Below, piece by piece: positions 1-35,614 of a stretch of 35,614 nucleotides of DNA. The notes under the pieces are model-generated. The model worked only from the letters and a program-made list of their open reading frames with translations. It was not told the origin of the DNA and did not search any database. Both the position numbers and the translations under genes were made by a program. Numbering within the stretch: the stretch's first letter is position 1; every line of letters begins with the position of its first letter. Origin of the DNA: Candidatus Tantalella remota (GTDB lineage: Bacteria > Omnitrophota > Gorgyraeia > Tantalellales > Tantalellaceae); the NCBI GenBank assembly GCA_030765685.1, contig JAVCCB010000007.1, positions 1 to 35,614 on the forward strand, in the 5' to 3' direction.

Positions 1-1
1 G

Positions 2-274
2 GAGGAAAGAGCCGTCGTGTACAAACCGGTGCCGCCGAGGGTTAGCAGTGAGCTATATGGCGGCAGGGATACGTTCAGGTCCAGGTTCAGACTGACAGTC
101 GACTCTAATGGTAACGTCAAAAGGGCGGAGCCCGTTACCACTACGGGATATCCGGAAGTGGATATCCTGTCGACAAAATTCGTTAAAGGGTGGATCTTTG
201 AGTCGGGAAGAGATCTTTCCCGCAGGGATGTGGATATTACGGTCGAGGTCATCCTGGAAACGACGGACATATAA
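2..274 (+). CDS. TonB-like C-terminal domain protein (5' partial)
   Basis: The frame is open to the left edge, so this is probably the 3' end of a longer gene; an in-frame GTG at 17 is the only start-like codon in view and has no reason to be the true start. The roughly 90 visible residues have the TonB C-terminal pattern: a beta strand ending in DSNGNVKRAEPV, then TTTGYPEVD and an amphipathic helix ending FVKGWIFE, then a final strand. In TonB proteins this domain works in the periplasm and contacts outer-membrane receptors. The next gene starts 1 base after the stop, so they share a transcript. The call is family-level; the missing N-terminus would show whether a membrane anchor and a proline-rich spacer are present. 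Confidence 0.6.
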   Translation, partial: EERAVVYKPVPPRVSSELYGGRDTFRSRFRLTVDSNGNVKRAEPVTTTGYPEVDILSTKFVKGWIFESGRDLSRRDVDITVEVILETTDI

Positions 275-275
275 T

Positions 276-521
276 ATGATAAAAATGGATATTTCGACAG
301 CGCTTTTTGTATATCTGCTTTTTACGGCGATAGTCGTTCTTATGGTCTGGTCCTTTTTTGATTTCGGGACGAGGTTGAAGACTTTTAGTTCAGATGAGAA
401 ATACATATGGCACTGTTCTATTTGCGCGAATACGTACATAGACAGTATGCATGAAGATATCTCAAAATGTCCGAGGTGCAACAGCTATAACCAGAGGCTA
501 AAAAAAGAAAATGTGACTTAG
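276..521 (+). CDS. Small membrane-anchored zinc-ribbon protein
   Basis: This is an 81-residue protein of unknown function. The ATG at 276 is chosen because it follows the preceding stop by one base; the same frame is open further upstream, but that would overlap the TonB-like gene. Residues about 8-29 form one hydrophobic helix (ALFVYLLFTAIVVLMVWSFF). A C-terminal zinc ribbon follows, with CSIC and CPRC pairs about 20 residues apart. The layout suggests a single-pass inner-membrane protein with a small soluble zinc-binding head. It sits in a compact run of small genes after the TonB-like gene. The zinc binding is inferred from the cysteine spacing. Confidence 0.7.
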   Translation: MIKMDISTALFVYLLFTAIVVLMVWSFFDFGTRLKTFSSDEKYIWHCSICANTYIDSMHEDISKCPRCNSYNQRLKKENVT

Positions 522-537
522 GGAGAGGAGTTGTAAT

Positions 538-756
538 ATGATCACTAAAATTGGTTTGATAGCCGGTGAGATATGGGATTACCTGGAAAAAAATAAAACC
601 GGTGTGGATCTGGATAGTATCGTTGTCAAGTTGGGCAAGGAACGGGACCTGGTACTGATGAGTTTAGGATGGCTGGCAAGGGAAGGGCATATAGTTCTGG
701 AAGGGGATGGTCCGGAATATCAAGTGAAGCTTACAAACCCGGGAGGGCAGAAATGA
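538..756 (+). CDS. Small winged-helix protein (DUF2582-like)
   Basis: This 72-residue protein consists almost entirely of one winged-helix fold. It opens with IGLIAGEIWDYLEKN, continues with a helix-turn-helix (LDSIVVKLGKERDLVLMSLG), and ends in a short wing (GHIVLEGDGPEYQVKL). Length and pattern match the DUF2582 winged-helix family, whose role is not established; DNA binding is likely but unproven. A strong ribosome-binding site (GGGAGAGGAG) lies at 521-530. The stop overlaps the start of the next gene (ATGA at 753-756), so the two are translationally coupled. Confidence 0.72.
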   Translation: MITKIGLIAGEIWDYLEKNKTGVDLDSIVVKLGKERDLVLMSLGWLAREGHIVLEGDGPEYQVKLTNPGGQK

Positions 757-1082
757 CGCAGGATATATCAAAAGACACGGATATTACTAAAGAAGAAGAC
801 ATTCAGGGCATGCCTATCGTGGACACGGGGGACGGCGTCGAGGAGAGAGTGCCGATAAAAGACCCCTTGAGGGTCCTCAATTTTAAGACCATAAACAAGA
901 AGTTCGGTTGGTGGGCCGCGGTGGTCCTTCTTGAAAGCTACGCGAAAAAACAGATATGTTTTTATCTGTGGCAGAAGAAGGATAACGTCTGGAAACGCAA
1001 ACAGAAGTTCGGTATACACTCCAAAGAAGACTGGCTGTTGATGAAAGAAGCCGTTGAGTCGTTTGTCGACAAACTGTCGTAA
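753..1082 (+). CDS. Hypothetical protein, 109 aa
   Basis: I do not recognise this family. The ATG at 753 is chosen because it overlaps the previous stop as ATGA and has a GGGAGGG ribosome-binding site just upstream. The first 35 residues are acidic and probably disordered. The rest (about 40-109) looks compact and basic, with FGWWAAVVLLESY, a KKQICFYLWQKK strand, and a closing amphipathic helix (WLLMKEAVESFVDKLS). There is no signal peptide or recognisable catalytic motif. Coupling to the winged-helix gene suggests the two act together, but what they do cannot be read from the sequence. Confidence 0.7.
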   Translation: MTQDISKDTDITKEEDIQGMPIVDTGDGVEERVPIKDPLRVLNFKTINKKFGWWAAVVLLESYAKKQICFYLWQKKDNVWKRKQKFGIHSKEDWLLMKEAVESFVDKLS

Positions 1083-1109
1083 ACCGCGCCGGGCGGGAGG
1101 TCAGTTCTA

Positions 1110-1255
1110 GGGGGATCTGAAAATGGAGAATCGGATACCAGTAATTTGGCGAAGGGTTTGTCCTCATTCGCTGAAGCTACGGCGGACAGCCTTCGCTTTA
1201 ATTTTCGGGCGCAGCCAGCCGAAGCCGGATGCAATCAAAACAAAAAGGCGAAGGC
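1110..1255. repeat. Dispersed repeat-like intergenic sequence
   Basis: This stretch between the 109-residue gene and tRNA-Ala has words such as GCGAAGGGTTTGTCC, CTGAAGC and GGCGGACAG. The same vocabulary recurs at 16735-16960, 17360-17460 and 23960-24024. It looks like a degraded copy of that dispersed family rather than coding sequence. Short open frames across it run into the antisense of the tRNA and are not credible genes. Confidence 0.4.
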
Positions 1256-1331
1256 TGGTGGAGCAGAAGGGATTCGAACCCTCGACCCCCACGTTGCGAA
1301 CGTGATGCTCTCCCAACTGAGCTACTGCCCC
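1256..1331 (-). tRNA. tRNA-Ala (anticodon CGC)
   Basis: Read on the minus strand, a full cloverleaf runs from GGGGCAG (5' end at 1331) to CTGCTCC, then discriminator A and an encoded CCA (1258-1256). The anticodon loop is TTCGCAA, giving anticodon CGC, which reads GCG (Ala). The acceptor stem carries G3:U70, the classic identity element of alanine tRNA, which independently supports the assignment. The D arm (GCTC...GAGC) and T arm (GAGGG TTCGAAT CCCTT) are intact. The gene points against the flanking protein genes and has its own promoter at 1350-1377. Confidence 0.97.
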
Positions 1332-1349
1332 ACCGAAAGGTTGGCTAAT

Positions 1350-1377
1350 ATTATAACATAAAAAAAAAGAACGTAAA
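1350..1377 (-). promoter_or_regulatory. Promoter for tRNA-Ala
   Basis: On the minus strand there is TTTACG (1377-1372), a 16-base spacer, and a perfect TATAAT (1355-1350). Transcription would start near 1343, about a dozen bases before the mature tRNA. The AT-rich flank fits a sigma-70 type promoter. Confidence 0.65.
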
Positions 1378-1409
1378 TACTAAGTTACATGAAAAAATAT
1401 GGAGAAAAC

Positions 1410-1940
1410 ATGAAGAAGACCATAACTGCGATCATTTGCCTGCTTGTTCTCGTTTGCTGCGCGAACCGGCCCGCTTTTTGCGGAGATGAAAAGATAAGGG
1501 TCATGGTGGAAGTTCTTGGTGATCAGCAATGGGAAGTGAAGGACTATGTCACACGGGCTTTGAACTCTCTCGAGGATGTCGAAGTCGTAGAGGAGTTTTC
1601 CGGGGTGTATATGCATATCATAACGCGCAGACTCGTGACCAATAGAGGCAGGAGGCTGGGCTTCGTGATGGCTTCGGCAAGCTCACAGGTCTGGGATGTG
1701 AACCTGGAAGGCGGGTATCCGTTCACTTCGGCCGATTACAGTGGATTGTGGCTGGAAGTAGGCCCGGACATAAGAAACCTGTGTATTCAGTGTGTAGTGG
1801 CTCTTGATGAGGGGCTTTTCGGAAAGATACGGGAGGGTGTCGGCGTCAGGCCCGTGTCCGGATCGCCTGAGAGTACTGTTCCCGAGGGAAATGATGACGG
1901 AGCTTATATGCCCGCGGGTGGGACGACAAGCGGGTTCTAA
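1410..1940 (+). CDS. Hypothetical exported protein, 176 aa
   Basis: The ATG at 1410 is preferred over an in-frame ATG at 1389 because GGAG lies at 1401-1404 with proper spacing and the protein then opens with a standard signal peptide: MKK, a hydrophobic core (ITAIICLLVLVCC), and a likely cleavage after a small-residue stretch near residue 20-25. A lipoprotein signal is possible but the cysteine context lacks a clean lipobox. The mature part begins with a strand-rich segment (KIRVMVEVLG) and ends in a low-complexity Gly/Ser/Thr tail. I do not recognise the family. The stop is 16 bases before the Memo-AMMECR1 fusion, which is also exported, so they probably form one operon and act outside the cytoplasm. 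Confidence 0.72.
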   Translation: MKKTITAIICLLVLVCCANRPAFCGDEKIRVMVEVLGDQQWEVKDYVTRALNSLEDVEVVEEFSGVYMHIITRRLVTNRGRRLGFVMASASSQVWDVNLEGGYPFTSADYSGLWLEVGPDIRNLCIQCVVALDEGLFGKIREGVGVRPVSGSPESTVPEGNDDGAYMPAGGTTSGF

Positions 1941-1956
1941 GGGCGGGGGGCGATAT

Positions 1957-3447
1957 ATGAACAAAATTTTTTTTTATATTATATTGTCACTGGCCGTCAT
2001 TGTTTGCGCGACTCAGGCTGAGGCTAAACGATCGGATCTGGCCGGTTCGTGGTATACTTCTTCTCCTTCCGCTTTAAAAAAAGAGATAGAGACCTACCTG
2101 CGCAAGGCCGAGATGAGTCCCCTCAAAGGAGAGGTTGTCGGAGTGATCGCTCCGCATGCCGGCCTGAGGTACTCCGGGCCTGTGGCTGCTTACGCCTATA
2201 AGGCGGTCATGGAGAAAGATCCTGAAAAAGTCATTGTCGTGGGGTTCTCCCACAGGAGGCATTTCCCCGGACGTATATCGGTTTTTACCGATAAGAGTTT
2301 TGTCACTCCGCTTGGAGAGGCGCGCATAGACACGGCTCTCGCGAAAAAGTTTATAGAGTACAGCGACAGGATACAGGACATCCCGCAGGCTTTTACCGGG
2401 GAGAATTCCATAGAGATGGAGATCCCCTTTATCCAGGTGGCGCTGGACGACCCTCGGATAGTGTTGATCGCTATCGTGGACCAGGAGCAGAGTACGGTCG
2501 ACCTTCTTTCAGACGCGCTTTACAATATCCTGAAGGATGAAAAGGGCTGGGTAATGATCGCCAGCACCGATATGTGCCACCACATACCGTATGAAAGCGC
2601 TAACGCGAAGGACGCGCGTACGATAAAAGTAATTGAAAAATTCGACCCGGGATATTTCTATAAGAAAAGCCTGGAGGAGCCCCGGCCGGACAGTCTTATG
2701 TGCGGGTACGGGGCGGTTTATGCGGTGATGGACGCATCAAAAAAACTTGGAGCCGACGAAGTCAAAGTCCTTAAGTACGCGAATTCCGGTGATACGTCCG
2801 GAAAAAAAGACAGCGTCGTGGGTTATTTGAGCGCGGCGTTCATTGACCGGGGCGACCGGAAGGAAGAGATCACAGTTGTCTTAAAGGAGGAAGGTATGTA
2901 CAGCGATGACCAGAAAAAAGAACTCTTAAAGATAGCGCGCGATACGATAGAGGAGTATCTTAAGACAGGCAAACGCCTTGACGTGAAAACGGACGATGAA
3001 ATGCTTAAGGAGGATATGGGAGTTTTTGTGACACTGTATAAGGATGAGCGACTCCGTGGGTGTATAGGGCATATGGTCGCTACGGGGCCGCTGTATCTTA
3101 CGGTAAGGGATATGGCTATCGCGTCTGCCACCGAAGACCCGAGATTTACTCCGATGAAATCTGGAGAGCTGGATGATGTGGACATAGAGATATCGGCGTT
3201 GTCACCCATGAGAAAGATAGATGATCCGGACGAGATAGAGCTGGGAAAACACGGGGTTATGATCCGGTCGGGTTTCAGGAGCGGCGTGTATCTTCCGCAG
3301 GTTGCGGATGAGACCGGATGGAGCAAGGAACAGTTTATGGACAGTCTCTGTACCGGCAAAGCCGGGATACCGGCAGATTCCTGGAAAACGGGAAAGTGCG
3401 ATATCTATGTTTTTACAGCGGAAGTGTTTGGGGAAAAGGAGCTTTGA
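1957..3447 (+). CDS. amrB-amrA: Secreted Memo-AMMECR1 fusion (AmmeMemoRadiSam proteins B+A)
   Basis: This 496-residue protein joins two families. Residues about 25-305 are a Memo-like domain with the metal-site motifs APHAGLRYSGP (His67), GFSHRRHF (His99), STDMCHH and a cysteine in LMCGYGAVYAV. Residues about 314-496 are an AMMECR1 domain with the hallmark LRGCIGHM and GVFVTLYKDE. In AmmeMemoRadiSam sets these are proteins B and A and occur with a radical SAM enzyme; the enzyme for this genome is at 22543-23729. The chosen start (ATG 1957 after a GGGCGGGGGG stretch) gives a clear Sec signal peptide (MNKIFFYIILSLAVIVCA) with an AEA-K cleavage site, which is unexpected for this family. An AAAGGAGG with an in-frame ATG at 2896 sits exactly at the domain boundary. 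The biochemical role of the system is unknown. The gene label is descriptive. Confidence 0.9.
   Translation: MNKIFFYIILSLAVIVCATQAEAKRSDLAGSWYTSSPSALKKEIETYLRKAEMSPLKGEVVGVIAPHAGLRYSGPVAAYAYKAVMEKDPEKVIVVGFSHRRHFPGRISVFTDKSFVTPLGEARIDTALAKKFIEYSDRIQDIPQAFTGENSIEMEIPFIQVALDDPRIVLIAIVDQEQSTVDLLSDALYNILKDEKGWVMIASTDMCHHIPYESANAKDARTIKVIEKFDPGYFYKKSLEEPRPDSLMCGYGAVYAVMDASKKLGADEVKVLKYANSGDTSGKKDSVVGYLSAAFIDRGDRKEEITVVLKEEGMYSDDQKKELLKIARDTIEEYLKTGKRLDVKTDDEMLKEDMGVFVTLYKDERLRGCIGHMVATGPLYLTVRDMAIASATEDPRFTPMKSGELDDVDIEISALSPMRKIDDPDEIELGKHGVMIRSGFRSGVYLPQVADETGWSKEQFMDSLCTGKAGIPADSWKTGKCDIYVFTAEVFGEKEL
2883..2898 (+). promoter_or_regulatory. Internal ribosome-binding site and in-frame ATG before the AMMECR1 domain
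   Basis: AAAGGAGG (2883-2890) lies 5 bases before ATG 2896, which is in frame with the fusion gene and is residue 314, right where the AMMECR1 domain begins. Initiation here would give a 183-residue AMMECR1 protein without a signal peptide. The pattern may be a relic of two fused genes or a working second start; the sequence alone cannot tell. Confidence 0.5.
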
Positions 3448-3486
3448 GGGAATTGGGAATAGGGAATGGAGAATTGAAGAAAACCC

Positions 3487-3571
3487 AGGAGCCCTAAACC
3501 AGAACAAGTTCGGTTCAGGGTAAACTCCGCGATGCAGGATCCGCAAGCCGTAGGCGCAGCGAAAAAGGATA
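3487..3571. repeat. 85-bp dispersed repeat, copy 1
   Basis: An 85-base element running from AGGAGCCCTAAACC to GCGAAAAAGGATA is repeated at 27338-27422 with about three mismatches and no gaps. Both copies lie in a gene gap, in the same orientation, 70-90 bases upstream of the next + strand gene. The flanking text (GGGAATTGGGAATAGGG before this copy) also recurs near 34796. No start codon, tRNA fold or transposase is visible. It seems to be a small non-coding repeat family. Confidence 0.8.
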
Positions 3572-3656
3572 AAGGAAAAAGGAAAAGATATAGGAGGTTC
3601 TGGGTTTTGAGTCTCAACCTCAATCTTACCTTTAATAGAGCACAGGTTCGAACATT

Positions 3657-4394
3657 ATGAGCAGATTTTATGTACCAAAAGAGAGTGTTGCCCACGGCGA
3701 GGTCATAGTCGAAGGGCAGGAGGCGCGCCACATCCTTGATTCCATGCGGATGGGGGACGGGGATGACGTTGTCGTTTTTGACGGTACGGGTACCGAGTAT
3801 ACGGGGCGTATAAAAGAGTCGGACAGGAGAAGGAAAAGACTGATCATAGAAATATTGGATGAACGGAAAGTCTCTGATGACGGTATGCCGAGAATAACCC
3901 TCGCTCAGGCTCTTCCTAAAAAGGATAAGATGGACTATATCGTTGAGAAAGCCACCGAGCTCGGAGTTTCCCGTATAGTTCCGCTGGTCAGTGACCGGAC
4001 CATCGTGAGGCCGGAGGGGCCCGGATCTTTCAGGAAAGTGGAGAGATGGCGGAAGAAATCTCTCGAAGCGTCTAAGCAGTGCGGAAGGACAAGCATCCCC
4101 GAAATAGACGGCATAAAAACGTATGCCGATATGCTGCTCGAGATGGACGGGTTTGACCTGGTGCTTATGGCCTGTCTTTCCGACGACACAGTTTCGATCA
4201 AACAAGCGTTAAAGGACCGGGAAGCGGAGAACATTCTGGTTTTTATAGGTCCCGAGGGGGATTTCACGCCCGAAGAAATAAACCAGGTAAAAGGGGAGAA
4301 CTCGAGGTCCATAGATCTGGGAAAAAGAGTCTTAAAGAGCGATACCGCGGGCCTTTTTGTCCTGTCGGTCATCAATTACGAGTTTGCGCTATGA
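3657..4394 (+). CDS. rsmE: 16S rRNA (uracil-1498-N3)-methyltransferase
   Basis: RsmE methylates N3 of U1498 in 16S rRNA using SAM and belongs to the knotted SPOUT family. The 245-residue length is typical. The N-terminal PUA-like part (SRFYVP, EARHILDSMRMGDGD) is followed by the family motif ALPKKDKMDYIVEKATELGV, then the knot motifs FIGPEGDFTPEEI and LGKRVLKSDTA near the C-terminus. The ATG at 3657 gives the conventional N-terminus; no strong ribosome-binding site is visible before it. The stop overlaps the mtaB start as ATGA (4391-4394), so translation of the two is coupled. Confidence 0.95.
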   Translation: MSRFYVPKESVAHGEVIVEGQEARHILDSMRMGDGDDVVVFDGTGTEYTGRIKESDRRRKRLIIEILDERKVSDDGMPRITLAQALPKKDKMDYIVEKATELGVSRIVPLVSDRTIVRPEGPGSFRKVERWRKKSLEASKQCGRTSIPEIDGIKTYADMLLEMDGFDLVLMACLSDDTVSIKQALKDREAENILVFIGPEGDFTPEEINQVKGENSRSIDLGKRVLKSDTAGLFVLSVINYEFAL

Positions 4395-5719
4395 CGGATA
4401 TGACGAAAGAACTTAAGTTCGAGATAAAGACGCTGGGTTGCAAGGTGAACCAGTATGAGGAGCAGGCTATCCGGGAGAAGCTTCTGCGCCTGGGGTTTTC
4501 AGAAGCAGGGGGAAGCGAAGCGGATATCTTCATAGTCAATTCCTGTTCGGTAACTGCGCGCGCTGACGCCAAGACCAAGCAGGCCATACGCAGGGCGAGA
4601 AAAGAGAATCCTTCCGCGAAGATCTTTGTGACCGGGTGTTACGCAGTCATGGAAGAGGATATTGAAAAACTGAAGTCCATGCCCGAAGTGCACGGAGTGG
4701 TTCCCGGAGGGGAAAAGATGACTCTTCCGGAGGTCCTGGGCTTCGCTTTCCTAGGGAGGACGACCCCCGAGGCGGATACACCGGAGCAGGTATCCTGGTT
4801 CAGTTCCCACACACGCGCTTTTCTTAAGGTGCAGGACGGTTGTGACCGTAAATGCTCATACTGCAAAGTCAACATTGTAAGAGGGCCGTCGACGTCAAGA
4901 GATGAGAAAGAGATACTCGCGGAGGTGGAACGTCTCGTCGCAGGAGGGTACCGGGAAATAGTCCTTACGGGCATATGTCTCGGTTCCTGGAAAGGGGAAA
5001 ACGGCCGTTCTCTGGTGGACCTTATAAGGGCGGTAGACGCTCTTTCCGGAGATTTCAGGATACGGGTAAGTTCTATCGAGCCCGACCAGATACACGGGGA
5101 CCTGGTAAACGCGATAGCCGGATCTGTTAAAGTCTGCAGGCATCTGCATATTCCTATGCAAAGCGGTTCAGACAGGATACTAAAGGTGATGAACAGAAGG
5201 TATGCGTCCGGTGATCTTATAAGAACGGTGGCCATGATAAGGGAGAAGATGCCCCTGGCGGGTATCACTATGGACATAATAGCGGGGTTTCCCGGAGAGG
5301 AAGAAGAAGATTTTCAGAAGACAGTAAGCGTTGTTAAAGAGATAAAACCGTCGAGGTTGCATGTTTTCAGGTATAGCGACAGAAAAGGGACGGTTTCGTA
5401 CGGTCTTCCGGGCAAGATCTCAAAATCTGAAGCTCAGGAAAGAGTGAAAACGCTTATAAGTCTCGGAGAAGACCTGCAGAAGGATTTTTGCGGAAAATTC
5501 ATAGGTGCTGAAGTCGAAGTGCTTCTGGAAAAGTTTAATGGGGACTCTCCGGGAGATGAAATATGTCCGAACGGGATGGAGGGGTATTCCGGCGAATATC
5601 TCAGGACGAGGGTTTGCGATGATGATGCCTCCTCCGGAGGGATTCTTATGGTAAAAATAACGGCTGTTGATGAAAACGCTCCGGTTTTGATATCTAATGC
5701 GCGTCGAATTAAACCATAG
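4391..5719 (+). CDS. mtaB: tRNA t6A37 methylthiotransferase MtaB
   Basis: MtaB is a radical SAM enzyme that turns t6A37 of tRNAs into ms2t6A. Residues 1-125 form the N-terminal methylthiotransferase domain with cluster cysteines at 17 (LGCKVNQYE), 52 (NSCSV) and 83 (TGCYA). The radical SAM motif CDRKCSYC has cysteines at 151, 155 and 158. Family features such as LTGICLGSW and HIPMQSGSDRILKVMNRRY follow. The LGCKVNQYE opening separates MtaB from MiaB and RimO. The C-terminal 60-70 residues fit a TRAM-like domain. A second in-frame ATG lies three codons downstream, so the start is slightly uncertain. It is coupled to rsmE. Confidence 0.95.
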   Translation: MTDMTKELKFEIKTLGCKVNQYEEQAIREKLLRLGFSEAGGSEADIFIVNSCSVTARADAKTKQAIRRARKENPSAKIFVTGCYAVMEEDIEKLKSMPEVHGVVPGGEKMTLPEVLGFAFLGRTTPEADTPEQVSWFSSHTRAFLKVQDGCDRKCSYCKVNIVRGPSTSRDEKEILAEVERLVAGGYREIVLTGICLGSWKGENGRSLVDLIRAVDALSGDFRIRVSSIEPDQIHGDLVNAIAGSVKVCRHLHIPMQSGSDRILKVMNRRYASGDLIRTVAMIREKMPLAGITMDIIAGFPGEEEEDFQKTVSVVKEIKPSRLHVFRYSDRKGTVSYGLPGKISKSEAQERVKTLISLGEDLQKDFCGKFIGAEVEVLLEKFNGDSPGDEICPNGMEGYSGEYLRTRVCDDDASSGGILMVKITAVDENAPVLISNARRIKP

Positions 5720-5782
5720 CTGCAGGTGATTAAGGCAATAAAAATTTATATAAATATAATATATATAAATTATTACCTTAGT

Positions 5783-5811
5783 TTGACTTGCGTATTTTTA
5801 TGTGATATACT
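5783..5811 (+). promoter_or_regulatory. Strong sigma-70 type promoter before cvpA-like gene
   Basis: TTGACT (5783-5788), a 17-base spacer and TATACT (5806-5811) form a near-consensus promoter. The upstream 40 bases are almost pure A/T and could act as an UP element. Transcription would start near 5818. Because the -10 box covers a GTG at 5802 that opens the longest reading frame, the downstream gene must start later. It probably drives the run from the cvpA-like gene towards dnaG-rpoD. Confidence 0.8.
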
Positions 5812-5834
5812 TTGGATTCTTTTGGAGGACTGTC

Positions 5835-6395
5835 TTGCCTGATATATTAAACCAGATAAACTGGATAGACATAGTTTTTCTAATTCTTTTATTGGGAATG
5901 GTTTATAAAGGATTAAAAACCGGCGTGGGCGGTCAGGTCATAGCCCTGATCGGCTGGTTCGTTCTTGTCTTTATATCTCTAAAGTATTACAGTGTTATTT
6001 CGGAGGCTCTTTTCGGGTTTCTGCTCCAAAAGTGGGCCAAGCCGCTGTCATTTTTTGTTATCGCTGCCGGTATCTTTATGGCGATAAAGCTTTTGGAAAG
6101 AGTTTTTAATATTATGAGCGGTGAAGACCTTGCGCCTATCGAAAAGATAATGGGTGCCGTGGTTGCCGTCCTTCGCGCGTCCATTTTTTGCGGCGTGATA
6201 GGGATACTTTTACTCCTTGTGCCGGTTGACAGGGTACACACCGCTGCTAAGGAGGGGTCAAAGACATGCATGTTCTTCGTTAAGATGGATGCGCAGATAT
6301 ACACGTTGTTGGCGAACGTAGCCGGAAACAAGGAGAAGACGGACAAGGAGGAAGTTCTGGCAAACATACTTGAGAACGCGGGAACTAAAAACTAA
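5835..6395 (+). CDS. cvpA: CvpA family membrane protein
   Basis: This 186-residue protein has four predicted membrane helices: about IDIVFLILLLGMVY, GQVIALIGWFVLVFIS, LSFFVIAAGIFMAIKLL, and VVAVLRASIFCGVIGILLLLV. The opening INWIDIVFLILLLG...G.KTG and the AVLRASIFCGVIGILLL segment are typical of CvpA proteins, known from colicin V production and with roles in envelope homeostasis. The start is set at TTG 5835 because GGAGGA (5824-5829) lies 5 bases before it and the promoter -10 box covers the only alternative GTG at 5802. The last 30 residues are hydrophilic. The next gene starts 12 bases after the stop. Confidence 0.82.
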   Translation: MPDILNQINWIDIVFLILLLGMVYKGLKTGVGGQVIALIGWFVLVFISLKYYSVISEALFGFLLQKWAKPLSFFVIAAGIFMAIKLLERVFNIMSGEDLAPIEKIMGAVVAVLRASIFCGVIGILLLLVPVDRVHTAAKEGSKTCMFFVKMDAQIYTLLANVAGNKEKTDKEEVLANILENAGTKN

Positions 6396-6407
6396 ACGGG
6401 AGAAAAT

Positions 6408-7364
6408 ATGAAACTGAGAACTATTTACGAAAGTGCTGTCGCCAAAGGGATAAAAGAGGACCAGAGAGCCAAGCGCCTTATAGATGGCGATATGGCGGAT
6501 GCCAGGAGAGCGTACCGCAAGGCGAAAGGTATAGAAAAAACAGCTTTTGATAAAGAGAGTTTCAAGAACCCATATGCTGACTCGCGCATACTTAACGGTT
6601 CAGGAGATGAAGATATAAAGACAGTGCTGGTAGGTATAGATATAGGAGTGCCCGAGCTGCTTTTGGCCGACAGACTGAGAGGAAAAGGTACAAAGATAGA
6701 CCTGGTCATATCGCACCATCCTTCAGGTAGGGGGCTTTCGGGGCTCCATAAGGTGATGGCGATACAGTCCGGCCTGTGGGAAAAGTATGGGCTTTCGGCA
6801 GAGGTGGCGGAAGGGCTTATGAAGGAGCGGATAAAAGAGGTGTCCCGCGGTGTGGCTCCGGGGAACAATGCCAGGGCGACCGATGCCGCGAAGCTTCTGG
6901 GAATACCTTTTATGTGCACGCATACAGTGGCGGATAACTGCGTAGCTAGCTATCTTCAAAAGATGCTCGACAAAAAGAAACCGAAGAAAATTCAGAACCT
7001 GATGGTTATTTTGAAGAGCATACCGGAGTACAGGACCGCCATTTGCGAAGGTTCCGGTCCGTTCATACTGATAGGTGAAGAAAAGTCGGACGCGGGCAAG
7101 GTGTTTGTTGACATGACCGGCGGCACTTCAGGTCCCGACAAGATATTCGGACGGCTGTCACAGTCCGGGGTAAAGACCATAGTAGGTATGCATTGCAAGG
7201 AATCGGGTTTCAAGATGGCCAGCTCGGAATTTATAAACTATGTAATAGCAGGTCACATCTCAAGCGACAACCTTGGGATGAACCTTCTTTTCGACCATGT
7301 GGAGAAAAAAGGAAAATTGAAGTTCATCGAATGTTCCGGGTTCAGGCGATATAGAAGGAAATAA
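6408..7364 (+). CDS. NIF3-like dinuclear metal-centre protein
   Basis: This 318-residue protein belongs to the NIF3 (YbgI/YqfO) family, which holds two metal ions in a toroidal hexamer; the physiological activity is unsettled. Key motifs are IDLVISHHPSGRG (metal-binding histidines), GIPFMCTHTVADN, and the C-terminal IAGHISSDNLGMN. Compared with the usual roughly 250-370-residue members it has an extra helical, charged N-terminal segment of about 65 residues (ADARRAYRKAKGIEKTAF). It lies between the cvpA-like gene and dnaG with short gaps, so it is probably part of the dnaG-rpoD transcript. Confidence 0.88.
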   Translation: MKLRTIYESAVAKGIKEDQRAKRLIDGDMADARRAYRKAKGIEKTAFDKESFKNPYADSRILNGSGDEDIKTVLVGIDIGVPELLLADRLRGKGTKIDLVISHHPSGRGLSGLHKVMAIQSGLWEKYGLSAEVAEGLMKERIKEVSRGVAPGNNARATDAAKLLGIPFMCTHTVADNCVASYLQKMLDKKKPKKIQNLMVILKSIPEYRTAICEGSGPFILIGEEKSDAGKVFVDMTGGTSGPDKIFGRLSQSGVKTIVGMHCKESGFKMASSEFINYVIAGHISSDNLGMNLLFDHVEKKGKLKFIECSGFRRYRRK

Positions 7365-7393
7365 ATTAAGGTTATGCAAAGAGTACAGGTTAA

Positions 7394-9154
7394 ATGGGAA
7401 GAATACCACAAGAGATCATAGACCAGATACTGGATCGCACGGATATCGCGGAAGTTATAGGCGGGTATATCCAGGTAAAGAAGGCGGGCAGGAGCTTTAA
7501 AGCCAATTGTCCTTTTCATAATGAAAAGACACCGTCTTTTGTTATCAGTCCCGACAAACAGATATACCACTGTTTCGGCTGTGGAGTGGGAGGCAATGTT
7601 ATAAACTTCGTTATGAATTACGAAAACATGGAGTTTCCCGAAGCTGTGAGGATGCTCGCCGCCAAAGCGGGCGTAGAGGTGCCGAAGTATGACGCGAATA
7701 GGTCAGAAGGCCCGTCATTGTCGTCACGCCTCTATGAGGTCAATGAAATGGCCGCTGAATTTTACGAGAAGGTACTCCGCGCTCCGGCAGGGGCAAAAGC
7801 TCTGGAATACTTGACTAAACGCGGGATCAGCGGGGATATCATTAAGCAGTTCAGGATAGGATACGCTCCCGACGAATGGGAAGCTCTGCGCAAATATTGC
7901 TTGTCTAGAAAAGTCTCCGAGGATATGTTGAGGAAAGCGGGTCTCAGTATTCCCAGTGAAAAAGGCAAAAATGATTATGACAGGTTTCGGGGGCGCATAA
8001 CTTTTCCCATTTTTAATGAGAGGGGGAGTATCGTGGCATTCGGAGGAAGGGTTCTCGACGCCTCTTTGCCGAAGTACATCAACTCTCCCGAGACAGTTGT
8101 TTATAGCAAAAGCAATGTATTGTACGGTCTTAATTTCAGCAGAAAAGGGATAAGGGAGCACTCCCACGTCCTGATAGTCGAAGGGTATATGGACGTGATA
8201 ATGCCTTTCCAGTATGGGTTGAACAACCTTGTAGCGGCATCCGGAACGGCCCTCACGCCGCATCAGGCAAGCATGCTGAAGAAATATACGGATACGGCCG
8301 TTATGGTGTTTGATTCCGACCAGGCGGGCGAAGCGGCATCCTTAAGGGGGCTTGATATCCTCATCGAGAACGGTATAAACGTAAGGATAGTTACTTTGCC
8401 GCAGGGCGACGACCCGGATACTTTTTTAAGGAAGAACGGCAAAGAGCGGTTCGCGGATATGGTCGAGAGCGCCAAGGGTTTATTCGATTATAAACTTGAT
8501 CTAATGATCAAGAGGCTTGGCCAGAGGGATATAGGAGGGATAGTGGATGAGATGCTGCCCACGATATCCAGGGTAAGTAATGAAGTCGTTAAATCCGACT
8601 ATCTGAGAAGACTCGCCGAACGCCTTGGAATACACGAGGGTTCGGTGCGTCATGAAATGAGCAAAGTGAAGGCGGATTACTCGTATCATTACTCGTCCGA
8701 AGAAAAGGCCGACAGGACCCCCGCAAGCTATCGGAGCAGTGAGTTGTATCTTTTGGGACTGGCGGTCTCTAGCAGGATCATGTTCGAAAGGATAGAGAAA
8801 GAACTGGGCGTGGAAAAGTTTAGGGACAAGGATGTGGCGCAGGTTTTCGTTACCGCGGGCGATTTTTACCGGAACGGGCTGGATGAGATAACCCCCGCGA
8901 AGCTTATCAGCAGGCTGGAGAACGACGAAAGAGCCAGAGAAGCGCTCATGCAGGCCATCGTTAAGGCGGAGATAACACAGGACCACGGCAAGGCGCTGGA
9001 CGATTGTATTTTTTGTGTCATAAAAGAGACCCGGGAAGAAGAGCTTAAAGACTTGAACTCGAAGCTCAAGGAAGCTCAGGAAAATAAAGATAACGCGGAG
9101 ATAACTAAACTGGTGGCAAGAATAAGCAAGATCCACAAGGAGAAGGTTGCATAA
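7394..9154 (+). CDS. dnaG: DNA primase DnaG
   Basis: DnaG makes the RNA primers for replication. The N-terminal zinc-binding domain has the CHC2 pattern: Cys39, His42, Cys60 and Cys63 (CPFH, CFGC). The primase core includes the [15 protein letters not shown] and YINSPET motifs. The TOPRIM catalytic glutamate is in [11 protein letters not shown] (about residue 262), with the acidic VFDSDQAG following. The C-terminal 170 residues are helical and fit the DnaB-helicase interaction domain. At 586 residues it is full length. It stops two bases before rpoD, preserving the common dnaG-rpoD order of the macromolecular synthesis operon; rpsU is not adjacent. Confidence 0.97.
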
Positions 9155-9156
9155 TT

Positions 9157-10887
9157 ATGCCGAGAAAAACTAAAAAAGCAGCAAAGCCTAAAGCGAAGCC
9201 GAAAGCCAAGCCGAAAGCCAAGTCCAAAGTGAAGCCAAAGACGAAGCCGAAGGCAGCTCCGAAAGCAGCGCCGAAAGCCAAGCCCCAAGCGAAGCCAAAG
9301 GATAACAATCCTAAAGAAAAAGGCAAAGACGCCGCTGAAGGGAAAGAAGCGGTCCAGGATACGAGCAGGTCGGCTATTATCAGAAAGCTCATAAGAGCCG
9401 GTAAGGAGAAAGGCTATCTTAGTTATGACGAGGTCAACGACCTTATCCCTGAAGATGTTGTTTCCTCCGAGGAAATAGATGAGGTGATAGCGGCTCTTCA
9501 CAGCGCCGACATTAAGGTGGTGGAGTCCGAAGAAGAGGTCGAGAAGATACCCCTTGCCATTAAAAGAGACCAGAAAAAAGTAAAGGCCAGGAAATTTGTC
9601 CAGATAGACGACCCTGTCAAGATGTACCTCAAGCAGATGGGCCAGATACCCCTTTTAAGCCGAAAGGAAGAGCTGGAACTGGCGAAAAAAATAAAGAAAA
9701 AAGAGCAAGATCTGAAAGATGTTGTTTTCGGCATGAAAATGGGCAGGGATCTGGCGCTTGAAGTTATAGAGGATGCGCTGGATAATGATTATAATCTGGA
9801 CGACGTGTTTGATATACAGCCCGGTGCCGACTATGCCAGGCTTGATAAGAGGAAAAGACAGCTGATAAGGCGTATACGTATCTCTACTAAGGAAGATACG
9901 ATATTCAAGCTGGTAGCCAAGATGAAGATCACCATATCCCTTGCTGAAAGGATAGCGGAGGATCTGGAAAAACCTCTTTATGAAGGCCGGAAGATAAAGA
10001 ACAAGATAGAAAAGCTCAAAAAAGGCCGCGGAAAGAAAGAATTAAAGGCTTTGCAGCCGCAGATGAGGAAGTATGTTAAACAGCTTGGCATACGCGCTGA
10101 CGATATTCCCCAGAGCTGTGAGGACCTTAGGACTATAGAATCGGAATACATAACATCAAAGAAAGAGCTGGTAGCCGCCAACCTCCGACTGGTGGTAAGT
10201 ATCGCGAAAAAATACACCAACAGGGGCTTGTCGTTCCTTGACCTTATACAGGAAGGCAATATGGGCCTCATGAAAGCGGTGGACAAGTTCGAGTACGAGA
10301 GAGGGTATAAGTTCAGTACATACGCCACCTGGTGGATACGGCAGGCAATAACCCGTTCGATTGCCGACCAGTCGAGGACCATACGCATACCGGTTCACAT
10401 GACGGAGACGATAAACAAGCTTGTTCGCGTCGCGAGGGCTCTGGTGCAGGAGAACGGACGGGAACCTACCCCGGAAGAAGTATCCTCGGAGATGAAGATC
10501 CCGGTCGAAAAGGTAAGAGGCATAATAAAAATAGCCCAGCATCCGATATCGCTTGAGACTCCGATAGGAGACGAAGGGGACACCAGCTTTGGTGATTTTA
10601 TCGAGGACAAAAGCGCCATATCGCCCGCTAACGCCACGGCTTACGCCATGCTGAAAGAGCAGATGGACGAGGTGCTTGAGACTCTGACCGACAGGGAGAG
10701 AAAGGTGCTTACCCTGAGGTTCGGTATAGGTGACGGATATCCCCGTACGCTTGAGGAAGTGGGAAAGATCTTCAGTGTTACCAGGGAAAGGGTAAGGCAG
10801 ATAGAGGCGAAAGCCCTTAAGAAACTACGGCATCCCATTAGAGCGAAAAAGCTTAAGAATTTCCTGGATATGGGATTTCCTGAATAA
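9157..10887 (+). CDS. rpoD: RNA polymerase primary sigma factor RpoD, with a Lys/Pro/Ala-rich tail
   Basis: This 576-residue sigma-70 family protein is the likely housekeeping sigma factor. Residues about 70-130 match region 1.1 ([20 protein letters not shown]). Region 1.2 follows ([12 protein letters not shown]), then region 2 ([54 protein letters not shown]), region 3, and region 4 ending [20 protein letters not shown]. Unusually, residues 2-60 are a basic tract of KPKA-type repeats resembling histone H1 tails, placed before region 1.1. It starts two bases after dnaG ends; no ribosome-binding site is obvious beyond AGGAGAAGG in the dnaG end. Confidence 0.97.
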
Positions 10888-10901
10888 GAAAGAGGAGAAA
10901 A

Positions 10902-11126
10902 ATGCAGGAGATAAATGTAGAACTTTTTATTCCCGGAGAGCTCAAAGAAGAGCCGATCATTTGCAGTATGATTAAGGACTTTGACGTTAGCATGAAAATA
11001 GTCGAAGCTTCTTTTTCCACCGAAAGCGGATGGGCATATCTCATACTCAGGGGGGAGAAAGCGGAAATAGACAAGGTCTTCGGTTATCTATCGGAAAAGA
11101 GCGTGAAAGTCGAGATCCGAGATTGA
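10902..11126 (+). CDS. NIL-domain protein
   Basis: This 74-residue protein is a stand-alone NIL domain, an ACT-like fold that elsewhere forms the methionine-sensing C-terminus of MetN transporters. The pattern is a first strand (INVELFIPGELKEEPIICSM), a helix, and closing strands (GWAYLILRGEKAEIDKVFGYL, KVEIRD). The spacing and the GELxxEPxI pattern are characteristic. A ribosome-binding site (AGAGGAG) precedes the ATG. It follows rpoD by 14 bases. Ligand binding is inferred; some stand-alone NIL proteins occur with sulfur-metabolism genes, but none is next to this one. Confidence 0.8.
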   Translation: MQEINVELFIPGELKEEPIICSMIKDFDVSMKIVEASFSTESGWAYLILRGEKAEIDKVFGYLSEKSVKVEIRD

Positions 11127-11148
11127 GTCCCTTCCGGAGTAACTCATA

Positions 11149-11538
11149 ATGACACAGATAAAAAGAATAGAGACCTATAACGCTCCCGGCGCGATAGGGC
11201 CTTATTCTCAGGCCGTACTCGCCGGCGATCTGATATTCGTATCAGGACAGATACCGCTGGACGCTGCTACGGGCAGGATCGTAGAGGGAGATATCTCTGA
11301 GCAGGTCAACAAGGTTATAGATAACGTTGAGAATATACTTGTATCAGCCGGATCGGGGCTGGATAGCGTGGTGAAGGTAGAGGTTTTTTTGAGTGACATG
11401 GAGGACTTTTCGAGGATGAACGAGATCTACGCGGAAAGGTTCTCGAGCGAAGTAAAACCAGCTCGGTACGTCGTCCAGGTAGCGAGGTTGCCGAAGGACG
11501 CGCGCGTCGAAATTTCCTGCATCGCCTGCCGAAGGTAA
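11149..11538 (+). CDS. ridA: RidA family enamine/imine deaminase
   Basis: RidA hydrolyses reactive enamine/imine intermediates, such as those made by PLP-dependent threonine dehydratase, and protects PLP enzymes. The 129-residue length and motifs are typical: GAIGPYSQAV, FVSGQIPLD, VVKVEVFLSDMEDF, and the substrate-binding arginine in KPARYVVQVARLPKDARVEI. The ATG at 11149 comes 22 bases after the NIL gene. It is followed by an FAH-family gene 39 bases on. Confidence 0.95.
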   Translation: MTQIKRIETYNAPGAIGPYSQAVLAGDLIFVSGQIPLDAATGRIVEGDISEQVNKVIDNVENILVSAGSGLDSVVKVEVFLSDMEDFSRMNEIYAERFSSEVKPARYVVQVARLPKDARVEISCIACRR

Positions 11539-11577
11539 GAAGCTTTATGGTCCGAAAGATCTACCGGGAACATTAAT

Positions 11578-12318
11578 ATGAAAATAGTAAGAGTTTCGCA
11601 TAATAAAGAAGTTTACAGAGGGATCCTGGATGGTGATGATATTAGAGTGGATACCCCCGGAGAAAAGCCTGTTATTTTCAGCCAAAAAGATGTAAACTTC
11701 CTTTCTCCCGTTGAACCCTCGAAAATAGTATGTGTAGGGCTCAACTACACAGACCACGCTGAAGAGCTTGGTATGGCCGTTCCGGCCGATCCCGTTATTT
11801 TTATAAAACCATCCACCTCGATAATAGGCCACGGAGGGACTATATCTTATCCGTCGTCGTCCGGCAGGGTGGATTATGAAGCTGAGCTCGGCGTCGTGAT
11901 AAAGGACTACACGCGTAAAGTCCCCGCGTCCGAAGCCTTCGCTCACATAGCTGGTTATACATGTGTGAACGATGTGACGGCAAGGGACCTTCAGAGTAAA
12001 GACGTGCAGTGGACGAGGGCAAAGTCCTTCGACACTTTTGCCCCTGTGGGCCCGTGGATAGAGACAGATCTTGATCCCGCGGACCTGGGTATTCGGACAT
12101 ACCTGAACGGGGACCTTAAACAGGAATCGAGGACTTCCAGGCTTATTTTTGATATCCCTGGATTAATCGAGTTCATTTCTGATATAATGACCCTGCTCCC
12201 CGGGGATATCATCTCCACCGGGACGCCCCACGGTGTGGGACCCATGTGCCCCGGAGACGAAGTGACCGTTGAGATAGAGGGGATAGGACGCCTGACTAAC
12301 CGCGTAGAAAAGGGATAG
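11578..12318 (+). CDS. Fumarylacetoacetate hydrolase family protein
   Basis: The 246-residue protein has the two-part layout of bacterial FAH-family enzymes: a small N-terminal domain (1-45) and a catalytic domain from about 50. Signature stretches are CVGLNYTDHAEELG, the metal-binding acidic residues in VDYEAELGVVI, VNDVTARDLQ, and the C-terminal GDIISTGTPHGVGPM. Family members hydrolyse or decarboxylate beta-diketo acids such as acylpyruvates or oxaloacetate with a divalent metal. No aromatic-catabolism genes surround it, so a housekeeping role (acylpyruvase or oxaloacetate decarboxylase type) is more likely than a catabolic one. The exact substrate cannot be read here. Confidence 0.9.
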   Translation: MKIVRVSHNKEVYRGILDGDDIRVDTPGEKPVIFSQKDVNFLSPVEPSKIVCVGLNYTDHAEELGMAVPADPVIFIKPSTSIIGHGGTISYPSSSGRVDYEAELGVVIKDYTRKVPASEAFAHIAGYTCVNDVTARDLQSKDVQWTRAKSFDTFAPVGPWIETDLDPADLGIRTYLNGDLKQESRTSRLIFDIPGLIEFISDIMTLLPGDIISTGTPHGVGPMCPGDEVTVEIEGIGRLTNRVEKG

Positions 12319-12343
12319 CGCGCCGCGAGAACAAAGGATAAAT

Positions 12344-12787
12344 ATGAGGATAGTGCTGCAGAGGGTGAAAGAAGCGGACGTGTTGGTGGACGGAGAGGTC
12401 ATATCCGCTATCAGTAACGGTTTTGTTCTCCTGGTCGGAGTATCGCGTACGGATAAACAAGAGACAGGACCTGCTATGGCGAAGAAGATCCGGAAGTTAA
12501 GGGTCTTTGAGGACGAGCGAGGGAAGATGAACCTGGATATTTCAGAGGTAAACGGAAGTATTCTGAGCATTCCCCAGTTCACTCTTTTGGGTAACACGGA
12601 TAAGGGCAACAGGCCCGGGTTTGATGATGCTGCTCTTCCCGCGGAGGCGGAGAGTCTCTGGAAAGAGTTCAATGAAGCCCTGAGAAAAGAGGGTGTGTCC
12701 GTATATGAGGGCAGTTTTGGCGTCCATATGCAGGTAAGTCTGATGAATGACGGCCCGGTAACATTTGTTCTAGACTCAAAGAAATGA
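12344..12787 (+). CDS. dtd: D-aminoacyl-tRNA deacylase
   Basis: Dtd removes D-amino acids (and glycine mischarged on tRNA-Ala) from tRNA. The 147-residue length is usual. It opens with MRIVLQRVKEADVLVDGEVI and carries the cross-subunit NDGPVTFVLDS motif at the C-terminus. The other signature, normally SQFTL, reads IPQFTLLGNTDKGNRPGF here, with proline in place of serine. The GNRPxF context is intact, so a working enzyme is likely. A weak ribosome-binding site (AAAGGATAA) precedes the ATG. It lies between the FAH and cupin genes in a co-directional run. Confidence 0.94.
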   Translation: MRIVLQRVKEADVLVDGEVISAISNGFVLLVGVSRTDKQETGPAMAKKIRKLRVFEDERGKMNLDISEVNGSILSIPQFTLLGNTDKGNRPGFDDAALPAEAESLWKEFNEALRKEGVSVYEGSFGVHMQVSLMNDGPVTFVLDSKK

Positions 12788-12814
12788 CTGTCTAAAGCCG
12801 AAGCAGGAGGCAAA

Positions 12815-13087
12815 ATGGATATCATAAAAAAAGAAAGACCGGATGGGAGCACCCTGGAGGAGCTGGGAGTGGATTCCTGGCCCATATGGGAGAAGGAAGT
12901 CTCAAAGTTCGACTGGTCTTATGACGAGCAGGAAGTTTGTTATATACTTGAGGGGAACGCGAAGGTGGAGCCCTTTGACGGAGAGGCCGTGGAATTCGGT
13001 CCTGGCGACATGGTGACTTTTCCCGCGGGGATGGACTGCGTGTGGGAGATCACAAGCGCGATAAAAAAACACTACAAGTTTGGTTGA
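12815..13087 (+). CDS. Small cupin-domain protein
   Basis: This 90-residue single-domain cupin resembles the cupin_3 (EutQ/DUF861) group. Conserved parts are W..EVSKFDWSYDEQEVCYILEG (a first cupin motif with acidic residues in place of the usual histidines), a VEFGPGDMVTFPAGMDCVWEI second motif, and the final KKHYKF strand. Such proteins often bind small ligands, with or without metal. The HxH pair normally used for metal binding is absent, so metal dependence is doubtful. AGGAGG precedes the ATG. Its partner and substrate are unknown. Confidence 0.85.
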   Translation: MDIIKKERPDGSTLEELGVDSWPIWEKEVSKFDWSYDEQEVCYILEGNAKVEPFDGEAVEFGPGDMVTFPAGMDCVWEITSAIKKHYKFG

Positions 13088-13112
13088 TATTATTACAGGA
13101 GGAAGAGGGGTT

Positions 13113-13565
13113 ATGATCAAGGCAATATCCATTATCTTTTCAGTCGTATTTTCCCTGATGGCATGTGTGCCTGTAGTCGCGAGCGGGCAGACTATCGGTC
13201 CCACGATGATGTTTGGCGGCGATGACCGGGAGCCTCCCGAGGAGATATGTCCGGAGGGAACAAAGACAGTTTCGATCTTCCTCCAGGCTATGCAGAAGAA
13301 GGATTATCCCGTGATGTATGAGCTTATAGATGATAGCAGCAAGGAAGGCTATTCCCTCGATGAGGCAAAATTCGATTTCCAGTTCATGGAGGTCAAGGAG
13401 TACCGCATAAGTTCAGCCAGGAAAAAAGGTGACGATTTTGAGTTCATACTGGCTTCAGGGGATTGGAAGGACGGCGATAAAGACATAAAGAAAATGATCA
13501 TAGACGGCAGGACCTTCAAGGTGATCATGCCCCGCAAAGGCACTTTCTTTAAGGATTCCATGTGA
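13113..13565 (+). CDS. Hypothetical lipoprotein or exported protein, 150 aa
   Basis: The ATG at 13113 is chosen because AGGAGGAAGAGG lies just upstream; the frame opens 33 bases earlier but inside the cupin gene. The N-terminus (MIKAISIIFSVVFSLMAC) is a signal peptide with a lipobox-like LMAC, so the protein may be lipidated at Cys18; a plain Sec cleavage after VVAS is the alternative. The mature part (about 45-150) has an NTF2-like or DUF4878-like pattern: a helix with VSIFLQAMQKKDYPVMYELI followed by alternating strands (EYRISSARKKGDDFEFILAS). No catalytic residues are evident. It ends the long co-directional run before a palindrome and the pfk promoter region. Confidence 0.7.
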   Translation: MIKAISIIFSVVFSLMACVPVVASGQTIGPTMMFGGDDREPPEEICPEGTKTVSIFLQAMQKKDYPVMYELIDDSSKEGYSLDEAKFDFQFMEVKEYRISSARKKGDDFEFILASGDWKDGDKDIKKMIIDGRTFKVIMPRKGTFFKDSM

Positions 13566-13602
13566 TGCCGCATGGATCTTCCGATTTTCGGAAATATTAT
13601 AC

Positions 13603-13630
13603 TTGAAAAAAACAAGCGATATAGTATTCT
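13603..13630 (+). promoter_or_regulatory. Possible promoter for the phosphofructokinase gene
   Basis: TTGAAA (13603-13608), a 16-base spacer and TATTCT (13625-13630) lie about 75 bases before the gene. A short palindrome (TTCCGA-TTT-TCGGAA) just upstream has no T-run, so it is not a convincing terminator. Confidence 0.4.
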
Positions 13631-13706
13631 ATCTATGTCAGATGCGGACTTTTGTGTCTGCATAGGACTTTTAAGGGATGTTTGTTAGTTAAAACTGGAG
13701 GAGAAG

Positions 13707-14921
13707 ATGTCGAAGATCAAAAAAATAGGTGTTCTGACGAGCGGTGGAGACTGCGGCGGGCTTAACGCGGTGGTAAAGGGAGTGGCTGGTATGGCCAACA
13801 GCAGGGGTATACAGTGTTATGTCATACCCAACGGTTATGCGGGACTTTACAATCTGGTGGATTTTGCCGAACTTACCGAACTTACCGAGGACAGGTTGGA
13901 CCTGATAAACGCCACGGCGGCGGGGTCGGCGGCCGGTCATTCCAGGGTAAAGGTCAAAAAAATAGATGATAAGAATAAATACGAACGCATAAAAGAGGGG
14001 CTCAAAAAATTCGATATAGACGCGCTGATCGTAAGTGGCGGTGACGATTCCGGGAGCGTTATGGTCGATCTTCATAAGAACGGTATAGCGTGCGTCCATG
14101 TCCCCAAGACGATGGACCTGGATCTCCAGACTTATTCGGTTGGCGGAGACTCCACCATAAACAAGATTTGTGTGTATGCGGACGAGCTGAAGACCACGGG
14201 AAGGACCCATAACAGGGTCATCGTAATGGAAGTATTTGGCAGATACGCGGGCCATACCGCTTTTCGCGGAGGGATAGCGGCCGACGTGGACGCTGTCCTG
14301 ATACCGGAGATACCTGTAGATTTTAACGTTCTCTATGAGCACGTTAAAACAAAGCTTACCCATCGTTTTTTCAGAAGCGATGTATTTGAAGGCACATATC
14401 TTATAGTGGTCGCGGAAGGACTGAGGGACGCGAGCGGGTCGGAGATAGTCGATGAGAGTGCGGAACTTGACGCGTTTGGCCACAAAAAACTTGCCGGTGC
14501 CGGTAAGTTCGTGTGCCAGGAAATAACGAAAAGATTAAAGGTGGATCCCTGCATCAAGGGTTTTATGAAGGATACGCATATGTATGTGGAGAACATATAC
14601 GAGATACCGGAAGTCCGTTCGGTTGTTCCGGGACATCTTGTACGCTGTGGGTTCAGCAGCGCGTATGATGTTAACTTTGGCAAGGAGGCGGGCGCGGCTG
14701 CGGTCACTTTGCTTGAGAAGGGAATATTTGGCGTTACGATGTCGGATGTCAAAGGGAAGACAGTGCGCTACATGGCAGCCGAAGACGCGATAGTTCAGAG
14801 GAACGTCGATCTGGACCAGGTAAGTCTTTTTGAGCAGCTTGGTACCTGTTTCGGCAGAGAGGTGCAGAAGTTCGATCCCAAGTTCGAACAGCTAAAGAAG
14901 TCTCCTGAGAGGTATATGTAA
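13707..14921 (+). CDS. pfp: 6-phosphofructokinase, probably pyrophosphate-dependent
   Basis: This 404-residue enzyme belongs to the PFK-A superfamily. The phosphoryl-donor motifs are of the PPi type: GGDDS at 111-115 (ATP enzymes have GGDGS) and PKT at 133-135 (ATP enzymes have PGT). The catalytic stretch reads PKTMDLD instead of PKTIDND: both aspartates are kept, but the asparagine is leucine. The N-terminal loop is TSGGDCGGLNAVV, with CGG where CPG is usual. MEVFGRYAG (174-182) and the later VVAEGLRD match fructose-6-phosphate binding. A strong GGAGGAG precedes the ATG. If PPi-dependent, the enzyme would be reversible and could serve both glycolysis and gluconeogenesis. The donor is inferred from motifs only. 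Confidence 0.88.
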   Translation: MSKIKKIGVLTSGGDCGGLNAVVKGVAGMANSRGIQCYVIPNGYAGLYNLVDFAELTELTEDRLDLINATAAGSAAGHSRVKVKKIDDKNKYERIKEGLKKFDIDALIVSGGDDSGSVMVDLHKNGIACVHVPKTMDLDLQTYSVGGDSTINKICVYADELKTTGRTHNRVIVMEVFGRYAGHTAFRGGIAADVDAVLIPEIPVDFNVLYEHVKTKLTHRFFRSDVFEGTYLIVVAEGLRDASGSEIVDESAELDAFGHKKLAGAGKFVCQEITKRLKVDPCIKGFMKDTHMYVENIYEIPEVRSVVPGHLVRCGFSSAYDVNFGKEAGAAAVTLLEKGIFGVTMSDVKGKTVRYMAAEDAIVQRNVDLDQVSLFEQLGTCFGREVQKFDPKFEQLKKSPERYM

Positions 14922-14929
14922 AATAAGCA

Positions 14930-15207
14930 CATCACTTAGCGAATTTCAATGAGCTAAGTGATAAGTGCGCATTTTATCCTGAGCGAAGCGAAGGATCTAA
15001 GGAAAGCGAAGCGAACGAGCCGAAGGATCTAGAGTGAAACGAACAAGTCGAAGGATTTAAAGAGATTCCTCGACTCGGCTTTTAGCCTCGCTCGGAATGA
15101 CGCGATGGTCGGAATGATAATGAGCTGTAAGTCATAAACCCGAATTTTATCCTGAGCGAAGCGAAGGATCTAAGGAGAGCGAAGCGAACGAGTCGAAGGA
15201 TCTATCT
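14930..15207. repeat. Cluster of modular hairpin repeats
   Basis: This gene-free gap of about 280 bases is built from repeat modules. First comes a palindrome, CACTTAGC...GCTAAGTG (14933-14960). Then ATCCTGAGCGAAGCGAAGGAT, or a close variant, occurs at about 14976 and again at about 15153. Between them lies ATTCCTCGACTCGGC...GCTCGGAAT. The same modules recur at 23733-23950 and, in part, at 29158-29295. No reading frame, tRNA or promoter is visible. The stem ends could act as weak terminators or mRNA 3'-end protectors after the pfk gene. Confidence 0.8.
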
Positions 15208-15642
15208 ATGAAATATACCAAAGCAGATACAGGAAGGGTTTTTGTGGTCAGGTTCGATCATGGGGATGATTTTCTTGAGAAGCTGAAAGAGATTATCAGA
15301 GAAGAAGAGATCTTCTTCTCGACCATCACTTTTCTCGGGGCGCTGTCCGGCGGCGAAATGGTATGTGGTCCCGTAGATCTTAAAGTCCCCGCTTCTCCTG
15401 TAGAGGTATCTTTTGATGACGGCAGAGAGGTTCTGGGATGGGGGACGATCGTCTCCGACGGCAGCGACGTCAAACCGCATCTTCACTCTTCCGTTGGAAA
15501 AGGGGAAGAGGCTCTTGTGGGATGTCTTAGGCGGGGATGTGAGGTTTTTATAACAGTGGAAGCGGTAATCACGGAGATCCGGGGAGCCGATATTTCAAGA
15601 GAGAAAGATCCCCGTACCGGTCACGAGACACTGTCCTTCTGA
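15208..15642 (+). CDS. PPC/DUF296 domain protein
   Basis: This 144-residue protein is a stand-alone PPC (DUF296) domain, a trimeric fold found in bacterial and archaeal proteins and in plant AT-hook proteins. The HLH metal motif is present (KPHLHSSVGKGEEALVG, His91 and His93). The usual third ligand in GGHL is replaced: this protein has VGCL, putting Cys106 where histidine is expected. Other core strands fit (TITFLGALSGG, CEVFITVEAVI). The bacterial function is not established; DNA binding is suggested only by the plant relatives. It starts directly after a repeat cluster with no clear ribosome-binding site. Confidence 0.87.
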   Translation: MKYTKADTGRVFVVRFDHGDDFLEKLKEIIREEEIFFSTITFLGALSGGEMVCGPVDLKVPASPVEVSFDDGREVLGWGTIVSDGSDVKPHLHSSVGKGEEALVGCLRRGCEVFITVEAVITEIRGADISREKDPRTGHETLSF

Positions 15643-15690
15643 GAATTTCCTGCCGACACCTGATGGGCGGGATAACCACGATACAAAAAA

Positions 15691-16032
15691 ATGATAACTG
15701 ACAAAAAAAGAGCTTTCAAACGTGTGCCTTTAAAATTCAAGGTGCGTTTTGAGTTTTGCGGGGAGAAGGGTGTTCCCGGAGGAGCGTCGATCTCGGAAAA
15801 TATAAGTATGGGGGGAGTATACTTTTTGAGCATAAAAAAAATGGAGATAGGACAGCTCATCGAATGCAGGATCCAGATGCCGGGTTCTGCCGGGGAAGGT
15901 TGCTGGGATGCCAGGATCGTCCGGTGCGATCTCCTGGAAGGACAGATGGTCGAGACGTTTGGTGTCGCGGCGGAGTTCGTAAAGTCACATGGGGATTCCG
16001 AAAGGCGTTTGAAAAAAGTACTTAGCAGGTAA
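15691..16032 (+). CDS. PilZ domain protein
   Basis: This 113-residue protein is a single PilZ domain, the common c-di-GMP receptor module. Both signature motifs are present: the RxxxR pair (Arg7 and Arg11 in KKRAFKRVPL) and NxSxxG (Asn37, Ser39, Gly42 in SENISMGGVYF). The beta-barrel strands follow, ending with FGVAAEFV. With the nucleotide-binding residues intact, c-di-GMP binding is likely. No cyclase, phosphodiesterase or motility gene is in the window, so the process it controls is unknown. Confidence 0.92.
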   Translation: MITDKKRAFKRVPLKFKVRFEFCGEKGVPGGASISENISMGGVYFLSIKKMEIGQLIECRIQMPGSAGEGCWDARIVRCDLLEGQMVETFGVAAEFVKSHGDSERRLKKVLSR

Positions 16033-16417
16033 AATAATAAATTAAAAAAAATCAAAAAGATCCATTTTTTGGAATTTATTTTAAATACTGCAAGAAAGTG
16101 TTCAAAAAATCCGCATCATTGATTTCTAAAAGAATTTTTCATTCCACCCGGGGGGGGGAACCCTCAGATTTAAGACTACCCTCTGTAAGCCAATATAAAC
16201 AGGTGTTTCCGACCCACCCGCCACGGAAAGCTTCCGACTGACCTAAATTTTCAAAATGTGAAAAGAAAGTTCATTTTTCCTATAAATACCCTTCATGAAA
16301 GTTCCGAAAAAAACCGCGTTTACTCTTGCAAATCGGTAAATATGAGGTATATTTTAAACAATTGTGGTGGTGTTACATGAAATGGCTACAGAATTTTTTA
16401 AAAAGGGGGTGAAGGAA
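16033..16417. other. Long intergenic region with no recognised gene
   Basis: About 385 bases with no convincing reading frame. It holds an A/T-rich start, a run of nine G residues at 16150-16158, a palindrome CGGAA-AGC-TTCCG around 16225, and TTTTCA...TGAAAA around 16249. The word GAAAGTTC occurs at about 16265 and again at about 16298. A promoter-like pair (16326-16353) lies near the end. I looked for common riboswitch and small-RNA signatures and recognised none. A structured non-coding RNA here is possible but unsupported. Confidence 0.5.
16326..16353 (+). promoter_or_regulatory. Possible promoter for the lysine-repeat gene
   Basis: TTGCAA (16326-16331), a 16-base spacer and TATATT (16348-16353) are positioned to start transcription near 16360, about 58 bases before the chosen ATG. 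The boxes are four-to-five matches to consensus each. Confidence 0.5.
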
Positions 16418-16660
16418 ATGGTTGTGAAGAAAAAGAAGAAGGTAGCGAAGAAAAAAGTCGCTAAGAAAAAACCGGCGAAGAAGAAAGTAGCGAAGAAAAA
16501 AGTCGCCAAGAAGAAGGTAGCGAAGAAGAAGGTCGCAAAGAAAAAAGTTGCGAAGAAGAAAGTAGCGAAGAAGAAAGTAGCGAAGAAAAAAGTCGCGAAG
16601 AAGAAGGTCGCGAAGAAGAAAGTTGCGAAGAAAAAGGTCGCGAAGAAGAAAAAGAAATAA
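16418..16660 (+). CDS. Lysine-rich histone H1-like repeat protein
   Basis: This 80-residue protein is almost wholly built of a KKKVA five-residue repeat (about 14 units, one with KKKPA). There is no other domain. Such basic repeats occur in bacterial histone H1-like proteins (Hc1/Hc2, AlgP-type tails), which bind and compact DNA; a nucleoid role is inferred. The start is set at ATG 16418 because AGGGGGTGAAGG lies directly upstream; in-frame starts at 16364 (GTG) and 16382 (ATG) would add a short [12 protein letters not shown]-type leader. The gene has its own promoter-like boxes and a strong terminator, so it is probably monocistronic. The 15-base DNA repeats could vary in copy number. Confidence 0.85.
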
Positions 16661-16684
16661 TGTTATCGATGATCTGATTCTAGA

Positions 16685-16720
16685 AGAGGGGTGGTCCTAA
16701 AGATCACCTCTCTTTTTTTT
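16685..16720 (+). terminator. Rho-independent terminator after lysine-repeat gene
   Basis: A 12-bp stem pairs 16685-16696 with 16702-16713 (two G-T pairs) around a CTAAA loop, followed by a run of T residues to 16720. It is a textbook intrinsic terminator 25 bases after the stop codon. Confidence 0.93.
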
Positions 16721-16734
16721 GACCGCTTGATGGA

Positions 16735-16970
16735 AGCTTATGTTTGAGGCGGGCAATCCGCCGACCTGTCCGACGAAGCCTCTTGTCCGCTGACTTGTCC
16801 GCCGAAACTTTAGCGTAGGAGGAAGCCTTGGCGACAAAGTCCGCCGTAGCCAGATAAAACCTGAACAGCTTGGCGAAGGAGGAAGGTGGAAGCTTTAGCG
16901 AAAGCGGATGGCGTAGTCGGAAGCCTGATGGCATATAAATAGTTCAGCGAAGGAGGATGCATATAGATGC
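16735..16970. repeat. Dispersed GCGGACAAG-type repeat region, with inverted-copy element
   Basis: This gene-free stretch is rich in CTTGTCCGC, GCGAAGGAGGA and TTTAGCG words. Its best-defined part, 16782-16834 (53 bases), is matched by the reverse complement of 23970-24022 with about four mismatches. Related fragments occur at 1110-1255 and 17360-17460. No frame has coding character. I see no transposase, and the element seems to be a short non-autonomous or REP-like repeat. Confidence 0.65.
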
Positions 16971-16994
16971 TGCGGATAAACTCGTGAGCTCAAC

Positions 16995-17028
16995 AAAAAA
17001 AACCCCGAAGTTTCCCTCGGGGTTTTTT
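16995..17028 (-). terminator. Bidirectional terminator, probably for tRNA-CAU
   Basis: AAAAAACCCCGA pairs with TCGGGGTTTTTT (16997-17008 with 17017-17028) around an 8-base loop. Runs of A on the left and T on the right make it work in both directions. On the minus strand it lies 5 bases downstream of the encoded CCA of the tRNA, as expected for its terminator. Confidence 0.9.
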
Positions 17029-17032
17029 AATA

Positions 17033-17110
17033 TGGTGGGGGCACATGGACTTGAACCATGAACCTACTGATTATGAGTCAGTTGCTCTAACCAAATTGAG
17101 CTATGCCCCC
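17033..17110 (-). tRNA. tRNA with CAU anticodon (Met or Ile2)
   Basis: On the minus strand a full cloverleaf runs from GGGGGCA (5' end at 17110) to TGCCCCC, discriminator A and encoded CCA (17035-17033). The anticodon stem is ACTGA/TCAGT around CTCATAA, giving anticodon CAU. Elongator tRNA-Met and the lysidine-modified tRNA-Ile2 share this loop, and I cannot separate them with certainty. An initiator is unlikely because the acceptor begins with a fully paired G1-C72 instead of the usual mismatch. The gene has its own promoter and terminator. Confidence 0.95.
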
Positions 17111-17121
17111 ATATTTGGCGT

Positions 17122-17151
17122 ATTATAGCACAGTATTTTTGAACAATGCAA
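17122..17151 (-). promoter_or_regulatory. Promoter for tRNA-CAU
   Basis: On the minus strand, TTGCAT (17151-17146), an 18-base spacer and a perfect TATAAT (17127-17122) lie just upstream of the tRNA 5' end at 17110. Confidence 0.7.
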
Positions 17152-17222
17152 GTACAAATCTGCGGAAAATACGGCAAGCCCTCATATATACTTTGTTTGT
17201 CTCCATAAAGGTATGAAATACC

Positions 17223-17251
17223 TTGTTTGTGAATTTGATTTCTGATATAAT
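17223..17251 (+). promoter_or_regulatory. Promoter for tRNA-Val
   Basis: TTGTTT (17223-17228), a 17-base spacer and a perfect TATAAT (17246-17251) would start transcription near 17258, about 13 bases before the tRNA. The two tRNA promoters here are divergent. Confidence 0.7.
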
Positions 17252-17270
17252 CGGTTTGATTTTCTATGGA

Positions 17271-17347
17271 GGGCGCATAGCTCAGCTGGTTAGAGCGCAT
17301 GCTTCACATGCATGAGGTCGGAGGTTCGAGTCCTCTTGCGCCCACCA
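17271..17347 (+). tRNA. tRNA-Val (anticodon CAC)
   Basis: The acceptor stem GGGCGCA/TGCGCCC closes a canonical cloverleaf with discriminator A and encoded CCA (17345-17347). The D arm is GCTC...GAGC. The anticodon stem CATGC/GCATG holds the loop TTCACAT, giving anticodon CAC, which reads GUG (Val). The T arm GGAGG TTCGAGT CCTCT is intact. Confidence 0.96.
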
Positions 17348-17358
17348 GACTTCGCCAC

Positions 17359-17460
17359 TTAATTTAATATTATCTGGCTTCGTCTGGCGGGCCACAAAAA
17401 GAAGCGAAGTCTGTCCGCCGTAGCCAGATACAATAAAATAAAAGGCGAAGGAGGACACTA
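17359..17460. repeat. Dispersed repeat-like intergenic sequence
   Basis: The gap after tRNA-Val carries CTGGCTTCGTCTGGCGGGCC, GTCTGTCCGCCGTAGCCAGAT and GGCGAAGGAGGACAC. The GTCCGCCGTAGCCAGAT word also appears at about 16840. It belongs to the same loose repeat vocabulary as 16735-16970. No gene is visible up to 17558. Confidence 0.5.
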
Positions 17461-17558
17461 GCCTGCTCACCCTCCTCATGGGTTGGACGAGGAGGAGGCG
17501 ACACGGGTCTTTATAGACAAAACATTTTGATATTTGATCTTTAAATAAAGCGAGGAAT

Positions 17559-18281
17559 ATGCCGGATAATATGGATTACAAAGAAGAGATAAAGAAGCTG
17601 ATCGACCTTCAGAATATGGACACGGAGATATACGATCTTCGCACCCAACTGGAGGTGTTCCCCGAACGCATAAAAGAGATGGATGATTCTCTTGATACGA
17701 AAAAGGGGGGCATAGAATCGGCCGACGAAGCGCTCAAGGTGCTGCAGGTATCCAAGAACGAAAAAGAGATGGATATGCAGTCCAAAGAAGGGAAGATACA
17801 GAAGCATGAATCAGAGTTATATCTTATTAAGAACAACAAGGAGTACACGGCGCTGCAGCAGGAAATAGACAGTATTAAAGCCGACTTGTCTCTTGTAGAA
17901 GAAGATATCATCAAGCTGTTCGATGATATAGAGGCCGCGCAGGGCCGTTGCGCCGAGGAGAAGAAGATCTTCGAGGAAGAAACGCAGCAGGTGGAAAAAG
18001 AGAAGCAGGAGATCAAGTCGGAAGAGAAACAGTTTACAGAGAGACTGAACAGCCTGGTAGTTAAAAGGTCGGAGGCTGCCGGAGTCATCGATAAGGTCCT
18101 CTTGAGCCGCTATGAAGCTATACTGGTAAGTAGAGGTCGGGTGGCTCTCACGAAGGTAAATGGAGAGTTTTGTGGAGTATGCAATATGCATCTCAGGCCG
18201 CAGGTCATAAATGAGGCGGCAAAGAAAAAGAACATAGTGGTTTGTGAAAACTGCTCAAGGATGTTGTATGCCGAAGAATAA
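17559..18281 (+). CDS. Coiled-coil zinc-ribbon protein (COG1579)
   Basis: This 240-residue protein has the COG1579 layout. Residues about 5-180 are a long charged helical hairpin (LIDLQNMDTEIYDLRTQLE, then NNKEYTALQQEIDSIKADL and EKEKQEIKSEEKQFTERL). A C-terminal zinc ribbon follows with CGVC and CENC pairs at about 213-216 and 230-233. The motif YLIKNNKEYTALQQEI and the segment RYEAILVSRGRVALTKV are family hallmarks. The family's molecular role is not established; members often lie beside NIF3-family, RNase H or rnpB genes. Here RNase HI overlaps its end and rnpB follows. The ATG at 17559 follows AAAGCGAGGAAT. Confidence 0.88.
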   Translation: MPDNMDYKEEIKKLIDLQNMDTEIYDLRTQLEVFPERIKEMDDSLDTKKGGIESADEALKVLQVSKNEKEMDMQSKEGKIQKHESELYLIKNNKEYTALQQEIDSIKADLSLVEEDIIKLFDDIEAAQGRCAEEKKIFEEETQQVEKEKQEIKSEEKQFTERLNSLVVKRSEAAGVIDKVLLSRYEAILVSRGRVALTKVNGEFCGVCNMHLRPQVINEAAKKKNIVVCENCSRMLYAEE

Positions 18282-18696
18282 CATAGCTTTGAAGGTGCGG
18301 CTTTTCGCGGACGGCGGGTCAAGGGGTAATCCCGGTCCTGCTGGAGTGGGAGCCGTGCTCTTTGACGAGAACGGTGAAATAGTAGAAGAGGTCTCAAAAT
18401 ATATAGGTACCGCTACCAATAACGTGGCCGAATATCTGGCAGTAATATACGGTCTTCAGGAAGCGGTGTTCAGGGGCGTAAAAGAGATCGTCATAAACGT
18501 CGACAGCCAGCTTGTGGCAAGACAACTTAAGGGCGAGTACAGGGTCAAGGACCAGAACCTGCGTAAATTTTTTGATATAGCGTCGAACCTTTTGAGAGGG
18601 TTCGATAATATAGAAATAAGAGAGATCCCCAGGGAAGAGAACGGGGATGCTGACGCGCTTGTGAATAAGGCGATAGATCTGCAAGCGCTTCTTTGA
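18268..18696 (+). CDS. rnhA: Ribonuclease HI family protein
   Basis: RNase HI cuts the RNA strand of RNA-DNA hybrids. The 142-residue product from ATG 18268 has all four acidic active-site residues: Asp15 in FADGGSRGNPGPAG, Glu55 in NNVAEYLAV, Asp79 in VDSQLV, and Asp129 in ENGDADALVNKA. The handle region of E. coli RnhA is absent, as in the short bacterial RNase HI type. The start overlaps the end of the zinc-ribbon gene by 14 bases; a start further upstream is less likely. The product would act in replication and R-loop removal. Confidence 0.92.
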   Translation: MPKNNIALKVRLFADGGSRGNPGPAGVGAVLFDENGEIVEEVSKYIGTATNNVAEYLAVIYGLQEAVFRGVKEIVINVDSQLVARQLKGEYRVKDQNLRKFFDIASNLLRGFDNIEIREIPREENGDADALVNKAIDLQALL

Positions 18697-18717
18697 CAGA
18701 ACAAGCTTTTAATTAAG

Positions 18718-19217
18718 CTCATTGAAGCAGATCGGGTGATTGCCCTCGCGTATAGTTTTGCGTAGCAAAACTGCGGGGGAGGAAAGTCCGGGCTCCCTAT
18801 AGCAGCGTAGCGGGTAACGCCCGTCCACCGCAAGGTGAGGATCAGAGCCACAGAGACGAGTCTGCTTCGCTCTTCAATATGTGGACACAGGTAGAGCTTT
18901 GCAGGACCAAGGTCCTGGGTAGGGGTTTACCCCTACGAAGCCCGACCGGAGTTTTACATATTGACAGGCGAAGTAGGGTGAAACGCGGCAATCTCTACGT
19001 GGAGCAAGACCAAATAGGGAAGGAATCAGGAAAGTCTGTTCATGCGGACTGACTGGTGCGGGGTAGCTAGTCCCGCCAAACTTCCGGGTAGGTTGCACGA
19101 GGTCTTAAGCGATTAAGGCCCCAGATGGATAATCACCACCCCTCCTTTTGTTACTATTTTATATTAGTTACAAAGGGAGGGGAGACAGAACCCGGCTTAC
19201 AGATCTGCTTCAATGAG
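18718..19217 (+). ncRNA. rnpB: RNase P RNA
   Basis: This is the catalytic RNA of RNase P, which matures tRNA 5' ends. The universal 5' core GAGGAAAGTCCGGGCTCC is at 18779-18796 and the 3' core ACAGAACCCGGCTTA near 19185-19199 (helix P4). P1 is a perfect 16-bp helix (18718-18733 with 19202-19217). P2 pairs 18735-18741 with 19131-19137. P3 includes AGTTTTGC-GTA-GCAAAACT. A hairpin of about 16 bp (19139-19182) between P2 and P4 fits P19. At about 500 bases it is longer than the 350-400 of most bacteria. The layout fits type A. A run of T residues directly follows P1, so P1 probably doubles as the terminator stem. Confidence 0.97.
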
Positions 19218-19225
19218 TTTTTTTT
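19202..19225 (+). terminator. rnpB terminator (3' arm of P1 plus T-run)
   Basis: The 3' strand of the P1 helix ends at 19217 and is followed by eight T residues (19218-19225). The long-range P1 pairing with 18718-18733 would supply the stem. Confidence 0.6.
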
Positions 19226-19240
19226 ATTTATGAGGAAGTT

Positions 19241-20089
19241 ATGAAGACTTACAGTGAATGTATTCCCTGTTTTTACAGGCAGGCGCTTGACGCGGCTAAG
19301 CTGGCCGGTGCCGACGACGAGATGTCCAAGCAGATACTTGACGATGTGTCGGGTGTGTTATCAAGGCTTTCGTTCGACGTATCGCCACCGGAGATCGCGA
19401 GGACGGTTTACGGTCTTGTCGAGGAGCATACCGGAGGCAGGGATGTTTACGGGGAAATTAAAAAGAGCAGCAATAGTATGGCCATGGAGCTTTATCCTGA
19501 GATGAAGAAAATGGTAGAGTCTTCGGATGATGTTCTCTTGAGCGCCGTGCGCCTGGCGGTAGCGGGCAACGTTATCGATTACGGGGTGCCTCACGCGTTT
19601 GATATAGAAGAAGAGATAGAAGAATGCCTTGAGAAGGACTTCGCCTTTTTTGATTTTAAGGAGTTTTCCGAAGCTGTGCGAGGGGCGAAGAACATACTTT
19701 ACATCTTGGACAATGCCGGTGAGATAGTTTTTGACCGTATTCTTGTAGAGGAGATGCCGGCTGGGAAGACCGTCTGCGCGGTGAGAAGCAAGCCCATAAT
19801 AAACGACGTTACCATGGAAGACGCTGTAAGCGTCGGGCTGGATAAAATAGTAAAGGTCATACCGTCGGGATCAGATATTCCGGGCACAGTGGTGAACGAA
19901 TGCACGAAAGAGTTCCGCTCATATTATAAGAAAGCCGACCTGATAATAAGCAAGGGGCAGGGGAATTACGAGACTCTTGCCGACGAGAGAAAGCCCATCT
20001 TTTTCATCTTCAAGGCCAAGTGCGCTGTTGTAGCGAAGCACGTCGGCTGCCAAATGGGGGACATCATCCTGAAAAAACATGACCACTGA
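19241..20089 (+). CDS. DUF89/ARMT1-family phosphatase-like protein
   Basis: This 282-residue protein belongs to DUF89, metal-dependent phosphatases proposed to clear damaged phosphometabolites. The subgroup has an N-terminal CxxC (Cys7 and Cys10 in SECIPCF). Metal-site motifs are ILDNAGEIVFDRILVEEM with the key Asp/Asn pair, VRSKPIINDVTMEDA, and LIISKGQGNYETL near the C-terminus. These fit the DUF89 catalytic layout (DN...N...D...KGxxN). The ATG at 19241 follows TGAGGAAG. It is a single gene between rnpB and the arsR-feoAB unit. The natural substrate is unknown. Confidence 0.88.
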   Translation: MKTYSECIPCFYRQALDAAKLAGADDEMSKQILDDVSGVLSRLSFDVSPPEIARTVYGLVEEHTGGRDVYGEIKKSSNSMAMELYPEMKKMVESSDDVLLSAVRLAVAGNVIDYGVPHAFDIEEEIEECLEKDFAFFDFKEFSEAVRGAKNILYILDNAGEIVFDRILVEEMPAGKTVCAVRSKPIINDVTMEDAVSVGLDKIVKVIPSGSDIPGTVVNECTKEFRSYYKKADLIISKGQGNYETLADERKPIFFIFKAKCAVVAKHVGCQMGDIILKKHDH

Positions 20090-20100
20090 TACGTCTAACC

Positions 20101-20131
20101 CTGTTCACTGTTTACAGTTCACAGTTTACTA
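20101..20131. repeat. GTTCACTGTTTACAG dispersed repeat, copy 1
   Basis: CTGTTCACTGTTTACAGTTC and the following ACAGTTTAC are repeated, in reverse orientation, at 27267-27296 and 34706-34732. These tracts lie just after stop codons in all three places. They look like simple AAACTGTGAACTGT-type repeats. Confidence 0.6.
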
Positions 20132-20138
20132 TTTTTAT

Positions 20139-20167
20139 TTGACACCCGCGTAGCTATATGTTAACAT
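20139..20167 (+). promoter_or_regulatory. Promoter of arsR-feoA-feoB
   Basis: A perfect TTGACA (20139-20144), a 17-base spacer and TAACAT (20162-20167) place the transcription start near 20174. The -10 box lies inside the ArsR operator. Confidence 0.78.
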
Positions 20168-20193
20168 GTGAACAGTTGTTCATACGTTAACAT
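20158..20193 (+). promoter_or_regulatory. ArsR/SmtB-type operator
   Basis: ATGTTAACATGTGAACA, a 2-base GT centre, and TGTTCATACGTTAACAT form a 17-2-17 inverted repeat with 15 of 17 positions paired. The core TGAACA-N2-TGTTCA matches the known binding pattern of SmtB/CzrA-type ArsR repressors. It covers the -10 box and start site, so the bound protein would block transcription. The adjacent arsR (start 20203, GGAGG at 20194-20198) would then control itself and feoAB. Confidence 0.88.
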
Positions 20194-20202
20194 GGAGGAT
20201 CT

Positions 20203-20532
20203 ATGGTAAGGGAAAACATCATAAAGGATATCTCGAGAAACATGGAGACCGGTGAGGTGATCGATAAGCTTTCGCGGACTTTCAGCATATTCGGAGATCC
20301 TACGAGGACCAGGATAGTGTTTGCTTTATCAAAGGCGGAGTTGTGCGTTAACGAGCTTTCACAGATCTTGGATATGAGTCATTCTGCCATATCTCACCAG
20401 CTGAGGGCTCTGAAGGACCTGGATCTGGTAAGGTACCGTAAGGACGGCAGGCGGTCCTATTATTCTCTTAACGACGAACATATTGAGAACCTTTTTAATG
20501 AGGGGCTGAAACACGTACTAGAAAGGATGTAA
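20203..20532 (+). CDS. ArsR/SmtB-family metal-sensing repressor
   Basis: This 109-residue winged-helix repressor has the ArsR core: GDPTRTRIVFALSKAELCVNEL, the recognition helix HSAISHQLRALKDLDLV, and a wing (RYRKDGRRSYYSL). The C-terminal helix carries Asp91, His93, His104 and Glu107, exactly the spacing (D-x-H-x10-H-x2-E) of the alpha-5 zinc site in SmtB. The alpha-3 arsenic/cadmium CxC motif is absent: ELCVNEL has one cysteine. Zinc, or possibly cobalt/nickel, sensing is therefore the best guess. It lies directly before feoA-feoB, behind an operator-covered promoter, so it probably controls them and itself. Ligand identity is inferred. Confidence 0.92.
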   Translation: MVRENIIKDISRNMETGEVIDKLSRTFSIFGDPTRTRIVFALSKAELCVNELSQILDMSHSAISHQLRALKDLDLVRYRKDGRRSYYSLNDEHIENLFNEGLKHVLERM

Positions 20533-20539
20533 CCGATAA

Positions 20540-20773
20540 ATGGAAGAAACGAAACTTACGAATCTTAAGGCAGGCCAGACAGCCGTGGTGAAAGAGATAC
20601 GGGGCGGGGAGGGCGTATCTCACAGGTTATCCTCGCTGGGAATAAGGCCCGGCAAGGAGATAACCCATGTCAGTTCGCATTTCTGGCGGGGCCCGGTCAC
20701 GGTAAGGATAGGGAGAGCAAAGGTAGCAATAGGGTACGGTATGGCTCAAAAGATAGTAGTAGAGGTCAAATGA
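20540..20773 (+). CDS. feoA: Ferrous iron transport accessory protein FeoA
   Basis: FeoA is a 77-residue SH3-like cytoplasmic protein that helps the FeoB iron transporter. The pattern fits: LKAGQTAVVKEIRGGEGVSHRLSSLGIRPGKEI followed by GPVTVRIGRAKVAIGYGMAQKIVVE. It starts 7 bases after arsR and its stop overlaps the feoB start (ATGATGA around 20770), so the two are coupled. Confidence 0.95.
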   Translation: MEETKLTNLKAGQTAVVKEIRGGEGVSHRLSSLGIRPGKEITHVSSHFWRGPVTVRIGRAKVAIGYGMAQKIVVEVK

Positions 20774-22497
20774 TGACGGAGTCCCGTAAGAAAATACTTT
20801 TAATAGGCAATCCAAACGTAGGTAAAAGTGCTATATTCTCCAGACTTACCGGCGCGAGGGTGACAATATCCAATTATCCCGGGACTACGGTGGGGTTTAG
20901 TCAGGGGTTCATGAAACTGGGCGCCGAAAGCGCCGGGACCGTCATAGACGTCCCCGGTGTTTATAATCTCCAGCCGTTGTGCAGGGCCGATGATGTCGCC
21001 TGCAACATGGTGACGGACGGAGACATCATCGTGAATGTGATCGACGCTACTAATCTTGAAAGGAACTTGTTCCTCACGCTTGAGCTTCGAGAGAAAAACA
21101 TCCCTATGGTGGTCGTCCTTAATATGTGGGATGAGACCCGACATAAAGGAATAGAAATAGATCTCGAAAAACTGGAAGAGGAATTGGGCGTACCCGTAGT
21201 CTCGACCTGCGGGATCACGGGGGTAGGTATAAAAGAGCTTATAGAGAAGATCCGTATGGTCAAAGGAAAAGAATTCCCGGTGACGGATAGGGACAAAAAA
21301 TGGGAGGAGATCGGCAGGATATCTCAGACAGCACAGGTACTGCATTATCACCATCATACTTTTCTGGAAAGGGTCGAGGATATAAGTACTAACCCGGTCT
21401 GGGGGTTGCCAATAGCGGCACTGGTGGTGGTGCTGTCATTTAACGTGATCAGATTTATAGGGGAAGGCCTTATTGGATATGTGTGCGATCCATTTTTTGA
21501 GAAATTATGGCTGCCGGTCATGGAGAAGCTTAGTTCTTTTCTCAGTCCCGGAAGTCTTTTGCATGACGTTATAGTAGGAAAACTTATAGATGGACAAATA
21601 GATTTCTTTGCGTCTTTCGGCCTCTTGACGACAGGTATATACGTGCCGTTTGCTGCTGTTCTGCCCTACATGATAAGTTTTTATCTTGTCCTGGGATTTA
21701 TGGAAGATTCAGGGTATCTCCCGCGCCTGGCGACGCAGGTAGATAATCTCATGCATCATCTGGGGCTCCATGGATATGCCATAGTTCCCATGATATTAGG
21801 CCTTGGATGTAACGTTCCCGGTGCCATGGCGTTGCGTCTTCTGGAGAACAGAAGGGAAAAGTTCATAGCGGCTACCCTGATGGCTGTCTGTGTGCCATGC
21901 ATGGCTCAGATAGCCATGATAGTAGGCCTTGTGGGTGAGCGTGGGGGTGGTTATGTAGCGCTTATATTCGGTATCCTTTTTCTCCTCCTTATAGTAAAGG
22001 GCACGCTAATGAACCGGCTGATGAAAGGTAACAGTCCTGAGATACTGTGGGAGATCCCGCCGTACAGGATGCCTCAGTTCCAGGCGGTGCTGAAAAAGTT
22101 GTGGATGAGGATCTCCGGTTTTTTGACTGAGGCGGTGCCTTTTGTCCTGTTAGGAGTCCTCATTGTCAATTTTATGTACATGCTGGGGATCGTCGCGTAT
22201 CTTTCAAGACTTTTCGCCCCTCTCTTGAGCGGCCTGTGGGGGCTTCCCTCTGAGACGATATCAGCCATGATCATGGGATTTTTGAGGAAAGATGTAGCGG
22301 TCGGAATGCTCGCGCCACTCGATCTGACGACAAAGCAGCTGGTAATAGCCTGTACCATACTCGCTATATATTTTCCGTGTATTGCCACTTTTATTGTTAT
22401 GGTAAGAGAGTTGGGCATAAGGGACATGTTAAGATCCGCTGTCATAATGATATTCACGGCCGTATCGGTCGGCGCCATCCTTAATATTTTGCTTTGA
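20770..22497 (+). CDS. feoB: Ferrous iron transporter FeoB
   Basis: FeoB is the GTPase-linked inner-membrane Fe(II) transporter. The N-terminal G domain has G1 GNPNVGKS, the G2 threonine in NYPGTT, G3 DVPG and G4 NMWDE (with the FeoB-type NxxD). The membrane part from about residue 215 has the Gate domains, with LGLGCNVPGAMALRLLENRR and the conserved cysteines in VCVPCMAQ. The 575 residues are on the short side of the family (E. coli has 773), mostly because the helical linker and C-terminal tail are brief. The start is either ATG 20770 or the adjacent 20773. Co-transcription with arsR suggests metal-responsive control. Confidence 0.96.
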   Translation: MMTESRKKILLIGNPNVGKSAIFSRLTGARVTISNYPGTTVGFSQGFMKLGAESAGTVIDVPGVYNLQPLCRADDVACNMVTDGDIIVNVIDATNLERNLFLTLELREKNIPMVVVLNMWDETRHKGIEIDLEKLEEELGVPVVSTCGITGVGIKELIEKIRMVKGKEFPVTDRDKKWEEIGRISQTAQVLHYHHHTFLERVEDISTNPVWGLPIAALVVVLSFNVIRFIGEGLIGYVCDPFFEKLWLPVMEKLSSFLSPGSLLHDVIVGKLIDGQIDFFASFGLLTTGIYVPFAAVLPYMISFYLVLGFMEDSGYLPRLATQVDNLMHHLGLHGYAIVPMILGLGCNVPGAMALRLLENRREKFIAATLMAVCVPCMAQIAMIVGLVGERGGGYVALIFGILFLLLIVKGTLMNRLMKGNSPEILWEIPPYRMPQFQAVLKKLWMRISGFLTEAVPFVLLGVLIVNFMYMLGIVAYLSRLFAPLLSGLWGLPSETISAMIMGFLRKDVAVGMLAPLDLTTKQLVIACTILAIYFPCIATFIVMVRELGIRDMLRSAVIMIFTAVSVGAILNILL

Positions 22498-22542
22498 TCT
22501 AAATATTTTAATTAAGCGCCTGTAGTGATAAAATAGTGTAGT

Positions 22543-23729
22543 ATGAATAAAGGGATAAGATATATAGAAAAGCTCGAGGAGTTGTGGGGGCGAAAGCTTT
22601 CCCGCAAGGATTTTTTAAAAGGCGCCGCTGCCGCAGGTCTGACTTTTGCAGCATCTTCCTACATTTTTGGAATTTTTTCTAAATATAAGGCTTTTGCGGC
22701 GATACCGGAAAAGCGCGGTATGCACGAGGCTCTTTTCTATGAGAAGATGGGTTCCGAAGCCGTTCAGTGCCAGCTGTGTTTTAACAGATGCACTTTATCC
22801 AACGGGCAGAGGGGGTTTTGCCGTGTGCGTGAGCCCGTAGACGGCAAACTGTACTCCATGGTCTATGAGCTTGTCTGCGCGGTGCATGTGGACCCCATAG
22901 AAAAAAAACCGATGTATCATATGCTCCCGGGAAGCAAGTCTTTTTCTATAGCTACCGCCGGCTGCAATTCCCGTTGTAAATACTGCCAGAACTGGACCAT
23001 TTCTCAACGTCCGCCCGAGGAGACCAACAACAGGCGCATGAGCTGCGCGGGCCTTGTTTCCCGGCGGCGTCCAACGGGTGCCGGTCTATAGCCTACACAT
23101 ATACCGAACCGATCATTTTCTACGAGTATTCCATAGACGCGGCTAAAGAAGCCAGGAAAGCGGGTATTTACAACATATGGGTAACTGGAGGGAAGATAAA
23201 CACCGAGCCGTTGAAACACGCGTGCCGGTTCATAGATGCCGCCAATGTGGATTTTAAAGGGTTCAACGATAAGTACCTGCGGGAAGTCTGTGGCCAGAAG
23301 CTGGATAATATATTGGCGACACTTATCACTATGAAAGAACAGGGCATGTGGGTGGAGCTGACGAATCTGATCGTACCGACTCTTAATGACAATATGAGCG
23401 ATATAAGGAAAATGGTAAAGTGGATCCGGAAGAATCTCGGGCCGGATGTACCGCTTCATTTTTCACGGTTCTGGCCGCAGTACAAGCTCAGGTCTCTGTA
23501 TCCTACGCCGGTAGAGACTTTGAAACAGGCGAAAAACATAGCTTTGGAGGAAGGGCTACATTATGTCTATATAGGCAACGTCCCGGAGTTAAAAATGGAG
23601 AACACCGTATGTCCTGGATGCGGTAAGGTGGCAATAAAACGGCGGGGGTTCAAAGTCCTGGAGAATAACGTATCTGCCGAAGGGAAATGCAAGTTCTGCG
23701 GATATAGTATTGCTGGTATTTGGAAGTGA
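22543..23729 (+). pseudogene. amrS: AmmeMemoRadiSam radical SAM enzyme, frameshifted
   Basis: Two frames together make one complete protein of about 395 residues. The first (22543 to about 23061) has a Tat-like signal (SRKDFLKGAAAAGLTFAASS), the CQLCFNRCTL leader motif, and the radical SAM CNSRCKYC. The second (about 23061 to 23729) continues with SNGCRSIAYTYTEPIIFYEY and ends in a zinc-ribbon-like tail (CPGCGK...CKFCG). A single missing base near TTTCCCGG (23057-23064) explains the break: restoring one C joins ...AGLVS to PAASNGCRS. Without that the product is truncated at 23091. A sequencing or assembly error is as likely as real loss. Family members pair with Memo and AMMECR1 proteins; the substrate is unknown. 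Confidence 0.9.
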
Positions 23730-23732
23730 CAT

Positions 23733-23950
23733 GAGGACATAACTTGCGGAATAAAATGACGCAAGTTATAGGGCCGAATGTCATCCTGAGTGAGTGAAGC
23801 GAACGAGCCGAAGGATCTAGAGGACATAACTTGTGGAATAAAATGACGCAAGTTATAAGTCCGAATGTCATCCTGAGCGAGTGAAACGAACGAGGCGAAG
23901 GATCTAAGGGAGATTCCTCGACTCGGCCTTTTGGCCTTGCTTGGAATGAT
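23733..23950. repeat. Tandem 87-bp hairpin-repeat units plus further module
   Basis: Two copies of an 87-base unit lie head to tail (23733-23819 and 23820-23906). Each has a palindrome ATAACTTGCG...CGCAAGTTAT (one arm slightly changed in copy 2), then CGAATGTCATCCTGAG and a GAAGGATCTA end. A third module, ATTCCTCGACTCGGCC...TTGGAAT, follows. The same modules occur at 14930-15207. No coding frame is credible. Downstream (23951-24060) holds an inverted copy of the 16782-16834 element and no gene. Confidence 0.85.
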
Positions 23951-23969
23951 AGCGGGGGCGGATCCGCCT

Positions 23970-24022
23970 TCGCGAAGGCTTCCTCCTGCGCTAAAGCTTC
24001 GGCGGACAAGTCGGCGGACAAG
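23970..24022. repeat. 53-bp inverted copy of the 16782-16834 element
   Basis: The reverse complement of this 53-base stretch matches 16782-16834 with about four mismatches and no gaps. Core words are CTTGTCCGC, TTTAGCG and AGGAGGAAGCC. It lies in the gap before the membrane spermidine-synthase-like gene. Confidence 0.7.
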
Positions 24023-24060
24023 TAGCGTTTAGTACTCGATACCCAAAACCCAAGACCAAA

Positions 24061-26331
24061 ATGAATTATAGAAAGACTATCATTTTTTCTATCATCCTCG
24101 CGGGGGCGACCGCGATAGTCTCGCAGATAATCTTCATGCGCGAGTTCCTGGTCGTATTTTACGGAAATGAGATATCTATAGGCGTGATACTGGCCAGTTG
24201 GCTTGTATGGGGGGCTTTTGGGAGTGCCGTTCTTGGGAGGTTTTCCGACAGGATACAGACTCGCGTACGTGTTTTCGCCGTCCTTCAGGTCGTCCTGGCC
24301 ATAGCTCTTCCCGCGGCGCTCTTAGCGATAAGGTCGGCTAAAGGCGTAATGGGCATGTCGCCGGGGGAGATAGTAGGATATGTCCCGATGATCCTCTCCA
24401 GTTTTGTGATACTCGCTGTTCCCTGCGCGATAATGGGATTTATGTTCAGTCTTGCGTGCCGGATCTATAAGGGAAAATCGGATCTGCCGGCAGAGAACAT
24501 AGCCAGGGTCTATATTCTCGAGGCCGTAGGAGCTTTGGTCGGAGGCGTGGCGGTAAGCTGTTTTATTATTCGCTTCGTCGATCCTCTGGCAATACTTCTT
24601 TCATTGTCGCTGCTTAACATGGCGGCGTCGGTGCTGATCGAAAGGTTTTGTGAACCTTCTCGGGTAAAGAGGGCGGGTTCACTTATTTTCTCGGCGGTCA
24701 TGATAGTTTTTATTATCGCGCTTGCGGCGGGAGGGGCTTCGTGGCTGAGGGAGGTCTCGCTGCAGAGACTTTGGCAGGGTTTTGACGTTCTGGGTTCCAG
24801 GAATTCGGTGTACGGGAATATAACAGTTACCGAAAGAGGTCCGCAGCGTTCCTTTTACGAGAACGGATTGCACATGTATACCGTTCCGGACAGGTTGTCA
24901 GCGGAAGAATCCGTCCATTTCGCGCTTTTAGAGCACGATGCTCCGGAAGACGTACTTCTGATAGGCGGCGGTGTAGGGGGGCTTTTGGAGGAAGTTCTTA
25001 AGCATCCTGTCCAAAGCGTGGACTATGTAGAGCTGGATCCCACGATTATCTCTATGGCGGAAGAGTACCTTTCTCCGGAGAGTATCCTATCGCTCTCCGA
25101 TCCCCGAGTGAACATCATCAATGCCGACGGTCGGTTTTTTGTAAAACGCACTAAGAGAAAATATGACTGTGTCATTATCAGTCTTGGGGATCCGTATACC
25201 GCGCAGATAAACAGGTTTTATACGGTCGGGTTTTTTAAGGAGCTGAGCCGTGTTATGAACGAGGACGCGGTCGTATCATTCTCTCTGACGTCTTCTGAAA
25301 ATTATATAAGCACGGAGCTTCGGGATTATCTGGGGTCGATATATCTTAGCGTGAGTGCGGTATTCCCGGACGTGTTCATGATCCCGGGAGATTCTGTTTA
25401 TTTTCTGGCGTCAAAAAAGCCCGAAAGCCTTCTCAGGGATACGGATGCTCTTATGAAAAGGATGTCAGAGAGGGGAGTGGACGCGGTATACGTGCGTGAT
25501 TATTATCTGGAGGATAAGCTTTCAGAGGAAAGGGTGAAATACGCGAAAGATACGATAACCTCCGGCTCTAGCGTGGAAGAGAACAGGGATTTTAAACCGG
25601 TCTCATACTATTACGCTACCGTATTCTGGAGCACGCATTTTGATTCGTCGTTCTTTCGTAACCTGCTGTCTTCCGCGACTCCCGGGAAGATCTGGACGGG
25701 TCTTACTGTCGCCTGTTTTCTCATGATATTTTTTATTTTCCTCGTCAGGCGCGGGCGAAGCCGGAAGGCGGTGCTTCTGGCGGTAATGACTACCGGGTTC
25801 GCGGAGATAAACTTCCAGATAGCGGTGATGATTTCTTTTCAGGTGATATACGGATATGTTTTCTACAAGCTGGGAATGATCATCACTTCTTTTATGGTAG
25901 GCCTGGCGTTCGGAGGGTGGCTCATAACGAAGGTCATGGGGAAGATCAAGGACGATATGAAGGTCTTTACGTGGACGCAGGTAAGTATCTGCATATACCC
26001 GCTTCTTTTGCCGGTGATCTTCATGTGGCTTTCGGGGGCGAGGTCGGACGCGGTCTCCTGGATGGGGTCCAATATCATTTTTCCATTTATTCCCGCGGTA
26101 GCCGGCATTATCGGAGGAATACAGTTCCCGCTGGCCAATAAAATATACCTCGAAGACAGAAAAAGTATCGGGCGGGTCTCCGGACTCAGCTATGGTCTGG
26201 ACCTTCTGGGGGCCTGTGCCGGAGCGCTTCTGGCATCGGCTTTTTTTATCCCGGTGCTGGGTATTTTCGGCGCGTGCCTCCTTGTGGCGCTTATAAACGT
26301 AACGGTTCTCGCTATTCTCCTGATAAGATAA
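24061..26331 (+). CDS. Membrane-embedded spermidine-synthase-like protein
   Basis: This 756-residue protein has a membrane part, a soluble Rossmann domain, and a second membrane part. Residues 1-230 hold about six to seven helices, beginning IFSIILAGATAIVSQIIFMREFL, a pattern shared by fused spermidine-synthase-like membrane proteins. Residues about 245-520 form the SAM-dependent-methyltransferase-like domain: LLIGGGVGGLLEEVL, VDYVELDP, NADGRFFV, and LGDPYTAQINRFYT. The last 200 residues have another six or so helices. No speD or other polyamine gene is nearby, and the usual catalytic DxxxP context is altered to SLGDP, so polyamine synthesis is not certain. The ATG at 24061 has no obvious ribosome-binding site. 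Confidence 0.83.
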   Translation: MNYRKTIIFSIILAGATAIVSQIIFMREFLVVFYGNEISIGVILASWLVWGAFGSAVLGRFSDRIQTRVRVFAVLQVVLAIALPAALLAIRSAKGVMGMSPGEIVGYVPMILSSFVILAVPCAIMGFMFSLACRIYKGKSDLPAENIARVYILEAVGALVGGVAVSCFIIRFVDPLAILLSLSLLNMAASVLIERFCEPSRVKRAGSLIFSAVMIVFIIALAAGGASWLREVSLQRLWQGFDVLGSRNSVYGNITVTERGPQRSFYENGLHMYTVPDRLSAEESVHFALLEHDAPEDVLLIGGGVGGLLEEVLKHPVQSVDYVELDPTIISMAEEYLSPESILSLSDPRVNIINADGRFFVKRTKRKYDCVIISLGDPYTAQINRFYTVGFFKELSRVMNEDAVVSFSLTSSENYISTELRDYLGSIYLSVSAVFPDVFMIPGDSVYFLASKKPESLLRDTDALMKRMSERGVDAVYVRDYYLEDKLSEERVKYAKDTITSGSSVEENRDFKPVSYYYATVFWSTHFDSSFFRNLLSSATPGKIWTGLTVACFLMIFFIFLVRRGRSRKAVLLAVMTTGFAEINFQIAVMISFQVIYGYVFYKLGMIITSFMVGLAFGGWLITKVMGKIKDDMKVFTWTQVSICIYPLLLPVIFMWLSGARSDAVSWMGSNIIFPFIPAVAGIIGGIQFPLANKIYLEDRKSIGRVSGLSYGLDLLGACAGALLASAFFIPVLGIFGACLLVALINVTVLAILLIR

Positions 26332-26347
26332 GCTGCCAAATCCCCGC

Positions 26348-26376
26348 TTGTATAATAATAATATAGGGTATATAAT
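26348..26376 (+). promoter_or_regulatory. Promoter before the small protein and yggS
   Basis: TTGTAT (26348-26353), a 17-base spacer and a perfect TATAAT (26371-26376) would start transcription near 26383, about 40 bases before the 54-residue gene. The region is AT-rich. Confidence 0.78.
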
Positions 26377-26423
26377 TATTTCCTAACCTGTTTGAGACAC
26401 CGCGAAAGGGGGAGGTTTAGGAT

Positions 26424-26588
26424 ATGTTTGATATGAGTAAACTGGGAGATATGAGTAAACTGGCATCTCAGGCCAGAAAGGTGCAGGAGGAACAGGAACG
26501 TTCTCAGAAGGAACAATCCGACCTTTTACGCAAAATATCTCTGCAGCTTGACGATATAGTGAAGCTTTTGAAAGAGAACAGCAGATAG
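26424..26588 (+). CDS. Small protein, 54 aa, YbaB-like N-terminus
   Basis: A short gene with a strong GGGGGAGG ribosome-binding site (26408-26414), its own promoter, and a clean 54-residue reading frame. The product is fully helical and charged (MFDMSKLGDMSKLASQARKV, then QEEQERSQKEQSDLLRKIS, then LQLDDIVKLLKENSR). The first half resembles the first helix of the YbaB/EbfC nucleoid protein, but the remaining YbaB fold is missing. It ends 3 bases before the yggS GTG, so they are probably co-transcribed and coupled. Function is unknown. Confidence 0.7.
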   Translation: MFDMSKLGDMSKLASQARKVQEEQERSQKEQSDLLRKISLQLDDIVKLLKENSR

Positions 26589-26591
26589 GCA

Positions 26592-27269
26592 GTGCCACAT
26601 TCTGATATGACAACGGGCTATATAAGAAAAAATGTTCAGGAAATAGCGAGGGAGCTCCCTTCAGGGGTAGATCTGGTGGCTGCCGCGAAGACGAGGACCC
26701 CTCAGGAGATACTTGAGGCCGTTGAGGCCGGGGTCAAGGTAATAGGCGAGAACTATGTACAGGAGGGGCGTGAGGCGTTTTCTGTCATAGGGGGCGCGGT
26801 CCGGTGGCATTTTATAGGGCACCTGCAGAAAAACAAAATAAAAAAAGCTATAGAATTCTTTGACGTTATAGAGACCGTGGACTCAGAGGAGCTTGCCGCG
26901 GAAATCGATAAAAGATGCGCGGCCATCGGCAAGGTGATAACGGTACTTGTGGAGATCAATTCGGGCAGGGAGGCGCAAAAATACGGCGTTATGCCTGAGA
27001 AAGTGTCTGACCTGGTCCGAAGCATAGCCGGTTTTGAAAACCTGAAGGTACGGGGGCTGATGACTATGGGGCCTTTCAGCGGAGATCCGGAAGACGCGCG
27101 GCCGTTCTTTGTAGAAACAAAAAAAATATACGAACAGCTTAAGGAGGAGGATATTCCCGGAGTGGAGATGAGATATCTTTCCATGGGGATGACCAATTCC
27201 TATAAGGTGGCCATAGAAGAAGGCGCGAATATAGTTAGAATAGGAACAAAGATATTTGGTGAACGGTAG
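26592..27269 (+). CDS. yggS: PLP homeostasis protein, YggS/PROSC family
   Basis: YggS binds pyridoxal phosphate and helps balance vitamin B6 and amino-acid pools; it has no known catalytic role. The 225-residue protein has the PLP lysine in DLVAAAKTRT (Lys33), IGENYVQEG, the HFIGHLQKNKIKK motif, LVEINSGREAQKYG, and the C-terminal LSMGMTNSYKVAIEEGANIVRIGTKIFGER. The start is GTG 26592, 3 bases after the small gene; ATG 26607 in the same frame is an alternative. The downstream gene gap holds repeats. In many bacteria yggS sits near cell-division genes, but here it does not. Confidence 0.93.
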   Translation: MPHSDMTTGYIRKNVQEIARELPSGVDLVAAAKTRTPQEILEAVEAGVKVIGENYVQEGREAFSVIGGAVRWHFIGHLQKNKIKKAIEFFDVIETVDSEELAAEIDKRCAAIGKVITVLVEINSGREAQKYGVMPEKVSDLVRSIAGFENLKVRGLMTMGPFSGDPEDARPFFVETKKIYEQLKEEDIPGVEMRYLSMGMTNSYKVAIEEGANIVRIGTKIFGER

Positions 27270-27296
27270 ACTGTAAACTGTAAACAGTGAACTGGA
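27267..27296. repeat. AAACTGTAAACAGTGAACT repeat, copy 2
   Basis: GACTGTAAACTGTAAACAG then TGAACTGG directly follows the yggS stop. It is the reverse complement of the tract at 20101-20131 and similar to 34706-34732. Confidence 0.55.
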
Positions 27297-27337
27297 AATG
27301 GTGAAGAGAATCAAAGGAAAAAGTAAAAAGGAAAACA

Positions 27338-27422
27338 AGGAGCTCTAAACCAGAACAAGTTCGGTTCAGGGTAAACTTCGCGACGCAGGATCCGCAAGCC
27401 GTAGGCGCAGCGAAAAAGGATA
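27338..27422. repeat. 85-bp dispersed repeat, copy 2
   Basis: Matches 3487-3571 over 85 bases with about three substitutions (see that entry). It lies between yggS and the MBL-fold gene, followed, as in copy 1, by TAGGAAGGTTCTG-like text. Confidence 0.8.
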
Positions 27423-27480
27423 GGAAGGTTCTGTAGCTTAATCTTAACTTCAACCTGAATTACAATCTGTAATTAGAAAA

Positions 27481-28191
27481 ATGTACGTAAAAGTCTTATA
27501 CGATGAAAAAGCGAAAAGGGGCCTGCTTTCAGGTCACGGGTTCTCCTGTCTTGTCGACGGTAAGGTCCTGTTCGATGCCGGAGGGGGTGCTAATTCATTG
27601 ACGCAGAACATGTGGCGCATGATGGTCTTACCGTCGGATCTCCAGAAGGTGGTTATTTCCCATGACCATTGGGATCACACCGGAGGGCTCTGGGAGCTTT
27701 TAAAGGAGAAGAAAGGCCTTGAGGTATACGCGTGCCCGACTTTCAGCGATACGTTCAAGGATTGTGTGGCCGAATCCGGAGGTAAGCTTGTCCTGTCCGA
27801 GAAATTCACGCGCATCACGGAAAACATATATGTAACGGGAACGATCAAGGGAGAGTATAAGGGTGAAGTCGTGTCCGAGCAGGCTCTTGTGGTAAAAGGA
27901 GATCTGGGAGTGTCCGTTATCACCGGCTGCGCGCATCCCGGAATAATCAAGATGCTCGAAGTGATAAAGAAAAAGATGAAGGTCAAACAGCTTTACATGG
28001 TCTTTGGCGGGTTTCATCTGGGAGAGATGGACAGGGATGATATCGGGGAGGTCATAAAAGGTTTTGATGATCTGGGCGTGATGAAGGCTGGCCCCACGCA
28101 TTGTTCGGGCGAGAAACCCAGAAGGATGTTCAAAGGTAAATATCACGAGAATTTTGTTGCGATACAGGCTGGATATATTATTCATCTATAA
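27481..28191 (+). CDS. MBL-fold metallohydrolase (COG1237 type)
   Basis: This 236-residue enzyme has the metallo-beta-lactamase signature SHDHWDHTGG (His61, His63, Asp65, His66). Further ligands lie in TGCAHPGI, GGFHLG and GPTHCSGE. This set and the compact size match COG1237, the group named after the archaeal enzyme that makes ribofuranosylaminobenzene-phosphate in methanopterin synthesis; the bacterial members have no confirmed function. The ATG at 27481 gives the expected N-terminus (MYVKVLYDEKA...GHGFSCLVD). It is followed 11 bases later by trxB, so the two probably share a transcript. Confidence 0.88.
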   Translation: MYVKVLYDEKAKRGLLSGHGFSCLVDGKVLFDAGGGANSLTQNMWRMMVLPSDLQKVVISHDHWDHTGGLWELLKEKKGLEVYACPTFSDTFKDCVAESGGKLVLSEKFTRITENIYVTGTIKGEYKGEVVSEQALVVKGDLGVSVITGCAHPGIIKMLEVIKKKMKVKQLYMVFGGFHLGEMDRDDIGEVIKGFDDLGVMKAGPTHCSGEKPRRMFKGKYHENFVAIQAGYIIHL

Positions 28192-28202
28192 GTGGGAGGA
28201 AA

Positions 28203-29153
28203 ATGGCAGAACAAGTGCAAGACATAGTTATAATAGGCGGAGGGCCGGCGGGGCTTACAGCAGGTATTTACGCGGCCAGAGGCAGGATGAAAACCGTTCT
28301 TGTTGAGAGCCTGTCCGTTATGGGGCAGGCAACGATGACTGGGAAAATAGAGAACTATCCCGGCATCGACAGTGTGGGCGGGTACAAGTTGATAAACGAT
28401 TTTAAGCAGCAGGGCGAAAAGTTCGGCCTGGTATGCGCCCAGGATACGGTGAAAAAAATTATTCGCGAAGAGGGCGAAGGCATGCCGTTCTGGAACGTAG
28501 AATGCGAGGGGAGCAGTTACAGCGCGCTTGCCGTCGTTATAGCCAGCGGAGCCCAGCCGAAAAAGCTGGATGTTCCCGGAGAAAAGGAATTTACGGGAAG
28601 AGGTATATCTTACTGCGCTATCTGTGACGCGATGTTTTTTAAGGATAAGGACATCGTAGTGGTCGGAGGCGGAGATACCGCGGTGGAAGAAGCGATCTTT
28701 CTTACAAAGTTTGGACGGAAGGTCATGATAATACATCGCAGAGACCGTTTCAGGGCTACGAGCATCCTCAAAGAAAGGGCGGTTGCCAATGAGAAGCTGT
28801 CTTTTGTCTGGGATTCCGTAGTCGAAGAAGTCGCCGGAGGCGACAAGGTAGAGGGAGTGAAGATCCGTAATGTCAAGACCGGGGCCACTTCAGAGATAGC
28901 GTGCGAAGGAGCTTTTATCTTCGTAGGGTGGACGCCTAATACTGATTTCGCGCGCGGCGTAATTGATATCGATGATAAACAATGTATTTTGGTGGACAAT
29001 GAGATGAAGACTTCTGCCCCCGGCATATTTGCCGGAGGTGACTGCTGCCACAAGCTGTTACATCAGATAGTCACAGCCTGTGGTGACGGAGCGACCGCGG
29101 TTTTCTCAGCACAGCATTATGTGGAAGAACTTAAGGGAGTAGCGTACAAGTGA
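28203..29153 (+). CDS. trxB: Thioredoxin reductase
   Basis: TrxB transfers electrons from NADPH to thioredoxin. The 316-residue protein has the FAD-binding GGGPAG (12-17), the redox-active CAIC (Cys138 and Cys141), the second nucleotide motif GGGDTA (155-160), and HRRDRFRA (178-185), whose arginines indicate NADPH use. The C-terminal FAGGDCC completes the FAD site. A GTGGGAGGAAA ribosome-binding site precedes ATG 28203. It follows the MBL-fold gene by 11 bases. It probably works in cytoplasmic thiol balance. Confidence 0.95.
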   Translation: MAEQVQDIVIIGGGPAGLTAGIYAARGRMKTVLVESLSVMGQATMTGKIENYPGIDSVGGYKLINDFKQQGEKFGLVCAQDTVKKIIREEGEGMPFWNVECEGSSYSALAVVIASGAQPKKLDVPGEKEFTGRGISYCAICDAMFFKDKDIVVVGGGDTAVEEAIFLTKFGRKVMIIHRRDRFRATSILKERAVANEKLSFVWDSVVEEVAGGDKVEGVKIRNVKTGATSEIACEGAFIFVGWTPNTDFARGVIDIDDKQCILVDNEMKTSAPGIFAGGDCCHKLLHQIVTACGDGATAVFSAQHYVEELKGVAYK

Positions 29154-29157
29154 CATG

Positions 29158-29295
29158 AGCACATCGCTTAACGAGTGAAGCGATGTTAAGTGATAAGTGC
29201 GAATGTCATCCCCGACAAGCGAGCTAAGCGAGCGCGATCGGGGATCTAAGAACATTTTTATTTTTATTTGATCCCCGCATTCGCGGGGATGACGA
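29158..29295. repeat. Hairpin-repeat cluster between trxB and ilvD
   Basis: Three palindromes fill this gap. ACATCGCTT...AAGCGATGT (29161-29186) is like the palindrome after pfk (14933-14960). GTCATCCCCGA...TCGGGGATC (about 29206-29246) and ATCCCCGC-ATTC-GCGGGGAT (about 29272-29291) follow. Both stem types recur at 30989-31160. No gene or leader-peptide attenuator for ilvD is seen. Confidence 0.8.
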
Positions 29296-29314
29296 TTTAA
29301 TTAAAGGAGAAATC

Positions 29315-30979
29315 ATGAGATCAGATCAGATGAAAAAAGGCCTTGAAAGAGCGCCGCATCGTTCACTTTTTAAGGCTATGGGATATACGGACAAGGAACT
29401 GGTAAAACCCATAATTGGTGTGGCAAATTCCTTTAGCGAGGTCATTCCCGGACATATACATTTAAGGGAGCTTGCCGAAAAAGTAAAAGAGGGTATACGC
29501 AAGGCCGGCGGCACCCCGGCCGAGTTTAATACCATAGGTATCTGTGATGGCATAGCGATGGGGCACAAGGGCATGAAATATTCCCTTCCGTCAAGAGAGC
29601 TTGTGGCTGATTCCGTCGAGACTATGGCGACCGCTTATCCTTTTGACGGCATGGTCTGTATCGCCGATTGCGATAAGATAGTTCCCGGTATGATGATGGC
29701 TATGCTCCGGGTGAACATACCCGCGATATATCTCAGCGGCGGGCCGATGATGGCGGGGCGCTGCGGCAAGAAGGTCATTGATCTTGTATCGGTCTTTGAG
29801 GGTGTGGGGGCGTATGCCTCGGGGAAGATGTCGAAGAAAGACCTTAAAGCTTTGGAAGATAACGCCTGTCCAGGTGTGGGTTCCTGTTCCGGGATGTTCA
29901 CGGCGAACTCCATGAACTGTCTGAGTGAGGCCCTGGGGCTGGCGCTTCCCGGAAACGGCACTACTCCGGCAATAGCGCTGAAAAGAAAACAGCTGGCAAA
30001 GCTTGCCGGAGAAAAGGTCATGGAGCTTGTTAAGAAAAATATAAAACCCCGTGATATCGCTACGAAAAAAGCTTTTTACAATGCTATAGCCGTCGAGATG
30101 GCTCTGGGTTCATCGACTAATACAGTGCTTCATTTGCCGGCAATAGCCAACGAGGCTGGGATAAAGCTTGAGCTGGACCTTTTTAACAAAATAAGCAAAA
30201 AGACCCCGAACCTGTGCCATATCTCTCCGGCGGGCACGCAGCATATGGAGGATCTGTACAGGGCTGGCGGCGTGATGGCGGTTATGACAGAACTCAAGAA
30301 AATAGGTCTCCTTGACTTAGGGGTAAAGACGGTGACGTGTAAGCCCTTAAGTTCCAATATAAGGGGAGTGAAGAATCGTGACCCGAAAGTCATCAAGCCC
30401 GTGGATAAACCGTACACTAAAGACGGGGGCTTAAGCATTCTTTTCGGTAATCTGGCGCCCGACGGGGCGGTCGTGAAAAAATCAGCAGTGGATAAGAGCA
30501 TGCTCAAACATCAGGGGCCTGCCCGGATCTTCGAATCCGAAGAAGCCGCTATGAAAGCAATAATGAGCGGTAAGATCAAAAAAGGCGATGTCGTGGTCAT
30601 CCGGTACGAGGGCCCTAAAGGCGGTCCCGGTATGAGGGAGATGCTTAGTCCTACAGCCGCTATTGTCGGGGAAGGTCTTGATAAGGACGTCGCGCTTATT
30701 ACGGACGGACGCTTTTCCGGAGGGACACGCGGAGCGGCGATAGGACACATATCCCCTGAGGCGCAGGAAGGCGGCATGATCGCCATCGTGAAGGAAGGCG
30801 ACATAATAAGCATCGATATTCCGAAAAAGAAGCTCGAGCTTCTTGTGGAAAAAAAAGAAATAGCTAAGCGTTTTAAGAAATGGAAACACCCCGACTATAA
30901 GGTAAAAGAGGGATATTTGTACAGGTACGCGAAACAGGTGACCTCAGCGTCAACGGGTGCGGTGTTTAAAAGTGATTAA
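29315..30979 (+). CDS. ilvD: Dihydroxy-acid dehydratase
   Basis: IlvD converts dihydroxy-acids to the keto acids that give valine, isoleucine and pantothenate. The 554-residue length is standard. The three iron-sulfur cluster cysteines lie in [15 protein letters not shown] and [17 protein letters not shown]. Other family stretches are [29 protein letters not shown] and [18 protein letters not shown]. An AAAGGAGAAA ribosome-binding site precedes the ATG. No other ilv or leu gene is in the window, so the gene stands alone between repeat clusters. Confidence 0.97.
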
Positions 30980-30987
30980 GAAGAAGA

Positions 30988-31163
30988 ATGTCATTCCCGC
31001 GAATGCGGGAATCAAGACGTCATCCCGGAATCCACTTTAGCGGATATCCGGGATCACATAAAAGTGTCATTCTTATGAGATCCCCGCTTAAAGGCCGAAG
31101 CCCTCTGGCATTCGGCATTTCCTCGGGGGCCTTTGCCCCTCGGTAACATGCGGGGATGACGAC
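30988..31163. repeat. Hairpin-repeat cluster after ilvD
   Basis: ATTCCC-GCGAATGC-GGGAAT (about 30993-31012) fits the ATTCCC-N8-GGGAAT pattern of the Neisseria dRS3 element. Then ATCCCGGA...TCCGGGAT and a longer GATCCCCGC...GCGGGGATG palindrome follow. The gap up to 31194 contains no gene. Confidence 0.8.
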
Positions 31164-31194
31164 TTTACTTGTGTGATGTGATTGTGAGCACCCT

Positions 31195-31692
31195 ATGGAT
31201 CTATTTAAATTTTGTCCTATTTGCGCCGCGACTCTCGAGGCTGAACTCCTGGAGGGACGTGACAGGCTCATGTGCAAGAAGTGCGGATGGATAAATTATC
31301 TCAATCCCTTGCCCGTTGTCTCCTGCCTCGCGATCGATGATGACGGCAGAGTCCTCCTCATTAAAAGAGGAATTGAACCCAGCAAAGGCTGTTGGGCGCT
31401 TCCCGGAGGATTTATCGAGGTGGATGAGACAGCCGGAGAGGCCGGATGCCGTGAACTCGAAGAAGAAACCGGACTCAAGGGCAAGAAAGGGCGTCTCGTC
31501 GGTGTCAGGCGGCATGAGAGTCCTATGTATGGCCCGCTTATTATGGTGGGCGTCGAGATGATCCTTTTCGGGGGTGAGCTGAAAGCCGGAGACGACGCGT
31601 CCGATGCCGCTTTCTATTCCCCTGAAGATATTCCTGACATTCCTTTCAGGTCCCACCGGGAGCTGATTTCCGATTATTTAAACTCAGATTGA
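31195..31692 (+). CDS. Nudix hydrolase with N-terminal zinc ribbon
   Basis: This 165-residue protein has a four-cysteine zinc ribbon (CPIC at 7-10 and CKKC at 27-30), then a Nudix domain with a complete Nudix box, GGFIEVDETAGEAGCRELEEETGL, where REL-EEETG holds the metal. The layout resembles the NudC-like zinc-ribbon Nudix group, but it lacks the SQPWPFPxS substrate motif of NADH pyrophosphatases, so the substrate is open. The following lines run into the BirA operator 15 bases after its stop. Confidence 0.93.
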   Translation: MDLFKFCPICAATLEAELLEGRDRLMCKKCGWINYLNPLPVVSCLAIDDDGRVLLIKRGIEPSKGCWALPGGFIEVDETAGEAGCRELEEETGLKGKKGRLVGVRRHESPMYGPLIMVGVEMILFGGELKAGDDASDAAFYSPEDIPDIPFRSHRELISDYLNSD

Positions 31693-31700
31693 CCTGACTG

Positions 31701-31729
31701 TTGCAATTGTAAACCAAAAGTGATAAACT
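31701..31729 (+). promoter_or_regulatory. Promoter of the biotin operon
   Basis: TTGCAA (31701-31706), a 17-base spacer and TAAACT (31724-31729) sit across the BirA operator. Transcription would start near 31736, only about 4 bases before the bioB ATG at 31740, giving a near-leaderless mRNA. Confidence 0.6.
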
Positions 31730-31738
31730 TGTTTACAA
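31707..31738 (+). promoter_or_regulatory. BirA biotin operator
   Basis: TTGTAAAC (31707-31714), a 16-base spacer and GTTTACAA (31731-31738) are perfect inverted arms and match the known BirA binding site (TTGTAAACC-N-GGTTTACAA). BirA with biotinyl-AMP would block the operon. It lies right before the bioB start, so it covers the promoter and start site. Confidence 0.95.
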
Positions 31739-31739
31739 T

Positions 31740-32660
31740 ATGGAAAAATTGCAGCTGGACGATATTATTAAGATGCCCCTGGAAGAGCTTTTGACGATCG
31801 CCGGAAAGTGCCGCAGGGAAAACGTCGGTTCCTCTATAGAGGTATGCGGGGTCATTAACGCCAAATCGGGTGTTTGCGGCGAAGACTGCAAGTTTTGCGC
31901 TCAGTCATCGCATTATTGCACTGATGTGCAGCAATATTCGCTTAAGAACTGTGACGAGATACTCAGCGAGGCGAAAAAAGCGAAAGCGAACGGAGCTCTC
32001 AGGTTCGGCATTGTCACGAGCGGCAACCGTCTTACCGAAGACGAGATCTCTGTAGTGGCCGAAGCCATAAGCCGTATGATAAAGGAAGCGGACATAATCC
32101 CGTGCGCTTCGCTGGGCGCTTTAGGCGAAAAAGAGCTGAGAATGCTTAAAGATGCCGGTCTTTCAAGGTATCATCACAATATCGAGACTTCAGAACGTTT
32201 TTATCCGAACGTGGTCACCACTCACGATTATTTAGAGAGGACAGATACGGTACGAAGAGCGAGGGAATTGGGCCTGGAAGTGTGTTCAGGAGGCATCCTG
32301 GGGTTGGGAGAGACCTGGCAGGACCGTATGGACATGGCGCTTCTCTTGAAGGATCTTGGTGTCGATTCGGTGCCGCTTAATTTTCTTGTTCCCATAAAAG
32401 GGACTCCCATGGAAGATGCCGCGAGTATATCGCCGCTGGAAGCCGTAAGGGCGGTAGCTTTGTTCAGGCTGGTACTGAAAACAGCGGTCATCAAGGTCGT
32501 AGCAGGGAGGGAAACCGTCCTTAAAGATTTTCAGGGGATGATGTATATGGCCGGAGCCAACGGTATGATGGTAGGAGGATATCTCACCATCGCAGGTCGG
32601 TCCGTCGAAGACGACCAGAAACTTATTTCTGAGATTAAAAAGTTATGGAACGAAGAATAA
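31740..32660 (+). CDS. bioB: Biotin synthase
   Basis: BioB is the radical SAM enzyme that inserts sulfur into dethiobiotin. The 306-residue protein has the cluster motif CGEDCKFC (Cys46, Cys50, Cys53), followed by the family motif AQSSHYCTDVQQYSL. Typical later stretches are YHHNIETSERFYPNVVTTHDY, CSGGILGLGETWQDRMDMA, and NFLVPIKGTPME. The N-terminus is about 15-20 residues shorter than in many homologues. ATG 31740 follows the operator by one base and has no ribosome-binding site; an in-frame stop at 31710 blocks any earlier start. Leaderless translation seems likely. It overlaps bioF by 16 bases. Confidence 0.97.
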   Translation: MEKLQLDDIIKMPLEELLTIAGKCRRENVGSSIEVCGVINAKSGVCGEDCKFCAQSSHYCTDVQQYSLKNCDEILSEAKKAKANGALRFGIVTSGNRLTEDEISVVAEAISRMIKEADIIPCASLGALGEKELRMLKDAGLSRYHHNIETSERFYPNVVTTHDYLERTDTVRRARELGLEVCSGGILGLGETWQDRMDMALLLKDLGVDSVPLNFLVPIKGTPMEDAASISPLEAVRAVALFRLVLKTAVIKVVAGRETVLKDFQGMMYMAGANGMMVGGYLTIAGRSVEDDQKLISEIKKLWNEE

Positions 32661-33802
32661 AAAAGTTCATCGATGACAGGAAGAAGGAAGACCTTTTAAG
32701 GTCTCTTTCTGAGGTAACATATTCAGCGCGGGGCGGTATGGTCGTCGATGGAAAAGAATATATCAACTTTTCATCTAACGATTATCTTTCCCTGGCGTCT
32801 CATCCTAAACTGAAAGCGGCCGCGACCGGCGCGCTTAAAACATGTGTAGGCACGTCCGCGTCCAGGCTCATGACAGGGAGCACCTCGCTGCATCATGTTC
32901 TTGAGGAAAAAATATCGGAATTCAAGGGCAAACCCGCCGCACTGGTATTCAACTCCGGTTATCAGGCTAATGTAGGGATCATAAGCGTTTTGGCAGGAAG
33001 AGGAGATTGTATCTTTTCTGATCGTCTGAACCATGCCAGTATAGTTGATGGCGCGCGGATGTCGGGCGCGGAAGTCTTCAGGTTCCGGCACAATGACACT
33101 GAACATCTGGAAGAGCTGGTAAAAAAAGAAAGGCCGAATCATAAGGGAGCTCTTATAGTAACGGAGACCGTCTTCAGCATGGACGGCGACGCGGCCCCCC
33201 TGGAGGAGATCGTTCGTATAGGAAAAGGGAATGACTGCCTTCTGATGGTGGATGAGGCGCACGCGACGGGAATCTTCGGCGCAGGAGGCAGCGGTATGGC
33301 CGAGGAAAAGAAAGTCACTGACGATATAGATATAATCATGGGGACTTTCAGCAAGGCTCTGGGCAGTTTTGGCGCTTACGCGGCGGTAAGTCCCCGGATG
33401 AGGGAGTACCTGGTTAACGCCTGCCGCAGCTTTATTTATTCGACGTCCCTGCCGCCGTCCGTTATCGCGGCCAGCATCGCGGCTTTGGAGATAGTCAAGG
33501 ACGAGCCCCAGAGAAGAGAAACGCTCACCGAAAGCGCGAGACGTTTCAGGGAGAATTTGACGGAAAAAGGGTTTGATACAAGAGGCTCCTCACAAATAAT
33601 CCCGGTTATTACCGGGGAGAATTCCCGAACAGTTGAAATGAGCAGGCTGCTTAAAAAGAAAGGTTACTGGGTGACGCCAGTCAGGCCGCCCACAGTGCCG
33701 AAGGGAGAGGCGCGTCTCAGGATCTCATTGTCATTCGCTCATTCGAGGGATGTCCTGGATAGCTTCGTAGATGATTTGGTGGAAGTGAACAGTGATCAGT
33801 GA
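32645..33802 (+). CDS. bioF: 8-amino-7-oxononanoate synthase
   Basis: BioF is the PLP enzyme that condenses pimeloyl-ACP (or -CoA) with alanine. The 385-residue protein has the PLP lysine at 237 in MGTFSKALGSFGAY, the VDEAHATGIFG motif (Asp203, His206), and the family motifs YINFSSNDYLSL and GTSASRLMTGST. The start overlaps the end of bioB by 16 bases, implying coupled translation. Confidence 0.96.
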   Translation: MERRIKKFIDDRKKEDLLRSLSEVTYSARGGMVVDGKEYINFSSNDYLSLASHPKLKAAATGALKTCVGTSASRLMTGSTSLHHVLEEKISEFKGKPAALVFNSGYQANVGIISVLAGRGDCIFSDRLNHASIVDGARMSGAEVFRFRHNDTEHLEELVKKERPNHKGALIVTETVFSMDGDAAPLEEIVRIGKGNDCLLMVDEAHATGIFGAGGSGMAEEKKVTDDIDIIMGTFSKALGSFGAYAAVSPRMREYLVNACRSFIYSTSLPPSVIAASIAALEIVKDEPQRRETLTESARRFRENLTEKGFDTRGSSQIIPVITGENSRTVEMSRLLKKKGYWVTPVRPPTVPKGEARLRISLSFAHSRDVLDSFVDDLVEVNSDQ

Positions 33803-33820
33803 CCAGTCATCAGGGAATCG

Positions 33821-33903
33821 GGAATAGTACCGAGTCCTGGGTCCTGGGTACCGGGAAAACCCGATACTCGGTACTCGATACCCGGTACCAGTAGCGAGCA
33901 AAC
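33821..33903. repeat. Palindrome-bearing repeat, copy upstream of bioC
   Basis: This 83-base element from GGAATAGTACCGAGTCC to GCGAGCAAAC holds an inverted repeat GGTACCGGG...CCCGGTACC. It is nearly identical to 34818-34893: one substitution and a 7-base gap. It lies between bioF and bioC. Tracts of GTGAACAGTGATCAGTGACC just before it resemble the 20101-type repeat. Confidence 0.85.
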
Positions 33904-33925
33904 GAACAAAATACTGAATACTAAT

Positions 33926-34708
33926 ATGGTTTCTAATATCGATAAAAACACAGTAAGAACCAATTTTTCAAAGAACCCTGAGAGTTATGACGATAACGCG
34001 TCTGTCCAGAAAAAGTGTGCCGAGCGGCTCGTAGATATAATCGATCTCGAATATTTTTCAAAGATGCTGGAAGTGGGTTGTGGTACAGGATTTTACACGG
34101 GTGTTTTAAAGAAAAAGTTTCCGGATTCCGACATAACGGCGATTGATATAGCGAAAGACATGATCGAGGTAGCCAGGAAAAAAATGGGCGGTCACGGAGT
34201 GAATTTTGAAGTTTCCGACGGGGAAGAATTGAGCGGCAGGGAACGTTTTGAGCTTATCACTTCCAACTCCAGTTTTCAATGGTTCGGGAATCTCGAAAGG
34301 ACATTCAGTGGGTTCAGGGAAGTCCTGACCTCAGGCGGAGTCCTGTGCTTTTCGATGTATGGGCCGGAGACCTTCTGCGAGTTCAGGGATGTACTTGAAA
34401 CGCATTTGGGCAAAGGGCGATGGCTGAGTGCCAGTCAATTCTCGAGTGCGCGGGAAGTCGAGGAGTTACTTAAGCGGCATTTTGATGATGTGGAGATATT
34501 CGAAGAGAAATTCACGGTAGATTTTCTTTCTATCTGGGATTTTCTTCAGAACATAAAAAAGACGGGGGCTAGGGGTGAAGGCATCAGCGGAGGGTTCCTG
34601 GGGAAATATACTCTCAAAGAGATGGAGAAGACGTATATAGAGAAGTTCGGCGGTATCGTAGCCACGCATCATGTTATGTTCTGCAGAGCAAAAGCGCGGG
34701 AACGGTAA
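33926..34708 (+). CDS. bioC: Malonyl-ACP O-methyltransferase
   Basis: BioC methylates malonyl-ACP so that fatty-acid synthesis can build the pimeloyl chain for biotin. The 260-residue protein begins with the family opening NFSKNPESYDDNASVQKKCA, then the SAM motif LEVGCGTGFYTG (49-58), the SNSSFQWFGN stretch, FSMYGPETFCEF, and the C-terminal FLQNIKKTGARGEG. These are BioC-specific, not only generic methyltransferase, motifs. The ATG at 33926 has no strong ribosome-binding site and follows a repeat. It keeps the operon order bioB-bioF-bioC-bioD, but with large gaps around it. Confidence 0.93.
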   Translation: MVSNIDKNTVRTNFSKNPESYDDNASVQKKCAERLVDIIDLEYFSKMLEVGCGTGFYTGVLKKKFPDSDITAIDIAKDMIEVARKKMGGHGVNFEVSDGEELSGRERFELITSNSSFQWFGNLERTFSGFREVLTSGGVLCFSMYGPETFCEFRDVLETHLGKGRWLSASQFSSAREVEELLKRHFDDVEIFEEKFTVDFLSIWDFLQNIKKTGARGEGISGGFLGKYTLKEMEKTYIEKFGGIVATHHVMFCRAKARER

Positions 34709-34732
34709 ACTGTAAACTGTGAACTGTAAACA
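34706..34732. repeat. AAACTGTGAACTGTAAACAG repeat, copy 3
   Basis: Directly after the bioC stop, GGTAAACTGTAAACTGTGAA and CTGTAAACAG repeat the tracts at 20101 and 27267. Further on, GATTCTAGATGCTGGATT words occur in tandem (about 34740-34785). Confidence 0.55.
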
Positions 34733-35060
34733 GAAGTCAGATTCTTGATGCTGGATTCTAGATGCTGGATTTTAGATGCTCGTAGGTTGGAAATAGGGAA
34801 TTGAGAATAGGGAATTGGGAATAGTACCGAGTCCCGGGTCCTGGGTACCGGGAAAACTCGGTACTCGATACCCGGTACCAGTAGCGAGCAAACAAACTAT
34901 ATCCTGAATACAAAATACTGAATACAAATATGCGGAATGATCTGATAAAGCGAGACCTGATAAGCTAAACGCTAAGTTAGATTCTCGATACTAGATTCTA
35001 GATGCTCGTAGAACAGGGCAGATTTAACGAAATACGATATACGAAATACGAGATACGAAT
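34733..35060. repeat. Repeat-filled gap between bioC and bioD
   Basis: About 330 bases without a gene. It holds GATTCTAGATGCT-type tandem words (34740-34785 and again about 34979-35010), a GGGAATTGAGAATAGGG tract like that at 3448, the second palindrome-bearing repeat copy (34818-34893), and ACGAAATACGATATACG-type words just before bioD. No promoter or terminator is clear. This should weaken but may not break operon transcription. Confidence 0.7.
34818..34893. repeat. Palindrome-bearing repeat, copy downstream of bioC
   Basis: Second copy of the element at 33821-33903, in the same orientation, about 76 bases because a 7-base segment is missing. The GGTACCGGG...CCCGGTACC palindrome is intact. 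With the first copy it brackets bioC as a direct repeat. Confidence 0.85.
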
Positions 35061-35614
35061 ATGGCTAATTCCATTTTTATAACCGGTACCGACACGGGCG
35101 TCGGAAAGACAGTCGTTACGGGTCTTCTGGGCGGATATCTGTCCGATAAAGGGATCAATGTCGTAACGCAGAAGTGGGTCCAGACAGGCTGCGAGGCGGA
35201 GTCATCCGATATGGCCAGGCACCTGGAGTTGATGAAAAAGGATAAGGGTGATTTTTTAGGATTCATCCGGGATATGGTCCCATACAATCTTTTGTTTCCG
35301 GCATCCCCGCATCTGGCCGCTAGGAAGGAAAAGATCGATATTGATCCGGAGAAGATAGTGAATTCATTTCGGAGGCTGGAAGCCGGGTTTAATACGGTAC
35401 TTGTAGAGGGTGTCGGCGGAGCAAAGGTCCCGCTCAACAAGGAAACTCTTATCGTGGATATCGCGCAGGAACTCCGTTTGCCGGTGTTGATCGTCGCGGA
35501 GAACAGGCTGGGTACGATAAACCATACATTGCTGACAATAGAAGCGATAAAAAACAGGAAACTTCCCATATTGGGAATAGTGTTCAACCGATCATCCGAG
35601 GATGGCGATCCCGA
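35061..35614 (+). CDS. bioD: Dethiobiotin synthetase (3' partial)
   Basis: BioD makes the ureido ring of dethiobiotin from diaminopelargonic acid, CO2 and ATP. The first 184 codons are in view and the frame is open to the right edge. The P-loop GTDTGVGKT is at residues 9-17. KWVQTGCEAESSD follows, then VPYNLLFPASPHLAARKE and the catalytic-site strand VEGVGGAKVPL. The ATG at 35061 gives the canonical N-terminus (MANSIFITGTDTGVGKT); no strong ribosome-binding site precedes it. It is the fourth biotin gene of the operon. bioA, needed for the step between BioF and BioD, is not visible and may lie to the right. Confidence 0.95.
   Translation, partial: MANSIFITGTDTGVGKTVVTGLLGGYLSDKGINVVTQKWVQTGCEAESSDMARHLELMKKDKGDFLGFIRDMVPYNLLFPASPHLAARKEKIDIDPEKIVNSFRRLEAGFNTVLVEGVGGAKVPLNKETLIVDIAQELRLPVLIVAENRLGTINHTLLTIEAIKNRKLPILGIVFNRSSEDGDP

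Follow-up and report, generated by a model that had tools for sequence, protein, structure and literature searches.

An SmtB-type ArsR gene in the regulator slot in front of feoAB in Omnitrophota

Metal importers are normally shut by the metal-loaded corepressors Fur, DtxR and Zur, and metal exporters are normally switched on through metal-released repressors of the SmtB type. In DtxR- or Fur-controlled feoAB operons, the gene of the local metalloregulator lies just upstream of feoA. On the side of the metal-released repressors, SmtB of Synechococcus and AzuR of Anabaena control metallothionein, while CzrA of Staphylococcus aureus, a repressor of Zn/Co efflux, controls an efflux protein. The alpha-5 metal site of these ArsR/SmtB proteins has the signature DxHx10Hx2E (PMC8790569). 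The nearest case to the present one in the literature is CadX, an ArsR/SmtB protein of Streptococcus suis whose deletion raises feoA expression, although the authors report no direct contact of CadX with the feoA promoter (PMC11430099); unlike arsR-feoAB, CadX and feoA do not belong to one operon. Searches of an open-access library yielded no account of an ArsR-feoAB operon, subscription journals lying outside their scope, and a match to S. haemolyticus concerned ars and feoB genes that are unrelated. Among plasmids, none of the best 30 of 1380 records covered most of the ArsR part of a joined ArsR-FeoA-FeoB query.

The window analysed here (the whole stretch of 35,614 nucleotides) corresponds to contig C35 in a genome of 2.03 Mb (G000), and the closest relatives of its FeoB belong to Candidatus Omnitrophota. 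As in the DtxR- and Fur-controlled operons, a metalloregulator gene stands just upstream of feoA, but it belongs to a different family from these two metal corepressors. The three genes form one tight operon (Table 1), with a gap of 7 nt between arsR and feoA and of -4 nt between feoA and feoB. NF033788, the model matched by ArsR, describes the NCBIfam metalloregulator ArsR/SmtB subfamily. The FeoA domain is accompanied by the G domain, two Gate domains and FeoB_C of FeoB (Pfam), and by these domains and the TIGR00437 equivalog cutoff the predicted product of feoAB is a FeoAB ferrous iron transporter. The feoB gene of the window gave the only strong FeoB_N match in the source genome.

Table 1. 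Features of the arsR-feoA-feoB operon, with positions in the window
Feature	Position	Strand	Description
sigma-70-type promoter TTGACA-17-TAACAT of arsR-feoA-feoB	20139-20167	+	consensus scan
operator, 17-2-17, ATGTTAACATGTGAACA-gt-TGTTCATACGTTAACAT	20158-20193	.	covers -10 and probable start site; predicted
arsR	20203-20532	+	109 aa ArsR/SmtB-family repressor; Pfam HTH_5 1.4e-17; NF033788 93 bits vs cutoff 55
feoA	20540-20773	+	77 aa FeoA-domain protein; Pfam FeoA 1e-20
feoB	20770-22497	+	575 aa ferrous iron transporter; FeoB_N 2e-50; TIGR00437 above cutoff

Compared with all PDB chains, ArsR matched the SmtB structures 1r1t/1r22 best (5e-23), and the CzrA group came second. An earlier note on this DNA had claimed that all four alpha-5 ligands are kept in SmtB spacing, and we indeed found D91, H93, H104 and E107 at exactly this spacing, which completes the DxHx10Hx2E motif. 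Features of the alpha-3N (CadC/AztR) type, namely CxC or CxxC in alpha-3 together with an N-terminal Cys, were not found in ArsR: its single, conserved cysteine, Cys48, lies in the ELCV motif and the N-terminus carries neither Cys nor His, so that an alpha-3N site is not expected. AzuR of Anabaena has no working alpha-3N site either (PMC8790569), and CzrA is likewise an alpha-5-only ArsR repressor. The winged-helix domain, the ligand motif and the inverted-repeat operator near or over the promoter place the protein among the alpha-5 type ArsR/SmtB regulators, and its ligands predict a site suited to Zn/Co-type metals. In fold family, in motif and in a promoter-overlapping inverted-repeat operator, ArsR resembles SmtB and AzuR. 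It differs from them and from CzrA in its target, a ferrous-iron importer instead of metallothionein or an efflux protein, and its operator arms comprise 17 bases as opposed to the 12-2-12 arrangement of SmtB and AzuR.

The 17-2-17 operator that had been proposed earlier over the arsR-feoA-feoB promoter was recovered, with 15 of the 17 arm positions matched. The next-best palindrome in the window had 13 matches, and ten Markov-simulated windows gave at most 13. The operator core, TGAACAgtTGTTCA, is found at 20169-20182, and a genome-wide pattern search with TGAACANNTGTTCA (TGAACA-NN-TGTTCA) returned this core as the one perfect copy in the 2.03 Mb genome. Six further sites had one mismatch; five lie within open reading frames and the sixth has no recognised gene just downstream, and on these grounds a wider ArsR regulon was rejected. 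Two-mismatch sites numbered 73 versus 63 for a reversed-pattern control, and the weaker sites are therefore mostly background. Neither a Fur-box-like nor a DtxR-box-like site was present within three mismatches near the arsR promoter, using general consensus boxes that may not fit the Omnitrophota proteins.

A search for the same arrangement and operator elsewhere had been set as a test, and it revealed that the locus is not unique, since both recur in the family with the operator conserved. Among 19 sampled genomes of the window's family, six carried an ArsR orthologue at E<=1e-12 (G000, G041, G123, G141, G274 and G363). All six had a feo gene directly downstream, which in five loci was the window-type feoA-feoB, G141 being the exception. 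The four alpha-5 ligands were invariant in the six orthologues (60-74% identity). Mean pairwise identity across the six loci reached 0.81 in the 28-nt operator core versus 0.23 in the adjacent 12-nt promoter spacer, and the -35, the 17-nt spacing and the operator were kept without gaps in five relatives; in G123, the promoter is situated about 370 bp upstream of arsR. In G141, the gene after arsR encodes a divergent FeoB, 32% identical, and a DtxR-FeoA fusion comes next. This locus is syntenic with that of the window (RNase HI, rnpB, arsR, feoB and amrS, with rnpB at 18724-19215 in the window) and keeps ArsR in front of another type of FeoB, indicating that the ArsR-feo pairing survives replacement of the transporter. 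The more distant genome G128 showed the order ArsR-feoA-feoA-feoB, with a Cys-x-Cys in its ArsR and the last ligand changed. Two ArsR relatives, in G180 and G182, do not adjoin feo genes; that of G182, which has ELCVCD, is found upstream of a P-type metal ATPase, the classical efflux pairing. In a genome-contig search, ArsR occupied the regulator slot in 2 of 12 loci, both from Omnitrophota.

Related loci carry other regulators at this position. DtxR directly precedes feoA of the same FeoB type in L025/G236, in G232, in G356 and on contig C72 of G141. Among more distant FeoB relatives, DtxR stands before feoA in Methanophagales (L030 and L031) and Fur in Cloacimonadota (L027), Omnitrophota (L028) and FCPU426 (L029). 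Across the Omnitrophota FeoB loci examined, the slot was held by Fur in at least 13 and by DtxR in at least 7, most of the remainder having no recognised regulator; these counts are lower bounds because only a few seed sequences served to detect regulators. The family loci form one clade (100/100) of the FeoB tree, in which loci with ArsR (5), loci with DtxR (3) and loci without a regulator (3) are intermixed. The FeoB of the window pairs with that of the DtxR-controlled G356 (96/94), and the starred branches require the ArsR label to have changed three times or more. That the regulator before feoAB can be exchanged is a new observation.

None of the five genomes with a window-type FeoB behind ArsR had DtxR, versus six of the seven others (two-sided Fisher p 0.015), a comparison of 12 incomplete MAGs with window-type FeoB in which counts are small and descent is ignored. 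Over all 19 family genomes, the contrast between ArsR and DtxR gave p 0.057 (Fisher, descent ignored). No Fur or DtxR gene occupies the slot before feoA in the window, and the source genome has a single Fur gene, away from the feo operon, and no DtxR. As Fur occurs in most family genomes, with or without ArsR, it cannot account for the DtxR contrast. Given DtxR and Fur in the same slot of relatives and the absence of DtxR under ArsR, a local iron corepressor appears to have been replaced by an alpha-5 ArsR. The presence of DtxR and Fur in the slot of relatives makes a part in iron regulation likelier than a chance association, and it is better matched by replacement of a sensor than by a transporter dedicated to zinc.

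From the operator position and the protein family, we infer that ArsR represses the operon and responds to metal. Our preferred reading, which we consider probable, is that arsR-feoA-feoB is autoregulated and that the SmtB-type ArsR acts as the local metal regulator of iron uptake, released by metal in the canonical direction. Dimeric ArsR would occupy the one long palindrome that covers the promoter of its own gene, preventing transcription, the operator position suggesting a block of RNA polymerase together with autoregulation. Metal at the inter-subunit alpha-5 site (D91 and H93 with H104' and E107') would then alter the affinity for DNA. ArsR fills the slot that DtxR or Fur holds in sister loci where FeoB is the same, which suggests that it regulates ferrous-iron uptake locally, in response to metal, in these genomes. 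Going by the rest of the family, the dimer would sit on DNA when free of metal and be released by metal, most likely Zn and possibly Co or Fe(II), as SmtB-type proteins are released by metal at alpha-5 (PMC8790569; PMC7174638). A metal-released repressor would raise feoAB as the sensed metal rises, and the most sensible use would be to increase iron import when a competing metal, e.g. zinc, exceeds iron. This canonical direction fits a DtxR/Fur-like slot poorly, since release of the repressor by metal would not keep the imported metal in balance, and the genome's Fur protein could itself act on feo, a point against the preferred reading. The place of a corepressor before an iron importer is repeatedly taken by an SmtB-type protein whose operator is conserved, and DtxR or Fur remains in sister loci. 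There are two options, a reversal of the allosteric switch or a coupling of iron import to a surplus of another metal, and they raise the question of how these uncultured, little-known Omnitrophota decide when to import iron.

The first of these options has a modest chance. Fe(II) or Zn at alpha-5 would strengthen DNA binding, making ArsR a corepressor that stops the import of iron once metal is abundant. DtxR and Fur, both metal corepressors, share the slot for the same FeoB, and DtxR is missing where window-type FeoB sits under ArsR; the exchange and the absence together would imply an equivalent negative feedback. We know of no precedent for metal as a corepressor among alpha-5 ArsR proteins, however, and the alpha-5 site is canonical, without a visible inverting change. 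SmtB and AzuR, moreover, leave DNA on metal binding (PMC8790569; PMC7174638). The fuller version, in which the ArsR of this clade has turned into an iron or general-metal corepressor of feoAB that replaced DtxR, with metal tightening DNA binding, we regard as unlikely. Between the two directions, metal release is somewhat likelier than corepression.

It is improbable that FeoB imports a broad range of divalent metals, among them zinc, and that ArsR reports on the metal imported. Matches to ZIP and ZnuA were both lacking in five of the six ArsR genomes (G000 and four of the five others) versus 4 of the 13 remaining genomes (Fisher p 0.057; all MAGs), and many other Omnitrophota have ZIP-family transporters directly upstream of feoA (L138:540-1295, L140:1495-2259 and similar loci). 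Yet G356, G164, G190 and G343 also lack ZIP and ZnuA while having no ArsR, and with this overlap, and with MAGs throughout, a wider metal role of FeoB is suggestive only. Furthermore, FeoB passes the ferrous-iron equivalog cutoff, its closest relative is under DtxR, and positive feedback would result if zinc released the repressor of its own importer. The source genome also contains a CDF exporter.

Many ArsR-family proteins respond to non-metal signals, and the single conserved Cys48 in the ELCV motif would suit a feo-linked ArsR that senses redox state or sulfide/persulfide, the alpha-5 residues being structural only. Persulfide sensors of the family rely on a Cys pair, however, which this ArsR lacks, and the invariance of all four ligands in the family members makes such a sensor distinctly improbable. 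Finally, that arsR is a chance neighbour controlling only itself or an efflux gene elsewhere is very improbable: efflux is the target of classical ArsR proteins, as the P-type ATPase locus of G182 illustrates, but chance adjacency is rejected by the recurrence upstream of feo in all six orthologue loci, and the 7 nt spacing, the one perfect operator in the genome and the location of five of the six one-mismatch sites inside ORFs likewise argue against it.

Several minor observations were made at these loci. In the G141 operon (L169; G141:C92:24000-31500), a single transporter, a long FeoB that has a cytosolic helical domain, is flanked by metal sensors of two kinds, ArsR and a DtxR-FeoA fusion protein. 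This helical domain (PF17910) of the second FeoB of G141 had no match in the FeoB of the window. At another locus, a putative 10-TM heavy-metal exporter (ArsP_2, PF11449; L114:618-1655) lies directly upstream of feoA. The sole Fur-family gene of the source genome (G000:C27:8346-8726, L176) lies next to small ORFs that by eye resemble NifX-type and Gly/Arg-rich proteins, not to iron transporters. Downstream of feoB, at 22543-23729 of the window, an AmmeMemoRadiSam radical SAM gene is split by a frameshift, either an assembly error or a pseudogene; in G141 the gene is unbroken and encodes 390 aa (L169:339-1508).
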